DNA from: Pleurocapsa sp. PCC 7319
GTDB lineage: Bacteria; Cyanobacteriota; Cyanobacteriia; Cyanobacteriales; Xenococcaceae
Direction of reading: 5' to 3'
Assembly (NCBI RefSeq): GCF_000332195.1
Contig: NZ_KB235922.1
Location: 496,001-560,000 of the forward strand
Length of the DNA stretch: 64,000 nucleotides
The position numbers were made by a program, and so were the translations under genes. Below are positions 1-64,000 of the stretch, in pieces. The number at the start of each line of letters is the position of its first letter. The first letter of the stretch is position 1. The notes below the pieces were generated by a model. It was given only the letters and a program-made list of their open reading frames with translations, was not told the origin of the DNA and made no database searches.

Positions 1-178
1 GATTGCGCTGCAAAATAGCATTGAGATCATTTATTCCGGCTGGATAATTTTCCTGAGTATAGTAAAATTCGCTTCTACTATAGTAGGCGGCTATGTTATC
101 AGAATCTTGATTCAAAGTCATATTTAATTCTGTCAACTGATTCTGATAATCTGGTGATTCTAATTCATATTTATCCAT
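1..178 (-). CDS. TPR-repeat protein, N-terminal part (runs off left edge)
   Basis: The minus strand reads from an ATG at 178-176 to the window edge without a stop (59 codons). The peptide contains NIAAYYSRSEFYYTQENYP, which has the spacing and residues of a tetratricopeptide helix pair like those in the gene just upstream. The start lies 15 nt after that gene's stop, so the two are probably co-transcribed and may be related by duplication. TPR arrays are protein-protein interaction scaffolds; no partner can be named. Only the first residues are visible, so length and any C-terminal domain are unknown. Confidence 0.6.
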   Translation of the reverse strand, partial: MDKYELESPDYQNQLTELNMTLNQDSDNIAAYYSRSEFYYTQENYPAGINDLNAILQRN

Positions 179-193
179 AAGCAATGATCTTTA

Positions 194-1561
194 CTACCTA
201 AAAACCTGGTGATTTCCAAACAGCTTTTGGATCTTATTTCGAGTTTGTTTGGCTAAATTTACTTTGCCCTGTTTATGAAATAGATCGGCAGCTAAAGCTA
301 AATCTTTAAGAGCTTTTTGCGGTTTTTGCAGACTATGGTAAACCAATCCTCGATTGTAATAAGCATCGCTGAAATCAGGGTCAAAAAAAATGGCCTGAGT
401 ATAATCGCTAATCGCCTGGCGATATTCCTTTAATTCTTTGAAAGCATTACCTCGATTGTTATAACTAGGGGCAGATTGGGGATTAATGGCAATTGACTGA
501 TTATAATCGGTAATTGCTTGTTGATATTGTTCCAAATAAGCATAGGTAACACCTCGATTATAGTAGGCGTTACCATGCTCTCGATCCAAACTAATTACTC
601 GAGAATAATCGATGATTGCTTGTTGATACTCATGCAGCAAGCTATAAGCACTGCCTCGACTATAGTAAGCTTCGGCATTCTCGGGGTTTAAATCAATAGC
701 TGTGGAATAATCAGTGATCGCCTGAGGATAATCTTTAAGTTTGCCATAAATATGAGCTCGATCTTGATAAACAGAAGCTAATCTTGGCTGAAGATGAATC
801 ACCTCATTGTAACTATCGAGAGCATTACGATAATCTTTTAGTTTTTGATAGGCTTTCCCCTGATTATAGATTGACTGTAGATCTTGAGGATTAAGCAAAA
901 TTGCCTGACTAAAATCAATAATGGCATTACGGTGATATTTGAGCTTTAAATTTGCTTTTCCCCTACCACTATAGGCTTTAGCATGGTCAGGATTGAGGCG
1001 AATTACTGCCGAAAAGTCGGCGATCGCTTGATGATATTTTTCCTGTAGGTTGTAAATACAAGCTCGATGATAATAGGCTGCTACATTATCAGCATTAAGT
1101 TCAATCACTCGGCTAAAGTCAGCGATCGCTTTTGGTAGTTCTAATAAACCCTTGTAAATACAGCCACGATTGTAATAAGCCTGAGTATAATTAGGGCTGA
1201 GCTTAATGGCTTGCTCAAAATCAGCGATCGCCTGTTCATAATTGTGCAAAATACCATAAGCAAAACCACGACTACGATATGCTTTAGCCAATTGAGGGGC
1301 AAGGCGAATTGCCTCGCTATAGTCAGCAATCTCTTGTTGATAGTTTTTTAGTTCACCATAGGTATAACCCCGAATTAAATAAACCCTAGTATCCTGGGGA
1401 TTGAGTTGAAGAACAGTATCAAAATCTTTAATCGCTGCAATGTAATCTTTCAACTTAAGATAAGTTTTACCTCGCTTATAATAGGTTTCAATAAGATCTT
1501 GATCGAACTTAGCAATTGCATTGCGATAAATCCGCTGAGAGTTCTTGTTCCTCGCCTTCAT
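194..1561 (-). CDS. tetratricopeptide repeat protein
   Basis: A 455-residue protein built almost entirely of TPR units: about twelve 34-residue repeats from residue ~25 to ~430, each opening with a variant of AYYNRG and closing with AIADYSxAIxLNP. A charged N-terminal segment and a short basic tail flank the array. There is no signal peptide or membrane segment, so it is probably cytoplasmic. TPR superhelices bind peptides or partner proteins; the partner is unknown. A second TPR gene starts 15 nt downstream. Near-identical repeats make internal recombination easy, so repeat number may vary between strains. Confidence 0.85.
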   Translation of the reverse strand: MKARNKNSQRIYRNAIAKFDQDLIETYYKRGKTYLKLKDYIAAIKDFDTVLQLNPQDTRVYLIRGYTYGELKNYQQEIADYSEAIRLAPQLAKAYRSRGFAYGILHNYEQAIADFEQAIKLSPNYTQAYYNRGCIYKGLLELPKAIADFSRVIELNADNVAAYYHRACIYNLQEKYHQAIADFSAVIRLNPDHAKAYSGRGKANLKLKYHRNAIIDFSQAILLNPQDLQSIYNQGKAYQKLKDYRNALDSYNEVIHLQPRLASVYQDRAHIYGKLKDYPQAITDYSTAIDLNPENAEAYYSRGSAYSLLHEYQQAIIDYSRVISLDREHGNAYYNRGVTYAYLEQYQQAITDYNQSIAINPQSAPSYNNRGNAFKELKEYRQAISDYTQAIFFDPDFSDAYYNRGLVYHSLQKPQKALKDLALAADLFHKQGKVNLAKQTRNKIQKLFGNHQVFR

Positions 1562-1660
1562 GATCTGAGACTAGCTAAAGAATTTCACCAAACAAATGAT
1601 ACTTAAGAAATTTAAAATTTCCTCATATTGTAAGGAGTCGTGAATATTGATGCTTAATTA

Positions 1661-2923
1661 TTAACTATCAATTAATGACTTGCTTGATGAGCTAAAAAAT
1701 CTAAAATAACTAGCAACGCAAAACTCTTTAATCGGAAATAGGATAAAAGTTAAGGGATTGATGGTAACAATTATGTTCCGCACATCTCTTTGAGCGAGGT
1801 TAACAATTTGTTTAGCTACCCAGCTAGCAGACATTACACCCACTGGATTAAGATTACTTTTAAAAGGTCCTAAAATTAGTTTACGCATTACACAAGGGGC
1901 ATCTAAACGACGCATCGTTACCAAGTCTCCCATTGTCCTTTTGCTCAGTTCATAAAGAGGGCTAAAAGCGGGATTAACTTCTGCTTCGGAGGTGTTAATC
2001 CACACTTCTTTTCTGATCATGTCGCGATCGCTTTTGATAGTTTTAAAGAAAGATTCCATGAGTCGCAAGCTAGAAAAAGCATTAACTTCATAGGACTTAG
2101 TAATCGCAGCTAGGTCTCGCTGTTCGTGAACATTAACTCCATGATTAATTACTAAAATATCAATCTGTTCTAATTCAGCAACTAGTTGCGCTTCCTGTCC
2201 AATTTGCCAAGATAAAGTTTTGAGCGGTAACTCTTTCCCTGGCACATTTAAGACAATCGAGTTGCCAGAGGAGGTAAGTGCAGTAACTTTTGCTCCTGCT
2301 AAATATAGTTGGGTCAATAATGCCTGACCTAAAGTTCCCGAAGCTCCGGTCACAGCGATACGTTTATTTTTTAAAGATAGTGCTGTACCCATTATTTTGT
2401 CTACCAAAGTAAAAGTGCCAGAGAAGTAAGCATCCTGATTATCAAAATGATGTCGCCAATGATAGGGACGATTAACAAACCAACGGGCAGGCAAACTAGT
2501 AAATTCTCCCGGACGATGAGTCACATCGGTTAGCTCATCAACTAAGGGGATGCCCAAACCACGACCGATCGCACCGAGTAAAAAACTGAGAGTATATAAC
2601 GAGCCTGTCCAAGCTGTCCATTGAGGAGACAGATTACCAGTATGAACAATAACCCAGGGCAGAATGCTCAGTAACAACATAACTAGACATTCAGGAAGAT
2701 CGTTATACCAATGAGCCTGGCGATAGATCTGATCGCTTACCACTGATAAATCACGCCGAAATACTCGATGATGCCACACATGAAGACGATATAGAGGCTG
2801 CCAGAGGTGGGACAAAGTATGGTAAACATCTCTGACCAGCTCTACCCATAAAACTGAAGCCAAAGCGATCGCCAATCCCATTCCTAAGCTTATAGTCATG
2901 CTAAAAAATTGATATAAGTTCAA
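1661..2923 (-). CDS. fatty acid hydroxylase-like / short-chain dehydrogenase fusion
   Basis: 420 residues in two parts. The first ~180 residues are a membrane region with histidine-rich segments (LHVWHHRVF near residue 48, YHWRHHFDNQ near 154) typical of the sterol desaturase/fatty acid hydroxylase superfamily, which carries a di-iron centre. From residue ~186 a Rossmann short-chain dehydrogenase follows: TGASGTLG (192-199) binds the nucleotide, NHG is at 260-262 and YELSK (Tyr324, Lys328) is the YxxxK catalytic pair. Proteins of this two-part type are annotated in cyanobacteria as bifunctional sterol desaturase/short-chain dehydrogenase. The substrate is unknown, probably a membrane lipid or fatty alcohol/aldehyde. 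The N-terminal part has fewer histidines than the classic eight-histidine set, so its hydroxylase activity is uncertain. Confidence 0.8.
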   Translation of the reverse strand: MNLYQFFSMTISLGMGLAIALASVLWVELVRDVYHTLSHLWQPLYRLHVWHHRVFRRDLSVVSDQIYRQAHWYNDLPECLVMLLLSILPWVIVHTGNLSPQWTAWTGSLYTLSFLLGAIGRGLGIPLVDELTDVTHRPGEFTSLPARWFVNRPYHWRHHFDNQDAYFSGTFTLVDKIMGTALSLKNKRIAVTGASGTLGQALLTQLYLAGAKVTALTSSGNSIVLNVPGKELPLKTLSWQIGQEAQLVAELEQIDILVINHGVNVHEQRDLAAITKSYEVNAFSSLRLMESFFKTIKSDRDMIRKEVWINTSEAEVNPAFSPLYELSKRTMGDLVTMRRLDAPCVMRKLILGPFKSNLNPVGVMSASWVAKQIVNLAQRDVRNIIVTINPLTFILFPIKEFCVASYFRFFSSSSKSLIDS

Positions 2924-3144
2924 CTAAATTTAAAAATGTTTAAATATTGCAACTGCTGATTAATCTAACCAAAAAAAGGTCAAACAAACCAGGGGACTGT
3001 AGAATTTAGTAAGTTTAATCTTAAATTTTAGCCAAGAAAGTTTACAATCTTCAGATACAATTGAGCCAACACGAATTTATCATACAGACTGTTTAAATCA
3101 GCTTATAACATTCCAATTACCGCATAAAGAACAGAATAATAACT

Positions 3145-4581
3145 ATGGCAGAGAATTATTGGCGCAAAAAAGAATCAGAATCAGAATTCGACCCCATTAA
3201 CTCTCTCCTATCTGAATTTTCCGATCCAGAAGCAGCAGAAGAGGAATTTAGAAACGACTTTTTCCAAGGGTTAGCAGGGCGTAGGCAAAAAGCGGCTTTC
3301 TTGCTAATGGTGATTTGGATTGTGATAATTTCTCTTCATTTTGTCAGTTGGGGTAAATGGTTAGTGTTGGGTTTTACTATTATTGCTGGGATCCAGATTT
3401 TACGTTATCTCTTTACTAAAGCAGAGGTAGCACCTCCAGCCTTAAAGCCGAAAGATTTTGTCTCTGCTCCTAAGGTGTCGCTTTTGATTGCGGCTAGAAA
3501 TGAAGAAGCCGTCATTAGTGAACTAGTAGAAATGCTCTGTAGTCTCAACTATCCAGAAGATAAATATGAAGTCTGGGCAATTGACGATCGCAGTACTGAT
3601 AATACGCCTGCTATTTTAGATAAATTAGCCCGAGAATACTCACAACTTAGGGTAGTTCATCGTGCTGCAAATGCTGGAGGGGGTAAATCAGGAGCATTAA
3701 ACCAGGTACTACCTCAAACCTTTGGCGATATCATTGGCGTATTTGATGCGGATGCCAAAGTTACCCCAGACTTATTAACAAGAGTAGTGCCCCTGTTTAC
3801 GGCTCAGAAAATGGGTGCGGTCCAAGTGAGAAAAGCGATCGCCAATTATAGCGACAACTTCTGGACTAAAGGACAAGCAGCAGAAATGGCTCTTGATAGC
3901 TACGTCCAGCAACAAAGAATTGCCGTTGGCGGTATTGGTGAGTTGCGAGGCAATGGTCAATTTGTTAGTCGGGCTGCTCTAAATAGCTGTGGTGGTTGGA
4001 ATGAAGAAACTATTACCGACGATTTAGACTTAACAATTCGCCTCCATCTAGATGACTGGAAAATTGGCTTTTTGTTAACTCCACCCGTATTAGAAGAAGG
4101 AGTTACCAAAGCCAGTTCCTTATGGCATCAGCGTAATCGTTGGGCAGAAGGAGGCTATCAACGCTATCTTGACTATTGGCGTTATATCTTTAAAACTCCA
4201 ATGGGTTTTGGCAAAAGAATTGATTTGCTCTGTTGGATGTTTCTTCAGTATATTTTGCCCGCAGCTAATGTTCCTGATGTCATCATGGCGATCGCCCGCC
4301 ACCGTTTTCCCTTACTCAGCCCTCTAACTGCTCTCTTATTTGCTTGGGGCTTTTGGGGAATGTTTCGCGGTTTAGTCCGAATTAGTGTCTCCGAAGGCAA
4401 AAGACTTAATTTGGCTGTACTGCTAAATATTTCCTGGCAATCCTTGAGGGGTTTAATTTACATGATTCATTGGCAAATTGTTATGCTGAGTATTACCGCC
4501 CGCATGTCGATCCGTCCCAAGCGTCTTAAGTGGGTCAAGACTGTCCATGAAGGCACGTTATCGGTGAGCAGTGAGCAGTGA
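3145..4581 (+). CDS. mgdA: family 2 glycosyltransferase, probable monoglucosyldiacylglycerol synthase
   Basis: 478 residues. Two membrane segments (about 50-68 and 71-88) precede a GT2 catalytic domain: AARNEE (116-121), DD at 147-148, DAD (201-203), TDDLDL (291-296) and QRNRW (329-333). This is the full D, DxD, D, QxxRW set of processive-like GT2 enzymes. More membrane segments follow. Length and layout match the cyanobacterial enzyme (Sll1377 type) that transfers glucose from UDP-glucose to diacylglycerol, the first step to MGDG and hence thylakoid lipid. The family is clear; the MgdA identity is inferred from architecture and C-terminal similarity from memory. The acidic N-terminal tail is unusual for a membrane enzyme. 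The last codons lie in a 7-bp tandem repeat. Confidence 0.75.
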   Translation: MAENYWRKKESESEFDPINSLLSEFSDPEAAEEEFRNDFFQGLAGRRQKAAFLLMVIWIVIISLHFVSWGKWLVLGFTIIAGIQILRYLFTKAEVAPPALKPKDFVSAPKVSLLIAARNEEAVISELVEMLCSLNYPEDKYEVWAIDDRSTDNTPAILDKLAREYSQLRVVHRAANAGGGKSGALNQVLPQTFGDIIGVFDADAKVTPDLLTRVVPLFTAQKMGAVQVRKAIANYSDNFWTKGQAAEMALDSYVQQQRIAVGGIGELRGNGQFVSRAALNSCGGWNEETITDDLDLTIRLHLDDWKIGFLLTPPVLEEGVTKASSLWHQRNRWAEGGYQRYLDYWRYIFKTPMGFGKRIDLLCWMFLQYILPAANVPDVIMAIARHRFPLLSPLTALLFAWGFWGMFRGLVRISVSEGKRLNLAVLLNISWQSLRGLIYMIHWQIVMLSITARMSIRPKRLKWVKTVHEGTLSVSSEQ

Positions 4582-4584
4582 GCA
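4564..4584. repeat. three-copy heptamer repeat (GTGAGCA)n
   Basis: GTGAGCA occurs three times head to tail and supplies the last codons and the TGA stop of the glycosyltransferase gene. Short tandem heptamers are common in cyanobacterial genomes. Gain or loss of one unit would shift the end of the protein. Confidence 0.8.
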
Positions 4585-4634
4585 ATTAGTTAGCGAAGTT
4601 TTACTTTTTGCCAAATAAATAATGTTACCTTCAC

Positions 4635-5870
4635 CTATTCTTTGATAGATTGCCGTTCAATATCTAATAAGAATGGTTGCTCAAGATCGAGTACCATTTC
4701 ACATTTAGCTTTAGAAGAGGCTTGGCTTAGAAGGTAATTCTTAGTTGATTTGAGAGTGTAGTTATACACTTCAAACAATATCTTGCCATCAGCTAACTGC
4801 TCAATAGATTTAGCTCCGTCAATAAATGTATCCATCGAAGTTGAAGGTGGAAGTCTAATAACAGTTTTAAAACTCTGTTCAATTTCAGCTAGGATCATCT
4901 TCCGTGAAATAATCCATAAAGGTGATTGAACATCATCGGGCATCATCAGAAGTTCAAACCATTGGTACTTAAGATCTTTGGGTAGATAAATTGGTTTAAA
5001 ACCAGGTTCAGCTTCAAGTTCCATTAATAATAAAGGATCATCTGGGGAACGCTGGGAAAATTTGCCGATAAAAGTTCTCTTACCAAGGGTGTGCTGAAGA
5101 TCCCAGTCTTGGAAGTTTTCACCTTCTTCAAGCTTGAGAAAATCATCGGAGAGATTGGTAACTGTCACTCCATCATACAAAAGAGCTTCCCCTGAAGAAT
5201 GTCGAAATAATGCCCCATTCCACTCAGGAACATCGGCAACAAAACTGGTCTGTGCCAGTAGCTCGGGAACAGGTTGTTCCTCTCCCGAAATTACTTGCAA
5301 ATGAATATAGTTTTTTTTCCCCCAAGATTTGCGGCGATAACCACTGACAAAAGAACGACTAAGGGTTTCACTGTAATTGGAATTTCTCTTTCCCTCGCAT
5401 CTATTTAAAAGACGCTTAATTGTATGACAAGGTTGAGAATATAATTCTGGCAATTCCATAGGAGGATTAAAGTAGGCAGCTCTTTCTTTAAAGCTGACCT
5501 CCAGCATGTAATCAGCCACATTTCCGTCAATCCAAAGCCAGTTATCTTGACCGAGAATCAAGTTGGCGATAGTTCCTCCCTCTGGAGGGAGAATTAATTG
5601 GTCAATCGCTTCTGTCTCTCCTTCTCTAATCAAGAATAATTCTCTGTGATTATCATCATTGACAGCTATGGTAAATACCGCTCCGTTTCTCGATACATTT
5701 ATCTTTGGTGGAGGTTCATCTTCTAATAAACTCGTCAATGGTTCTGGGGATTTCTTATTTTGTTCTATTTGAGAAAGACAATATTCTTCTAAAGATTCGG
5801 CAAAAGCACTTGGAGTGATTGCTAAAGTTGTTACGAATATTATCAAAGGTCGAGCCAAGTTAGGTTTCAT
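4635..5870 (-). CDS. exported protein of unknown function
   Basis: I do not recognise this family. From the ATG at 5870 the protein is 411 residues and begins with a clear signal peptide (basic MKPNLARP, a hydrophobic stretch, then AFAES, a likely signal peptidase I site). An upstream TTG at 5900 in frame would put ten extra residues before the signal, so the ATG is preferred. The mature part is rich in short beta-like segments (LLYDGVTVTNLSDDF, LLLMELEAEPGFKPIYLP) with aspartate and tryptophan, suggesting a periplasmic beta-structured domain. It lies 58 nt after the DUF3153 gene on the same strand, so the two probably form an envelope operon. Confidence 0.65.
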   Translation of the reverse strand: MKPNLARPLIIFVTTLAITPSAFAESLEEYCLSQIEQNKKSPEPLTSLLEDEPPPKINVSRNGAVFTIAVNDDNHRELFLIREGETEAIDQLILPPEGGTIANLILGQDNWLWIDGNVADYMLEVSFKERAAYFNPPMELPELYSQPCHTIKRLLNRCEGKRNSNYSETLSRSFVSGYRRKSWGKKNYIHLQVISGEEQPVPELLAQTSFVADVPEWNGALFRHSSGEALLYDGVTVTNLSDDFLKLEEGENFQDWDLQHTLGKRTFIGKFSQRSPDDPLLLMELEAEPGFKPIYLPKDLKYQWFELLMMPDDVQSPLWIISRKMILAEIEQSFKTVIRLPPSTSMDTFIDGAKSIEQLADGKILFEVYNYTLKSTKNYLLSQASSKAKCEMVLDLEQPFLLDIERQSIKE

Positions 5871-5909
5871 GAACGGAAATCTTAAGTAATGAAAAACCAA
5901 TTAGAGAAT

Positions 5910-5939
5910 TAAGTTAGGCAATACTAAGTTAGGCAATAC
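5910..5939. repeat. 15-bp perfect tandem duplication
   Basis: TAAGTTAGGCAATAC is repeated twice back to back. The second copy covers the stop codon of the DUF3153 gene (5929-5931), so the duplication leaves that protein unchanged and only lengthens the spacer to the next gene. Confidence 0.85.
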
Positions 5940-6681
5940 CAGGAAAACGACGATATTTCAACAAGAAACCACAAATCATCAGTAGGATAATAATTCCTGT
6001 TCCAATACCAATGGGGCTAGGTAGCCAAAAAACAGCTTTAATATGATTGATTTCTCCTGGATGAAGTTGCCACACTAGACTTTTTTTGTTCAGACTATCT
6101 ATTGGTTTGAGATTGTCTGCTTCAGAGATGCTGTGAGCAATCCAAGGAGTATTTAACTGAAACTCTAAGTTAGCCAAAGAATCAGGATCGACAACGATCT
6201 TTTCTTGATGGGTTAAAATTCCTAACGCTCTTAAGTCGATCAGCAACTCCAAACTATTACGTTCGACAAAGATCAAATTACTTTGATGCAAAGATACCTG
6301 AGAATTTAATTGAATTAAATCGACTTTATCTTTGGGAATAGTAGCATTAGGAACGATACTTGTCTGAAAAAGCTGGTTAAATTTTTGGGCTAATTCTGCG
6401 CCATTACCAAAGGGAATTGTCAGCAAAAATTCTTGAGAACTAACCTTTTTTACCCTGCCTTTTAGCTGTCGCGATCGCGCTTCTAAACTATTCAACCACT
6501 TCTTGGTATCTGATGGGGCAAGACTGGTAAGTTGTTGATTAACTTTAATGTGCTGAGTAATTTCTCCTCTGTAAGGAGTCGCAAAATTAACTCCCACATC
6601 ATAATCGACACAGCCAGTCAACAAAGTTGTCAAACATAAAACCAGGGGCAACAAAAATCTCACAACATTGCTTTTTTTCAT
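5929..6681 (-). CDS. DUF3153-type lipoprotein with C-terminal membrane anchor
   Basis: About 250 residues from the ATG at 6681; an in-frame TTG at 6702 would add seven residues ahead of the signal. The N-terminus MKKSNVVRFLLPLVLCLTTL leads into a lipobox, LLTGC, so the mature protein should be lipidated on that cysteine. A C-terminal hydrophobic helix (GTGIIILLMICGFLL) followed by KYRR gives a second membrane anchor. The body, with a YDVGVNFATPYRGEITQHIKV opening split by a short turn, resembles the cyanobacterial DUF3153 family as I remember it. Function is unknown. It heads a two-gene unit with the exported protein downstream. Confidence 0.6.
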   Translation of the reverse strand: MKKSNVVRFLLPLVLCLTTLLTGCVDYDVGVNFATPYRGEITQHIKVNQQLTSLAPSDTKKWLNSLEARSRQLKGRVKKVSSQEFLLTIPFGNGAELAQKFNQLFQTSIVPNATIPKDKVDLIQLNSQVSLHQSNLIFVERNSLELLIDLRALGILTHQEKIVVDPDSLANLEFQLNTPWIAHSISEADNLKPIDSLNKKSLVWQLHPGEINHIKAVFWLPSPIGIGTGIIILLMICGFLLKYRRFPGIA

Positions 6682-6874
6682 GATTAATTGCTTACTGTTC
6701 AAGGTTTACCTTTAAGAGCTGTAAGCTATTAGCTTCTTGATGTAGTCGCTCTTTGCTGGAAACCAACAAGACCGCGCTACATCGCTATTAGCTTTAAAGT
6801 TTATCTCGTAGCGAAGTTATGCCGTAGGCTTATTTCGCTTGATGTTATGCCCTTGTGATACGAGACTTAAGTAA

Positions 6875-6908
6875 ATGGCTTATAGCTTATGGCTTATAGC
6901 TTATAGCT
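6875..6908. repeat. short AT-rich tandem repeat (GCTTATA-type)
   Basis: GGCTTATAGCTTAT-like units repeat with slight variation, followed by a small GGGC-GAA-GCCC hairpin just before the stop of the PmbA-like gene. A similar AGCTTAGAGCT array lies at 34761-34801. This looks like low-complexity repeat DNA of the kind scattered in cyanobacterial spacers. Confidence 0.6.
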
Positions 6909-6921
6909 AGGGCGAAGCCCG

Positions 6922-8226
6922 TTACTGTCGGGCGGCAACTCCCAATTGAGCAAAAAGAATATGAGGAACATAGGCACTGCTTCCGACCCATTCAGGTTGA
7001 TCGCTTAAATCAACTAAATTATTAAAGGCTTCAAAAATATTTCCAGCCACCATCGTATCTTTGACCCTGCCGACAATTTTTCCTTGCTCAACTTTATAAC
7101 CAAGATCTACATTGACCGAAAATTCTCCTGCCAGTATATTAGATTGTCCTGCACCAAGAACCTGATCGACGATAATACCTTCTTCTATTCCTGCAATTAA
7201 GTCATCTACTTTGGTTGTACCAGGGGTGATGCAAACATTGGCTAAACTAGGACTAGGACGAGATATACCGCCTCGAAAACCATTACCGCTAGATTGTACT
7301 CCCTGACGTGCTGCCCAACGTCTATCCCAATAGAATTGTTTAACAACTCCTTGGTCAATTAAATTTTTCTTACTAGTAGGTACTCCTTCATCATCAAACT
7401 GACAAGCAGAAACTCCTAAACTAGGATCTTCAAAGACAGTAATTTTAGGATCAAAAATCTTTTCTCCTAATTTTTCCGTTAGGGGAGATGCCTTTTGCAC
7501 CACAGATTGACCGGAAAAGATCGTGCCAAACATTCTCCCCATAGTGCTGCTAACAGCACTGGGAGTAAACAACACGGGGTAGGTTCCACTACTGATAGTT
7601 GCTCCTCCCTCGGCACGCTGATATTTTTGAATTAGTTTATTTAAGATTGCTTCATAATCAGGCTGGCGATCGCGGGTTACTTCATAGGTATAAGCTTGTA
7701 AAAAGTCTTCTCCCCTTACTAAATTTCCCGATAAGATCGCGCTCAAGCTTTGGTTATTCTGCTCTGTATAAACATTCGTCGTTGTGGCTAACTTTACCTG
7801 ACTAGAGCGACTATGAAAGCTAACATCAACTAAAATGTCGGAATTATACTGATGAACCTTGCTGATTAAATCTTCCCCTACATTGACTAATTTTTCAGTA
7901 CTAGGAGGTTGATATTCGCTGTTTGGCTCAACTGAATTGACATCTTGAGTAAAATCAAACTCTACTGGATCGCCAATTGACGCAGTAGCGATCGCCGCAT
8001 CGACTAAATCCTCTAGACGAGTTAAATCTGTAGAGCTAGCAAATCCCAGTTTATTATCAGCAATTACCCTCAGAGCAATTCCTTCTGAGGCTTTAGTTTC
8101 CAAAGATTTTAAACGATTGTTGGCAAACTCAATGGGCGTATCTTGACTCGCAACATAATAAACTTCTGCTTCGATACCCTGTTTATTTGCCCGGTCAATT
8201 ACCTGCTCGACTATCCGGTCTTTCAA
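6922..8226 (-). CDS. TldE/PmbA-like modulator of DNA gyrase/protease family
   Basis: 434 residues with the layout of the TldD/PmbA family: an N-terminal domain (AEVYYVASQDTPIEFANN, then ASEGIALRVI), a central region and a glycine-rich C-terminal domain (GAGQSNILAGEFSVNVD) ending in FNNLVDLSDQPEWVGSSAYVPHIL. The HExxxH zinc motif of TldD is absent, which fits the PmbA/TldE partner. In E. coli the TldD-TldE heterodimer is a zinc protease that trims unfolded peptides and matures microcin B17. TldD is not in this window. Function here is inferred from family only. Confidence 0.85.
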   Translation of the reverse strand: MKDRIVEQVIDRANKQGIEAEVYYVASQDTPIEFANNRLKSLETKASEGIALRVIADNKLGFASSTDLTRLEDLVDAAIATASIGDPVEFDFTQDVNSVEPNSEYQPPSTEKLVNVGEDLISKVHQYNSDILVDVSFHSRSSQVKLATTTNVYTEQNNQSLSAILSGNLVRGEDFLQAYTYEVTRDRQPDYEAILNKLIQKYQRAEGGATISSGTYPVLFTPSAVSSTMGRMFGTIFSGQSVVQKASPLTEKLGEKIFDPKITVFEDPSLGVSACQFDDEGVPTSKKNLIDQGVVKQFYWDRRWAARQGVQSSGNGFRGGISRPSPSLANVCITPGTTKVDDLIAGIEEGIIVDQVLGAGQSNILAGEFSVNVDLGYKVEQGKIVGRVKDTMVAGNIFEAFNNLVDLSDQPEWVGSSAYVPHILFAQLGVAARQ

Positions 8227-8340
8227 TCTCTTGCTCCTTTTAAATTACTTTGTTATCAGTAGATTATTCTCAAAATAAGTTATTGGGATTGGGGATGAGA
8301 GATTGCAGACTAGGTAAAGCAAACTTTTTGCCTCTGTACG

Positions 8341-8358
8341 GGCGAACAGCCGTTCGCC
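8341..8358. repeat. 18-bp palindromic repeat element
   Basis: GGCGAACAGCCGTTCGCC forms a 7-bp perfect stem with an AGCC loop inside TGTACGG...ACTACGAC. Versions of this GC-rich palindrome are scattered between genes in many cyanobacteria, from general knowledge. It lies in the 200-bp spacer between the RNB gene and the PmbA-like gene, both on the minus strand. Confidence 0.6.
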
Positions 8359-8426
8359 ACTACGACTGACTTATTACTTGCTCTTCGTTCCTCATCCCTC
8401 ATTCTTCATCCTTTATCCTTTAAAAA

Positions 8427-10685
8427 TCACTCCTCTTCCCAATCGCCATTGCGGGCTTCACTGCCACCGCCAACGGTAACTAGGTCAATCTGTTGACGAT
8501 AATAGTCAACGCTTTTAACTTCTACCTCCACGCGATCGCCTAAACGGTAAGCAGTACGATTTTTTCTTCCTACTAGACAGCTATTACGGGAACGATATTC
8601 ATACCAGTCATCTTTAAGTGAACTAACGTGAACTAAACCTTCTACCAGTAAATCCTCAATTTCGACAAAGAAACCGTAAGACTGTACTCCCGTGATCAGA
8701 CCTTCAAAGATTTTACCGGTACGTTCCTTCATTTGTTCGGCTTTTTTTAACCCTGCCAGGTCTTTTTCGGCATCTTCTGCCTGCTTTTCCCGATCGTTTA
8801 AAAAGGGCAATTCAGTTTGAATATCAGTTTCGAGCTGCTCTTGAAGATTAGGGGGAAGTACCTTCCAGTTAATTTGTCCATGACAACTACTGCTTGTAAG
8901 ATCTACACCATTTTTAGCTCTGCTATGACGGCGATCGCGTCCATGTTCAAAGACGGCTTTGAGGATACGCTGAATAATTAAATCAATGTATCTTTGACCG
9001 GGAGAAATGTAGTGAGTATAACCATCTTCGTAAGCTAAACCAAAATGCTTACCTGGTTCAGTAAGATACTTAACTGGTTTGAAAGTGCTTTGCAGCAGGT
9101 AGTTTAAAACCATTACCGCAGAAGAGGTAGCAAACTGTTCAGTGAGCCGTTGATAGTCTTGAGAAGTAACGTTGCCCTCAATATCAAGGTCTAGTTCTAG
9201 ACCTAAATTACTGCCTAGCTTGAGCAAATCTTCTAAGTCTTCAACATCTGGTTCTGCTTGAGTACAGTAAATTCCAGGCAGTTCTAAAGCCTGCAAATGT
9301 TCAGCAACTACTTTCCCCGCCAGTATGGTTAATTCTGTGAGCATTGAATGTACAGGTAAAGTAGCAACCCCTAAGATTGTTCCTAAACGCCCTTCGTCTT
9401 TATAGAGGCTATTAATTTCTGGTGTACTCACTTCTAAGCCACCCCTCTGTAAACGTTGAGCTTTAACTACAGGACTAAGGGTAAAAAATAGTTCCTTGAG
9501 AATAGCAACTAGGGGAGCTAGCTTTTTACTTGGTTTTTTATCTTTACTAATTAGTGCTTGAGTTTCTTGATAGGTGAGCTGATGATCGACGGTAATTACA
9601 GTTGGTGCAATCGTATATTCAATAATATTGCCCTGGGGGTCAATGGTGATAGTAACAGAAATGGTTAAACGGTTCTTTCCGGGTATTAAGGAACAAAGCT
9701 TACTTACTTTTTCGGGAAATAATGGTAAAACTTGTTTGCGTAGATTGACTGCAGTGCCACGCTTTCTGGCTATTCGATCCAGAATTCCATCTTGCTCTAT
9801 ATAGTGAGCCACATCTGTAATATGAATACCTAATTGCCAGTTTTCGTCCTCAGTTTTTTCTAATGTAAAAGCATTTTCTACCCAATGAGTATTGCTTAAA
9901 TTAGATTCTGCTTCAATCGAAAAAGTTAACTTATCTCGTAGATCTTGACGACGTTTAATTTCTGCTGCGGGAATACGCGCATTAGGCAATTTGGCGGTAG
10001 CAGCGAGTGCTTTTTCGGGAAAATCCTGGGGTAGGTCGTGTTTACAACTGATAATATCGACATCGGCAGCTTCTTCAGCATCACTGCCTAAAACTTTGGT
10101 CACATTACCAAGGGGTGGATGTTGCCCCAGGGGATAACGTAATACCGATACATGAACTAGATGCTCTAATGCGGCTTCTAAATCTTGACCATTTTCTTGG
10201 AGGTCTAGTTCAAATAAAAGGCGGTCATCTAAGGGTATGGCTCGATATTTTTCTTCCTTAGTGGTGATGGTGGCTAATAATGAGGGATTAGAGCGTTCTA
10301 AGATGAGCTTCACCTCTCCTTCGGGAGAGCGACGACGACTACCCTCTTTAATGATTTTGACAAAGACGCGATCACCGTTCCAGGCATTACTGAGATGACT
10401 TTCTCTGACATAGATATCATCAGCGTTCTCTTCATCTTGGATGGCAAAACAAAATCCTTTGCTGGAACAACGCAGCTTAGCTTCTACTACGTCATCCTCG
10501 TAAACGCGGCGATATTTACCTCGTTCTTTAACGAGAACACCAATTTTTTCCAGAGCATTCAAAGTAATCTGTAATTTTTGAATACTAACTTCGTCTTCAC
10601 AACCAAGTTTTTTTTCCAGATTTTTGCCCGCGACTAATTTATCATCGACGAACTGGGCTAAAAGTGTAGCGATTGAAAATTCCAT
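8427..10685 (-). CDS. RNase II/R family (RNB-S1) protein with degenerate catalytic motif, Zam-like
   Basis: 752 residues with RNase R-like layout: N-terminal winged helix and cold-shock-like domains (to ~200), an RNB domain (about 245-610, with LGIHITDVAHYI, RGTAVNLRKQVLPLFPEKVSKLCSL split by a turn, and HFGLAYEDGYTHYISPG) and a C-terminal S1 domain (about 658-740, TGVQSYGFFVEIEDLLVEGL). Canonical RNase II/R carries four catalytic aspartates in a TIDxxDAxDxDDA block. The equivalent segment here (residues ~252-276) reads SIEAESNLSNTHWVENAF and has no aspartate. The protein may therefore bind RNA without cutting it. Cyanobacterial Zam belongs to this family and has similar length; assignment to Zam is inference. 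The start is an ATG. A structured element lies ~100 nt upstream. Confidence 0.8.
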   Translation of the reverse strand: MEFSIATLLAQFVDDKLVAGKNLEKKLGCEDEVSIQKLQITLNALEKIGVLVKERGKYRRVYEDDVVEAKLRCSSKGFCFAIQDEENADDIYVRESHLSNAWNGDRVFVKIIKEGSRRRSPEGEVKLILERSNPSLLATITTKEEKYRAIPLDDRLLFELDLQENGQDLEAALEHLVHVSVLRYPLGQHPPLGNVTKVLGSDAEEAADVDIISCKHDLPQDFPEKALAATAKLPNARIPAAEIKRRQDLRDKLTFSIEAESNLSNTHWVENAFTLEKTEDENWQLGIHITDVAHYIEQDGILDRIARKRGTAVNLRKQVLPLFPEKVSKLCSLIPGKNRLTISVTITIDPQGNIIEYTIAPTVITVDHQLTYQETQALISKDKKPSKKLAPLVAILKELFFTLSPVVKAQRLQRGGLEVSTPEINSLYKDEGRLGTILGVATLPVHSMLTELTILAGKVVAEHLQALELPGIYCTQAEPDVEDLEDLLKLGSNLGLELDLDIEGNVTSQDYQRLTEQFATSSAVMVLNYLLQSTFKPVKYLTEPGKHFGLAYEDGYTHYISPGQRYIDLIIQRILKAVFEHGRDRRHSRAKNGVDLTSSSCHGQINWKVLPPNLQEQLETDIQTELPFLNDREKQAEDAEKDLAGLKKAEQMKERTGKIFEGLITGVQSYGFFVEIEDLLVEGLVHVSSLKDDWYEYRSRNSCLVGRKNRTAYRLGDRVEVEVKSVDYYRQQIDLVTVGGGSEARNGDWEEE

Positions 10686-11212
10686 CTAAAAATTATCCTT
10701 ATCCAATTGATTCGTTTAGTAATTACGACAGAAGCGAAGAAGACTATAGTTAACTCTTACTTAATGCTGGCACTCTTAGGTACTAATCTATCTCCCGCCA
10801 GGGTATTCTGAGATGGAAACTACCTGTTTCTCGGTTTGGCTTTCCCTGGAATTAGTGGCTTTTTAACCTAACAGAGATAATATAACCAAATATTGCTCTT
10901 AAGATTTTGACTCCAGATTGATTCTGTAAGATGAGTTGGAAGCTAACGGGTATCTAAATTTGTTGCTTTAGCAGCATAATGAGAAATATAGACTGCCCCA
11001 TAATTTTTTGGGTTTGCTTCACAATTTCCTACTGATGGTAGTCAAGAAATAATTTGATTATGGATTTTAATCACTAAGATGACGAGTTAATTTATAGTCA
11101 ATTCAGTATCTATTTTAAATTCTCTATGCTAATTGGCAAATTTCTTTTTTCAAATGGCAATCAGTAGTAAATTGGTACTAATTTAAAACTCTAAGTTGAT
11201 AGATTTAAAGAT
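10686..11212. other. 527-bp intergenic region between divergent genes
   Basis: This separates the minus-strand RNB gene from the plus-strand gene at 11213. It must hold promoters for both. The one structured element is at 10782-10864, listed separately. On the minus strand a TATATTATC segment near 10875-10890 could be a -10 for the RNB gene. I see no tRNA and no convincing small reading frame. Confidence 0.5.
10782..10864 (+). ncRNA. candidate structured small RNA
   Basis: Three nested inverted repeats share one axis: ACTAAT (10782-10787) with ATTAGT (10851-10856), CCAGGG (10798-10803) with CCCTGG (10844-10849), and GAAAC (10816-10820) with GTTTC (10826-10830). A run of five T follows on the plus strand at 10860-10864, as in a factor-independent terminator. 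This gives a bulged rod of about 75 nt. I cannot match it to a named cyanobacterial RNA (6S, Yfr1, Yfr2). Read on the minus strand it would be a 5' leader of the RNB gene instead. Confidence 0.4.
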
Positions 11213-12064
11213 ATGATGCTAGCTAAATTTCGTCACCATTATCCCCAAGGAAGTCTGCTCAGTGAACTAGTGAAAATTGATCGGGGGCTTTTTATAGTCA
11301 AAGTTTCCATCCAAGTGCAAGATCTAATTTTGGCGACTGCTCTGGCAAGCGCAGATTGCGTCGAAACTGCGGAAGATAAGGCCAGACAAAGAGCGATCGC
11401 CGCCTTAATTTTAGACAGTGAGCAACCTATTTCCCCCCAATCAGTTATCAGCAAGTCGGCTGTGCCAGTGAAATCTAGATCGACTTCTAGATCTTCTCCA
11501 TCTTCAATTCCATCCAGTCAGCCGGCTTTTACCTCAGAGTCAACAGTCGAGAGTACTAGCAACCATACTGCCAATAACAAGTTTGTCGCTCATAACAATG
11601 TGGTCGACTTGGCTGAACATCAGACTGAAATGATAAACCAGCATCGTATCTCCGAGCAAACCAATAGCTCTCCTACTCCAATGATCGAATCTCCCATACC
11701 TCAGCCTAGCATGGAGTCTCAAGTCAAGGATACAATTCAACCAACTACCGATACTAGTAGTTTATTTAGTGAAGTTTTAGTGTCCGAAACTTCGGAAACA
11801 TTAATTCTAAATGACTTTAATCATCCTGATGCCGAAACTTCTTCCCCAGAAATCCATTCGGAGAGTAACATTGAAGTTGACGAAATTGACTTTAATGAAA
11901 TTAAGCAAAAAACTGATATCGAAATCAAAAGATTGGGCTGGACTAAAGAAAATGGACGTGACTTTCTTAAAAGCCGTTATGGTAAACGTAGCCGTCTCCA
12001 TCTGACTGACGATCAATTGCTAGAATTTCTTCATTACCTGGAAAGTTTACCTAACCCTAGTTAG
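11213..12064 (+). CDS. cyanobacterial protein of unknown function, two conserved ends with a disordered linker
   Basis: 283 residues. Residues 1-75 form a compact alpha/beta module (FRHHYPQGSLLSELVKI, then ALASADCVETAEDKARQRAI) that resembles a small RNA-binding-like fold. Residues ~80-225 are low-complexity Ser/Thr/Pro/Gln with many SxS and PxP pairs and look disordered. The last ~55 residues (EIKRLGWTKENGRDFLKSRY, then LTDDQLLEFLHYLESLP) form a helical domain; I recall similar GWT...G..YGKRSR...L..FL tails in other cyanobacterial proteins. No enzyme motif is visible. The layout of two folded ends and a flexible linker suggests an adaptor. Confidence 0.55.
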   Translation: MMLAKFRHHYPQGSLLSELVKIDRGLFIVKVSIQVQDLILATALASADCVETAEDKARQRAIAALILDSEQPISPQSVISKSAVPVKSRSTSRSSPSSIPSSQPAFTSESTVESTSNHTANNKFVAHNNVVDLAEHQTEMINQHRISEQTNSSPTPMIESPIPQPSMESQVKDTIQPTTDTSSLFSEVLVSETSETLILNDFNHPDAETSSPEIHSESNIEVDEIDFNEIKQKTDIEIKRLGWTKENGRDFLKSRYGKRSRLHLTDDQLLEFLHYLESLPNPS

Positions 12065-12223
12065 GGCATGTCATCAATAATTAATTATTTAATTAATGAT
12101 CTAGGATTTGTTAACATCAGGTATCTAAAGCAAAATTGCTACTTGTATCTTCGAGCCAAAATGGCAATAATATACAGTAAAGCTAAATGAAAGTTATAGG
12201 AGTTACTCGCGTAGGAGAAACCC

Positions 12224-12535
12224 ATGTTACACCGCAAGATTTATCAACTCTGTCAAGATGGTCGTGAAGTTTGTATTTTCTTGCGGGATCAACAACGCTG
12301 GATCGAAGGCGGTCGTATTGTTGATTTCGAGGGGGATATTGTGACAATTCGCTATGAAACAGAGGAAGATGAAGAAATTAGCTCTTGGGAAGAAATGGTA
12401 CGTCTAGAGAGTATTGGTGCTGTCACTCAAAAACTTGCTTCAGTATCTAAAACCAGTACTGAAATTGCAGTTTCTGACGATTGTCCAGAAGCCGAACAAA
12501 TTCATCCCCAATCTCCGGAACCTAACCAGGACTGA
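12224..12535 (+). CDS. small conserved cyanobacterial protein (DUF6679-like)
   Basis: 103 residues. The first ~65 (MLHRKIYQLCQDGREVCIFL, then RWIEGGRIVDFEGDIVTIRY) look like a small beta-barrel and match, as far as I recall, a strictly cyanobacterial family annotated DUF6679. A tail of ~35 residues rich in Ser, Glu and Pro follows. No catalytic residues are apparent. It lies 159 nt after the previous plus-strand gene and ends 28 nt before the convergent beta-CASP gene. A purine-rich AGGAGAAACCC precedes the ATG. Confidence 0.6.
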   Translation: MLHRKIYQLCQDGREVCIFLRDQQRWIEGGRIVDFEGDIVTIRYETEEDEEISSWEEMVRLESIGAVTQKLASVSKTSTEIAVSDDCPEAEQIHPQSPEPNQD

Positions 12536-12563
12536 TCATACAGATACATATGAAGTTCTTAAG

Positions 12564-14216
12564 TTATTTGGTTTCTGGAATTGCTTCAAAAACTGGGCAA
12601 TAGCCTTCAGGAATTACTTTAAAACCGTATAAAGGGGAAACTCGATTCCAACAACGTTGGTTACTGTAATGGCGACAACGATTGCAACAGTCTAGATCTG
12701 ATGATATACGAGCTTGACTATGAGAGTTGAGCAGTTCTCGTTGAGATAATCCCCGAACTACCAATTCTTCTCCCTGCCAGCGAACTTGAACAATGCCAGT
12801 ATCAGCAATGTTTTTCCAGCGAGAATCGTTACTAATAGTATCTGGCAAAGTGATTGCCAGCATTGAACCAACTTCATTGAGTTCACCTTCGTAATATACA
12901 GGCTGAGGTGCTTTCGGTTGCATAAAGCGATCGCCAATAGGTAACTCAACTAGTATTCCTTGGACTGGAGAATGGATTTGATAGCGGTTACGTAATTCTT
13001 CAAGGCTCGCTAGCTCTAGCAAATAGTTTAATGAGCCATGAACAAAAATCACGTGTTGCGGGCGCAAATTATGTATTAGCTGAGTAGTGTTACGTCCATC
13101 ACTATGTTCTGCTAGTAAATAAGTCTCAATAGTCACATAGGATAAATTGTGCAATAACTCTAATCTTGGAGAATCTGGATGTAAATATTCTTGGGGGTGT
13201 TCAGGCAGCAATATCAACCATTCTTCTGTTTCGGCAGCAAGGTATTGCCACAGATTGCTTTTGTAATCTACTAAAACTACTCCAGGATTTTTGCTGAGAA
13301 AATAGTAGCGAGGATTCCTAAGTCTCCTCATACGGGGACAAATTCGTTCATCCCAAAATAAAGATTGATGTTTAGCAAAGTTTTGGACAGATACAGGAAA
13401 CTGAGACAGTAACTCTAAATAAATATCGCAAGTCACCGCAACGGATTCATCAACCCAAATATCCAGATCGCGCCCAGTAAACTGATGATGAGAACGTAGC
13501 AGCTTAAGTATTTCTTGTCCTAAGCCAATGGCTGGAACAGGTAATAATACATTTTTTGATTCAGCGATGGCTTGGTTGATGCGTTCCATTAACTGCTTTT
13601 CTTGAAGGCGACGGTGAGGATGGCGCACCGTACCGTAGCTACCTTCTAAGATCAGTACATCAGGAGCTAGTCCTCGCAGATTTTCAATCGAAAGTCCTTC
13701 CACTAACTGAAAATTGGAAACGGAAAAGTCTCCCGTATACATTACCTTATAGCTACGCTCTGGAGTATGGTGAGTGATAATAATGGCCGCGGCTCCAGGT
13801 AAATGCCCCGCAGGAACTAGCTCTATTTGGATATCTTGACTAACATTGAAAGGCGATCGCCAGGATAATGTTTGACACCAATCCAAGTCTGGCACAACAT
13901 CTTCATTAATCCAATGAGAGGGTAGTAATTTAGCTGTAACTTCGCTAGTGTAGATTGGCAGTTGAGGAAAAGCTTGATGTAGATCTAATAAACCCCGACA
14001 GTGATCTTCATGAGCGTGAGAACAAAAAACTAAATCTGCTGGAGGTTGTTCCTGATTTAGCAAAACTTGCAAGTCTTCTAAACCGCAATCTAGTAATATA
14101 CGGTAGTTACCGATACGCAGAAGCAAGCATACCCCTTCATCTTCGTGACCTGCCGCATACACTTGACAGGATAAAGGCAGGGAACTAAAAAAAGCTTGTC
14201 CCTGACTTTTACTCAT
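12564..14216 (-). CDS. beta-CASP family metallo-beta-lactamase-fold hydrolase
   Basis: 550 residues from the ATG at 14216, which has GGGAG seven bases upstream; in-frame starts at 14258/14261 lack this. The metallo-beta-lactamase core has the zinc motif SHAHEDHC (HxHxDH), AGHLPGAAAII and YTGDFSVS. A beta-CASP insert follows (LEGSYGTVRHPHRR, LLPVPAIGLGQEILKLL), then HSDGRNTTQL and VIFVHG. Beta-CASP proteins usually act on RNA or DNA (RNase J, CPSF-73 types). The C-terminal ~40 residues hold a cysteine cluster, CCNRC, then NQRC and GYC, which could bind another metal or an iron-sulfur cluster and is not typical of the core family. Substrate unknown. Confidence 0.8.
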   Translation of the reverse strand: MSKSQGQAFFSSLPLSCQVYAAGHEDEGVCLLLRIGNYRILLDCGLEDLQVLLNQEQPPADLVFCSHAHEDHCRGLLDLHQAFPQLPIYTSEVTAKLLPSHWINEDVVPDLDWCQTLSWRSPFNVSQDIQIELVPAGHLPGAAAIIITHHTPERSYKVMYTGDFSVSNFQLVEGLSIENLRGLAPDVLILEGSYGTVRHPHRRLQEKQLMERINQAIAESKNVLLPVPAIGLGQEILKLLRSHHQFTGRDLDIWVDESVAVTCDIYLELLSQFPVSVQNFAKHQSLFWDERICPRMRRLRNPRYYFLSKNPGVVLVDYKSNLWQYLAAETEEWLILLPEHPQEYLHPDSPRLELLHNLSYVTIETYLLAEHSDGRNTTQLIHNLRPQHVIFVHGSLNYLLELASLEELRNRYQIHSPVQGILVELPIGDRFMQPKAPQPVYYEGELNEVGSMLAITLPDTISNDSRWKNIADTGIVQVRWQGEELVVRGLSQRELLNSHSQARISSDLDCCNRCRHYSNQRCWNRVSPLYGFKVIPEGYCPVFEAIPETK

Positions 14217-14400
14217 ACAAAAACTCCCAAAACTTAGACTTAAAAAATCAGTAGACATCAATTGTCTCTTTGTTATAAATCTTAAGTTATCGGCGAGACA
14301 AAGTTTAATTTAATCTAAAGAGAGATTAAGTTTGAGGGCGAATCAAGGAAGTTTTCAGTACATAAACACTGCAATCAGACTTTGAGCACTGTAGATTAAT

Positions 14401-14523
14401 CTAGTGTGCGGAACCATTACCATCATATTTATCAGTATCGTAATAACCGCCCTTAGTGCCGAAGAACAAACAAGCGATCGTAAAAATCCCCGTCAAAACA
14501 AGCAAAACTAACTTGACATCCAT
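14401..14523 (-). CDS. 40-residue single-helix membrane protein, possibly NdhP
   Basis: An ATG at 14523 opens a 40-codon frame ending in TAG at 14401. It begins MDVKLVLLVLTGIFTIACLF (one membrane helix) and continues into a polar tail FGTKGGYYDTDKYDGNGSAH. This short-helix-plus-acidic-tail layout is typical of small photosynthetic complex subunits. From memory the FFGTK...YD..NGSAH tail recalls the NDH-1 subunit NdhP, but I cannot verify this. It stands alone between the beta-CASP and antiporter genes, in a spacer where nothing else is apparent. Confidence 0.5.
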   Translation of the reverse strand: MDVKLVLLVLTGIFTIACLFFGTKGGYYDTDKYDGNGSAH

Positions 14524-14633
14524 AATTTTTAACTGTTAATACTAAATTCCCTTATACATAATAGTCCTTTCTATCAACTGTAATTCTGCAATAAATCTAT
14601 CATTCTCAGCAATGTTATTTTCAATACCAATAA

Positions 14634-16559
14634 CTAAATAGCTTCTTCGATCACTTCTGAAGATTCTTGTGATATTGGTGCCGCCAGAGGAATTTCTTCT
14701 ACTTCGGGTAGCTTTTCTAATAGTAAACGAGAAGACTGATTTCCTCCAGACAAGCGCTTTAATAGCTTCGGTCTAGGGTCGTGGATCAAATAATAAATTT
14801 CGTCACCTATTTGCCAGTCTTCTGCTGCTACGGCTACCTGGAGACTACCCCGATGTCTGACTAAAAGTGGTAATACTTCTCCCGCACGAATTAAAGCACG
14901 TAGATGAGCTAATTTAAAGGAAAAATCCGGCTCTTTTAGCACTGTCCAACCTAGTTTGATTTGTCCATCGTCAATATAGTTATTCCAGGTTTTGATTTGT
15001 AATTGGGGAATCAATGCTTGATTTACTTTGGTTTTACCATTACTTTCTAGCGAACTATTGCTAGGAAATGCAGCTAGTACTCTAGGAGGCTCAAATTCTT
15101 CTACCGCTCGTTGAGCCAAGACTAAATTAACTTCACCATTATTGGTAAGAGCCAAAAATGTCCCCATAGATTCAATTCCTGCCTCTGCCAATACCTCCGT
15201 ATCCAAGGCACTACTTTGAAACACGGGCAATCGTTCTGCCTCAGCTTTTTTACAGGCTTCGGGATCAGTATCAATCATTACTACCGACTCACCCAATTGT
15301 TGAAACAGACGTCCCACAAAACGGCCTAAAGCATTACAGCCAATAATTACTGCTCCCTTGGCATCACTAGAGGTAATTTGTAGCCAACCTGCTACCCAGC
15401 GTGCTGTCAAACCTTGGAAAAATACGGTCATCAAAATAGTTAAAAAAACTAAAGCTTTGATGGCATCTCCACCATTAATCCCTTTCTCAGTCAGTAAAAT
15501 AGCGAATAAAGAGGCTACTGATGCCGAAACAATACCTTTGGGTGCAACCCAAGCTAAAAATATTTTTTGTCGCCAGTTCAGAGTGCTATTCCAAGTACAA
15601 ACAGCGATACTAATTGGTCTTACTACTACCATCAAAACAAAAACCGCCAATACGCTACCCCAACCCAAAGCGAAAACACTGTCTATGGATAGGTCGGCAG
15701 CCAACAAAATAAATAATACAGAAACACAGAGAACTGTAAGCTGACCTTTAAATCTTTTCAATAGTCTTTCTTCGGGAATAGCTGAGGCTTTGAGCATAAT
15801 ACCAGCTATAACCGTTGCCATTAACCCCGACTCGCTACGTAAACTCTGCGAGAAAACGAATAGTCCCCAAACTGCAGCTAAAACTACTAAATTTTTCAGC
15901 TCTTCTGAGAGATTATTCGCTTTTTTAAGTAATAATCCCAATAACCAGCCGCCAACGCCACCAACAATTGCTCCAACTCCCAAACGCAGTACTAGACCGC
16001 TCATTATTTCCAGAGGGGCAGCGCTAGTACTGAGAATTGTATTGAGGACTACTACTGCTAAGATTGCGCCAACAGGGTCAATTAGAACTCCTTCTCCTTC
16101 CAAAAGAGCTGCTACTTGACGGTCTACCCTTACCTGTTTTAGTAAAGGACCGATTACGGTAGGACCTGTTACTACTACTAAAGAGGCGTAAAGAAAAGCA
16201 ATAGACCAGGGAAACTCTGCTAGCCAGTGAGCTGCCATTCCCCCTCCTACTAAGGTAATTAGAGTACCAACAGTTACTAGATTTCTTAAGCTACCAGAAA
16301 CTTTGCCTAAGTCTCGTAGTTCTAGGTTTAATCCACCTTCAAATAAGATGATTGCCACCGAAAGAGCAACTAATACTTCTAACCCTACACCCAGCTCATG
16401 AGGATGGAGTACGCTGAAACAATCTGCTCCTAACAAAATGCCAAACAATAGTAAGAAGACAATGCTGGGGACCTGAAAATACTCTGCTACCACTTGCGCA
16501 CTAATACCTGCAAGAACGGCAACTGCTATTTGTAGAGTGATTTCAAAAGATCCTTCCAT
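14634..16559 (-). CDS. CPA1-type cation/proton antiporter with TrkA-N domain
   Basis: 641 residues. Residues 1 to ~395 hold 11-13 membrane helices of the NhaP class, with VVTGPTVIGPLLKQVRVD and EGEGVLIDPVGAILAVV, where the IDP aspartate is the usual ion-binding site. Residues ~398-500 form a Rossmann TrkA-N (RCK) domain (KGAVIIGCNALGRFVGRLF, VVMIDTDPEA) expected to bind NAD(H) or nucleotides and gate transport. A TrkA-C-like part and an acidic tail follow. It should exchange Na+ or K+ for H+ at the plasma or thylakoid membrane. Ion specificity cannot be read from the sequence. It is monocistronic, with a 424-bp promoter region upstream. Confidence 0.88.
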   Translation of the reverse strand: MEGSFEITLQIAVAVLAGISAQVVAEYFQVPSIVFLLLFGILLGADCFSVLHPHELGVGLEVLVALSVAIILFEGGLNLELRDLGKVSGSLRNLVTVGTLITLVGGGMAAHWLAEFPWSIAFLYASLVVVTGPTVIGPLLKQVRVDRQVAALLEGEGVLIDPVGAILAVVVLNTILSTSAAPLEIMSGLVLRLGVGAIVGGVGGWLLGLLLKKANNLSEELKNLVVLAAVWGLFVFSQSLRSESGLMATVIAGIMLKASAIPEERLLKRFKGQLTVLCVSVLFILLAADLSIDSVFALGWGSVLAVFVLMVVVRPISIAVCTWNSTLNWRQKIFLAWVAPKGIVSASVASLFAILLTEKGINGGDAIKALVFLTILMTVFFQGLTARWVAGWLQITSSDAKGAVIIGCNALGRFVGRLFQQLGESVVMIDTDPEACKKAEAERLPVFQSSALDTEVLAEAGIESMGTFLALTNNGEVNLVLAQRAVEEFEPPRVLAAFPSNSSLESNGKTKVNQALIPQLQIKTWNNYIDDGQIKLGWTVLKEPDFSFKLAHLRALIRAGEVLPLLVRHRGSLQVAVAAEDWQIGDEIYYLIHDPRPKLLKRLSGGNQSSRLLLEKLPEVEEIPLAAPISQESSEVIEEAI

Positions 16560-16983
16560 AAGCTGATTACAAAGGTTAGCGTTCGAGACAGATTATCAGT
16601 TCGATTACTAGAGAAAACAATTTATTAAAATTGCTTAACTTTATCAAGAATTTACTTACTTTATTTGGTCTTATTTATTGTAATTTAAGACTATTGATTT
16701 TCAGGAAAAACAGATATCAAAATTCAACTTAGTACAGAACTGTTTTTTTCTGGAAATATTCTAACATCTCCGTTATGAATAAAAATTTAAAACACTTTAA
16801 AAAGCTCTTATCCATTGCAGCAGAATAAAGATAGACTGGTGATGGCTTATCTACTGACCAGAGAAAAACTAAATTTAGAATTGAATCAAGGTTATAAACA
16901 GGAAAATTATTGATAAATATTCTAGATATTTACTACCTTAATTGAAAAAACCAAGAATTTGCACTTTTTAACTGTCTCAACTT
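16560..16983. other. 424-bp divergent intergenic region
   Basis: AT-rich spacer between the minus-strand antiporter and the plus-strand GT39 gene, so it holds two promoters. An AAAAACAG/CTGTTTTT inverted repeat (16706-16713 and 16740-16747) is the only pairing noticed. No small gene or RNA is evident. Confidence 0.5.
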
Positions 16984-18615
16984 ATGCCTTCTCATCCTAC
17001 ACCTACATCGAGACGCTTGCCTGATCAACTACGCCAAGGTGAAATTTGGTTAGAGTACTTTTGTATTGCTAGTTTGTTTTTCGCCGCTTTAATTTTATTT
17101 TTGGTTAACTTAGGCAATCTGCCTCTATTGGATCCAAATGAAGGAATCGTTGCTCAAGTTGCTCAAGAAATTTATCAGGGAATGGGGACATCGCTCAACT
17201 CTATATTTCCTACTTTGTGGGGAAGACCCTATTGGGAGCAACCCCCTTTAGTTCATAATCTAATTGCGATCGCCTATAAAATTGCCGGGGTTAATGAATT
17301 TGCCACTCGTTTACCCGGAGCTTTGCTGGCTTCTATTTCGGTAATCTTGATTTATCAAATCGGTCGCGAAATTTTTATCGCTCGCCTTCCTGCTTTATTT
17401 TCGGCTTTAGTTTATTTAACTTGCCTGCCAATTGTGCGCTTAGGACGCCTGGCAATGTTAGATGGTCCCTTACTATGCTTCGAACTCCTGGCGGTTTGGG
17501 GCATTTTACGCTCACGTCGAGACTTAAGATGGTCATTGGTGGCTGGCATTGGTTTTGGATTGATGAGCCTGACAAAAGGAATTGTTAGCTTACAAATACT
17601 GGTAATTGTTCTGGTATTTCTATTTTGGGATACCCCTCGTTTGCTGACTTCTATTTATTTGTGGACTGGGTTGGCACTAGGGGTTGCCCCTGGCGTTGCT
17701 TGGTATGTTTGTCAGTGGTTCCACTACCCAGAATTGAAAACCGCTATCGATTTTGTCAACTTGATCTTCGGTCAGATTTCTCTGACGAAATCCGAATTAA
17801 AGCAGCTGCAACCAATTGGCTATTATCTGATAGTTGGCTTGCAATACGTCATCCCCTGGTTGATAGTCATACTTGCTGGTCTAAAATCAGCTAGTAGAAA
17901 TCTTCAATGGAGCTGGGGAAAGTTACTTACGGTTTGGACGGGAGTTTACCTGGTCCTCAGTTTTTTGCTAATTAATCAAAATTATTGGTCTTTTATACCT
18001 CTATATCCAGCATTGGCATTGGCAGCAGGTAAAAAGCTGGACTTGATTCGCAATTTACCCAGCTATATTGTTTATCCCCGTACTTGGAGTTATGGTTTCG
18101 CTTTGATGGCAGTATTAGCAGCTTTTGCCGGACTACATTGGGGTATACGAGACTATGTCGATTTTTACTTGCCGTTTATCTGTGGTTCATTAGCGATTAC
18201 TTTTGCTGCCACGGCCATTGTACTCACTCAACAGGAACAACAGTTTATTCCTTTGCTTTTTTGGGGGCTTTTTATCTCAATTTTGATCTTAGTTATTTCT
18301 CCCCATTGGCTGTGGGAACAAAAAATAACTGAACCCATCAAGCCTATTGCCGAGATGCTTAAAAAGCATACTCCACCGCAGACTATAGTCTATACATCAA
18401 TGCTAGAACCTAGACCTAGTCTGAATTTTTATAGCGATCGCCAAATTATTCCTCAGAACCCTGCTCAGCTCAAGCAGTATTGGCAACAGAATTCGACAGC
18501 TTACTTACTGTTGAAACCTGACATAATAAAGCGTTTAAATCTGCCTCAAGAGGCTGTAATCAAAGATGACGAGTTTAAATCTCTTACCTGGAAACTAGTC
18601 ACCAAATTACCATAA
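16984..18615 (+). CDS. GT39/ArnT-like membrane glycosyltransferase
   Basis: 543 residues with about ten to twelve membrane helices. The first periplasmic loop carries LLDPNEGIVAQVAQEI and GRPYWEQPPLVHNL, the positions of the acidic and EQPPL motifs of the protein O-mannosyltransferase/ArnT superfamily, followed by FATRLPGALL. These enzymes move a sugar from a polyprenyl phosphate donor to a protein or lipid on the outer face of the membrane. The C-terminal periplasmic part (from ~445, PRPSLNFYSDRQII) is typical of the bacterial branch. The acceptor is unknown. It is followed by a hairpin and the convergent cyAbrB gene. Confidence 0.85.
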   Translation: MPSHPTPTSRRLPDQLRQGEIWLEYFCIASLFFAALILFLVNLGNLPLLDPNEGIVAQVAQEIYQGMGTSLNSIFPTLWGRPYWEQPPLVHNLIAIAYKIAGVNEFATRLPGALLASISVILIYQIGREIFIARLPALFSALVYLTCLPIVRLGRLAMLDGPLLCFELLAVWGILRSRRDLRWSLVAGIGFGLMSLTKGIVSLQILVIVLVFLFWDTPRLLTSIYLWTGLALGVAPGVAWYVCQWFHYPELKTAIDFVNLIFGQISLTKSELKQLQPIGYYLIVGLQYVIPWLIVILAGLKSASRNLQWSWGKLLTVWTGVYLVLSFLLINQNYWSFIPLYPALALAAGKKLDLIRNLPSYIVYPRTWSYGFALMAVLAAFAGLHWGIRDYVDFYLPFICGSLAITFAATAIVLTQQEQQFIPLLFWGLFISILILVISPHWLWEQKITEPIKPIAEMLKKHTPPQTIVYTSMLEPRPSLNFYSDRQIIPQNPAQLKQYWQQNSTAYLLLKPDIIKRLNLPQEAVIKDDEFKSLTWKLVTKLP

Positions 18616-18705
18616 TAATTAATTTTAACAATGACAACTATATAGATAGTAGGATTTGACAATTATCACCGTCGTCTAGATAATCGAATATAAAATTGAG
18701 GATAA

Positions 18706-18732
18706 ACGGTTGACTATTGAAAACTCAACCGT
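18706..18732. terminator. hairpin between convergent genes
   Basis: ACGGTTGA (18706-18713) pairs perfectly with TCAACCGT (18725-18732) across an 11-nt loop. It lies about 90 nt after the GT39 stop and about 85 nt from the convergent cyAbrB stop, so it may end or stabilise either transcript. There is no strong T run on either side. Confidence 0.45.
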
Positions 18733-18816
18733 AACCCTCTGACCAAAAATTAAATTATATTTTGAAATTTCCAAATAACTATTTTGCAGAATACCTTACA
18801 GATATTTATTTAAAGC

Positions 18817-19203
18817 TTATTCTTCTTCATCCGCTCCAATTTGTCGTAAATGAATATGCTTCCTGCCCAAAGTTATTTCAAACTCATCTCCTTGTTTTAG
18901 ACCCATTTTTTTGGTGTAAGCAGAGCCAATTAACAAGTTACCATTAGATTGAACGCTAATACGATAACTAGCAGAACGTCCTCCTCTACCTTGACCATTA
19001 GAAGTGCTGTCTAATTCAATTCCTTCAGCATCAATTAGGGCATTAAGGAACTTCATCATATTGACTCGTTCTACACCATTTTTGGTGACTGTATAATATC
19101 CACACCTTTTCGCTTTTTCCTCCTTAGGGAGATTACCAAGCTCTTTTACTTTATCGATTAATATTGCACCTACTAAAGGTTGAGGTTGGGTTGCTTTTGC
19201 CAT
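18817..19203 (-). CDS. cyAbrB-type transcriptional regulator
   Basis: 128 residues: an N-terminal conserved region (LIDKVKELGNLPKEEKAKRC, then GYYTVTK) and a C-terminal AbrB-like swapped-hairpin DNA-binding domain (YRISVQSNGNLLIGSAYTKK, then GLKQGDEFEITLGRKHIHLR). This order, with the AbrB domain at the C-terminus, is the hallmark of the cyanobacterial cyAbrB family, global regulators of carbon and nitrogen genes that also act on ccm and CO2-uptake genes in Synechocystis. I cannot separate cyAbrB1 from cyAbrB2 with certainty. It is divergent from the Rrf2 gene across 252 bp. The linker GQGRGGRSAS is basic and flexible. Confidence 0.85.
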   Translation of the reverse strand: MAKATQPQPLVGAILIDKVKELGNLPKEEKAKRCGYYTVTKNGVERVNMMKFLNALIDAEGIELDSTSNGQGRGGRSASYRISVQSNGNLLIGSAYTKKMGLKQGDEFEITLGRKHIHLRQIGADEEE

Positions 19204-19455
19204 TAACTTGAAACAACTAAAAATTTATTTGGTTTACAGATTAGCTTTTAGCTAAAGTTATACAAAGGTAAAATGTTTTGCTTTGCTATCTTCAATATAG
19301 AACTATATTACACTTATCGAGCATAATTAACTAAATTAAAATTTAAAATTTAACTTTGATAGGTATAGTTGACACTTTTAAAAATAACCTAGTTAACTTT
19401 AGTCAAAAAATATCGAGTTATCTACATAAGATTTAACTAAGGATTTAAAACAGTA

Positions 19456-19899
19456 ATGAAATTAACTACTCGTGGTCATTATAGTGTAAAAGCATTATTA
19501 GACCTTAGTTTGCAGCCAGAATATCAACCAACATCAGTAAAAATGATCGCCCGAAGACAGGATTTACCTGCACCTTATTTGGAAAAATTATTGATTGAAA
19601 TGCGTCGAGCAGGAATTGTGAAATCAATTAGAGGAGCAAAAGGAGGTTATCAATTAGCCAATAAACCAGAGCAGATTTCTTTAGGAACAATTTTAGAGGC
19701 TGTGGGAGAAACTATTGAACCTTTAGCTAATTACTCTCCTGATAATAATTTAGCTGAAGATTGGGTGACGTTTAGTTTGTGGCAAAGATTACATCAAAAA
19801 ATAAAAGAAGCTCTTTATACTATCACATTAGCTGATTTATATTACGATGCTCGTAGCTGGCAAGCTGCACAAGGAGAAGAGAATAATTTTGTTGTTTAA
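19456..19899 (+). CDS. Rrf2 family transcriptional regulator without cluster cysteines
   Basis: 147 residues. The N-terminal winged helix (MKLTTRGHYSVKALLDLSLQ, then SIRGAKGGYQLA) is the classic Rrf2/IscR DNA-binding domain. IscR holds a 2Fe-2S cluster through three cysteines near residues 92-104; this protein has no cysteine at all, so it cannot bind a cluster that way and must sense another signal or act constitutively. It is followed 14 nt later by the GFA-type gene and then cbiB, so it may lead a three-gene unit. It is divergent from cyAbrB. Confidence 0.85.
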   Translation: MKLTTRGHYSVKALLDLSLQPEYQPTSVKMIARRQDLPAPYLEKLLIEMRRAGIVKSIRGAKGGYQLANKPEQISLGTILEAVGETIEPLANYSPDNNLAEDWVTFSLWQRLHQKIKEALYTITLADLYYDARSWQAAQGEENNFVV

Positions 19900-19913
19900 C
19901 TCCATAAATATTT

Positions 19914-20303
19914 ATGACTAAACTCCAAGAACCCATAGTTTATGAAGGCGGTTGTCATTGTGGTGCTGTAAGATTTCAAGTATTAGTCGATAGCTATGTA
20001 GTACACGATTGTAATTGCTCTATTTGCCGCAAAAAAGCCTTTTTACACTTGATTGTACCCCAAGAAAATTTCACCCTGTGCCAGGGTAAAGATGTCTTAA
20101 CTTCTTATACTTTTAACACTAAAGTAGCTAAACATACTTTTTGCTCAATTTGTGGTATTCATTCTTTTTATTATCCGCGTTCTCATCCCGACATGATTGA
20201 TGTTAATATTCGCTGTTTAGATCGAGATTTAATCGACAAATTTACAATTAGACCTTTTGATGGTCAAAATTGGGAAAGGAACATCGATCAAATTCGTGCT
20301 TAA
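19914..20303 (+). CDS. GFA/CENP-V domain zinc protein
   Basis: 129 residues. Zinc-binding cysteines are at GGCHCGAVRF (Cys14, Cys16), HDCNCSIC (Cys33, Cys35, Cys38) and FCSICGIHSF (Cys77, Cys80), the full pattern of the glutathione-dependent formaldehyde-activating (GFA) fold. Members are often called S-(hydroxymethyl)glutathione synthases, but the activity is doubtful for most. The start is 14 nt after the Rrf2 stop and the stop is 11 nt before cbiB, so all three are probably co-transcribed. Confidence 0.85.
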   Translation: MTKLQEPIVYEGGCHCGAVRFQVLVDSYVVHDCNCSICRKKAFLHLIVPQENFTLCQGKDVLTSYTFNTKVAKHTFCSICGIHSFYYPRSHPDMIDVNIRCLDRDLIDKFTIRPFDGQNWERNIDQIRA

Positions 20304-20314
20304 CTATCTAGAAC

Positions 20315-21295
20315 TTGCTATTTTTTTCGACACTATCAATTCAATATTCAGGTTGGATTTTACTTTTGGCAGCCATTGAAGACTATTTAATTGGGGACCC
20401 CTGGGAATGGCCTCATCCCGTACAAGTCATGGGCTGGCTGATTAAAAACTACACCAATTTAGCTCTTAAATTCTGTCAACCTGGTTGGCAACGACGTCTT
20501 GCGGGAGTATTTCTTGGCTTAGGATTAATCGTTGGTAGTGGATTAGCAGGCTGGCTCGTAATTGAGAGTTCTCAAATTATTCATCCATTCTTGGGCTCCG
20601 TTATGGAAATAGTTTTACTGGCTAGTTGTTTTGCGGGCAAGAGTCTAGGAGATGCAGTCCAAGACGTATTGCAACCATTCTTGGCTCGAGACTTAGAGAC
20701 TGCTCGTTCCCGCCTGAGTAAATATGTGGGTCGAGATACCGATAATTTAGCAGAGTCAGAAATATTGCGAGCACTGCTAGAAACAGTGGCCGAAAATGCA
20801 GTCGATGGGGTTACTAGCCCTCTTTTCTACGCTATTCTAGGCTCCCTAATTTCAGATTTGGGAGTAGTTCCCTTAGCCTTAGCTTATAAAGCTGCTAGCA
20901 CCCTAGATTCGATGGTCGGCTATCGTCGTGAACCTTACACTGATCTAGGATGGTTTAGCGCGCAGTTAGAAGATCGTTTAACGTGGATTCCCTGTCGTTT
21001 AACTGTACTTACTCTGAGCTTATTTTCAGGTAGACCTCGACAAGTATTGGCTATTTGTCGTCGAGATGGCATCAAAGATCCTAGTCCCAATTCTGGTTGG
21101 AGCGAAGCTGCTTATGCTGCAATTTTACGGGTGCAGCTAGGAGGGAAAAATACTTATCGAGGGATTATCCAAGAAAAACCTCTGGTGGGGGATGGAGAGT
21201 CTACGATTTCTGAGGAGAAAATTAATCGCGCCCTCACTCTAACTCGCTACTGCTTCGTGTTGTGGCTGGCGATCGCACTTGTCATCTTGGCTTGA
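20315..21295 (+). CDS. cbiB: adenosylcobinamide-phosphate synthase CbiB/CobD
   Basis: 326 residues. The N-terminus has AAIEDYLIGDPWEWPHPVQV and a membrane helix. The core holds VGRDTDNLAESEILRALLET and AENAVDGVTSPLFYAILG, then YKAASTLDSMVGYRREPY, the signature of CbiB. This membrane enzyme joins aminopropanol phosphate to cobyric acid in adenosylcobalamin synthesis. No ATG lies near the expected N-terminus; the best start is a TTG at 20315, only 11 nt after the GFA gene, which implies weak or coupled translation. No other cobalamin genes are in the window. Confidence 0.9.
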   Translation: MLFFSTLSIQYSGWILLLAAIEDYLIGDPWEWPHPVQVMGWLIKNYTNLALKFCQPGWQRRLAGVFLGLGLIVGSGLAGWLVIESSQIIHPFLGSVMEIVLLASCFAGKSLGDAVQDVLQPFLARDLETARSRLSKYVGRDTDNLAESEILRALLETVAENAVDGVTSPLFYAILGSLISDLGVVPLALAYKAASTLDSMVGYRREPYTDLGWFSAQLEDRLTWIPCRLTVLTLSLFSGRPRQVLAICRRDGIKDPSPNSGWSEAAYAAILRVQLGGKNTYRGIIQEKPLVGDGESTISEEKINRALTLTRYCFVLWLAIALVILA

Positions 21296-21645
21296 CTATA
21301 ACCTTAAACAGTCCAAATTCTTATTTATTTCTCAGGATTTAGTTAGCTTGCTTTCAGCTAATTTGGAGAATTTAAGATTGTAAATTACACCCAAAATTGT
21401 TCGGCAATCCACCTCAAGTTTGAGGTTTTGCATAACTGTTTTTGATAGATCATATTTATTAGTGAGTTTAACTGTCACGGTAGTTTCTGTAATCGACAAT
21501 ATATCAGCTAAGAGGAAATCAATTTTTAATCATAAATAGTTGAACCTTTAATTCAGAACAAACGTCTAAAAGTATAGTCGGACAGTTCAAACTAGTGAAG
21601 TATCGCTGACTTTTAATCAGTTTATAAGGAGTCATAACTGTACAG
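21296..21645. other. 350-bp intergenic region with a small hairpin
   Basis: ACCTCAA-GT-TTGAGGT at 21411-21426 followed by TTTG could be a weak terminator for the cbiB transcript. The rest is the promoter region of the downstream sigma factor gene. AAGGAG near 21627 is a plausible ribosome-binding site, somewhat far from the ATG. No small gene is seen. Confidence 0.45.
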
Positions 21646-22629
21646 ATGCCCAAAGCCAAAATTGACAAATCAACCCCCAAAAGTAGCTATTCGTCAGATA
21701 TGGTTAGAACCTATCTACATGAAATTGGACGGGTACCCTTGTTAACCCACGAGCAAGAAATTGTGTTGGGAAAACAAGTACAGAAAATGATGATCCTGTT
21801 AACCGAAAAAGAAGAATTAGAGCGTCAGCTAGAAACTAAGCTCAGTCTGAAGGAGTGGGCCCAAAAAGTCCAAGTGAGTGAAATAGAACTTAACAGGATT
21901 ATTCAAGAAGGTCAAAGAGCCAAACGAAAAATGATTGAGGCCAACTTGCGTCTGGTAGTAGCGATCGCTAAAAAATACCAAAAACGCAACATGGAATTCC
22001 TCGATTTGATTCAAGAAGGCAGTTTAGGTTTAGAAAGAGGTGTAGAAAAATTCGATCCCACCAAAGGATATAAATTTTCCACCTATGCCTACTGGTGGAT
22101 TCGTCAAGCCATTACTAGAGCGATCGCTCAACAGGCTCGCACAATCCGTTTGCCAATTCACATTACCGAGAAGCTCAATAAAATCAAGAAAACTCAACGA
22201 GAATTAGCTCAAAAGCTAGGGCGTAGTGCTAACCCTGAGGAGATAGCTCATGAATTGGATCTAAAAACGGCCCAAATTCGCGAATATCTCAGTATCGCTC
22301 GTCAACCAATTTCTCTCGATGTGAGGGTTGGCGATAATCAAGATACAGAGTTATCAGAATTACTCGAAGATGATGGCATTTCTCCAGATCGTTATGCAAC
22401 TCAACAGCTATTACGTCAAGATTTATTTAGTTTGATGGCGGATCTATCTCCTCAACAACAAGAAGTGATTTCTTTACGTTTTGGTTTAGAAGATGGTAAG
22501 GAATTATCCTTAGCAAAAATCGGTCAAAGAATGAGTTTAAGCCGAGAGAGAGTGCGTCAATTAGAGCATCAAGCTTTAGCACAGCTTAGAAGACGTAGAA
22601 GTTATGTTCGGGAATACGTTGCAAGTTAA
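21646..22629 (+). CDS. group 2 (RpoD-like) sigma factor
   Basis: 327 residues. Region 1.2 is [20 protein letters not shown]; regions 2.1-2.4 run from [20 protein letters not shown] to [20 protein letters not shown]; region 3 is [20 protein letters not shown]; region 4.2 is [20 protein letters not shown]. There is no large N-terminal region 1.1 or spacer, so it is not the essential SigA but a group 2 factor (SigB/C/D/E class), which redirects RNA polymerase under stress, dark or nutrient shifts. I cannot pick the subclass. A second sigma gene (SigF-like) lies 2.3 kb downstream. Confidence 0.9.
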
Positions 22630-22948
22630 AACTTTCAAGATATTTCCCCTAATAACTGGCGATCTACACTAGTTTGTTATAAATTCGATCTATTAATCTA
22701 TAGATCTGTAACAGAAAGTGAGGTCGCCATTATATTAATATTACAGACCGAACAACTAACACAAACCCCTGCTGGATACCCTAGTATTTTGGCAGGGGTT
22801 CATGGCAAAATAACCATCGAGTCCGATAATCATGGTCTGGAAGGTGTCGGCTAGACCAAAAAACAAGCGATCCTTAAGATTCGCATTCTCTGCGGTTGGA
22901 CAAGTGCCCCACAGTGAATTCTCAATTTAAGTGGTGTAGGAGTGAATA
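22630..22948 (+). promoter_or_regulatory. structured 5' leader candidate ahead of the ACP-oxoamine synthase gene
   Basis: Three separate stems follow one another: TCTGTAA (22705-22711) with TTACAGA (22741-22747); AACCCCTGC (22764-22772) with GCAGGGGTT (22792-22800), a perfect 9-bp stem; and GGTCT (22834-22838) with AGACC (22853-22857), followed by an A run. About 90 nt then lead to GTAGGAG and the ATG at 22949. The middle stem could terminate the upstream sigma transcript, but no T run follows. I could not match any known riboswitch class. Confidence 0.4.
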
Positions 22949-24595
22949 ATGACACTATTCAATGAAACGTTAAATGGCAACAAAGAAAGCAAAAACATTT
23001 CTAGTAGTAGAAATGGTAAATTAAACAACCTCAGTGTGATTTCTCGAGCAGAAGAAATACAAGGTTGGCTAATTGATAAATTGGCGGAAGTACTAGAAAT
23101 TGAACCTAATCAAATTGATGTTCAACAAGATTTTGAAGAATATGGCTTAGAGTCGGCAGAGGCAATTAATTTGTCAGGGGATTTGGAAGATTATCTTAGT
23201 TGTCGCTTACCACCAACTTTACTTTGGGATTATCAAAATATTGAAGCCTTGGCCCAATATCTAGCGACGAGTAATTTACCTCAGAATCAAATAAATTCTG
23301 CCAATGAGCTAGATCTATCCTCTTCTAGCACCATAGTTGATTTATCAAGCAATCTTGACAAGAATCATCAACCTGAAATACCTTCAGAAAATTATAAGTT
23401 TGAAGAATTTCCTGAATATAAAAAGTTATTAGCACAACAACAGCAAGTGCTTAACTTGGGTAATGGCAATCCATTCTTTGTTACTCAAGAAACCGTAGTC
23501 AATGATCGCACCACTGTTGATGGTCGTGAATTAATTAACTTTGCTACTTATAACTATATTGGCATGTGTGGCGACCCGACCGTAACTCAAGCAGCCCAGA
23601 AGGCGATTGAGCTTTATGGTACCTCTGCTTGCGCTAGTCGCTTAATTTCCGGAGAAAAACCGATACACAGAAAATTAGAACGAGAACTTGCCGACTTTAT
23701 TGGCGTGGAAGACAGTATTGTCATGGTAGGTGGTCATGCCACCAATGTCACCACTATTGGTCATCTGTTTGGCAAAAATGACTTGGTTATTTATGATTCT
23801 CTAAGCCATAACAGTATACTTCAAGGATGTTTTCTCTCTGGGGCTAGCTTAGTTGCATTTCCCCATAATGATGCCGATGCTTTAGAAGCAATATTAAGCG
23901 ATCGCCGACATCGCTATCAAAGGGTGTTAATTGTAATTGAAGGTGTATACAGTACCGATGGCGATATTGCGGATCTACCTCAATTTATCAAACTCAAGCA
24001 AAAATATAAAACTTTCTTGATGGTTGATGAAGCCCATTCAATGGGAACGATTGGTCAGTCTGGTCGTGGTATTAGTGAGTATTTCAACATTAATCCCCAA
24101 GATATCGATCTCTGGATGGGAACCCTAAGTAAATCATTTGCCAGCTGTGGAGGATATATTGCTGGTTCTCACGCACTGATTGAATATCTGAAGTATACAG
24201 CTCCTGGTTTTGTTTTTAGCGTTGGTATGTCACCGCCAAATGCTGCCGCCACCTTAGCTGCAATTCAGGTTCTCAAAGCCGAGCCAGAAAGAGCAACCAT
24301 TCTTCAGGCTAGAGCCAAACTTTTTCTCAAATTAGCCCAAGAAAACAATCTGGATACAGGTATGAGTAATGATTCCCCTGTAGTCCCAATTATCGTTGGC
24401 GATTCCCTTAAATCAATTCAGCTATCGCAAAATCTGTTTAAACAAGGAATTAATGTTCCATTTATGATTTATCCTTCCGTTCCTCAACATGGTGCAAGGT
24501 TACGTTTTTTTATTACCTGCAATCATTCTGAGGAACAAATTAGCTTTACAGTAGATACTCTGACTAAAGAACTCAATAAACTTAATGATTTGTAA
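22949..24595 (+). CDS. acyl carrier protein-alpha-oxoamine synthase fusion
   Basis: 548 residues. Residues ~35-110 are an acyl carrier domain with the attachment motif YGLESAEA (Ser69 should carry phosphopantetheine). After a ~40-residue polar linker comes a PLP enzyme of the alpha-oxoamine synthase class (8-amino-7-oxononanoate synthase, serine palmitoyltransferase, KBL): YNYIGM (202-207), GTSACASRLISGEKPIHRKL, DEAHSMGTIG (360-369) and the PLP lysine in TLSKSFASCGG (Lys395). Such enzymes condense an amino acid with an acyl thioester and release CO2. The cis carrier suggests the acyl chain is handed over from its own ACP, giving an aminoketone or sphingoid-like product. No PKS/FAS partner is adjacent. 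A strong terminator follows. Confidence 0.85.
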   Translation: MTLFNETLNGNKESKNISSSRNGKLNNLSVISRAEEIQGWLIDKLAEVLEIEPNQIDVQQDFEEYGLESAEAINLSGDLEDYLSCRLPPTLLWDYQNIEALAQYLATSNLPQNQINSANELDLSSSSTIVDLSSNLDKNHQPEIPSENYKFEEFPEYKKLLAQQQQVLNLGNGNPFFVTQETVVNDRTTVDGRELINFATYNYIGMCGDPTVTQAAQKAIELYGTSACASRLISGEKPIHRKLERELADFIGVEDSIVMVGGHATNVTTIGHLFGKNDLVIYDSLSHNSILQGCFLSGASLVAFPHNDADALEAILSDRRHRYQRVLIVIEGVYSTDGDIADLPQFIKLKQKYKTFLMVDEAHSMGTIGQSGRGISEYFNINPQDIDLWMGTLSKSFASCGGYIAGSHALIEYLKYTAPGFVFSVGMSPPNAAATLAAIQVLKAEPERATILQARAKLFLKLAQENNLDTGMSNDSPVVPIIVGDSLKSIQLSQNLFKQGINVPFMIYPSVPQHGARLRFFITCNHSEEQISFTVDTLTKELNKLNDL

Positions 24596-24620
24596 CTTAA
24601 TTTAAAACATAAAACTAAAA

Positions 24621-24657
24621 AACACAGGAATAGTTAATACTATTCCTGTGTTTTTTT
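24621..24657 (+). terminator. strong factor-independent terminator
   Basis: A perfect 13-bp stem, AACACAGGAATAG (24621-24633) with CTATTCCTGTGTT (24640-24652), has a six-base loop and is followed by five more T. It ends the ACP-oxoamine synthase transcript 26 nt after the stop. Confidence 0.9.
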
Positions 24658-24948
24658 GGGCTCTAATTTTGAATTAGATAATATCTATTGCCGATGAAAA
24701 TATTCTAAATGATCATAATCATAACTAATTAATATCTAAAAAACTTGGCAATTAAATAATTTAAAGTAAGTAGTTTATTTTAACAAATCAATTGAAAACA
24801 TTAATCGTTTTTATGCGTATTTGCTCGTAGTCAAAAAAAAACTAGTAAAGTTTTTCCGTAAAACAACTATGGTATGGATTTTTTTATCAACAGAAAATGA
24901 AATTTAGATTCCCATATATAGATTGTTGATACTAAAAACTTTACTTTT
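24658..24948. other. AT-rich promoter region of the SigF-like gene
   Basis: About 290 bases between the terminator and the next ATG. It is very AT-rich; no hairpin, small gene or clear operator was noticed, and I cannot choose one -10 among many TATA-like words. Confidence 0.45.
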
Positions 24949-25716
24949 ATGACTACTCAAAATCTTAGTTATCGTTCCATGGAATTTCTTCAGGTATATT
25001 ACCGCAATCCATCTTTAGAATTACGTAATAAATTAGTTGAGTTAAATACTGGTTTGGTAAGAAAAGTAGCTCATCAAATTAGTCGTAAATGTGCTGAACC
25101 TTACGAAGATCTTGAGCAAATTGGTTATTTGGGTTTAATCAGAGCAATTGAACGTTTTGATCCTCATCAAGGTTCTGCATTTAGTTCTTTTGCTATTCCT
25201 TATATTCGTGGCGAAATGTTACATTACCTGAGAGATAAAGGTAGTATGATGCGGATTCCTCGTAGATGGCAAGAACTCTATACAAAAGGTAAAAAACTAC
25301 GCAAAGATTTAATCGAACAGCTAGGACGTTTACCTAAAGATACTGAATTAGCTGAGGGTTTAGGAGTACCCTTGGAGGAATGGAGCGAATGTCAATTGGC
25401 TTTACAAAATCGTTTGCCAATTAGTTTAGATGCAGTAGTTAACAATGCTATGGACTCTTCCATAACTTTTGGAGATACTATTGCCGATCCTCGCTACTAT
25501 CAACAGCGCAGATTAGAAGATGATAAGTTACAGTTACAAAGAGCAATGAGCCAGTTGGAAGAAAAAACTAAGGCAGCAATTGAATGCGTATTTCTCTGGG
25601 ATTTACCCCGTAAAGAAGCTGCCAAGCACATTGGTATCAGCCCTATGACTGTCACTAGACATCTGCATAAAGGAATTGAACAATTAGGGGTTATGTTAGA
25701 ACCAAAAGCAGCATAG
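24949..25716 (+). CDS. sigF: group 3 sigma factor, SigF-like
   Basis: 255 residues. Region 2 is AEPYEDLEQIGYLGLIRAIE followed by FDPHQGSAFSSFAIPYIRGE, then HYLRDKGSMMRIPRR (region 3). Region 4 is short and divergent (LWDLPRKEAAKHIGISPMTV). The FSSFAIPYIRGEMLHYLRD pattern is the sporulation/flagellar (SigF/B/FliA) type of alternative sigma factor. In Synechocystis SigF is needed for type IV pili, motility and cell surface functions. The targets here are unknown. A terminator follows about 140 nt downstream. Confidence 0.8.
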   Translation: MTTQNLSYRSMEFLQVYYRNPSLELRNKLVELNTGLVRKVAHQISRKCAEPYEDLEQIGYLGLIRAIERFDPHQGSAFSSFAIPYIRGEMLHYLRDKGSMMRIPRRWQELYTKGKKLRKDLIEQLGRLPKDTELAEGLGVPLEEWSECQLALQNRLPISLDAVVNNAMDSSITFGDTIADPRYYQQRRLEDDKLQLQRAMSQLEEKTKAAIECVFLWDLPRKEAAKHIGISPMTVTRHLHKGIEQLGVMLEPKAA

Positions 25717-25856
25717 GTCTAGAAAACTTAGCTTAACTACATAATTTAATTCACTATAAAAAGTCTATAAATACTTATGAATCAGTAACAACTAAATTGA
25801 AGTTTATATTTGTAGAAATAATAACTCACACTATAGCTTTAACAATAAATTTCTCC

Positions 25857-25882
25857 AAGCATTTCTGACGAGATGCTTTTTT
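25857..25882 (+). terminator. terminator after the SigF-like gene
   Basis: AAGCAT (25857-25862) pairs with ATGCTT (25873-25878) across a ten-base loop, followed by TTTT. The next bases, ATAAGCAT, give an overlapping second pairing. It sits between the sigma gene and the convergent RND gene. Confidence 0.6.
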
Positions 25883-25904
25883 ATAAGCATAAATTTTAAC
25901 TGTT

Positions 25905-28900
25905 TTATTTGATGAAATTTTTTGATGATATACAGGATTTAGTATCAGACCTATGTAGCAATACATAAAAACAAGGAATAATAAAGAGAGTCAACAAAGT
26001 AGCTAAAGCTAAACCAGAAAAGACAACTATCCCTAAAGGTTGTAGTAATTCTGAACCAGTACCAATACCTAGAGCTAGAGGATACATACCCAAGACTGTA
26101 GTAATGGTGGTCATTAAAATAGGTCTTAGCCTAGCAGTTGCGGCTTGGATAATAGCCGAAGTGGGATTAAGCTGCGACCTTAACCTCAACTGATTGGCAA
26201 ACTCTACCATTACAATCGCATTATTAACCACAATCCCCACTAGCAATACTGTTCCCACCAAGACGATCGCACTAATTGGGGTTTCAGTGATTTGTAAGCC
26301 GTAAACTCCTCCTGCCAAAGCCAAAGGCACGGTAAAGAGAATTATTAAGGGATCGATCAGTGAATTATACTGAACTGCCATAACCACAAATACGAGAAAC
26401 ACGGCTAAACTGCCCATAATTCTGAGGGAGTTTTGAATCTCTTGATTAGAAGCAACGGCATAACTAGGTAAAACACTTATTCCTTGAGGTATTTCGGCTT
26501 CAGCTAAAATAGAATCTAATTCCGCCATGGCATCATTAAAATTGGCATCTTCGGTTAAATTACCCACAATGATAAAAACATTACGTTGATTAATCCGTTG
26601 AATTTCTCCTGGTGCCTCACCCAGTCGTAGACTGGCTACATCGCTTAACTGAATCGAATTATTATTATCGGTTAGTAGGGGTAATTGTCTTAATTGGTCA
26701 ATAGACTGACGATAACTTTGATCCAGTTGTACTTTGACGTCAACTAGACGTTGTTCTCGTTGTAGTTGTGAAGCAACTTGACCATTAATTGCAGTTTGTA
26801 CTGTTGTCCCTAAGTCAGATACACCATAACCTAAATCAGATAAACGATAATAATTTGGTTCGATCTGTATTTCTGGTTGTCTACTGTCGGCATCTCCCCG
26901 ATAACGGGCAAGAGTGGCTTTTTGATCCAGGATTTTTAAGAGCTTTTCACCTGTTTGCTCTAAGAGAACATGGTTTTTTCCTTGCAAAATCAGATCTAGA
27001 TCGGCACCAACAGGAGCATTATTGAGATTTAATCCTCTGACTCGACTGGGAGAAAGACGCAGACGGGTATCTACTAAATTGAAAGTGTCGAATTCCTGAT
27101 TAACACGTTCAACATAAGCCTCAATATCACTATTGCTATCTAAGGTAATGGTACTAGAGCTACGCAACAGATTATCAATGGTATTATTGCCAAATAAAAA
27201 TCCTCCTGCGGCAGTAAAGACGTATTCCGTTTCTGGCTGGTCTAAGACAACTCGATCTACTGCTTGCATAACACGGCGATTATCTGCCAAATTTGTTCCC
27301 GAGGGAAAACGAGCAAAAATCTGTGCTTGTCCTGTATTCAGGTCAGGCAATATTTCTTGAGGCAAATTTTGCCATATTTGATAGCTACTAGTTCCCAGAA
27401 TAATAAATACTAAGATAATTACCGCCAGACGAAAGCGAATTACTTGACGCAGTATCTGCCCATAATTTTTAGTTACCATCACAAACTGGCGATTAAACCA
27501 GACAAGCAGACCAAATTGCTCGATTTTACTGCTCTGAGGAATACTCAACAGACGAGAAGCCAACATGGGGACTACTGTTAAGGCAATAATCAAAGAAGCG
27601 GCGATCGCGAAACTAATTGTTAAAATTAGTTCCCGAAACAATAAGGAAAATAAGCCACCGATTAACAAAAAAGGTAATACTGATACTAAGTTAGTGGCAG
27701 TCGAAGCTATTAGCGCTGATTCCACTTCAGCACTAGCGGAGATAGCATTATCGATCGCCGATGTTTGATTCCCTCTCTCCTTACCCTGATTACTAAGAGC
27801 AATATTTTCCAGCATCACAATGGAGTTGTCCACTACAATACCTACTCCTAAAGCCAAACCTCCCAGGCTAAAAATATTTATAGAGAGGGAGAATAATTTC
27901 ATCAGGATAATTGCCATTAAAGTTGCTAGAGGAATAGCAATGACAATAATAAAAGTCTGACGCAGAGAGCCTAAAAATAAAAAAACGGCGATCGCCGCTA
28001 ATAAAGTTCCAATTGCTCCGGCACTGGCAACATTGGTAATTGAATTACGAATAAATCCCGATTCATCTCTAGTAGTCACCAACTCCAGATCTGCAGGAAT
28101 CACCCCTAACTGACGTAGACTAGCAATTTTGGCTTTAACTCCGTCTATGACAGCGATGGTATTAGCATCAGGTTGTTTCTGAACACTTAGTTTGACCGCA
28201 GGCTCACCGTTGAGAGTGACAAACAAAGTCTGTTCCGCTACACCATCATTAATGTCGGCAACATCTTGTAAACTAATTATCTGACCTTCAGTGTCTTGGT
28301 TAGGTAGGTCTAAAGTTAAATTGCGAATCTGGTCTATGCTTTGCCATTGCCCTAAAGTTCTGACTAAAGGTTCTCCAGTTTCGCCCCTGAGTCTTCCTCC
28401 AGCTAAATCGCGATCGCCTTCTTGTAACTTATTAGTAATAGCATTGAACCCCAAACCCGCAGCTTGGAGTCGATTTAAATCCACATTGACGGTAATCTCT
28501 TCAGTGACACCTCCTGAAACATCTACTGATGCTACACCAGGAATAATACTCAATTCGCGGCTTAATTCTTCCTCGGCAAAAATTCTTAAAGCTAAATCAT
28601 CTAATTTGGTCGATTCGATTGCAAACTCGTAAATTGGTTGTTGAGAAGGATCGAATTTAAAAATACTAGTGTTGGTGACCAAATCGGGCAGACTACCCCG
28701 ATTGCGATTAAATATCGCCGTAGTATTGGCCAAAGCTTGGTCGATATCGTCTCCTGGTCGAAAATAGAGGTTGAAGCGAACCCTACCTTCTCTGGTTTCG
28801 GAAAAAATTTGCTCTAATCCCTCGGTAGCATTTAAAGCTTGTTCTAGGGGTTTAGTAACTTCTTCAAGAGCGACTTCAGGAGAAGCCCCGGGAATATTGA

Positions 28901-29063
28901 CTGTTACACCAATGCGAGGATAAGTAATCGGCGGTAATAAATCTACTTGTAAACGAAAAATAAAAAAAATACCAAGTACAAGCATGGCGATCGCCAACAT
29001 CAAAGTACCGATATGACGGCGAATGGCGATCGCGCTAATCAATTGTCTGGTAGTTGATTTCAT
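25905..29063 (-). CDS. RND-family efflux permease
   Basis: 1052 residues with the duplicated RND layout: helix 1 (HIGTLMLAIAMLVLGIFFIF), a large periplasmic loop (PRIGVTVNIPGASPEVALEE), helices 2-6 with the proton relay LGGLALGVGIVVDNSIVMLE, then a second half with the same order (ILVGTVLLVGIVVNNAIVMVEF cut by a turn). Length and the DD-containing relay fit heavy-metal or hydrophobe/amphiphile exporters that work with a periplasmic adaptor and an outer membrane channel. Neither partner gene is adjacent, so it must use subunits encoded elsewhere. Substrate unknown. Confidence 0.88.
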   Translation of the reverse strand: MKSTTRQLISAIAIRRHIGTLMLAIAMLVLGIFFIFRLQVDLLPPITYPRIGVTVNIPGASPEVALEEVTKPLEQALNATEGLEQIFSETREGRVRFNLYFRPGDDIDQALANTTAIFNRNRGSLPDLVTNTSIFKFDPSQQPIYEFAIESTKLDDLALRIFAEEELSRELSIIPGVASVDVSGGVTEEITVNVDLNRLQAAGLGFNAITNKLQEGDRDLAGGRLRGETGEPLVRTLGQWQSIDQIRNLTLDLPNQDTEGQIISLQDVADINDGVAEQTLFVTLNGEPAVKLSVQKQPDANTIAVIDGVKAKIASLRQLGVIPADLELVTTRDESGFIRNSITNVASAGAIGTLLAAIAVFLFLGSLRQTFIIVIAIPLATLMAIILMKLFSLSINIFSLGGLALGVGIVVDNSIVMLENIALSNQGKERGNQTSAIDNAISASAEVESALIASTATNLVSVLPFLLIGGLFSLLFRELILTISFAIAASLIIALTVVPMLASRLLSIPQSSKIEQFGLLVWFNRQFVMVTKNYGQILRQVIRFRLAVIILVFIILGTSSYQIWQNLPQEILPDLNTGQAQIFARFPSGTNLADNRRVMQAVDRVVLDQPETEYVFTAAGGFLFGNNTIDNLLRSSSTITLDSNSDIEAYVERVNQEFDTFNLVDTRLRLSPSRVRGLNLNNAPVGADLDLILQGKNHVLLEQTGEKLLKILDQKATLARYRGDADSRQPEIQIEPNYYRLSDLGYGVSDLGTTVQTAINGQVASQLQREQRLVDVKVQLDQSYRQSIDQLRQLPLLTDNNNSIQLSDVASLRLGEAPGEIQRINQRNVFIIVGNLTEDANFNDAMAELDSILAEAEIPQGISVLPSYAVASNQEIQNSLRIMGSLAVFLVFVVMAVQYNSLIDPLIILFTVPLALAGGVYGLQITETPISAIVLVGTVLLVGIVVNNAIVMVEFANQLRLRSQLNPTSAIIQAATARLRPILMTTITTVLGMYPLALGIGTGSELLQPLGIVVFSGLALATLLTLFIIPCFYVLLHRSDTKSCISSKNFIK

Positions 29064-29213
29064 TGGGACTAATTGAAGTACTTAAATCTTTGCTCTATTC
29101 CTCAAACAATAACAAAAAGAGCAAACATTAAAAGATACTTAAGGCAATTAGCGGCTGAAATTGTGTTTTGAGTGAGATAAAAAATTCAATTGATGGATCT
29201 TTTATCAGCAATG

Positions 29214-29244
29214 GGCACCAAAAAATAACTAACACTTGGGTGCC
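29214..29244. terminator. hairpin downstream of the RRM gene
   Basis: GGCACC (29214-29219) pairs with GGTGCC (29239-29244) across a 19-base AT-rich loop. It lies just after the stop of the minus-strand RRM gene and may protect or end its transcript. A clear T run is present only on the plus-strand side. Confidence 0.4.
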
Positions 29245-29251
29245 AAAGTTT

Positions 29252-29536
29252 TTAATCAGAAAATCTACGGGTGCCGCTATCAGAACTACTAGATTCTCTT
29301 GGTCGAGCTTTATTAACTCTTAGGGTACGCCCCATCCATTCTGCCCCGTCCAAGATATTAATAGCTTCTGCTTCTTGGTCGTCGTTCTCCATTTCTACAA
29401 AGCCAAAACCACGTTTGCGCCCTGTTTCTCGGTCTGTAGGTAAATAAACCCGCTTGACAGCTCCATATTCTCCAAAGACTTCCTGTAAGTCTTCTTGCGT
29501 AACCTCATAGTTGAGATTACCAACATAAATCGACAT
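29252..29536 (-). CDS. RRM-domain RNA-binding protein (Rbp type)
   Basis: 94 residues. A single RNA recognition motif fills residues 1-80, with RNP2 (SIYVGNL) at the start and RNP1 (RKRGFGFVEM) in the middle; the aromatic residues that stack on RNA bases are present. A short Ser/Arg-rich tail (ESSSSDSGTRRFSD) replaces the glycine-rich tail of cold-inducible cyanobacterial Rbps. In cyanobacteria Rbp proteins rise in the cold and some localise photosystem mRNAs to thylakoids. Monocistronic. Confidence 0.9.
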   Translation of the reverse strand: MSIYVGNLNYEVTQEDLQEVFGEYGAVKRVYLPTDRETGRKRGFGFVEMENDDQEAEAINILDGAEWMGRTLRVNKARPRESSSSDSGTRRFSD

Positions 29537-29790
29537 TACTCTTGTTTCCTGTTCTTAATATTCCAATCCCATCGAGAAGCAAAAACAGCCAAGATCGACC
29601 GATAAATATCAATCAAAATTAGCCATGCAGATCTCGATTTTCGACAATTATATTAGCATTTTATCTCTAACTAAATTAGTGTCAGCCTTATCTTTGCGCT
29701 TCAGCCAGGAAATGAAATTCTGTGGTATTTTAATGTAGGTAAAGATAAGTAACGAAAATTAGGAACACCCCACTCAACCAATAATATATT

Positions 29791-30516
29791 TTGACTGTGA
29801 CATCTTCTTCTAGCTCTAACTGCGCTCCAACAACCTCAACCAATGTTCTCGGCTTACCTCTTCAACAAAATTATGAGCGTCAAGCTTGGCGAGTATTTTT
29901 CTCCGCTTCTTTTTTAGTTTCTGTACCAGTATTTTTTCAAGCTCCGATTGTCAGGCTATTCCCATGGTTTAGCTTGGCATTAACTCTATTCTGGATTGGG
30001 TTGGGCTGGTTACTTTATCGACGTCCTCAAAGTCGTTGGTGGGGAGATATTATTTTAGGCTTTAGCTGGAGTTGGCTAGCAGGTTCAATCTACTGGGGTT
30101 GGCTAAGAGCTGAACCATTAATTCATATCCCTGTTGAATCTATTGGTCTACCCTTTGCTCTATGGTTTATTTGGCGAGGATGGGGAAAAGTTGGTAACTT
30201 TTTTTATCTTGGCTCTCTCCTGGGTACGGCTATTACCGATCTATATTTCTATCTAACTAATGTCATACCCTACTGGCGTAAACTAATGACGGTAGATTTA
30301 GAACCAGCTTTGGCTTCTCCTATTTTCAAAGCAGCATTAGCTCAAGTACAAACTGCCTGGGGCATTAGTTGGGCAATCGTGCTAGTTAACATTTTACTGG
30401 CAGTTAGCCTATGGTCTCTTAGCAAAACTGAGCTACACTGGTGGGCATTCGCTGGAGCAGTTTTGAGCACTATATTAGTGGACAGTTTATTCTGGATTGC
30501 AGCCTATTTTGCTTAA
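29791..30516 (+). CDS. DUF3120 family membrane protein
   Basis: About 240 residues with six or seven membrane helices (VFFSASFLVSVPVFFQAPIV, SLALTLFWIGLGWLLY, GSLLGTAITDLYFYL, ISWAIVLVNILLAVSLW) and conserved tryptophans in the loops. I recognise it as the cyanobacterial/plastid-lineage family DUF3120, of unknown function. The start is a TTG at 29791 or a GTG at 29797; no ATG is available, so the first few residues are uncertain. It stands alone, ahead of the ABC permease gene. Confidence 0.7.
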   Translation: MTVTSSSSSNCAPTTSTNVLGLPLQQNYERQAWRVFFSASFLVSVPVFFQAPIVRLFPWFSLALTLFWIGLGWLLYRRPQSRWWGDIILGFSWSWLAGSIYWGWLRAEPLIHIPVESIGLPFALWFIWRGWGKVGNFFYLGSLLGTAITDLYFYLTNVIPYWRKLMTVDLEPALASPIFKAALAQVQTAWGISWAIVLVNILLAVSLWSLSKTELHWWAFAGAVLSTILVDSLFWIAAYFA

Positions 30517-30578
30517 TTACTTCTAAGCTATTATTTTAAAGATCAGTTCCACAAATCTAAAACCTGAATCAAAATTCG

Positions 30579-30620
30579 GAATTCTCAACTCCGAACTCCG
30601 AATTCCGAATTCTCAACTCC
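30579..30620. repeat. direct repeat of GAATTCTCAACTCC
   Basis: Copies at 30579-30592 and 30607-30620 are separated by a related CGAACTCCGAATTC filler. The array sits 35 bp before the ABC permease start and could include operator sites, but it also looks like simple repeat expansion. Confidence 0.6.
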
Positions 30621-30654
30621 TCCAGTTTTATTGATGGGTTAATGCGAGGAATCT

Positions 30655-31704
30655 ATGGCTCAAACTAAGGATATTGTCGCCCAGTCACCACTATCTCGAC
30701 TCCAAAATATCTTATATAGTGAGACTACTTTATATATTCTTAAGAGGCTCATGCAGGCAGTTTTAACTCTGCTACTAGCCTCTGCCCTGTGCTTTTCCAT
30801 CGTTGAGTTAGCACCAGGAAACTATCTTGATACCCTGAGAGAAAATCCCCAAATTTCTCCAGAACGCATTGCTGAACTTACACAGCAATTTGGTTTAGAT
30901 CAGCCACCTATAATCCAATATTTTCGTTGGCTCTGGCGGGTGATCACTCGGTTTGATTTTGGTGAAAGCTTTGTTTATTTTCGTTCTGTCTCTTCATTAC
31001 TAGTTGAACGTATTCCCGCTACTCTTTTACTTGCCATAGCTTCAATTATCATTACTTGGACGATCGCCATCCCTTTAGGAATCCTCAGCGCGGTTAAACA
31101 GAATAGTCGTCTTGATAAAATCTTACGGGTATTGAGTTATTTGGGACAGGGTTTTCCTAGCTTTATTACAGCCCTAATTTTCTTATTTATTGCCCAGTTA
31201 TTATCTCCTCTATTTCCTGTTGGTGGCATGACCAGCATTAACCATGGGGAATTATCCCTAATCGGTAAGATTCTCGATATTGGCTGGCACATGATTTTAC
31301 CGACTCTTGCTCTCAGTATTACTAGTTTTGCAGGACTACAACGTTTAACCAGAGGGCAGATGCTAGATGTACTGCGGCAGGACTATATTCAGACAGCCCG
31401 TGCTAAAGGCTTACCTGAAAATAAAGTTATCTATGTCCATGCTCTGCGTAATGCAATCAATCCTCTCATTACCTTGATTGGTTTTGAATTCGCTAGTTTG
31501 TTGGCAGGGTCATTTATCGCTGAGTTCTTTTTTAATTGGCCGGGTTTGGGACGTTTGACCTTGCAAGCCGTTACCGCTCAAGACAAGTATTTAGTGATGG
31601 CAAGTCTCATGATGAGTGCAACGATGCTAATAATTGGTAACTTGCTGGCTGATTTGCTCCTCAAAGCGATCGATCCTCGTATTAAGTTAGAAGATTTAAA
31701 ATAG
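30655..31704 (+). CDS. ABC transporter permease, DppB/OppB type
   Basis: 349 residues with six membrane helices. The first helix region (YILKRLMQAVLTLLLASALC) and the DTLRENPQISPERIAELTQQ-FGLDQP segment are typical of dipeptide/oligopeptide/nickel permeases. The EAA loop reads DYIQTARAKGLPENKVIYVH-ALRNAINP, which contacts the ATPase. The usual neighbours (DppC, DppD/F, binding protein) are missing here, as is common in cyanobacteria, where this permease is often encoded alone. Substrate unknown. Confidence 0.88.
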   Translation: MAQTKDIVAQSPLSRLQNILYSETTLYILKRLMQAVLTLLLASALCFSIVELAPGNYLDTLRENPQISPERIAELTQQFGLDQPPIIQYFRWLWRVITRFDFGESFVYFRSVSSLLVERIPATLLLAIASIIITWTIAIPLGILSAVKQNSRLDKILRVLSYLGQGFPSFITALIFLFIAQLLSPLFPVGGMTSINHGELSLIGKILDIGWHMILPTLALSITSFAGLQRLTRGQMLDVLRQDYIQTARAKGLPENKVIYVHALRNAINPLITLIGFEFASLLAGSFIAEFFFNWPGLGRLTLQAVTAQDKYLVMASLMMSATMLIIGNLLADLLLKAIDPRIKLEDLK

Positions 31705-31845
31705 TTCGGATATTAACTTAACTGATTAACTCTTACTGATTTTGTTGGTGAGCAGTAAAAAGATAAACTGGAGAAGTAGTTTATTTCAGAGGAATAACAG
31801 GAATAACAACATCAGCAACAGCAAGGCGAAGACAAGAGGGCAATC

Positions 31846-32130
31846 ATGTTATTACAAGTTAATTATTTAATTCGTTCCAAAAAAGATGGTAAGTATTTAG
31901 TAGCCCGTCTACCAGAACAAAGTGGTATGGAAGCCTCGTATTTATTAGTATTTGAACATGATTATGATGCCCTAAGTTATATTAATGCTCATGGTCAAGA
32001 ATATCGCGATCGCCTGACAGTAGAAACTGCCTCTCCAACTCAGCTTAAAAGTTTACTTCAGCGATGGAATTATGCTGGTTTTGGCATTGTCAAAGATCCC
32101 CTACTACCAGACATTCAATTTGTATCTTAA
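31846..32130 (+). CDS. small cyanobacterial protein of unknown function
   Basis: 94 residues, no membrane segment or signal. It opens MLLQVNYLIRSKKDGKYLVA and ends with WNYAGFGIVKDPLLPDIQFV. The pattern of alternating strands and one helix suggests a small alpha/beta fold. I do not recognise the family by name. An AGAGGGCAATC precedes the ATG. Its stop overlaps by four bases the stop of the convergent Rieske gene. Confidence 0.5.
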   Translation: MLLQVNYLIRSKKDGKYLVARLPEQSGMEASYLLVFEHDYDALSYINAHGQEYRDRLTVETASPTQLKSLLQRWNYAGFGIVKDPLLPDIQFVS

Positions 32131-33101
32131 ATTCTCGGTTGTTCCCAAGTTGTAAAATTTCTGTTGACCCAATCCATACCCATTTCATTATTTAACTTGA
32201 TTTTTTGTGGTGCATCAGAGTAAATCTTGTTTAAGATACCTGCATCTTGCTCGACAACAATTTTACTTAGCCCGAGAAATTGATTTTTTAAAAGTTTAGC
32301 TAATGGATTGCTGGCTTCTCCAAACAATAAAATATAGGTTCGAGTTTTAGTTAATGATTCGGGAACAAAAAGATGACATTGGGCAATTTTGCCAAAAGGA
32401 CTATTGCCATAAAAAATAACCAGAGAAGGAAAATAATTTTCTAAATGAGCTTGAATCACCTCAGGAAGTAAAAATTGATTGGGTTGTTTGAGTTTTTCCC
32501 AGAAAGTTTTTGGTGCAGTGGGAGTATTAAAAAAAGCTTCGGAATGGTAGCCATTGTCGATAAACTTTTCAAACCTGACCTCAGTAATTTCAAATAAGTC
32601 TCGATGTGTCCCATTTTGATGATTGTAATCGTGCATAATCAACAGCATCGATCGCAAGTCTGTCTCAACACTAGTATTAGCAGTAAAGCCAATAAATTCA
32701 TACTTCCCAGCGATCTGCTCTAAAATATCGGGAATGGGTATCTTGGGTTGATAATCACCATAAGACCAAATGAAATCACCCTGAATAATCAAATCTAAAG
32801 GTTTTAACTGAGGTAAGGTCTTTTTATCTGTTCCTGGTAGGATAGTGCAGCCATGGCGATCAAATTCTAGAGCATGAAACGGACAAACTACCGCACTTGT
32901 GCCATCTGCTTCAGTTTCGCACCAACCCTCAGATAGCATTGCTCCCATATGGGGACAAATATTTGGCAAACCGTTAACTTGACCTGTCTTGTCTTGCCAA
33001 ATCACATAATCATTACCGTAAAGTGAAACTTTTTGCGGCTGATTTGTTTGTAGCATCGATTTATGCGCCAATAGCCAAGGCGCACCCTCTAACATAGACA
33101 T
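32127..33101 (-). CDS. Rieske-type non-haem iron oxygenase
   Basis: 324 residues. The Rieske 2Fe-2S site is NICPHMG (Cys49, His51) and VVCPFHALEF (Cys73, His76). The catalytic domain has DYNHQNGTH (His161, His166), the two-histidine part of the mononuclear iron triad in Rieske oxygenases. Together these predict an oxygenase fed by a separate reductase; the substrate is unknown. Two ATGs (33101, 33095) are possible starts. It is divergent from a TetR-family regulator across 160 bp, so it is the likely target of that regulator. Confidence 0.82.
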   Translation of the reverse strand: MSMLEGAPWLLAHKSMLQTNQPQKVSLYGNDYVIWQDKTGQVNGLPNICPHMGAMLSEGWCETEADGTSAVVCPFHALEFDRHGCTILPGTDKKTLPQLKPLDLIIQGDFIWSYGDYQPKIPIPDILEQIAGKYEFIGFTANTSVETDLRSMLLIMHDYNHQNGTHRDLFEITEVRFEKFIDNGYHSEAFFNTPTAPKTFWEKLKQPNQFLLPEVIQAHLENYFPSLVIFYGNSPFGKIAQCHLFVPESLTKTRTYILLFGEASNPLAKLLKNQFLGLSKIVVEQDAGILNKIYSDAPQKIKLNNEMGMDWVNRNFTTWEQPRI

Positions 33102-33144
33102 CTTTAATTTCCTTAGTTAAAAATTTTGAGCAAATAAATCTATC

Positions 33145-33246
33145 GCGACAAGTAAAATATAAACTGTCGCAAGTTACGAACTGCTGTAGTTTTACTAGTG
33201 CCTACAGCTAGAAAAAGCTTTTATTGACTCTAAATATATGACATAT
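33145..33246. promoter_or_regulatory. divergent promoter region with three inverted repeats
   Basis: Between the Rieske and TetR genes are GCGACA/TGTCGC (33145-33150, 33165-33170), GCTGTAG/CTACAGC (33183-33189, 33202-33208) and ATATG-A-CATAT (33236-33246). The last overlaps the likely TetR -10 region. Any could be the TetR operator. Confidence 0.45.
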
Positions 33247-33263
33247 TATTCGTGTTTGTCAAT

Positions 33264-34166
33264 ATGAAATCTGATAACCAAACATATCCAGATCGTCGTC
33301 CTTTGCGTCGTCAACCTCAACAAAAACGTAGTCAGGAAAGAGTTGAAAAAATATTGGATGCAGCAGCCATAGTATTTGATGAGGTGGGTTTTGAAGCTGC
33401 TACTACCCATGCGATCGCAGCTCGTGCAGATACCTCTGTAGGGTCGCTTTATCAATTTTTCCCTGATAAATTGGCGATTTTCAATGCTTTGGAGCTACGA
33501 CACGTCGAGCGCGTTTATGTTATTTGGGAGAAGCTATTGCGACCTGAAATTGTACAGCTACCATTTCCTGATTTTATACACACTATTGTCACTCAAATAC
33601 AGCAACTATTTGAGCAACCCACTTCTAGGATTGTTTTTACACAGTTTTTTACCTCTCCGAAAATTTTTAAAAATATCGATGATAGCTTTACTCAAGAAGC
33701 AATTCAATTTATGGCAAAGTTATTAAAAAAGCGTAATTCTGCTCTAACAGATAAAAGGAGTAAAATATTAGCGGAAGTCTGCGTTAATTCGACTAATACT
33801 CTAATTTTAATTGCTTTAAGAAGTAATGAATCCCATAATAAAGAAATTATTCGGGAAATAGAAGCTTTAATGAGAGCCTATTTAGAAGCAGATATTGGCG
33901 ATAGCACTATTAATAATAACTCTAACGATTTAGTAAAAAAACTTGCTTCCCTTTATGAGTTAAATCCTCGTCAGTGCTTCATTCTAAAATATGCTAGCAA
34001 CAATCAAGAAATCACTATCAAAAACTGTGAGGCTATGTTTCCCGAAGTATCTCGACGCACTTTACAAAGAGATTTGAAAGACTTAAGTCAGCAAAAATTG
34101 CTACTTCCTAAAGGTAATACCGATCAACGTTATTATTGTTTAAATTGTAAGCTGGTAAACTTGTGA
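33264..34166 (+). CDS. TetR-family regulator with extra C-terminal winged-helix-like domain
   Basis: About 300 residues from the ATG at 33264 (a GTG at 33252 would add four). A basic lead (RRPLRRQPQQKRSQERVEKI) enters the TetR helix-turn-helix: AAIVFDEVGFEAATTHAIAA then TSVGSLYQFFPDK. The ligand domain follows to ~215. The last ~70 residues (LNPRQCFILKYASNN, then EVSRRTLQRDLKDLSQQKLL) look like a second winged helix of the DeoR/Fic-associated kind. TetR proteins usually end at ~200 residues, so this is a two-headed regulator. It probably represses the divergent Rieske gene and itself. Confidence 0.8.
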   Translation: MKSDNQTYPDRRPLRRQPQQKRSQERVEKILDAAAIVFDEVGFEAATTHAIAARADTSVGSLYQFFPDKLAIFNALELRHVERVYVIWEKLLRPEIVQLPFPDFIHTIVTQIQQLFEQPTSRIVFTQFFTSPKIFKNIDDSFTQEAIQFMAKLLKKRNSALTDKRSKILAEVCVNSTNTLILIALRSNESHNKEIIREIEALMRAYLEADIGDSTINNNSNDLVKKLASLYELNPRQCFILKYASNNQEITIKNCEAMFPEVSRRTLQRDLKDLSQQKLLLPKGNTDQRYYCLNCKLVNL

Positions 34167-34194
34167 CAATTAACGACACTAATATTCAATTTAT

Positions 34195-34731
34195 TTATTC
34201 TGAGGCTTTGGCGATGATTTTTCCTCGATACATATTCATACCACAGGTAAAAGTATATTCCCCTGGTTTTTCAGGCATAATTTCGACGGAAGTAGTTTGA
34301 TTTAAGACCAAATCTAACGCTCGATTAAAATCAGGTAATAAAACCTGTTCTAAGCAACTACTTGGGTCTTTACGCAAGAAATTTAGCCTGACTAGTTCTC
34401 CCGATCGCACTTCGATTCTGTCTGGTGTGTAGCCACCGTCGACAACAATATCCACTGATTGAATTCCCTGTTTAACCTGTGCTTTCTGGGATTGAGTTTT
34501 GCTAAACATAAACCACCATAGCTCTGCGCCAATTAAGCCCAAACCGCTTAAAGCAATAAATATCTTTAATCCTAAAGGCTGTTCTATCTTACGAAACTGG
34601 CTAGTTTGTTCAACCGCCGAAGCGGGAATTTCAATATCATATTTTTTTTGTGCTAATGCACTACTAGTCGATAGAGCTATTAGAAATCCTAACCCTACTA
34701 AACTACCTACAATTCTTATTAAATTAAACAT
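34195..34731 (-). CDS. membrane-anchored cupredoxin-like copper protein
   Basis: 178 residues: a signal or membrane segment at the N-terminus (IRIVGSLVGLGFLIALSTSS), a second membrane helix (FIALSGLGLIGAELWWFMF), then a cupredoxin-like beta domain. Possible copper ligands lie in PSSCLEQVLLPDFNRALDL and in the C-terminal TFTCGMNMYRGKI, the Cys-x-Met-x-Met pattern also found in copper-ATPase-linked cupredoxins. It starts 55 bp after the end of the copper ATPase gene on the same strand, so it probably passes copper to or from that pump. Confidence 0.8.
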   Translation of the reverse strand: MFNLIRIVGSLVGLGFLIALSTSSALAQKKYDIEIPASAVEQTSQFRKIEQPLGLKIFIALSGLGLIGAELWWFMFSKTQSQKAQVKQGIQSVDIVVDGGYTPDRIEVRSGELVRLNFLRKDPSSCLEQVLLPDFNRALDLVLNQTTSVEIMPEKPGEYTFTCGMNMYRGKIIAKASE

Positions 34732-34760
34732 ACCGTTCGCAAACAGATAATTTACATTTG

Positions 34761-34801
34761 ATAGCTTAGAGCTGATGGCTAATAGCTTAGAGCTTAGAGC
34801 T
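34761..34801. repeat. AGCTTAGAGCT tandem repeat
   Basis: Units of TAGCTTAGAGC repeat with variation and run across the stop of the copper ATPase gene (34787), supplying its last codons (SSKL). It resembles the array at 6875-6908. Confidence 0.6.
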
Positions 34802-37066
34802 TGCAGAAAAATTACGCAGACGGAGAGCGTTTGTTACCACTGAAACCGAACTGAAAGCCATTGCCCCTCCAGCAATAATGGGATTGAGCAGCCAACCAAA
34901 GAAAGGAAAGAGAATACCCGCGGCGATAGGAATACCCAAAACATTATAAATAAAAGCAAAAAAGAGATTTTGACGAATATTACTGATAGTCGCTTTACTT
35001 AACTCTATTGCTGTTACTATGCCCTGTAATTCTCCCGAAATCAAGGTAATATCACTAGCTGCGATCGCCACGTCTGTTCCTGTACCAATGGCAATACCTA
35101 CATCTGCTTGCGCTAGTGCAGGAGCATCATTTATGCCATCTCCGACCATTGCAACTATTTTTCCTTCCTGCTGTAACTCCTTTACCTTGGTTGCTTTTTG
35201 CTCGGGACGAACCTCAGCCTCTACGCGAACTATTCCTACTTCACGAGCGATCGCTTCGGCAGTTTTTTGATTATCTCCTGTCAGCATTACTACTTCTAAA
35301 TTTAAGTTACGTAATGCCCTAACTGCTGCTGGAGAAGTGGGTTTGATTGCATCGGCAATACCCATAATTCCGTCTAATTCTCTATCTACAGCAATTAGAA
35401 CTACAGTTTGACCATCGGCTTCCCAAGTATCTTTGTGTGACTGAAAAGCAGTCGATGCAATGCCTAACTCGGACATCCAGCGTTGAGTACCTATTTGTAC
35501 CAAGTGATCTGAGACGACACCCTGTACTCCACTTCCGGCGATCGCCTTAAAATCATTAGCGTCAATTAAATCAACATTCTGCGACTGAGCATATCTAACA
35601 ACTGCTTCTGCAAGAGGATGTTCGGAATTACGTTCTACTGCTGCTACCAAACCGAGTAACTTAAGTTCGGCACTGTCTGTAATACCTTTTATCGTAGCGT
35701 AATTAGTAACAGTAGGTTTGCCTTGAGTAATCGTGCCAGTTTTATCTAAAACAATAGTTTGAATTTTGTGAGCCAATTCTAAACTCTCTGCACCTTTAAT
35801 CAAAATACCGTTTTCGGCACCTTTACCCGTCCCTACCATTACCGAAGTAGGAGTCGCTAAACCTAAAGCACAGGGACAAGCAATAATTAGTACCCCAACA
35901 GTAGTAATCAAAGCCAAAGACACATTACCCATGATGACAAACCACAAGACAAAAGTAGCAATGGCGATCGCAATTACTACAGGCACAAACCAACCCGTTA
36001 CGCGATCGGCTAGTCTTTGAATCGGTGCTTTGGAACCCTGGGCATCTTGAACCAGTTTCACTATCTGCGCCAAAACTGTATCTGAGCCGACTCTGGTAGC
36101 TTTAAATTTAAAACTGCCTGTCTTATTGATAGTTGCCCCAATTACTTCATCCCCTGGTTGTTTTTTTATGGGTCTACTTTCTCCTGTTACCATTGCTTCA
36201 TCAATGGTAGAACTGCCGCTAATTATTTCTCCATCTACAGGGATCTTTTCTCCGGGGCGCACCAAAATAGTGTCACCAATTTGGACTTCACTTATAGGAA
36301 TATCAATTTCCTTTTCATTACGAATAACTCTGGCATTCCTCGCTTGTAGACCAATCAATTTACGAATCGCTTCTGAGGTTTGTCCTTTGGCACGATTTTC
36401 AAACCACTGTCCTAAAAGAATTAAAGTAATAACTACGGCAGCGGTTTCATAATATACTTCTGGCATCAAGCCCCGATCAAGAAAAAAGTTAGGAAAGATA
36501 GTAGCAAATAGAGAATAAAAATAGGCTGCACTAGTACCCAGGGCAATCAATGTATCCATCGTGGCAGCATGACGTTTAAAAGCTTTCCACCCACCAATAT
36601 AGAATCTGTATCCACACCAAAACTGTACTGGGGCAGTTAAAATCATTTGTAGCCAAGGGTTATGCAACCATGCAGGAATAAAAGAAAGTTTTAATCCTGT
36701 CATCATCGGCAGCGAACCGATAACTAGGATGATGCTAATTACACCACCAACGATTATTTTGCGAATTAAATCGCGGGATTCAGCTTGACGGACTGCTTTT
36801 TCGGCATCATCCTCGCTCGTAAACATTTCTTGTGACTGAAACAAAGTAGAGGAATATCCTGCTTCTTTTACTGCCTCTTTGATGTCCTCAATACTTGTTT
36901 GGCGGGGCTCGTATATCACGATAGCTTGTTCGGCACCGAAATTAACGCTACATTCGGCTACTCCAGGTACAGCCAGAATTGCATCCTCTATGCTACTGGC
37001 ACAACCAGCACAACTCATCCCAGTGAGTTTGAGATTGATTTTTTCTGTATTTGTTTTCGTGTTCAT
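34787..37066 (-). CDS. copA: copper-exporting P1B-type ATPase
   Basis: 759 residues from the ATG at 37066; a TTG eight codons earlier is less likely. One N-terminal heavy-metal domain carries GMSCAGCAS (Cys19, Cys22). The ATPase has TGES, the transmembrane metal site [10 protein letters not shown], the phosphorylated [13 protein letters not shown] (HP motif) and [16 protein letters not shown]. The CPC motif and a single MxCxxC domain indicate Cu(I) transport. Cyanobacteria have a plasma-membrane (CtaA) and a thylakoid (PacS) version; sequence alone does not tell me which. The cupredoxin-like gene follows on the same strand. Confidence 0.9.
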
Positions 37067-37240
37067 AATTGGTACGAAAGGTCGAGGCAAATAGCGATTT
37101 TTCCCTACATAATTGCGTATGCCATCTATTTCAATTCTGAGTGGATTTTATGAGGCTAGCACACAACCGGTAGCCATTTTGTGTTACAAATCGAGTCAAA
37201 AACTCTAATCATCTCACTTGATTCCAAATAATTGTTCATT

Positions 37241-37273
37241 TGAATAGGCATTCAGGTTTATGATGAGTATCAT
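37241..37273. promoter_or_regulatory. two operator-like inverted repeats upstream of the SmtB/ZiaR-type gene
   Basis: TGAAT-AGGC-ATTCA (37241-37254) and ATGAT-GAGT-ATCAT (37260-37273) are both perfect 5-4-5 inverted repeats, 80-110 bp before the ArsR-type gene. TGAAnA...TTCA is the core of cyanobacterial SmtB/ZiaR operators, so autoregulation is likely. They also lie ~180 bp from the divergent copper ATPase start. Confidence 0.6.
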
Positions 37274-37353
37274 TATCAAAAAAGTACTATTTAAAACTGC
37301 ATCAATATAAAGTTATTTGAGTAAATGTATTTATTTGAATTGGAGGATGAAGA

Positions 37354-37749
37354 ATGAGCAAAGTTTCCCGAGCAAAACAACAGGTCTCCTCAAAATCCGA
37401 AGCGCCGACTTGTGACTCTTACCTAGTTCACCTAGAACAAGTGCGTCAAGTACAATCTGAAATTGTTACCACAGAAAAAGCACAACAGATGGCTCAGTTT
37501 TTCGGCGCAATGGCAGATCCTCATCGATTAAAACTTCTTTCTGCCCTAGCTCAAGCTGAACTTTGTGTCTGCGACTTAGCAGCAGTAGTCAAAATGAGTG
37601 AATCGGCTGTATCCCATCAGTTACGGTTACTAAGAAACCTCCGTTTGGTCAAGCATCGCCGTGAAGGGCGAAATGTTTATTACCGTTTGGCAGATGCCCA
37701 TATAGCTAATCTTTATCAGGAAGTAGCCGAGCATTTAGAAGAAGCTTAG
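37354..37749 (+). CDS. SmtB/ZiaR-type zinc-sensing ArsR repressor
   Basis: 131 residues. The helix-turn-helix is [20 protein letters not shown]. Metal ligands: Cys20 near the N-terminus and Cys71/Cys73 in ELCVCDLA form an alpha3N-type site. Asp114, His116, His127 and Glu130 ([17 protein letters not shown]) form the alpha5 site with the same spacing as SmtB Asp104/His106/His117/Glu120. Both sites are present, as in ZiaR. It should leave DNA when zinc (or cobalt/cadmium) binds. The P-type ATPase gene follows 105 bp downstream. GGAGGA precedes the ATG. Confidence 0.9.
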
Positions 37750-37804
37750 GATGTATCATCATTATTTCTGTTGATTGCTTAATTACTTTTTTTTGGTTAA
37801 TATC

Positions 37805-37818
37805 TGAACAAGTATTCA
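37805..37818. promoter_or_regulatory. second SmtB/ZiaR-type operator, before the ATPase gene
   Basis: ATCTGAACAAGTATTCAAT contains TGAACA-AG-TATTCA, very close to the known SmtB family 12-2-12 core, followed by ATTGTTCAAT as another half site. It lies 37 bp before the ATPase start, so the pump may have its own zinc-controlled promoter. Confidence 0.6.
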
Positions 37819-37854
37819 ATTGTTCAATCTTTTAACAATTAAATTATTTGAATA

Positions 37855-39771
37855 ATGTCAGGTAAACATTCTACTGGTTGCTGTTCTCATCATGAAAGTC
37901 ACGAACATGGTGAATTTGATTTACGTCGAGAGCTAATCCCCCTTAGTATCGCTCTAGTTCTATTTCTCATCGGGTTAATCTTTAACCAGCCTTTGCACGA
38001 TACCCCGAGAGCGATCGCCGAGTATGTAGTTTTGATTCCCGCTTACCTGATAAGTGGTTGGATTGTTTTAACCAGTGCGGGACGTAATATTCTGCGGGGT
38101 AAAATCTTTGATGAAAACTTTTTAATGACTATTGCCACCTTGGGGGCGATCGCGATTCACGAATTGCCCGAAGCTGTGGCAGTGATGTTATTTTTCCAGA
38201 TTGGAGAATTGTTTCAAGGGTTTGCCGTCGGGCGATCGCGTCGTTCGATTAAATCATTACTAGAAGTTCGTCCCGATAGGGCAAATTTAGTTATTGACGG
38301 GGGAATTAGAGAGGTAGCGCCAGAGAAGGTAGCAGTCGGAGATACGATTATTATCAAACCAGGAGAGAAAGTTCCTTTAGATGGGGAGATATTATCGGGG
38401 AGTTCTCAATTAGATACTTCAGCACTTACGGGTGAATCCGTACCCCGAACTGTAAGAGAAGGAGAAATAATTTTAGCAGGTGCGATTAACCAAACGGGAA
38501 GTCTGACAGTTAGAGTTACCAAACTATTTGCCGAATCTTCCATCGCTAAAATCTTAGATTTGGTAGAAAACGCCAGTAGTAAAAAGGCCCCGACAGAGAA
38601 ATTTATTACTCGTTTTGCCCGTTACTATACCCCCGTAGTAGTTTTCCTCTCTCTAGCAGTTGCCATCTTACCGCCCTTATTAATTCCTGGGGCAACTAGC
38701 GAACAGTGGGTTTATCGAGCGTTAGTTTTATTAGTTATATCCTGTCCCTGCGGATTAGTTATTAGTATTCCTCTGGGTTATTTCGGTGGGGTTGGTGGTG
38801 CAGCCAAAAGAGGGATTTTAGTAAAAGGTTCAACTTTTCTCGATGCCTTAACTGATGTCAAAACAGTGATTTTTGATAAAACTGGAACGCTAACTGAAGG
38901 GGTATTTCAAGTTACTCAAGTAGCTCCTTATAACGGCTATAGCAAACCTGAATTACTATCCATTGCTGCGATCGCCGAATCTCAATCCAATCACCCCGTA
39001 GCGCGCTCGATTGTGGAAGCTTACGATGGTGCGATTATTGAATCTGATGTTACTGACTATGAAGAAATACCAGGACACGGTATTAGTACCAAAGTCAAAG
39101 AGATGTCAGTCTTCGCAGGAAACGATCGCCTCCTGCATCGAGAACAGATCGAACACGATACCTGTAACGTAAAAGGTACGGTGGTTCATTTAGCAATAGA
39201 TAGCAAATATGCTGGCTATATCTTAATTTCCGACAAACTTAAGGAAGATGCAGCCAGAGCGATCGCTCGATTAAAAAAAGCGGGAGTTACCGAAACCGTT
39301 ATGCTAACGGGAGATAATCAAGTTGTAGCGCAAAACGTTGCCGATAAAATTGGATTGGATACCTACAAAGCTGAATTGCTACCAGAAGACAAGGTAGACG
39401 CGATCGAGCAGTATCTTCGTCAATCAGATAGAAATAGCAAGGTGGCATTTATTGGCGATGGTATTAATGACGCACCCGTGATAGCCAGAGCCGATGTGGG
39501 AATGGCAATGGGTGCGTTGGGTTCCGATGCAGCCATTGAAACCGCCGACGTGGTAATTATGAACGATGCTCCTTCTAAAGTAGCAGAGGCAATAGATATA
39601 GCTCGTAAAACCCACACCATTGTCTGGCAGAATATCATCCTGGCAATGGCAGTAAAAGGATTATTTATTTTACTGGGAGCAGTTGGAATCGCAACTCTTT
39701 GGGAGGCAGTGTTTGCCGACGTGGGAGTAGCTTTGCTGGCGATTCTTAATGCGAGTCGGGTTTTAAAATGA
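37855..39771 (+). CDS. zinc/cadmium-type P1B ATPase
   Basis: 638 residues. The N-terminus is a short His/Cys-rich tail (HSTGCCSHHESHEHGEF) in place of a folded metal-binding domain. Then come TGESVPR, the metal site SCPCGLVISIPLGY, DKTGTLTEG, SNHPVARS and [19 protein letters not shown] with the LVIS context and an adjacent SmtB/ZiaR-type repressor suggest export of Zn2+, Cd2+ or Co2+. In Synechocystis ziaR and ziaA are divergent; here both point the same way. The lack of a ferredoxin-like metal domain sets it apart from ZiaA. Confidence 0.88.
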   Translation: MSGKHSTGCCSHHESHEHGEFDLRRELIPLSIALVLFLIGLIFNQPLHDTPRAIAEYVVLIPAYLISGWIVLTSAGRNILRGKIFDENFLMTIATLGAIAIHELPEAVAVMLFFQIGELFQGFAVGRSRRSIKSLLEVRPDRANLVIDGGIREVAPEKVAVGDTIIIKPGEKVPLDGEILSGSSQLDTSALTGESVPRTVREGEIILAGAINQTGSLTVRVTKLFAESSIAKILDLVENASSKKAPTEKFITRFARYYTPVVVFLSLAVAILPPLLIPGATSEQWVYRALVLLVISCPCGLVISIPLGYFGGVGGAAKRGILVKGSTFLDALTDVKTVIFDKTGTLTEGVFQVTQVAPYNGYSKPELLSIAAIAESQSNHPVARSIVEAYDGAIIESDVTDYEEIPGHGISTKVKEMSVFAGNDRLLHREQIEHDTCNVKGTVVHLAIDSKYAGYILISDKLKEDAARAIARLKKAGVTETVMLTGDNQVVAQNVADKIGLDTYKAELLPEDKVDAIEQYLRQSDRNSKVAFIGDGINDAPVIARADVGMAMGALGSDAAIETADVVIMNDAPSKVAEAIDIARKTHTIVWQNIILAMAVKGLFILLGAVGIATLWEAVFADVGVALLAILNASRVLK

Positions 39772-39858
39772 TGAAGATTTAAGAGCGATCGCGCCATAGA
39801 TTATTTATGTCAGATATTCCTACCCTAGTATTTAGATAGAGATACTGAAGGATGGTAT

Positions 39859-40059
39859 TTATTCAAATAGATATCTTAAAATTGTTTTTAGTCGCCATAC
39901 AAAACCTGGACTAGCTTCTGCGACTTCATTTATCTTGTCGAGTGCATCGGCAAACTCAGCCATGATTGGGTTGTCTAAAGGAGCTTTCATCAAAGCAATA
40001 TTAATTTGAGCCAGATAATATTTTTGCTGTTGTAGTACGTTGGCTTTTTGTTCGGTCAT
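39859..40059 (-). pseudogene. 3'-truncated DUF3291 gene
   Basis: The 66-residue product contains YYLAQINIALMKAPLDNPIM and ALDKINEVAEASPGFVWRLK, the opening third of a DUF3291 (antibiotic biosynthesis monooxygenase-like) domain, then ends after TILRYLFE. The usual domain is ~140-150 residues. I looked past the stop on the same strand and saw no continuation in any frame. A deletion has probably removed the rest. It is downstream of the AraC gene, on the same strand. Confidence 0.65.
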
Positions 40060-40160
40060 AGTTTTTAGTCTCGCCTTCAAACCATCACCTGAAGTATCTA
40101 AAAATTAAGGTTAATCCGTCTTGAATGATGTTGACCTCAATTAAAAAAAGGCATAGCATA

Positions 40161-40973
40161 TTAGTTCGTCGCACCTTGGCGATAACAACCAGGAGTAATT
40201 CCAAAAACTCGCTTGAAATGACGATTAAGATGACTTTGGTCTGACATTCCCACGGCGATCGCTGTATCGGCAATCGACATTTCTTGGCGGAGAAATTGCT
40301 TAGCAAGTCGCATCCGAATTTGGTTTAAATACGCGTAAGGTGGCATTCCTGTGGCTTGACGAAAAACGCGAATTAGGTAGTAACGGTTTAGGTTAGTAAT
40401 CTGTACCAGTTGTTCTAAAGAGATATTAGAACTGAAATTATCGTAAAGGTACTCTTTAACTAAATGAACGGCTTGATGTTCCTGTTTGAGTTGAACAGAG
40501 GGAAGTGAGATACCTGAATAGCGGTATAGAATTGCTGAAAACACTTCGACCAATAAAGATTGTCTTTCTAAAGAGTTTTGCGATCGCTCTAAAATTTTGT
40601 GTAGATAAAAAATCTTTTTAGCCAGAACTTCATTTTGTACAACAGCATCCTTAAAATAAGGAGTCTCAGTTATTTGAGCCTCTCTAGCTATTTGAAGAAT
40701 AAGATCGGTACTTGGGTAAAACATCCGATAAGTGAGTGGCAATTCTTTAGCAGAATAACCTGTATGGACTTCCTCTGGATTCATCAAAACAATACTTTTG
40801 GGAGGAGCTAGATAAGTACTTCCCCGATAGTAGTTTCCCCCTACTCCAGACTCAATAACACCAATCGAGTAGCCAGGGTGAGAGTGACGATCATAATTGT
40901 AGTGAATTGCTTTTGCCCGAAACAACTCCAAGTTATCAAACTCTTGAATCAAACAAAATTTTGTATTCAGCAT
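40161..40973 (-). CDS. AraC-family transcriptional regulator
   Basis: About 270 residues from the ATG at 40973; a TTG at 41012 would add 13 unusual residues. An N-terminal cupin-like sensor (YNYDRHSHPGYSIGVIESGV, then PEEVHTGY) precedes two C-terminal helix-turn-helices (ISLEQLVQITNLNRYYLIRV, then SIADTAIAVGMSDQSHLNRH-FKRVFGITPGCYR). The His-rich cupin may bind a small effector. The neighbouring truncated DUF3291 gene could have been its target. TTTGAAT words lie upstream near 41060. Confidence 0.85.
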   Translation of the reverse strand: MLNTKFCLIQEFDNLELFRAKAIHYNYDRHSHPGYSIGVIESGVGGNYYRGSTYLAPPKSIVLMNPEEVHTGYSAKELPLTYRMFYPSTDLILQIAREAQITETPYFKDAVVQNEVLAKKIFYLHKILERSQNSLERQSLLVEVFSAILYRYSGISLPSVQLKQEHQAVHLVKEYLYDNFSSNISLEQLVQITNLNRYYLIRVFRQATGMPPYAYLNQIRMRLAKQFLRQEMSIADTAIAVGMSDQSHLNRHFKRVFGITPGCYRQGATN

Positions 40974-41134
40974 AAAAAAGAAGATTGACTCTTTTTTCGC
41001 GGTGTAAATCAATATTAATATAGCGTTTCTTAATGTTACTAGGGTTTAAAAAGTTGACTAACTATTTGAATCAATATTTCTACCAAAAGCAATTTGATAA
41101 AATAAATCAAACTAAATATTAAAATAACAGCTTG

Positions 41135-41356
41135 ATGAATATACCCGATTTAAAATACATATCCGATGAAAAAGGCGATCGGATTGCGGTAATTGTTCCA
41201 ATCGAATTATGGGAAGAGTTAACCAGTGAGGATGATATCGATGCAACGGAAGAATTACTAAGCATTGCTGGTTTTGAGTCTGCCTTTAAAAAAGCCAATC
41301 GACAAGTAGAAGAAGGAAAAACTAAAGATTGGCGAGCAATTAGAAACGATGTATAA
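41135..41356 (+). CDS. type II antitoxin
   Basis: 73 residues from the ATG at 41135 (a TTG one codon earlier is in frame). The first half (YISDEKGDRIAVIVPIELWE) resembles the DNA-binding and dimer strand of Phd/RelB-like antitoxins; the acidic second half (TSEDDIDATEELLSIAGFES) would wrap the toxin. It overlaps the RelE/ParE-type toxin gene by 8 bases, the usual antitoxin-toxin coupling. Confidence 0.75.
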   Translation: MNIPDLKYISDEKGDRIAVIVPIELWEELTSEDDIDATEELLSIAGFESAFKKANRQVEEGKTKDWRAIRNDV

Positions 41357-41609
41357 AGTTCGGTTATCTTTGGATGCTGAAAAAGTTTTTGCCAAATGTA
41401 ACAAAGCCCTAGCTAAAAAACTAGCAAGATGTTTTAGTAATTTAGAAAATAGCCCTCGTTCTCATCCTAATATTAAGCCATTAAAGGGTTCTTATTCTGG
41501 CTATTATCGTTACAGAGTCGGAGATTACAGAGTTGTTTATTCTATTGAAGATGAATTAGTTGTAGTTAACGTAATTCTTATTGCTCATCGCAGTAAGGTT
41601 TATGAATAG
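41349..41609 (+). CDS. RelE/ParE-family toxin
   Basis: 86 residues: MYKVRLSLDAEKVFAKCNKA, then KPLKGSYSGYYRYRVGDYRV-VYSI and VNVILIAHRSKVYE. The LKG..GYYRYRVGDYRVVY run followed by a basic IAHR..VY end is the RelE/ParE fold with its catalytic arginines. RelE cuts mRNA at the ribosome; ParE inhibits gyrase. Which applies is unclear. It forms a pair with the antitoxin just upstream and lies near an insertion sequence. Confidence 0.85.
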   Translation: MYKVRLSLDAEKVFAKCNKALAKKLARCFSNLENSPRSHPNIKPLKGSYSGYYRYRVGDYRVVYSIEDELVVVNVILIAHRSKVYE

Positions 41610-41634
41610 TTTTCTTTTCCTCTAAACTACGAAA

Positions 41635-42486
41635 ATGGACAAAGAAGCCACTATTCGGTTAATTTTTTTCTTCGGCATTTTAGGGTTAATGCTGCTGTGG
41701 GAAATTATCGATCCGTTTCGCCCACTCTCTGTTCCCAAGCCAATGCGCTGGTTTAGTAATTTAGGTTTGGTAGTTCTAAACGCTGTCATATTAAGGGCTG
41801 TATTTCCTTTAACGGCGGTAGGGATGGCAGCGATCGCAACAGAGAAAAATTCGGGTCTATTTAACGTTATCACCCTACCCCAATGGCAAGTTGTAGTATT
41901 GTCAGTAATTGGGTTAGATTTAATAATCTATTTGCAACACGTTTTGTTTCATACTCTACCTACTTTATGGCGATTGCATAAAGTACATCATGCAGATCTC
42001 GATTTTGATGTTACGACGGGATTGAGATTTCATCCCCTGGAAATTTTGCTTTCAATGGGAATTAAAATTACTGCCATTTTGCTGTTGGGTGCTCCCGTCA
42101 TAGCCGTTCTCATATTTGAAATTCTGTTAAATGCAACGTCCATGTTTAATCATGGTAATGTCAGCTTGCCAGCAAAATGCGACCGACTCTTACGATTATT
42201 TTTAGTTACGCCAGATATGCACCGAATTCATCATTCTGTGCTTCCCCAGGAAACCAATAGCAACTTTGGCTTCAACCTCACCTGGTGGGATTATGTATTT
42301 GGTACTTACCGTGCTTGTGCATTGGTAAGCCAGCAAGATATGACTATTGGGCTATCAGAGTATCAAAAAAATCTCCGAGTTGAGCAATTACATTGGATGC
42401 TGATTCTGCCTTTTCTCAATAAACCCAGTTGCTATCCGATTAATCAAAAGAAACGTAGTCTTAACTCCCGATCTGGAAGCAAGTAA
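41635..42486 (+). CDS. fatty acid hydroxylase/sterol desaturase family membrane protein
   Basis: 283 residues with four membrane helices. The histidine boxes are complete: HVLFH near the second helix pair, WRLHKVHHAD, FNHGN and DMHRIHHS, then NSNFGFNLTWWDYVFGTYR. This is the di-iron carotenoid/sterol/fatty acid hydroxylase superfamily. Substrate unknown. It starts 26 nt after the toxin stop. The insertion sequence lies 62 bp downstream, so any former downstream neighbour may have been displaced. Confidence 0.85.
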   Translation: MDKEATIRLIFFFGILGLMLLWEIIDPFRPLSVPKPMRWFSNLGLVVLNAVILRAVFPLTAVGMAAIATEKNSGLFNVITLPQWQVVVLSVIGLDLIIYLQHVLFHTLPTLWRLHKVHHADLDFDVTTGLRFHPLEILLSMGIKITAILLLGAPVIAVLIFEILLNATSMFNHGNVSLPAKCDRLLRLFLVTPDMHRIHHSVLPQETNSNFGFNLTWWDYVFGTYRACALVSQQDMTIGLSEYQKNLRVEQLHWMLILPFLNKPSCYPINQKKRSLNSRSGSK

Positions 42487-42548
42487 TGCTTAATGCAGCC
42501 ACATGATGGACTGCGATATATGATCGCTTCTTTTTGTCCTGAGTAATG

Positions 42549-44440
42549 ACTCACGGTTCGCTTAAATCAAAGATGGCTAGAAAAATAAAACAGCTCAACT
42601 GTATGCTGAGAAAGAAGTTGAAAGAATAGAGAGACCAACCCGTCTTGAAAGGAACTAACTCAGAAAGAGCAGATGATCTTCCTCTAATTATTCATTGGCT
42701 AAAGCAAATGGAAATAGCATCAATAATTGATCGAGAGCTACCTGTTCCTCATGGGAATCGAAAAGGATTAAGCTACGGTCAATTATCAGTCCTATTTCTA
42801 AGTTATGTAGTGAGCCAATCAGACCATCGATTATGTGCCGTAGAACCATGGGTAGAAAAACATCGGCAAACCTTAGAAATAGCAACAGGATGGAACATTG
42901 GGGGCAAAGATGCCACAGATGACCGACTAGCTGACTTATTAAGTGTCATCGGTTCATCGGAAAATCAAGGGCGAGAGAAAGTAGCAATTCAATTGGGACA
43001 AAGCACAATACGAGCTTATGAATTACCAACGGACAAAGCCAGAAGCGATACCACAAGTTTTAGTGTCTATCATCAGCCCACAAAAGAAACAGAAGGAACT
43101 AACTTGCTGAATTTTGGTTATAGTAAAGACCGCCGCCCTGATTTGGTTCAATATCGTCAAATGTTAGCTACTCTCGACCCCATGGGAATGCCTCTATTGG
43201 GAGCTACATTATCAGGAAATGGAACAGATGAATCTCATTATCTACCAACATGGCAACAATTGGTGGAGATTATTGGTCACAAAGATTTCTTGTTTCTCGC
43301 CGATTCTAAAGGCTCTACTTGGAATAATCGGGGGAAAATTAATCAACAAGGAGGAATTTACTGTTTTCCGCTAGCGATGCATCAGCCTCGTCCCAAACTG
43401 TTATCGCAATGGGTGGCTAATCCACCAACAGCAGTGCAAGAAATTTGTCTCAACTCCGAAGCCGAGTCAGAATCTCCCATTGGTAAGGGTTTTGAAGTTC
43501 CGTTGGGCAGTCTCTGGTATGAAAAAGAACATCAAAAGTGGCATCGTTGGTCAGAACGATGGTTAGTGGTTTGTTCTTATGCTTTACAACAGCGTCAACT
43601 TAAAAGCTTGTCAGCTCGTCTGAGTAAAGCGGAACTTGCCCTAGAAAAACTCGCTAAAAAACCACCACAAGATGAGGTAGCTCTACAAACCAAAGTGGAG
43701 ACTATTCTGAAACGTTATCGAGTTACGGGGCAGATCTTAACTGCGATTGAGAAGAAAATTGGCTATCAAAAAGTTTATCAAGGTGCTGGTCGAGGAAGTA
43801 AGAATCGTCCCTCTCGTCGTGTTCGTCAAACTACTCTTTCCTTGACTTATCAACGTTGTGAGACCGCTATCACCCATCAACAATCCATCGCTGGTTGGAG
43901 ATTGTATGTAACTAATGCTAATTCACAGCGTCTTTCTCTTGAGCAAGCTGTTAACTCTTATCGGGAGCAATGGCAACCTGAAAGAGGTTTTCATCGTTTT
44001 AAACGAGGTCGTCTTCCCGCTTTACCCATCTATTTTCAAGATGAAGAACGGATTCGAGGGCTGATGTTTTTACTAACGATCGCCCTGACTCTGTTTACCT
44101 TGATGGAATTTGTGGTTCGTCGCCAACTAGCGGTGACAAAGCAATCACTTCCTGGACTTTATTCAGGCAATCCCAAGCGCACTACTTTTCGTCCCACTGC
44201 TGAACAATTGCTAGCTGCTTTTGGCGATCTAACTTTGTATCTTTATCCTGATGGCTCTACTGAAATTAGTTCTCTTAATTCTCTTCAAAGACAGATTTTA
44301 AATCTGATGAAGATTCCTGAATCGATTTACATTCTTCCCCAGCTAGTTCCTGATTGACTCCAATCCAGCAAATAATTGCTGTGACTTGATTCTATCCTCT
44401 TTATTTGATTCAATGCATTTTATTTAAGCGAACCGTGAGT
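42549..44440 (+). mobile_element. complete insertion sequence, IS1634-like
   Basis: 1892 bp bounded by perfect 19-bp terminal inverted repeats: ACTCACGGTTCGCTTAAAT at 42549-42567 and its complement at 44422-44440. AATG flanks both ends (42545-42548 and 44441-44444) as a 4-bp target duplication. It holds one transposase gene in the plus direction. It landed just beyond the terminator T run of the rbc operon. Intact ends and an open frame suggest a recent insertion. Confidence 0.9.
42645..44357 (+). CDS. DDE transposase, IS1634/IS4-group type
   Basis: About 570 residues from a TTG at 42645, since no ATG is close. The N-terminal region (DLPLIIHWLKQMEIASIIDR, then GLSYGQLSVLFLSYVV) matches the DUF4277-like domain of this group. 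DDE residues: SDTTSFSVY (first Asp), FLADSKGS (second Asp) and YREQWQPERGFHRFKRG (the YREK-like Glu signature). The frame is intact. The family is assigned from domain order and size; a database comparison would settle the exact name. Confidence 0.85.
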   Translation: MKGTNSERADDLPLIIHWLKQMEIASIIDRELPVPHGNRKGLSYGQLSVLFLSYVVSQSDHRLCAVEPWVEKHRQTLEIATGWNIGGKDATDDRLADLLSVIGSSENQGREKVAIQLGQSTIRAYELPTDKARSDTTSFSVYHQPTKETEGTNLLNFGYSKDRRPDLVQYRQMLATLDPMGMPLLGATLSGNGTDESHYLPTWQQLVEIIGHKDFLFLADSKGSTWNNRGKINQQGGIYCFPLAMHQPRPKLLSQWVANPPTAVQEICLNSEAESESPIGKGFEVPLGSLWYEKEHQKWHRWSERWLVVCSYALQQRQLKSLSARLSKAELALEKLAKKPPQDEVALQTKVETILKRYRVTGQILTAIEKKIGYQKVYQGAGRGSKNRPSRRVRQTTLSLTYQRCETAITHQQSIAGWRLYVTNANSQRLSLEQAVNSYREQWQPERGFHRFKRGRLPALPIYFQDEERIRGLMFLLTIALTLFTLMEFVVRRQLAVTKQSLPGLYSGNPKRTTFRPTAEQLLAAFGDLTLYLYPDGSTEISSLNSLQRQILNLMKIPESIYILPQLVPD

Positions 44441-44448
44441 AATGAGTA

Positions 44449-44502
44449 AAAAAAAAAATAAAAAAGATGATGCTAGAAACCATTGCTACTTCTAGCATCA
44501 TC
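44449..44502 (-). terminator. rbc operon terminator
   Basis: On the minus strand, GATGATGCTAGAA pairs perfectly over 13 bp with its complement (44466-44478 with 44490-44502, 11-base loop), followed by a long T run (A run at 44449-44465 on the plus strand). This ends the rbcL-rbcX-rbcS transcript. The insertion sequence begins four bases beyond the T run. Confidence 0.9.
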
Positions 44503-44540
44503 CTCAAAAATATTAATAAAAAGTTAAAGTTACCAAATAA

Positions 44541-44570
44541 CTAAGGTTTAAACTTCGCTTTAAACCTTAG
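44541..44570 (-). other. 3' UTR hairpin of rbcS
   Basis: CTAAGGTTTAAA (44541-44552) pairs perfectly with TTTAAACCTTAG (44559-44570) around a six-base loop. It lies 34 nt after the rbcS stop and before the main terminator, with no T run of its own. It may protect the mRNA 3' end. Confidence 0.7.
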
Positions 44571-44603
44571 TGGCAGTGATGGCTTACGATTACTTAGTAA
44601 GAC

Positions 44604-44939
44604 TTAATAACGATTTTGGTTGGGCTTATAAACAATGAAACTAACTGTTTGACATTGCTTGATGTTGTCGAAACCAACAACACGAATGTAACAATCAGAA
44701 TATTCAGAACGACACTCACGAACTTCGTTCAACACATCTTGAGAACCACGAGCATCGAATAAAGGTAATTTCCATAGAGTCCAGTGGTGAAGATCTGGAG
44801 TAGGATCTTTCTCAAACTCCACACCAGGAATATAGCCTTGGTCGATCATGTGATCGATTTGCTTGGCAATTTGCTGGTCAGTTAAAGGAGGTAAATAAGA
44901 AAGGGTTTCGTAACGACGCTCTTTGGGTAATGTTTTCAT
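44604..44939 (-). CDS. rbcS: Rubisco small subunit, form IB
   Basis: 111 residues: [48 protein letters not shown] and [20 protein letters not shown], all typical of RbcS. Eight small subunits cap the octameric large-subunit core. It is the last gene of rbcL-rbcX-rbcS, 24 nt after rbcX. Two hairpins follow, then the insertion sequence. Confidence 0.97.
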
Positions 44940-44963
44940 GGTTTATCTTTGCTTATATTGATT

Positions 44964-45371
44964 TTATTCAGAAGATTCTTCAGTTTCCGATGTCGCTTCT
45001 GATGCATCTGACTCAGATGTTTCGTTAGGCGATCGGGTAAGACGTTCCAAAAGATGGCGACGATGAATCAAATTATCTTGCTTTACGGTCGAAGTGACCA
45101 TCTCAGGGATAAACTCTAAAGTTTGCTCTGCTATATTGTCGCGAACGGTCATTATACGCAGTGCCAGCTCTTTTCCCCTTGGTTCAGACATTATTTCTTC
45201 GATGTAGGCTTCTGCATCTCGCAGTTTCCCTCCTGAAGAATATTGCCTTAACCAAATGGCTTCTCCTGGATTAGTCTCTGCTAGTTGTTCAATAACTAGC
45301 ATTACCGCTTTGTAAGTTAAATAATTTTGGACAACTTTTGCCGTATCTTTTGCAATATCTTTTGGTTGCAT
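44964..45371 (-). CDS. rbcX: Rubisco assembly chaperone RbcX
   Basis: 135 residues, mostly helical. DIAKDTAKVVQNYLTYKAVM, then AEAYIEEIMSEPRGKELALR and VRDNIAEQTLEFIPEM, are diagnostic. The dimer binds the C-terminal EIKFEFD peptide of RbcL and aids L8 core assembly; that peptide ([11 protein letters not shown]) is present in the upstream rbcL. An acidic disordered tail (SEATSETEESSE) follows. It lies between rbcL and rbcS, as in most beta-cyanobacteria. Confidence 0.95.
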   Translation of the reverse strand: MQPKDIAKDTAKVVQNYLTYKAVMLVIEQLAETNPGEAIWLRQYSSGGKLRDAEAYIEEIMSEPRGKELALRIMTVRDNIAEQTLEFIPEMVTSTVKQDNLIHRRHLLERLTRSPNETSESDASEATSETEESSE

Positions 45372-45478
45372 TTAGTTTTATACAGTTAATCTGAGATTAT
45401 TAATTATTGATTATTTTGAATCTTTATTGTCGATCTCAGAATTAACTGTTAGCTGTTCACAAATAACTATTCTCTTGT

Positions 45479-46894
45479 TTAGAGAGTATCTACAGCGTCA
45501 AACTCAAATTTGATTTCTTTCCAAAGTTCACAAGCTGCAGCTAGCTCAGGACTCCAACGACAAGCTTCACGGATAACATCATTACCTTCGCGAGCCAATG
45601 AACGACCTTCATTACGAGCTTGAATACAAGCTTCTAAAGCTACACGGTTAGCAGTTGCACCAGGAGCATTACCCCAAGGGTGTCCTAAAGTACCACCACC
45701 AAACTGTAAACAAGAATCATCACCAAAGATTTCAACTAGTGCTGGCATGTGCCATACGTGGATACCACCAGAAGCGACAGGCATCGTACCAGGCATAGAA
45801 GCCCAATCTTGAGTGAAGAAGTTACCACGAGAGCGATCTTCTTCTACATAGTCTTCACGCATTTGGTCTACAAAACCTAGAGTGATATCTCTTTCACCCT
45901 CTAATTTACCCACAACAGTACCAGAGTGTAGATGATCACCACCAGACATACGAAGACACTTAGCTAGAACCCGGAAGTGAATACCATGATTTCTTTGACG
46001 GTCAATTACAGCGTGCATTGCGCGGTGAATGTGCAACAATACACCATTTGCACGACACCATTTAGCTAAAGTAGTGTTAGCAGTAAAACCACCAGTCAAG
46101 AAGTCATGCATAACGATTGGAGTGCCAATCTCTTTGGCAAAATTAGCACGCTCCATCATTTGCTCACAAGTAGCAGCAGTTACGTTAAGGTAGTGACCTT
46201 TAACTTCATTGGTTTCTGCTTGAGATTTTTCAATTGCTTCTTGCACAAATAAGAAGCGATCGCGCCAGCGCATGAAAGGCTGAGAATTAATGTTTTCGTC
46301 ATCTTTGGTGAAATCTAGACCACCACGTAGACATTCATAAACTGCACGACCATAGTTTTTGGCAGATAGACCTAATTTAGGTTTGATTGTGCAACCTAAT
46401 AAAGGACGACCATACTTGTTTAATAAGTCTCTTTCCACAGTGATACCGTGAGGCGGTCCTTGGAAAGTTTTCATCAAAGCTACAGGAATACGGAGATCCT
46501 CTAGACGTAATGCACGTAAAGCTTTGAAACCAAATACGTTACCTACCAAAGAAGTGAGAATATTGGTTACAGAACCCTCTTCAAACAAATCCATTGGGTA
46601 AGCGACAAAACAGAAATACTGGTTGTCTTCTCCAGGAACAGGTTCAACTTCATAACAACGACCTTTATAACGATCTAGGTCAGTTAAACCATCTGTCCAT
46701 ACTGTTGTCCAAGTACCAGTAGAAGATTCCGCAGCTACCGCAGCTGCACACTCTTCAGCAGGAACACCAGGTTGAGGGGTCATGCGGAAACAAGCCAAAA
46801 GGTCTGTATCCTTGGGGGTGTAGTCTGGAGTGTAATAAGTTAGGCGATAGTCTTGTACACCAGCCTTAAATCCAGCACCTGTCTTAGTTGCCAT
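45479..46894 (-). CDS. rbcL: Rubisco large subunit, form IB
   Basis: 471 residues, full length. The N-terminus [20 protein letters not shown] is of form [12 protein letters not shown] carries the carbamylated Lys197 (Lys201 in spinach numbering) with the Asp/Glu magnesium ligands. [12 protein letters not shown] is flexible loop 6, and [11 protein letters not shown] is the C-terminal RbcX-binding peptide. It fixes CO2 onto ribulose bisphosphate inside the carboxysome. GGAGGAATGACCGAAC precedes the ATG. It leads the operon; the 599-bp upstream region holds candidate NtcA and LysR-type sites. Confidence 0.98.
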
Positions 46895-47493
46895 GTTCGG
46901 TCATTCCTCCATAAATAAAACGCTTAACTTTTACTTTCTTTTAGAGTCACTTAACTTATCAGAACTCTATTACCGTTAAAAAAAAATCAGTAGAAAGATA
47001 TCTCGCGATCCTAAAAAATCGTTGCTTTAAATAGCACAATTAGCTACTTTGTTCGGCAATTTCTTATGTTAATACCATAACATGGATGCTAATTCTTTAT
47101 TAAGTATTTTTTAGTCGGTTTCAATTTGATTATTTTCTAGAATAGATTAACTAAACTAATGGTTATTTAACGTAGTCATAAAAACGGTTAAGAATTATTA
47201 ATATTCTCTTTATTACATTTAGTTTGAAATTTTATTTGCTTAATTAAAAGTTAGGGATTGCCGTAAGTACATCTACTTAAACATCTTTAATTAAGTTCAT
47301 TATTTTAGACTAAAGAGGAGAGTAAACGCTATTAACTGAGAACAATAATCTATTGTAGTAAATAACCACAAAAACAACGAAACCGATACAGCCTCATTAC
47401 TATATCGAAAAGTAAGTAATTACGTTCAAAAATTGTATATGTATTTTGTATTTACATCTAAATAAATACACAAAACTTTAGTATTAATTTAGT
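46895..47493. promoter_or_regulatory. rbcL promoter region (599 bp) with candidate NtcA and LysR-type sites
   Basis: AT-rich spacer between ccmN and rbcL, both on the minus strand. TTATG-N7-CATAA at 47064-47080 fits the T-N11-A inverted repeat bound by LysR-type regulators (RbcR/CmpR), about 170 bp upstream of rbcL. GTA-N8-TAC at 47263-47276 fits the NtcA consensus. NtcA is known to bind upstream of rbcL in Anabaena. Both are short motifs and could be chance. No gene or terminator for the ccm operon was recognised. Confidence 0.5.
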
Positions 47494-48174
47494 CTACTCT
47501 AATGATTTTTTATGGTGGGAATTTAAATCTTTATTGTGAGGAAATAAAGTAACCAATAGTTCGTTGATATAAACCTGTCCAACCACTGGGACTTTTTCTT
47601 TTTGAACCATAGGTTCAACTTTTTCTACTTGGGGAATTGAAGATGAGTTTGGTTCTTGATTAGAATCTGATGCCACAGTTTGATGAGGTTGTTTGGCAGA
47701 ACGATTATTAGAGTTACTAGTTCTTCGGGGATCTTGGTCAGCGTTATTTGGCTTGGGAGCTGAGTAGTCATTAACCTTAGTAGTCTTGGGCGTTTCATCT
47801 AAATTTACTTGACGAGAAATATCACCAATAATTGAACCTGGTTCAATTACAGTCATTGCCGTCACAGTAGCTTGAAAAATTGTGGTTGAAGTACCAACAC
47901 AAGCATTGCTACCAATCTTGCAGTTACCAACGATTAGAACTCCAGAGCCCAAAATAGCTCCACTATCTATTTCGACTGAACCCTGACAGGCATTAATAAT
48001 TACTCCCATACCAATACAGACATCAGCACAAATAACAATACGGCAATTGGGAGCTGCTTGTAAGATAACTCCAGGCGCTAAAGATGCCGTAGGATGAAGC
48101 TCGACATCACCACTAATCCGTATGTCATTATTCAAAATAGGTTGCGGTGGTGGTAAGTAAATCATTGGGGACAA
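47494..48174 (-). CDS. ccmN: carboxysome assembly protein CcmN
   Basis: 226 residues. Residues ~20-120 are left-handed beta-helix hexapeptide repeats (ASLAPGVILQAAPNCRIVIC, then IDSGAILGSGVLIVGNCKIG). A disordered Pro/Ser/Asn linker (~125-195) leads to an amphipathic encapsulation peptide (GQVYINELLVTLFPHNK, ~199-215) that docks onto the CcmK shell. CcmN bridges the CcmM-Rubisco core to the shell. It is the last gene of the ccmKKKLMN operon, 113 bp after ccmM. No ccmO follows. Confidence 0.93.
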   Translation of the reverse strand: MSPMIYLPPPQPILNNDIRISGDVELHPTASLAPGVILQAAPNCRIVICADVCIGMGVIINACQGSVEIDSGAILGSGVLIVGNCKIGSNACVGTSTTIFQATVTAMTVIEPGSIIGDISRQVNLDETPKTTKVNDYSAPKPNNADQDPRRTSNSNNRSAKQPHQTVASDSNQEPNSSSIPQVEKVEPMVQKEKVPVVGQVYINELLVTLFPHNKDLNSHHKKSLE

Positions 48175-48287
48175 TATTTTAATGATTGACGCGGGAACAG
48201 TTGCTTTAGCAATATTGACAACTACTTACAAAATAAACAACTGCTCCTTTGTCCTGTAAAAGAGAAACGCAACCTTTCAAGTGCTAT

Positions 48288-50345
48288 TTATGGTCGTTGA
48301 ATAATGGTTTCAGCCACTCTTCTTTTATTTTTGGGGTCTATTCCCAATACACGAACATATTCACCCGAGTGTTCAGATAAATAAACCTTTAGAGAAGCAA
48401 CCACGTCTAGCTCATGGCGACTGTCAATAGGAGGGCAGCTTTTCCAAGATTTAGTTTTAAAACGCCGTTTATCAGCGTGTTCTACACCAATTTTATAGCC
48501 AGCAGCCAGCAAAGAACGAATTTCCTGTACTGATTCATTACTCAACTGACGCTGACTAAAGTCGTTATAGTGAGCTGGCTGATTATTGTGCTTATCGCTA
48601 CTAGTGTAATCGGCTACAAAGTAGCTGCGATCTTTGCCATTACCATTAGCTTTGGGATTGTCATTAGGTCTTTGGATAATAGTTTCGGCAACTCTACGTC
48701 TAGCTTGAGAATCGATACCTAACATCCGAACATATTCACCTTTATGTTCTGCTAAACAATCTTCTAAAGCAGCAACTACTTCTGATTCTCGGCTACTATC
48801 AATGGGAGAACAGGTTTTCCAAGATTTAGTTTTAAAGCGTCGTTTATCTGCATGTTCTGAGCCAATTTGATAACCAGCAGCCAATAAAGAGCGAACTTGT
48901 TGAACTACTTCTGAATCTAAACTACCGCTACCACCGTTACTGCTGTAACTAGCTCTACCACCATTACCATTACTATAGTTAGAACCTGAATAACTTCTAG
49001 AAGACTGTACGGGAGCTTGTCCCGGACGCTGAACAATTATTTCAGCCATTCTTCTTTTGGCATTATTATCAGCACCAACAACGCGAACATATTCATTAGG
49101 ATATTCGGCCATAGCTTGCTCAATGGCGCTAAATACCTTATTGCTACCGCCCTCAACTTGTCCAACTGTCAACCAGGATTTGGTTTTGAAGCGACGCTTA
49201 CTCGCGCGTTCGATACCAATGCTACAGCCTTGATTAATTAAGCTATCGATCTGCTGTGCAACATCACCACCTAAATTGCCGCTAGTACTCGTGCTATAGC
49301 CAGAGCGATTTCTACCACCGCGATTTCTGCCCCTATTATGGGTGGCAATAGTTTTGACTGTTCCCTCTCCTGGGCTATCTTCAGGACGTTGGACAATCAT
49401 CTCCACCACTCTTCTTCTGACTTTGGGATCTACCCCAATGAGCCTAACGTACTCTCCTTGGTACTCTCGAAGCACAGATTCTAACTCACTCACTACATGA
49501 TTTTCATTACGACTTTCGATTCGCTCGCCAGTGAGCCAGGATTTAGTTTTAAAACGGCGTTTATTAGCGTGTTCAGTGCTGATAATACAGCCTTGCGCCA
49601 ATAGCGATCGCACTTGGGTCCTAATATCTGAACTTAAACTCATATTCCCTACTGAATTTTTATAATCATTCTCATTTCTGACATCGGAAATTAGACTTGC
49701 GTCTGCTTTATTTCGTTCGCGAGCGTTGTAAGCCTGGGGATTAACACAGGCATTATCATCGGCACAACGATAACCAGCCAAAAGAGCCTCGTTAATTTCA
49801 ACAACGTGGTGAGCAAAAGAGCGATCGCTATCAATAACATTTGGTAAGCGTTCGGCTTGCTGCTGATTGACAATTACTGCCCCCGAAGGAACATACTTGC
49901 CTGGTGGAATTTCCACATCCTGAATTAGAGCATGCATCATTACAATGCAACCATCTCCAACTTTGGCATTAAATACCGTGGAGCGAAAACCAATAAAGCA
50001 TTCATCTCCAATGTAGGCTGGACCATGAATTAGTGCCATATGGGTAATACAAGTATTACTGCCAATCCAGACAGAATACTCCTTACCATCGTCACCAACT
50101 ACCCGACCCTTCTCCAAACCATGGATAACAACACCATCTTGGATATTGCTACTTTCGCCAATATAAAAAGGTGTTCCCTCATCGGCTCTGATGGAACTGC
50201 CTGGAGCCACAAAAACGTTGGCTCCGACCCTAACGTCTCCAATCAATCTGGAAAAGGAATGAACGTATGCACTTTCATCTACTTGTGGTGTTGCTGAATC
50301 ACTCGACCATGGAGTCGGGGGAGCCGCTTTAGTGCGGACTGCCAT
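48288..50345 (-). CDS. ccmM: carboxysome core scaffold and gamma-carbonic anhydrase-like CcmM
   Basis: 685 residues. Residues 1-210 are a gamma-carbonic anhydrase beta-helix with His75, His102 and His107 as zinc ligands and a Cys194/Cys200 pair, matching the active CcmM of Thermosynechococcus at the same positions. Four Rubisco small-subunit-like modules follow (~237-321, 358-441, 476-560, 600-685), each with RRFKTKSW and ending in a VQRP/IQRP motif, joined by Gly/Ser/Asn linkers. The modules bind Rubisco into the carboxysome core; a shorter CcmM35-like form may start internally. The third module has Cys512/Cys530 spaced like the redox pair described in Synechococcus. Four modules is at the upper end of the usual three to five. 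Confidence 0.96.
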
Positions 50346-50453
50346 TGTCTCAATTCCTCCTAAATTAACTCAACCATCTTGTTTATTAATTCAACTAAGC
50401 TACATTTTTGGCCATTAATGATAAATGTCAATGATACTTTTGCTGATTAAGCC

Positions 50454-50762
50454 CTAAGACAAACGTTCTGCCTCTTTTTTACTGTAGAGTGCGTTGCGGT
50501 CCACGTTGACCGTATCAATAATGCCCACGATTGTGGCATCTAGAGGTTTAGATTCTTGACCAGCCTCAATACGAGCCGCACTACCTCGACTAACCAAGAC
50601 CCACTCATTAACACCAGCACCAATCAAGTCTCCTGCTACTTCATATTTAGATAAAAGTTGTCCCTGTTCATCTATATATTGAACTAGAAGTAACTTAATC
50701 CCTCTCATACTAGGGACTTTGTGAGTGCTAACAACTGTACCGCGAACTTGGGCTATTTGCAT
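50454..50762 (-). CDS. ccmL: carboxysome vertex protein CcmL
   Basis: 102 residues of the EutN/CcmL family: MQIAQVRGTVVSTHKVPSMR, then AGDLIGAGVNEWVLVSRGSA and VGIIDTVNV. Pentamers close the twelve vertices of the icosahedral shell. It starts 20 nt after the third ccmK and is followed 108 bp later by ccmM. Confidence 0.96.
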   Translation of the reverse strand: MQIAQVRGTVVSTHKVPSMRGIKLLLVQYIDEQGQLLSKYEVAGDLIGAGVNEWVLVSRGSAARIEAGQESKPLDATIVGIIDTVNVDRNALYSKKEAERLS

Positions 50763-50782
50763 GCCTTGCTGCTCAAATTAAC

Positions 50783-51121
50783 TTATGGTCTTCTCAGAGG
50801 ACGAGGATTTACGCTTTCACGAAACTGCTCGACAGCTTCGGTATAACGAATGGGTAAGACGTATTCAAGATTTTCATGAGGACGAGCGATAATGTGAGTC
50901 GAAAGGACTTGTCCTCCATTTACTCGGCTTACATTTTCTGTGCCCGCAGCAACAGAAGCTTGTACTTCGGATACATCACCACGGACAATTACAGTCACGC
51001 GTCCTGTACCAATTTTTTCGTATCCTACTAGGGTAACCCGGGCGGCTTTTACCATGGCATCTGCCGCTTCTACTACCGCAGGAAAGCCTAGCGTTTCAAT
51101 CATTCCAACTGCAATTGACAT
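50783..51121 (-). CDS. ccmK1: carboxysome shell protein CcmK1-like
   Basis: 112 residues, BMC domain. The pore loop reads YEKIGTGR. The C-terminus is extended ([14 protein letters not shown]), a feature of CcmK1 compared with the 103-residue CcmK2. Hexamers tile the shell facets; the KIGTG pore passes bicarbonate and sugar phosphates. It is the third ccmK in the operon. The first 120 nt differ from the middle copy at only 5 positions by my count, whereas the 3' part is much more diverged. Confidence 0.93.
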
Positions 51122-51229
51122 ATTTTTACTCCTGAATTATCTTAAGTGGGAAATATTGCCTGATTTAGTTACTTCCCTAGTTAAACTTTTAGCTCAACCA
51201 GTTTCAAGTTCTCGCTTAAATACTACTTA

Positions 51230-51541
51230 TTAATAGGTACGAAACTGTTCTACTTCTTCGGTGTAGCGAATTGGCAGTACATATTCGAGGTTCTCATGGG
51301 GACGAGCAATGATGTGAGTCGAAAGAACCTGACCGCCGTTTACTCTAGTCACGTTTTCTGTCCCCGCAGCTACGGAAGCCTGCACCTCAGATACGTCACC
51401 ACGGACAATTACAGTTACACGACCTGTACCAATTTTTTCGTATCCCACTAGGGTAACCCGGGCGGCTTTTACCATGGCATCTGCTGCTTCTACTACCGCA
51501 GGAAATCCTAGCGTTTCAATCATTCCGACTGCAATTGACAT
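51230..51541 (-). CDS. ccmK: third carboxysome CcmK, a mosaic of its neighbours
   Basis: 103 residues, BMC domain with the KIGTG pore loop. The 5' 120 nt differ from ccmK1 at 5 positions; the 3' 88 nt differ from the first copy (ccmK2-like) at about 6 but from ccmK1 at about 19. Amino acids follow suit: AADAM and GTEN are shared with ccmK1, and the EEVEQFRTY ending is ccmK2-like. The breakpoint lies near codons 72-75. This is the product expected from unequal crossing-over between tandem ccmK2 and ccmK1. The flanking spacers are 106 and 108 bp. The gene is intact. Confidence 0.93.
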
Positions 51542-51647
51542 ATTTTTACTCCTTATTTATAAATAGCGATCGCCAATTAGGTTTAATTAATTAACTGTTG
51601 TTTGATTTTGAGACTGAAATGAAATTATATTTTTTACTCAGGAATCA

Positions 51648-51959
51648 CTAATAGGAGCGAAACTGTTCTACTTCTTCGGTGTAGCGAATCGGTAGCACAT
51701 ATTCTAAGTTCTCATGGGGGCGAGCAATGATGTGAGTCGAAAGAACCTCTCCACCGTTTACTCGATTAGCAGAATCAACTCCAGCAGCAACTGAAGCCTG
51801 AACTTCAGATACATCACCACGCACAATTACCGTAACGCGACCAGTACCGATTTTCTCGTATCCTACAAGAGTGACCCGAGCTGCTTTGACCATTGAGTCT
51901 GCTGCCTCTACTACTGCGGGAAAACCCAAAGTTTCGATCATTCCTACTGCGATAGGCAT
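51648..51959 (-). CDS. ccmK2: carboxysome shell protein CcmK2-like
   Basis: 103 residues, single BMC domain: [20 protein letters not shown], pore loop [28 protein letters not shown] and an EEVEQFRSY end. Length and sequence fit CcmK2, the major facet hexamer. It is the first gene of the ccm operon. Upstream lies a ~960-bp regulatory region shared with the divergent ndhF3 operon. Confidence 0.95.
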
Positions 51960-52919
51960 TTTTTATCCTTTCCTCTTCAAACCGAATATTAATAATTATG
52001 AGTAGCCCAGCTATGTCTGGCAAAAAGCCTCAACTTAGCTACTAATTGTGTTGTTCCACTCCTAGATGTGGTTACCCAACCCATCTTTTCAGACTCATCA
52101 TATTATGAGTTCTATTATTTTCACCAAGATTATCAATTGTGGCAGCTTACCTTGCCCTGACAAAATACTTTAGTCAAAACAATCTGGTATTGGCTAATTT
52201 ACCACCTATGATCAAGCATAAATAACCTTGACTCCTTTGACAACATAAAACATGATTATATTTTTTAATTTGATTGTTAATAAGAATTAATACTTGTTGT
52301 CTAAACAACAGTTTCTTATCCAGCTCAAATCATGATAACTAGCATTAAATATACTTTTTATAATTTATTTATAATAATTACTATTTCTGGTTAAGTAGAG
52401 TTCCTAAATAATTTTCTGCAACATAATTTTGACTTAACTTGCTTGAGACGTAGACTCTTACAACCCTAACTAAGCATGGATTGTAAACTTTTAAGGTTTT
52501 TATTTAATAGCCACCTCAAGCATATTGTTTCAAAATACAAAAATACTTCTAGTCGGACTGAGATTTTACTTGACAAATCTAACAAAAGCCCAATTTACTG
52601 ATAACTAATTGGTATAAATACTCAAAAAAGCTATAGTATAGCGGCACTAGTAAAACGATCAAGAATAAATATATCCATCAAAACTTGAAGATAATCTGCA
52701 ACCATAATAGTTGATTAAAGGGTTTTTGTGCTCAACTAGTGACCAGATCTTTAAATTTTAAAATAGTCAAATTTAAATGATATTTAAGAGCAGAATAGCT
52801 GTTAGAATAAGGTTTTAAGAAAATATAGTAAATCACAGCTTAGTTAAGACTAAGAAGACTAGCTAACTTAATATTTGATCACTATAAATTTTGGTGTTGT
52901 AAGTTACCCAACAGTTTTG
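51960..52919. promoter_or_regulatory. 960-bp divergent control region between the ccm and NDH-1MS operons
   Basis: No gene is seen. Inverted repeats noticed: ACTCAT/ATGAGT (52093-52098, 52105-52110), TTAAT-AAGA-ATTAA (52277-52290), TGTTG/CAACA (near 52294-52309) and the near-palindrome TCAAATTTAAATGA (52767-52780), about 140 bp before ndhF3. The described NdhR/CcmR site TCAATG-N10-ATCAAT was not found. The length and AT content fit a region controlled by LysR-type regulators. Confidence 0.5.
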
Positions 52920-54815
52920 ATGACTGACTTTTTATTAGAAAAATCTTGGATCATACCCTTATATGGCTTAATAGGTGCAATTGTGACTTTGCCCTGGTCT
53001 TTGGGCATTATTCGCCAGACAGGACCTCGTCCAGCCGCCTATTTCAATATTTTTATGACCTTGTTAGCTTTTATTCATGGGTCAATAATTTTTAACCTAA
53101 TTTGGACTAGGGAAACTCAACAATATGTTTTTCATTGGTTACAGGTAGCAGATTTAGATTTAACTTTATCGATCGAGTTATCTCCAGTTAGTTTCGGTGC
53201 CTTGGAGTTGATAACGGGTATTAGCTTGCTCGTGCAGATTTATGCTTTAGGTTACATGGAAAAAGACTGGTCTTTGGCGCGCTTTTTTGCCCTGATGGGA
53301 TTTTTTGAAGCGGCTTTGGCGGGCTTAGCTCTCAGTGATTCTCTGTTACTCAGTTATTGTTTGTTAGAGGCTTTAACTTTATCCACATATCTCTTAGTCG
53401 GTTTTTGGTATGCTCAGCCTTTAGTAGTAACTGCTGCCAGGGATGCCTTTCTGACTAAAAGGGTCGGAGATATTGCCTTACTTATGGGAATAGTGGCTCT
53501 TTCAAACTACGGAGAAGGACTAAGTTTTTCGGAGTTAGATACTTGGGTAAAAGGACATCAGTTAGACCCGAGCGTAGCTGCCTTGTTGGGTCTAGCTCTA
53601 ATTGCCGGTCCTATCGGTAAATGTGCTCAATTCCCCCTCAATCTCTGGTTAGACGAAGCGATGGAAGGACCCAATCCAGCAGGAATTATGCGTAACTCGA
53701 TCGTTGTTTCGGCTGGAGCCTATGTGCTAATTAAATTAGAGCCGGCGACAACTTTATCCCCGATTTCTGCTGATGCCTTGATTTTGATCGGGACAGTTAC
53801 GGCTATTGGTACATCTTTGATGGCAATCGCTCAGATTGATATTAAGCGAGCTTTATCCCATTCTACTAGTGCTCACATAGGTTTAGTCTTTATTGCCGTA
53901 GGACTAAGGCAAGTAGATATAGCCTTCCTATTGTTATTTAGTCATGCGATCGCCAAAGCTTTATTATTTATGAGTGCTGGATCAGTCATTCTCACTTCTA
54001 ATAATCAAAATGTCAGTGAAATGGGTGGTTTGTGGTCAAGGATGCCTGCTACAGGAATGTCTTTTGTGGTAGGCGCAGCAGGGTTAATTGGATTTGCGCC
54101 CTTAGGTATGTTCTGGACTTATCAACGCTGGTTTAGCGGCTCTTGGGATGTAGACTGGTGGCTGTTGCTGTTGGTGATGTTTGTTAATACTTTCTCTGCG
54201 ATTAACTTGACAAGATTATTTCGGATTATTTTTCTGGGTGAGCCACAGGTTAAAACCCGTCGTGCTCCTGAATCTCCTTGGCTTATGGCAGTACCGATGG
54301 TTGCCCTGATGGTCGTTACTTTAATTGCTACCTCTGCTCCTATACAATGGCCTCTCTGGTTAAGTCCGAATACCCCTTTACCTCTGGATCAACCAGAATT
54401 AATTAATCAATATGCAGTACCGTTGTTGATTGCCTCAGGGGCATTAGGGTGCGTAATTGGTTCAACTATATCAGTACGTCAAGCCTGGTCAAGATCTAGT
54501 AATTTTGCAGTTCGATTTGTTCAGGATTTGTTAGCCTACGATTTTTATGTAGATAAATTGTATGAAGTAACAGTTGTTGCTGCGGTTTCTGCTTTTTCTA
54601 AATTTACTTCTTGGATTGACCGTTATGTAGTTGATGGAGCAGTGAATTTAGTCAGTTTAGCCACAATCTTTAGTAGTAATGCCTTGAAATACAACGTTTC
54701 TGGACAATCTCAATTTTACCTTGCCACGATTGTGATTGGCGTAGGCTTGCTGTTATGGTCGATGCTCCATGGTCAGTGGTCAATAGTTACTAACTATTGG
54801 TCCTCAATTATGTAA
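52920..54815 (+). CDS. ndhF3: NDH-1MS subunit NdhF3
   Basis: 631 residues from the ATG at 52920 (MTDFLLEKSWIIPLYGLIGA), which matches the usual NdhF3 start; a TTG at 52875 in frame is unlikely. About 15-16 membrane helices. The Mrp-type antiporter core is VGDIALLMG, then GPIGKCAQFPLNLWLDEAME-GPNPAG and HSTSAHIG. NdhF3 is specific to the inducible, high-affinity CO2-uptake form of NDH-1 in thylakoids, working with NdhD3 and CupA. It is first in the operon ndhF3-ndhD3-cupA. Confidence 0.93.
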   Translation: MTDFLLEKSWIIPLYGLIGAIVTLPWSLGIIRQTGPRPAAYFNIFMTLLAFIHGSIIFNLIWTRETQQYVFHWLQVADLDLTLSIELSPVSFGALELITGISLLVQIYALGYMEKDWSLARFFALMGFFEAALAGLALSDSLLLSYCLLEALTLSTYLLVGFWYAQPLVVTAARDAFLTKRVGDIALLMGIVALSNYGEGLSFSELDTWVKGHQLDPSVAALLGLALIAGPIGKCAQFPLNLWLDEAMEGPNPAGIMRNSIVVSAGAYVLIKLEPATTLSPISADALILIGTVTAIGTSLMAIAQIDIKRALSHSTSAHIGLVFIAVGLRQVDIAFLLLFSHAIAKALLFMSAGSVILTSNNQNVSEMGGLWSRMPATGMSFVVGAAGLIGFAPLGMFWTYQRWFSGSWDVDWWLLLLVMFVNTFSAINLTRLFRIIFLGEPQVKTRRAPESPWLMAVPMVALMVVTLIATSAPIQWPLWLSPNTPLPLDQPELINQYAVPLLIASGALGCVIGSTISVRQAWSRSSNFAVRFVQDLLAYDFYVDKLYEVTVVAAVSAFSKFTSWIDRYVVDGAVNLVSLATIFSSNALKYNVSGQSQFYLATIVIGVGLLLWSMLHGQWSIVTNYWSSIM

Positions 54816-54894
54816 TGGTCGTGTCGATATTATTCAATCTTTAAACATATTTGTTCGGTCAATTTTGTTAAATTCCCAGAGATAATCACAAATT

Positions 54895-56346
54895 ATGCTC
54901 AGTGCCTTAATCCTTATTCCTTTTTTGGCTGCGGCGATAGTAGGTTTAACTCCCTTAAAAGGAACAATTTGCCGCAATATTGCTCTTGTTACAGCAGTTA
55001 CTACTTTAGGTATCAATATAGTTCTTGGTTTTCAGTTTGATTTTCAACATCCAGGATGCCAGTTTGCTCAAGATATTCCTTGGATTGAGTGGATCGGTTT
55101 AAACTATCATCTGGGAATCGATGGTCTTTCTTTTCCCTTATTATTACTCAATAGTTTATTAACTTTGATTGCCATTATTAGTACTAGCCAGGGGATTCAA
55201 AGACCCAGATTGTATTATGCCATGCTCTTACTATTGAGTGGCGGTGCAGCAGGAGCCTTTTTAGCTCAGGATTTACTACTGTTTTTCTTATTTTATGAGT
55301 TAGAAATTGTTCCACTATATTTCTTGATTGCCATCTGGGGGGGAGCCAGAAGAGGTTATGCAGCCATGAAGTTTTTACTTTATACTGCGCTATCGGGAAT
55401 TTTGGTATTAGCTTCCTTTCTAGGCTTGGTTTGGTTAACTGGAGCAAGTACTTTTGATTATCAAACATTGCGAGATTACACTCTACCTCTTGGTAGCCAA
55501 TTACTATTACTAGCCCCACTCTTAATTGGAGTGTTTATTAAAATCCCCATTTTTCCCTTCCATACGTGGCTGCCAGATGCTCACGTAGAGGCATCCACCC
55601 CCATATCAGTATTGCTCGCCGGAGTACTACTCAAGCTAGGAACTTATGCCCTCTTACGTTTTGGAGTCGGTTTATTTCTCGAAGCTTGGGTTTATCTTGC
55701 TCCCTGGTTAGCAGTATTAGCCGCAATTAGTGCTTTATATGGAGCTTCCTGTGCGATCGCTCAAACAGACATGAAAAAAGTAGTGGCGTACTCCTCAATT
55801 GCTCACATGGCCTATATTCTCCTAGCGGCATCTGCTTCTACTCGTCTCAGTATGACTGCTGCTGTGTTTCAAATGGTCAGCCATGGATTAATCTCAGCAT
55901 TTTTGTTCTTACTGGTGGGAATGGTATACAAAAAAACTGGCTCGCGAGATGTCAATTATTTAAGAGGTCTGCTTAATCCAGAAAGAGGCTTACCTGTTAC
56001 TGGAGGAATGATGATTCTGGGGGTAATGGCTAGTTCAGGATTACCAGGTATGGTCGGCTTTATTTCCGAATTTTTAGTATTTAGAGGAAGTATTGCTATT
56101 TTCCCGATACCAACTCTTTTATGTATGGTGGGAACTGGTTTAACGGCAGTCTACTTTTTATTAGTTATTAATAAAGTCTTTTTTGGTCGTCTCACCGTTG
56201 GGTTGCCTAAAATCCCCCCTGTCAAGTGGAAAGAACACGCTCCTGCTTTTGTCCTACTGTTGCTAATTTTCGCCTTTGGTCTTAAACCAGATTGGGTTAC
56301 TCACTGGAGTGAAGTACAAGCGATCGCCCTTTTAACAGGAGGCTAA
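54895..56346 (+). CDS. ndhD3: NDH-1MS subunit NdhD3
   Basis: 483 residues with ~14 membrane helices. LLFFLFYELEIVPLYFLIAI holds the conserved Glu of helix 5. IFPFHTWLPDAHVEASTPIS and KKVVAYSSIAHMAYILLAAS are hallmark NdhD motifs. It is the proton-pumping partner of NdhF3 in the CO2-uptake complex. It starts 79 nt after ndhF3 and is followed by cupA 120 nt downstream. Confidence 0.93.
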   Translation: MLSALILIPFLAAAIVGLTPLKGTICRNIALVTAVTTLGINIVLGFQFDFQHPGCQFAQDIPWIEWIGLNYHLGIDGLSFPLLLLNSLLTLIAIISTSQGIQRPRLYYAMLLLLSGGAAGAFLAQDLLLFFLFYELEIVPLYFLIAIWGGARRGYAAMKFLLYTALSGILVLASFLGLVWLTGASTFDYQTLRDYTLPLGSQLLLLAPLLIGVFIKIPIFPFHTWLPDAHVEASTPISVLLAGVLLKLGTYALLRFGVGLFLEAWVYLAPWLAVLAAISALYGASCAIAQTDMKKVVAYSSIAHMAYILLAASASTRLSMTAAVFQMVSHGLISAFLFLLVGMVYKKTGSRDVNYLRGLLNPERGLPVTGGMMILGVMASSGLPGMVGFISEFLVFRGSIAIFPIPTLLCMVGTGLTAVYFLLVINKVFFGRLTVGLPKIPPVKWKEHAPAFVLLLLIFAFGLKPDWVTHWSEVQAIALLTGG

Positions 56347-56466
56347 CACCGCTTCGCTTAAGTGGAAAATAGAAAGTAGCCATCATGAACTGCGTACACC
56401 AGGACGCATGAAAATGTATTTATAAATCAGAAAGTAGGAAGTAAGATATCACAAGATAATTTTATT

Positions 56467-57621
56467 ATGGTCAGTACTGAGGTTAAACGTTCTAAGTCTT
56501 ATTTCATCGATGAATACATTGCGAGATTGGAAAAAGGGGATGCTCTTCTGGACGATACTCCCCAAAATCTCGTGGAAGTAGTTGGTATTTTGAAAAGTTA
56601 TGGAGTAGTCTTAGACGCCTATTCCGTTAACTTGTGCTACATTGCTGACACACAATTTTTAAAGTTATTTCCCTTCTTTAAATATTTTAACGGAGATGTC
56701 AACACTAAGAAATTTCTTAAATTTCTTTGGCATGATCGCATTAACTATGAATATGCAGAATATTGCATGAAAGCAATGTTTTGGCATGGTGGTGGCGGCT
56801 TAGATGCCTATGTTGATACCCCAGAGTTCGCTGCGGCAACAGAGGAACTAATTAAAGCCTACTTTAAATACAACCCTCTGATGATCGGATTGCACAAAGC
56901 ATTTAAAGACTTTCTCCCCGAACAAATGCGCCAGATGGCTTATTACAGTGGGCTAGGACAGTTTTGGCGAGTAATGAGCGATATTTTTATTAACTTATCC
57001 GATAGTTATGATCGCGGTGAGATCAAATCTATTCCCGACGTAGTAAAATTTATTCTAGATGGGTTGGTAGCAGATGCCGCTCGACCAATTACCTACACAG
57101 TAAAAGTTCGTGACCAAGAATATGATATCCTTCCCAAATCAGCGGGGTTAACCTTTTTAATGGATACTGGTGTCCCTTATGTAGAGGCTGTTTTCTTTAG
57201 AGGAACTCCCTTTAGAGGAACAGTATCTTACAATGCTCAAGCTTACGAAATTTCCTATGACTTGGGAATGTTCAATTACGGAGCATTATACGCCGATCCT
57301 CTCCCTATTGGTGGAGCAGGAATTCCTCCCACCTTACTGATGCAAGACATGCGACATTTTTTACCTGATTATCTACAGGATATTTATCGGCAAAATGTTC
57401 GAGGTGAAGGAGATATCAGAATTCAGATTTGTGAAAGTTTCCAGAAATCTATGTTCTGTGTTACCACTGCTGCAGTTCAAGGATTAGCACCTCATCCCTT
57501 GAATACTGAAGATCCAGAGGAACAGATGGCTAACCGTAAATATCTCAAAGGATGGCTTAATCGAATACTAGAATCCCAAATACTTAAAGTTAATAACCAA
57601 AAAACTGCAGAAGTATCTTAA
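56467..57621 (+). CDS. cupA: CO2 hydration protein CupA (ChpY)
   Basis: 384 residues, no membrane helix. RINYEYAEYCMKAMFWHGGG and FFRGTPFRGTVSYNAQAYEI, then LPIGGAGIPPTLLMQDMRHF, are typical of the CO2 hydration (ChpX/ChpY) family. CupA sits on NdhF3/NdhD3 on the cytoplasmic side of the thylakoid and converts CO2 to bicarbonate, driven by the redox and proton chemistry of NDH-1. The neighbours ndhF3/ndhD3 mark it as CupA rather than CupB. cupS, usually next in the operon, is not here: a ~210-bp spacer and then fabD follow. Confidence 0.92.
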   Translation: MVSTEVKRSKSYFIDEYIARLEKGDALLDDTPQNLVEVVGILKSYGVVLDAYSVNLCYIADTQFLKLFPFFKYFNGDVNTKKFLKFLWHDRINYEYAEYCMKAMFWHGGGGLDAYVDTPEFAAATEELIKAYFKYNPLMIGLHKAFKDFLPEQMRQMAYYSGLGQFWRVMSDIFINLSDSYDRGEIKSIPDVVKFILDGLVADAARPITYTVKVRDQEYDILPKSAGLTFLMDTGVPYVEAVFFRGTPFRGTVSYNAQAYEISYDLGMFNYGALYADPLPIGGAGIPPTLLMQDMRHFLPDYLQDIYRQNVRGEGDIRIQICESFQKSMFCVTTAAVQGLAPHPLNTEDPEEQMANRKYLKGWLNRILESQILKVNNQKTAEVS

Positions 57622-57656
57622 TACACATTCTCTTGGTCGTAATTGTTCGCGATTGT

Positions 57657-57688
57657 CTTTGCTACTGCCCTTCGGGCAATCGCCAAAG
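57657..57688. terminator. hairpin after cupA
   Basis: CTTTG (57657-57661) pairs with CAAAG (57684-57688) around an inner GCCC-TTC-GGGC stem (57667-57677). It lies 36 nt after the cupA stop and may end the ndhF3 operon, though there is no T run. Confidence 0.45.
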
Positions 57689-57831
57689 TAAATCTGTCGA
57701 CAAACTTACAAGTAGAATGAGATAATCCTTCAAAGACTGTTTATTAAAGAAATCTTAATATGTTCCACGAATCTAGTTTTTAGGGAGTGAGCAGTTTTAA
57801 ACACACAAGAAAATAAATATAATTTTAATCA

Positions 57832-58734
57832 ATGACAAAAACAGCATGGGTATTTCCCGGACAAGGTTCTCAAGCATTAGGAATGGGAATAGATTTACAA
57901 GATATTTCCCTGGCAAAATCCAAATTTGAAATTGCCGAAAAAGTTCTAGGTTGGTCAATATTAGACATTTGCCAGGGAGATGATGAGACCTTGGCTCGTA
58001 CACTCTACACTCAACCATGTCTATATGTTGTTGAATCAATTTTGGTAGACCTATTAACTGAGAGAATTGGCTTACCTCAGTTGGTAGCAGGTCATAGCCT
58101 AGGTGAATATGTAGCTTTATATGCGGCAAAAGTTTTTGATTTTGAATCAGGACTCAAATTAGTCAAAAAAAGAGCAGAATTAATGGATAGTGCTGCTGGC
58201 GGAAAAATGGCTGCACTAATGAAATTTGATCGCTCTCAATTAATGACAGCATTAACCGAAACTTCTGATGTAGTCCTAGCCAATGATAATAGCGCAGGGC
58301 AAGTAGTCATATCTGGTACTCCAGAAGCTGTAGCAGAAATACTAGGAAAAGTTAAAGCTAAAAGGGTGATGACATTAAATGTATCTGGTGCTTTTCATTC
58401 ACCTCTAATGCAAGAAGCTTCAGAACAATTTCTAGATGTACTAAATTCGGTTAACTTTAATGATGCTCAGGTTCCAGTACTATCAAATGTTGAACCAACT
58501 CCAGCTACCAGCCAAGAAGAGTTGAAACGAAGATTAGTGCAGCAGATGACAGGTTCAGTGCGTTGGCGAGAAATAATGTTGCAATTTTCTCAGTCAGAAA
58601 TCACCAACATTATCGAAGTAGGTCCAGGAAAAGCTTTGTGCGGTTTGATTAAAAGGACTTGCCGTGAAATCAAGCTAGAAACTGTTGGCACCGTAGTACA
58701 ATTAAATGCTAAAACTCTAGTCATGAGTTCTTAA
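57832..58734 (+). CDS. fabD: malonyl-CoA:ACP transacylase
   Basis: 300 residues. FPGQGSQ (8-14) is the oxyanion loop, GHSLGEY holds the nucleophile Ser89, and GAFHSPLM holds His189. It loads malonyl units onto ACP for fatty acid synthesis in the cytoplasm. fabH and other fab genes, often near it in cyanobacteria, are not adjacent. It follows the NDH-1MS operon on the same strand with its own 5' region. Confidence 0.95.
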   Translation: MTKTAWVFPGQGSQALGMGIDLQDISLAKSKFEIAEKVLGWSILDICQGDDETLARTLYTQPCLYVVESILVDLLTERIGLPQLVAGHSLGEYVALYAAKVFDFESGLKLVKKRAELMDSAAGGKMAALMKFDRSQLMTALTETSDVVLANDNSAGQVVISGTPEAVAEILGKVKAKRVMTLNVSGAFHSPLMQEASEQFLDVLNSVNFNDAQVPVLSNVEPTPATSQEELKRRLVQQMTGSVRWREIMLQFSQSEITNIIEVGPGKALCGLIKRTCREIKLETVGTVVQLNAKTLVMSS

Positions 58735-58801
58735 ATTCACTTTGCTTAAATAAACTAATAGCTATTAGCTATTGGTTTGTAGCTTTAGTGTAACTTTGTT
58801 A

Positions 58802-59404
58802 TTATTTGTTTGTTTCCACGTCTCGACTCCACAGAGCCAATCCGCCACCCCTACCTCTGGCGGCAATCAAATTTTCTTGGATTAAAAAATAACTAAAAAA
58901 TGCTTGTTGACTGAGGGGGATCTGCTCAAACTCAGCTTCTTTAGTTGCTCCGCCTCGAATGTATCCATCATAAAGTTTCAAGCCAAATACAGCTATTGTT
59001 ATGGTAGTAAAATCAAAAGCTAAAATATTTTTGGGAGTTATAAACTTAACTGGACCAGTTAGAGACAATTGAAGAAAAGCTAAGTCTACACAATTTTTGA
59101 CTCTGCCTGCATCTGTATTTGGCTGCTTACCATTCTCATAAATAATTTTAATCTTAACTAATGGGGGTATATATCGCCCTGCACCCAATACAATACCTGC
59201 TTTTTTCCTAGTTTTTTTGGTTCCAGTGATAAAGCGTAAGTTCCAGCTACCGATTAAATCAGGAAATGAATAGCGTAATTGCTCTTTTCTCGCTTTTTTT
59301 TCCAGCTCAAGCAAAGCTTCAACAACTTGTGACGGCTTGGGCAAATTTGATTTATTAGTTGTTAAACTACCTGCTTGCTCAAGTAAAGACAATTGTGTCA
59401 ACAT
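58802..59404 (-). CDS. plastid-lipid-associated (fibrillin)-like protein
   Basis: 200 residues. The core FPDLIGSWNLRFITGTKKTR, then AGRYIPPLVKIKIIYENGK, and the C-terminal SYFLIQENLIAARGRGGGLA-LWSR fit a lipocalin-like PAP/fibrillin domain that binds prenyl lipids in plastoglobules and thylakoids of plants and cyanobacteria. I assign it from the GSW.L.F..G... pattern; confidence is moderate. No membrane helix. It is convergent with fabD. Confidence 0.55.
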   Translation of the reverse strand: MLTQLSLLEQAGSLTTNKSNLPKPSQVVEALLELEKKARKEQLRYSFPDLIGSWNLRFITGTKKTRKKAGIVLGAGRYIPPLVKIKIIYENGKQPNTDAGRVKNCVDLAFLQLSLTGPVKFITPKNILAFDFTTITIAVFGLKLYDGYIRGGATKEAEFEQIPLSQQAFFSYFLIQENLIAARGRGGGLALWSRDVETNK

Positions 59405-60113
59405 GATCGATATTAAGTAGCTCCATTTAATTAACCAGAAAATATACTTTGAGGCTGGTTTATGCGAAAGTGCATCATCACCAACGAAAATGTATAATCA
59501 TAAACAACTTTTGCAAGCATAAGACAAATATTTTTTGTTGTACTAAGAGAAAAATATTTTATCTTCAAAATAATTCGTTTAACTTACCATCTAAAATCAC
59601 CTTGATTTAACGATAAAACATCTTAAAAGTAACAGAAAACTCTACGTATTATTATCAACTCTAAACTATAATTGTAGCGAAAATACATACTTTAAAACAA
59701 TATCTTTAGTTATTTTGTATGTAACGCAAATAAAATTCAAAAAAGTTCTTATTTGACGGACTTTGAGTAGGATACTTGAGCGACTAGTGTAAAAAATCTT
59801 TAAAAAAAAAGAAGTCCTGTATTATCAGACGGTGATCTGTAATTTCTACAATAAAATTGCTAGAGTTAATTGATTAGATAGAAATTTTGCGAATTAGATC
59901 GCTTATTGAGCTAAATATTTTAATCATAGTAATTTATACTTAAATATTTATTAGTTACAGACCTGAAAATTACTAAGGTTTTGACTAACGAAATAATCGT
60001 ATATTTAGTATAGATTGTGCTTAGACACTAATGTAATTGACTTATTTCTAAAAAATACTAATTAGTCACACAACAAAAATATTACTTATAATTCTTAAAA
60101 ATCACCTTTTGTT
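59405..60113. other. 709-bp gene-free AT-rich region
   Basis: Upstream of both the fibrillin-like gene (minus) and the DUF1816 gene (plus). I found no small gene, tRNA, strong hairpin or repeat; it is a very AT-rich double promoter region. Confidence 0.45.
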
Positions 60114-60383
60114 ATGTCATTAGCCACAAAATTATTTAGTTTTCTTGGTTTAGAAAAATCGGCAAAAGAAAAAGAGGAAATATTTTATTGGCTTAAAATA
60201 AGTACTAAAGTACCAAAGTGTATTTACTATTTTGGTCCTTTTGATAGTCATTTAGAAGCTAAATCATTGCAAGGTGGCTATATTGAAGATTTAATGGCGG
60301 AGAATGCCCAGGGAATACATATAGAATTAGAACATTGCTCACAACCTACAGAACTAACTGTCTGCGAAAAAGAGTACTTTTGA
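60114..60383 (+). CDS. DUF1816 family protein
   Basis: 89 residues. WLKISTKVPKCIYYFGPFDS followed by HLEAKSLQGGYIEDLMAENA is the cyanobacterial DUF1816 pattern (a CxYYFGPF core and a GYIEDL helix). In other cyanobacteria this domain occurs alone or with phycobilisome-linked proteins; its function is unknown. No membrane segment. It ends about 20 bp from the convergent Crp-CHAD remnant. Confidence 0.75.
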   Translation: MSLATKLFSFLGLEKSAKEKEEIFYWLKISTKVPKCIYYFGPFDSHLEAKSLQGGYIEDLMAENAQGIHIELEHCSQPTELTVCEKEYF

Positions 60384-60404
60384 CAAGTGTTAGCCACAAT
60401 TCCC

Positions 60405-61020
60405 TTAAACCAACCTGGGTGCAATAATAGCTGACTCACTTGGGGTAAAAGTAAATCAGGTACAACTAGCTCAATCTTAGTGGCAGCGATCGCAGTATAT
60501 TGAGGTTTTTTCAACCAATCTTCTATACCTTGTTTGAAACGCCGATAAGTTTAGTTTTTCCCTGTAGAGTAAATTTGACGTATTTAAAAGCTTTTTTCCG
60601 TTTTTGGGCAATTTTTTTAGTAGCTTTAGACAAATATTTTTGCTTGTCTGACGGCAAATTTGGCTGATATTTAGTTTTCAAAGCAAGTTGTAATACATCT
60701 AAATCTCTCAATTCACCTAATACTTTGCCGATTTTACCAGCTATTTTTTCAGTTGCTATTTTCGGTAAGGCGATCGCCGGAGCAAAACCAATCATGGCAA
60801 CTTTTCCAACTTCTAAGGTCGTGCCATTTTCCAAAATAGTGACTAGAGAGATTAAACTTTGTTGTGGAAAATAAACGTAGCGAATGTTTTCCTGAGGCTG
60901 ATAGAGAATTTGACCCGCTACTAGTCTAATTAATTGTAGTTGAGGTAGAAGACGTTGATATTCTGATAAGGGCAAAGCTGCTAATAACTGATTATTAAAG
61001 TTGAAATTCGTAATTGACAT
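60405..61020 (-). pseudogene. decayed Crp-like/CHAD gene fusion with frameshift
   Basis: The readable part (60523-61020, 165 residues) joins two unrelated pieces. Residues 1-75 (LLAALPLSEYQRLLPQLQLI, then LISLVTILENGTTLEVG) are the start of a Crp/Fnr regulator. Residues ~80-155 (IGFAPAIALP, then GKVLGELRDLDVLQLALKT) are the middle of a CHAD domain, which binds polyphosphate. At about 60530 the frame shifts: the next CHAD segment (KQGIEDWLKKPQYTAIAATK, then PDLLLPQVSQLLLHPGW, to ~60410) is in another frame. A deletion fused two genes and a one-base change then broke the product. Both parents are far longer when intact. Confidence 0.75.
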
Positions 61021-61199
61021 GAAATAATTGCTCTGAAATTAGCCAAGTTATGGCAATAAACCAAATCTTGCTAAGGGTAAATAATTAATCAAAGCAGTAT
61101 AAAATAATACAGTTAATTTAAAACTAATGAAAAATTAATAAATGATTATTAAAATTCCCCATTATTGTATTTGATTAGATATGAAAGAAGGAAAGTACA

Positions 61200-61931
61200 A
61201 TGGTGAATCCAGGTTTAATATTGGCGATCGCATTGGCTTTAGTTCATGGATTTGCCACACGCTTACCCATTTTTTCTATCATTCCTCGATTTCGCTGGAT
61301 ATCATTCGCTGGTGGAGTATCCCTCAGTTACGTATTCCTGGAAGTATTTCCTGAATTAAGTCATGCTCAAGAAGAACTTCAGCATTCTGAAATCCCTTTG
61401 ATGGAGTACTTGGAAAATCATGTTTATATCATGGCACTGTTGGGCTTGATGGTATTCTATGGATTAAATTTATTAGCTCTGCGAGCAACATCTCCTCAGC
61501 AATCAACATTTTCAACAGAACACAACAGCAGGACTATTTTTTGGATTCAGATCACTGGGTTTGCCCTTTTAAACGTCATCCTGGGTTATCTGCTACAGGA
61601 CTTGAGCGAACACAGTATACTAGATTGCATCTTATTTTTCGTTTCCGTAGCCCTTCATCTATTTATCATTGACGATAATCTTAGAGAACATCAATCATAC
61701 CTCTATGACAAACTAGGTCGATGGTTATTAGTAGGAGCAATCATTTTTGGTGCCATAATCGGTAGACTGGCACACTTAAACGAAGCGGCGATCGCCCTCG
61801 TTTGGTCATTTCTTGCAGGAAGTATTATTCTCAATGTCCTTCATCGAGAACTACCTAATGAAAAGGAAAACTGTTTTGGCTCCTTTGTTGGTGGTGCATT
61901 TCTATTTACGATTCTCTTGTTGTCTATGTAG
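61200..61931 (+). CDS. ZIP-like multi-pass membrane protein
   Basis: 243 residues with about eight membrane helices. Helix 2 holds GGVSLSYVFLEVFPELSHA with acidic and histidine residues, a middle helix has SVALHLFIIDDNLREH and the last part has LAGSIILNVLHREL, a spacing recalling ZIP metal transporters, though the canonical ZIP HxxxE motif is not clear. I place it in a ZIP-like family with low certainty; metal transport is inference. AGAAGGAAAG precedes the ATG. Confidence 0.55.
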   Translation: MVNPGLILAIALALVHGFATRLPIFSIIPRFRWISFAGGVSLSYVFLEVFPELSHAQEELQHSEIPLMEYLENHVYIMALLGLMVFYGLNLLALRATSPQQSTFSTEHNSRTIFWIQITGFALLNVILGYLLQDLSEHSILDCILFFVSVALHLFIIDDNLREHQSYLYDKLGRWLLVGAIIFGAIIGRLAHLNEAAIALVWSFLAGSIILNVLHRELPNEKENCFGSFVGGAFLFTILLLSM

Positions 61932-61971
61932 TTTGCCTAATGAAGGTAGGAATCAACCTACCTCATTAAAT

Positions 61972-64000
61972 CTAACTCAAGCCTTCAATTAACTTTTGTT
62001 TTGCAGTATCCAAAGCTTTATCTAACTTACTGGCATCTCTGCCGCCAGCTTGAGCGAGATTTGGTCTGCCACCACCGCCACCGCCGCAGATTTTGGCAAT
62101 ACCACCAATAAATTTTCCGGCTTGTAGTTTCTTTTCTTGGATAACTTTCTGACTAAAAGCAGCTACTAAACTAATTTTTCCTTCCGAAGGTATGGATGCA
62201 ATTACTACGGCTGATTCTCCTAGTTTTTGTTGCAATCTTTCTGCTGCCGACTGTAAAGACTTTGCATCCATTTCTCCCATATTGGCTACCAGAATTTTAT
62301 AATCACCGACTGTTTCGGCTTGGGATAACAAACTGTCAGATTTGGCTAGAGCTAGCTCCTGTTTTGCTGCTTCTAATTCTTTTTGAGTCGCTTTGAGTTC
62401 TGCTTGTAAACTATTAACTCGATCGCCGATTTCTTCGGGTTTGACTTTAAAGCGATCGCTCAATTCTTTAACGACTTTATCCCGTACTTCTAAATAATCT
62501 AAAATAGCTGCCCCAGCTACAGCTTCAATCCTTCTTACCCCAGAAGAAATACCAGTTTCCGAGATAATTTTAAATGCGCCAATTTCAGCCGTATTTTTAA
62601 CATGAGTACCGCCACAAAGTTCCATAGAAACTCCCGGAAAATCGATTACTCTCACTTCAGCAGTATATTTTTCCCCAAACATAGCCGTTGCACCTTTAGC
62701 CTTAGCATCTTCTAAGGGCATAATATTCACATCAGCTTCATGGGCTTCGGAAATCCAAGTATTAACCAATTCTTCTACTTGTTGTACATCTTTCGGTTTT
62801 AAAGCGCGGGGAGAATTAAAGTCAAACCGAAGGCGATCAAAACTGACTAACGATCCAGCTTGAGATACGGAATTATCAACTACCTTCTTCAATGCTGCCT
62901 GAAGTAAGTGAGTTGCAGTGTGATTTGCTTGCACGCGACGACGACAAGCACGATCAATAGCTGCGTTAACTGTATCTCCCACAGTAACACTACCGCGCTC
63001 AATTTTTCCGTAATGAACAAAGAACCCAGATTCTTGTTGTACATCTTGGATACGAATTAGCAGGTTATCCCCAGAAAGATATCCTTTATCCCCAATTTGC
63101 CCTCCAGATTCAGCATAAAAAGGAGTTTGATCGAGAATAAGTTGAATTTCTGCTCCTACTTCAGCAGCTTCTGAAGATTTCCCTGAGATTAATACCGCTT
63201 CAACTTTTGCCTGGGATTGAAGTTCGCCGTAGCCGGAAAATTCTGTAGGATGAATATGTTCTGCCAGTTTATCGATACTTCCCTGAACTGTCAAATCGAT
63301 GGTTTCGTGTGCTGCTCTAGCCCGAGTACGCTGTTGTTCCATTTCTGCTTCAAAGCCTGCTTCATCAACAGTTAAACCTTGTTCCTCGGCAATTTCTTGA
63401 GTCAATTCAAAGGGAAAGCCGTAAGTGTCATAGAGAGTAAAGGCATCTACTCCAGATATCTGCTTATTGGTGCTAGCAATAATTTCTGCTAATAGTTTTT
63501 CCCCTCTATCCAATGTCTTCAGAAATTGTGATTCTTCAGTGACTAACTGATTTTTTATAAACTCTTCCCTTTCCCTAACATTAGGATAAGCTGATTCCGA
63601 GAGAGCGATCGCAGTTGCTGCAACTTGATTAATAAAATTACCATTAATCCCAATCAATCTGCCATGACGAATTACTCGCCGTATTAAGCGACGTAAAATA
63701 TAACCGCGATCGGTATTAGAAGCAGTAATGCCATCGGCAATCATATGAACCACTGCACGAACATGATCGCCAATGACTTTTAAAGAGGTTTTAGTCTTCT
63801 CGTCAGCTTGATTGTAATCAATTCCTGCAATCTCAGCAGCAGTTTTAATAATCGGGAAAATTAAATCAGTTTCATAATTATTGGGTACTTGCTGAAGGAT
63901 TTGCGCCATCCTTTCCAAACCCAAACCTGTATCGATGTTTTTATTTTGTAGAGGGGTTCTATTTCCTTCCGCATCTTGGTTGTATTGCATGAATACCAAG
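61972..64000 (-). CDS. alaS: alanyl-tRNA synthetase, 5' end outside the window
   Basis: The C-terminal ~675 residues are present; the first ~200 (class II catalytic core) lie beyond the right edge. Visible: [16 protein letters not shown] (end of the catalytic domain), the tRNA-recognition domain ([12 protein letters not shown]), the editing domain with HTATHLL and ELCGGTH (zinc and water-activating residues), a coiled coil (~500-560) and the C-Ala domain with [17 protein letters not shown]. It charges tRNA-Ala and clears Ser-tRNA-Ala. Convergent with the ZIP-like gene. Confidence 0.97.

Follow-up and report, generated by a model that had tools for sequence, protein, structure and literature searches.

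The middle member of a tandem array of three ccmK genes in Pleurocapsa sp. PCC 7319 is, judged from its sequence, a real chimera of CcmK1 and CcmK2. Its present form is very probably the product of an old founding of a chimeric gene followed by repeated homogenising, within each genome, of the 5' part of that gene with that of its downstream neighbour, the tails being spared. The mosaic pattern was first remarked on in an examination of the DNA letters without database searches (referred to below as the sequence-only reading), which ascribed it to unequal crossing-over.

The locus and its three ccmK genes

The window, by which is meant the whole stretch of 64,000 nt that was analysed, contains the main beta-carboxysome locus, in which three ccmK1/2 paralogs are ordered U, M, D (for upstream, middle and downstream). 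All three ORFs are intact on the minus strand between window positions 50783 and 51959, as the sequence-only reading had recognised, and each encodes a single Pfam BMC domain (PF00936; 98.4, 99.2 and 99.1 bits for U, M and D against a cut-off of 24.5). After the array come ccmL, ccmM and a ccmN-like gene, the main-locus context of the CcmK1/2 superclass. The features that matter here are the following.

51648..51959, minus strand: U, first ccmK gene, 103 aa, short-tailed, CcmK2-type (P2, A64-N65, E71)
51660..51747, minus strand: nt 213-300 of U, near M (6/88 nt differ)
51542..51647, minus strand: U-M spacer, 106 nt
51230..51541, minus strand: M, middle ccmK gene, 103 aa; leader and body CcmK1-like, short tail CcmK2-like
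51395..51541, minus strand: nt 1-147 of M, homogenised with D (third-position maximum chi-square break at nt 147, P 0.0005)
51242..51329, minus strand: nt 213-300 of M, near U (6/88 nt differ)
51122..51229, minus strand: M-D spacer, 108 nt
50783..51121, minus strand: D, third ccmK gene, CcmK1-type, 112 aa, with a long C-terminal tail
50975..51121, minus strand: nt 1-147 of D, homogenised with M (maximum chi-square, phylogeny and pairing tests)
50454..50762, minus strand: ccmL (EutN_CcmL), next gene in the main carboxysome locus
48288..50345, minus strand: ccmM, with four RuBisCO_small stretches
47494..48174, minus strand: ccmN-like gene with hexapeptide repeats, named by position and repeat type

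Rubisco and shell genes are linked here, since rbcL-rbcX-rbcS lies about 600 nt downstream of the ccmN-like gene on the same strand. In this region (44604-46894), rbcX (44964-45371) and rbcS (44604-44939), both on the minus strand, were named by Pfam, and the minus-strand frame at 45479-46894 is, by recognition, presumably rbcL. Just past rbcS is a transposase gene on the plus strand (42645-44357; DDE_Tnp_1, with DUF4277 under its cut-off). Divergent from the ccmK array are two NADH-dehydrogenase-like genes (52875-56346, plus strand), which we take, again by recognition, to be ndhF and ndhD; the first of them is found near the array on the same contig in 27 of the 29 genomes searched. The octamer GCGATCGC, the HIP1 element, occurs in 54 copies in the 64-kb window, whose G+C content is 39%; one copy, at 51566, falls within the U-M spacer. 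Well away from the locus (G000:C7:2053377-2053919) is a 310-aa frame that contains two BMC domains, and a genome-wide PF00936 search found no second two-domain frame elsewhere; ccmO, as this frame would be named, is therefore probably a satellite gene in the window's genome.

Mosaic structure of the middle gene

Over nt 1-120, M differs from D at 5 of 120 positions and from U at 25 of 120; over nt 213-300, it differs from D at 19 of 88 and from U at 6 of 88. The counts of the sequence-only reading (5/120 and about 19/88 for D, about 6/88 for U) are thereby reproduced. The intervening nt 121-212 match neither neighbour (18/92 against D and 25/92 against U, with U and D differing from each other at 22/92), and the change in M-D difference between the first segment and this one is significant (5/120 vs 18/92, Fisher P 0.0006).

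A recombination-breakpoint test had also been proposed. It took the form of a 3SEQ-style permutation with M as the child of D (5') and U (3'), and gave P = 2e-5 for all sites and 3e-5 for third positions; making D or U the child instead raises P to 0.24 or more (window). With all 16 three-gene arrays tested (D of G003 being cut to nt 1-204 for this purpose), the P value of the window (5e-5) survives correction for the 16 tests. When the parents are exchanged, so that M begins as U and continues as D, the window is also significant (P 2e-4, the lowest value that 5000 permutations allow); the exchanged run cannot serve as an independent control, because the statistic detects clustering of either parent. 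Only three of the 16 arrays (G000, G013 and G020) have a D-then-U mosaic at P no higher than 0.003, and other genes make the better child elsewhere: D in G011 (P 0.0024), D in G003 (P 0.009) and U in G013 (P 0.009).

The switch had been placed near codons 72-75. A switch is present, at informative sites 191/195, which is to say in codons 64-65, and it is not sharp: the similarity of M to D is over by about nt 147. At third positions, M and D differ at 7 of 48 sites before nt 147 and at 31 of 52 after it (P 0.0005), so that the closeness expected of a concerted pair extends to synonymous sites too in the window triplet, to which this result is confined. U and M, for their part, differ at 37 of 64 third positions before nt 195 and at 7 of 36 after it (P 0.005; window).

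The leader and the residues of M bear out its mixed nature. The 16-nt leader of M is nearer to that of D than to that of U in 15 of the 16 three-gene arrays (ungapped comparison; the exception is G002), and the last 14 or so nt of the U-M spacer, the ribosome site, resemble the D leader, the rest being unlike the M-D spacer. Residues S2, V64 and Q71 of M are of the CcmK1 (D) kind; E96 agrees with U within the window's family, at a position that fails to separate first from last genes in 66 two-gene arrays (A in 43 vs 33). In those same arrays P2 is found in 48/66 and E71 in 64/66 first genes, and Q71 in 56/66 last genes. Of P2 and E71, which are CcmK2 residues as chosen in this analysis and not by a published definition, U has both and M, with S2 and Q71, has neither. 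The sequence-only reading of M as a hybrid of ccmK1 and ccmK2 is supported by its leader, its residues and its short tail.

In the 3' segment, M of the window differs from its own U at 6 positions, from the U of G003 at 7 and from the U of G002 at 8. The tree of this short segment (87 nt) is poorly resolved and gave no clear history, so that the case for U-M exchange at the 3' end is carried mainly by the counts.

An old array and its apparent losses

M was found in all 13 genomes of the genus, and 10 of them, the window's included, encode an identical M protein. The natural hybrid shell protein of the sequence-only reading is a hybrid indeed, yet one that is old and common to the genus. That reading had also named three equally old copies in relatives, with no breakpoint signal, as grounds for giving it up: the three old copies were found, the lack of a breakpoint signal was not. 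U-M-D is kept in nine of the 13 genomes (in G003 with a frameshifted D), and M-D without U is present in the other four (G001, G007, G009 and G010). (The U or M label of the first gene in two-gene arrays was assigned from its residues.)

The four short arrays look like U losses. In these arrays the sequence upstream of M matches the region upstream of U in the other genomes, and the U-M spacer adjoins M (the spacer match in G009 is one piece of 39 nt). In G007 (locus L154) the first 32 nt of U, with the leader, are fused to the U-M spacer; 29 of the 32 match U of the window, and this stump is the deletion scar of a lost shell gene. The retention of upstream region, spacer and stump argues that the three-gene state is old and that it is U, not M, that gets lost. 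In a tree of the NdhF-like neighbour, in which several other nodes of the genus are weak, G001 groups with G000 and G005 (support 73) and G010 with G008 (98). Taken at face value, that tree implies more than one loss of U.

Elsewhere in the family three genes were found in five of 14 genomes (two of two in genus g2, one of two in g7 and two of four in g4), a count that gives no frequency for the order, the 14 having been fetched from 33 'same order' genomes with G039 and G056 picked for showing three hits. Two-gene relatives fall between the three-gene genomes of g2, g7 and g4 on the NdhF-like tree. Among 57 named loci that were scanned, 47 have two genes, nine have one and one has three.

The D gene of G003 (L150, also L068) is frameshifted near codon 68 in a fragmented assembly; sequencing error or a broken gene are both possible. 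It was left out of trees, permutation pairings and segment means, and stands unfiltered in the spacer-length counts given below. The second ccmK gene of G019 was also left out (the search pattern missed it; the search lists two).

Concerted evolution of M and D

The 5' parts of M and D evolve in concert. Across the genus, M and D of the same genome differ by 4.3% over codons 1-40, against 10.8% for random pairings, and by 6.4% against 18.4% over codons 41-60 (P = 5e-5 in each case), and the genome's own D is strictly the nearest in 11 of 12 genomes for either segment. At codons 61-71 the figures are 16.4 vs 20.4% (P 0.002; own D nearest in 2/12), a small effect by which the escape of these codons from M-D homogenising is incomplete; at codons 72-90 they are 8.3 vs 16.0% (P = 5e-5; 7/12), and at codons 91-100 they are 18.1 vs 19.6% (P 0.13; 2/12). 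The mark of a concerted pair, within-genome paralogs nearer than orthologs in several lineages, is therefore found in the 5' part and is not found at codons 91-100.

The trees (all midpoint-rooted) reject a single M clade for the 5' 180 nt (deltaL 242, p-AU 4.6e-61) and are compatible with one for the 3' 87 nt (p-AU 0.245); neither part rejects trees in which every M is paired with the D of its own genome (p-AU 0.295 and 0.196, respectively). An exclusive pair of own M and D appears in the 5' tree for 10 of the 12 genus genomes, nine of them at a support of at least 96 and G012 at 52. The M-D pair of G006 includes the M of G003 (95), and all three copies of G008 cluster together (support 100).

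U shares less in the homogenising. Between U and M of the genus, same-genome and random pairings differ by 14.4 vs 16.8% over codons 1-40 (P 0.001) and by 13.3 vs 18.2% over codons 41-60 (P = 5e-5), and own M is nearest to U in four of nine genomes. In 12 other genomes of the family it is U and D that behave like M and D over codons 1-60 (8.9 vs 15.1% at codons 1-40, 8.9 vs 18.8% at codons 41-60), with P 0.33 at codons 61-71, 0.007 at 72-90 and 0.02 at 91-100. No 5' bias was found in 42 named, more distant loci, mostly from other families (what remained of 47 two-gene loci after L110, L113, L114 and L116 had been dropped for insertions or deletions and 42 of 43 kept on thinning); the same-genome effect there is small and even along the gene (17.3 vs 20.6% in the 5' part, 17.8 vs 20.7% in the 3' part), and the strong 5' bias therefore holds for the window's family only.

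The concerted evolution of M and D is best explained by recurrent gene conversion. Phylogeny and pairing tests attest to the homogenising itself; short conversion tracts would be its cause. The 5' parts of M and D have been repeatedly homogenised, genome by genome, over a stretch that starts at the ribosome site and runs to roughly codons 50-60; exchange is weaker at codons 72-90, and some of it involves U. Codons 61-71 and the tail largely escape, which preserves the identity of each copy, and the likely cause of that escape is selection for a tailed CcmK1 and a tail-less CcmK2.

Origin of the middle gene

Unequal recombination in a ccmK2-ccmK1 pair is the likely founding event of M, and would probably have taken place before the genus diversified. 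The A-(B/A)-B crossover of the sequence-only reading is in that sense kept as a likely old event; as a recent local event, read from the nucleotide counts, it is given up, M being genus-wide. The spacers of other genera are relevant here. In g2, g4 and, more weakly, g7 the two spacers of an array are alike within a genome, with z of 3.0-10.7 without the ribosome site (G013 7.9, G020 3.0, G021 8.9, G026 10.7, G023 3.9), and in g4 each of the two also resembles the only spacer of the two-gene relative G025 (z 9.4-12.1); comparisons across genera give a z of no more than about 3. This is as predicted by unequal crossover or an equivalent tandem duplication, and such events seem to have been repeated. 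Within the window's genus, the paired spacers show no such likeness (z 0.3 in the window and at most 2.0 in the genus); those of the window no longer align, and a founding crossover is not seen directly in this genus. The lengths of 106 and 108 nt are correct, but their near equality is a coincidence and the support for a crossover that was drawn from it carries no weight, because the spacers of the genus are unlike and their lengths in its three-gene arrays vary (98-116 and 59-141).

As to the founding step only, it is quite possible, if on the whole doubtful, that M started by simple tandem duplication of ccmK2 (or ccmK1), with no founding crossover inside the genes, and became chimeric only later, through conversion with D (or U) as donor. 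Homogenising happens often enough to produce a chimera and it reaches the ribosome site, so that the D-like leader of M could have arisen in the same way. A tandem duplication of ccmK1 followed by conversion of the tail would, moreover, give the same spacer layout. What speaks against a plain duplicate is that in g2, g4 and g7 the spacer preceding M resembles the spacer preceding D, as a crossover predicts.

That one unequal crossover, ccmK1 with ccmK2 on two copies of the chromosome, made the present M and left the nucleotide pattern as its direct trace is improbable. It would account for a gene that is D-like at its 5' end and U-like at its 3' end (P = 2e-5), with chimeric residues and leader, and events of this kind do seem to occur in the family, to judge by the alike spacers of g2, g4 and, more weakly, g7. 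A fresh single crossover should, however, leave a sharp breakpoint, with M equal to one parent on each side of it, and a duplicated spacer. Instead, nt 121-212 match neither parent, and the spacers are unlike in the window (z = 0.3) and unequal in relatives. A recent crossover is largely refuted by these unlike spacers, by the occurrence of an old M throughout the genus and by the 5' identity of M and D, which arose genome by genome.

It is very unlikely that M and D of one genome owe their likeness to a common codon usage or G+C content, or to selection at the DNA level, and not to recombination. The proteins are strongly conserved, and the 42 distant loci do have a small same-genome effect along the whole gene. 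In the genus, however, the effect is strong at codons 1-60 and, in these very genes and genomes, absent at codons 91-100, and third positions carry it in the window. Shared composition, set aside on account of this unevenness, does not explain parts of the same genes without the effect; gene conversion fits.

Similar tandem genes can be misassembled, and the frameshifted D of G003 does come from a fragmented assembly, but the assembly artefact that had been named as a possible refutation has next to no probability and was set aside, since the window's genome is 7.39 Mb in 10 contigs, the DNA of the three copies is only 77-86% identical (42, 56 and 68 of 300 nt differ), and three-gene arrays are present in eight of the 12 other genus genomes examined (one with a frameshifted D).

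Function and relation to known systems

The U, M and D proteins are about 91-98% identical over their shared 101 residues (U-D being counted by eye), and the nearest solved chains are CcmK-kind carboxysome shell proteins (6owf_A, E 7.7e-58). CcmK1 is distinguished by a C-terminal extension of about 10-12 aa. D, with 112 aa, has it; M, with 103 aa, does not, and is for that reason not filed as CcmK1, despite its CcmK1-like body. The short tail of CcmK2 is found in U and M (103 aa each), and the first genes of the 66 two-gene arrays encode 102 or 103 aa. Since D alone is tailed, M is predicted most likely to form shell hexamers of the ordinary, tail-less CcmK2 sort.

In Nostoc PCC 7120 and Synechocystis, the chaperone CcmS is reported to bind the tail of CcmK1 and not to bind CcmK2 (PMC11635287). 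D has a long tail of this CcmK1 type and U and M are without it. Because the CcmK1 tail is the CcmS-binding part in those two organisms, selection on the tail is likely. CcmK1 and CcmK2 of Synechocystis PCC 6803, near-identical paralogs of one operon, are reported to form hetero-hexamers on co-expression in E. coli (PMC6788708), which is why the near identity of the bodies probably matters here also; with bodies so close, mixed M/D hexamers or facets would be expected. (Synechocystis PCC 6803 has two genes, as against three here, and the available text of that report makes no claim of evolutionary conversion.)

The presence of one to three ccmK1/2 genes in the main carboxysome locus has already been reported (PMC5853843), for loci in which, as in the window, the ccmK genes are followed by ccmL, ccmM and ccmN. 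The tree in that work cannot separate CcmK1 from CcmK2, whose main difference is the CcmK1 tail of about 10 aa. Its available text mentions neither gene conversion nor a chimeric third copy, and the word 'recombination' is absent from its main text; conversion is offered here as a reason that the two classes are inseparable in trees. Long-lasting recurrent concerted evolution in prokaryotes has been described for 26 genes, including psbA and psbD (PMC6053082). In those genes, as in M and D, within-species paralogs are nearer than orthologs, independently in several lineages, and this is ascribed to gene conversion. M and D, unlike those genes, are homogenised mainly in the 5' part, with the tail spared, and the main text of that paper contains neither 'ccmK' nor 'carboxysome'. 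No paper linking ccmK to gene conversion, unequal crossing or concerted evolution was found, by title or abstract, among the matches listed. What was already known, then, is that up to three ccmK copies occur; the ccmK conversion pattern is, among the matches listed, apparently new, which makes for a solid but modest advance.

Implications

The balance is even on a wider reading, in which tail-sparing, 5'-directed conversion would keep the bodies of tandem ccmK genes in the window's family interchangeable, so that facets or hexamers are shared, and selection would keep the tailed (CcmS-binding) and the tail-less identities distinct; the same recombination would repeatedly yield chimeric third copies in different genera, the copy later being lost. 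If such a regime of conversion exists, it would help to explain why phylogenies fail to separate CcmK1 and CcmK2. The ccmK genes would then be a case of partial concerted evolution, with recombination keeping the bodies alike and the tails being kept apart, a view that opens the role of the tail to testing and cautions that trees built on entire ccmK genes can blend two histories.
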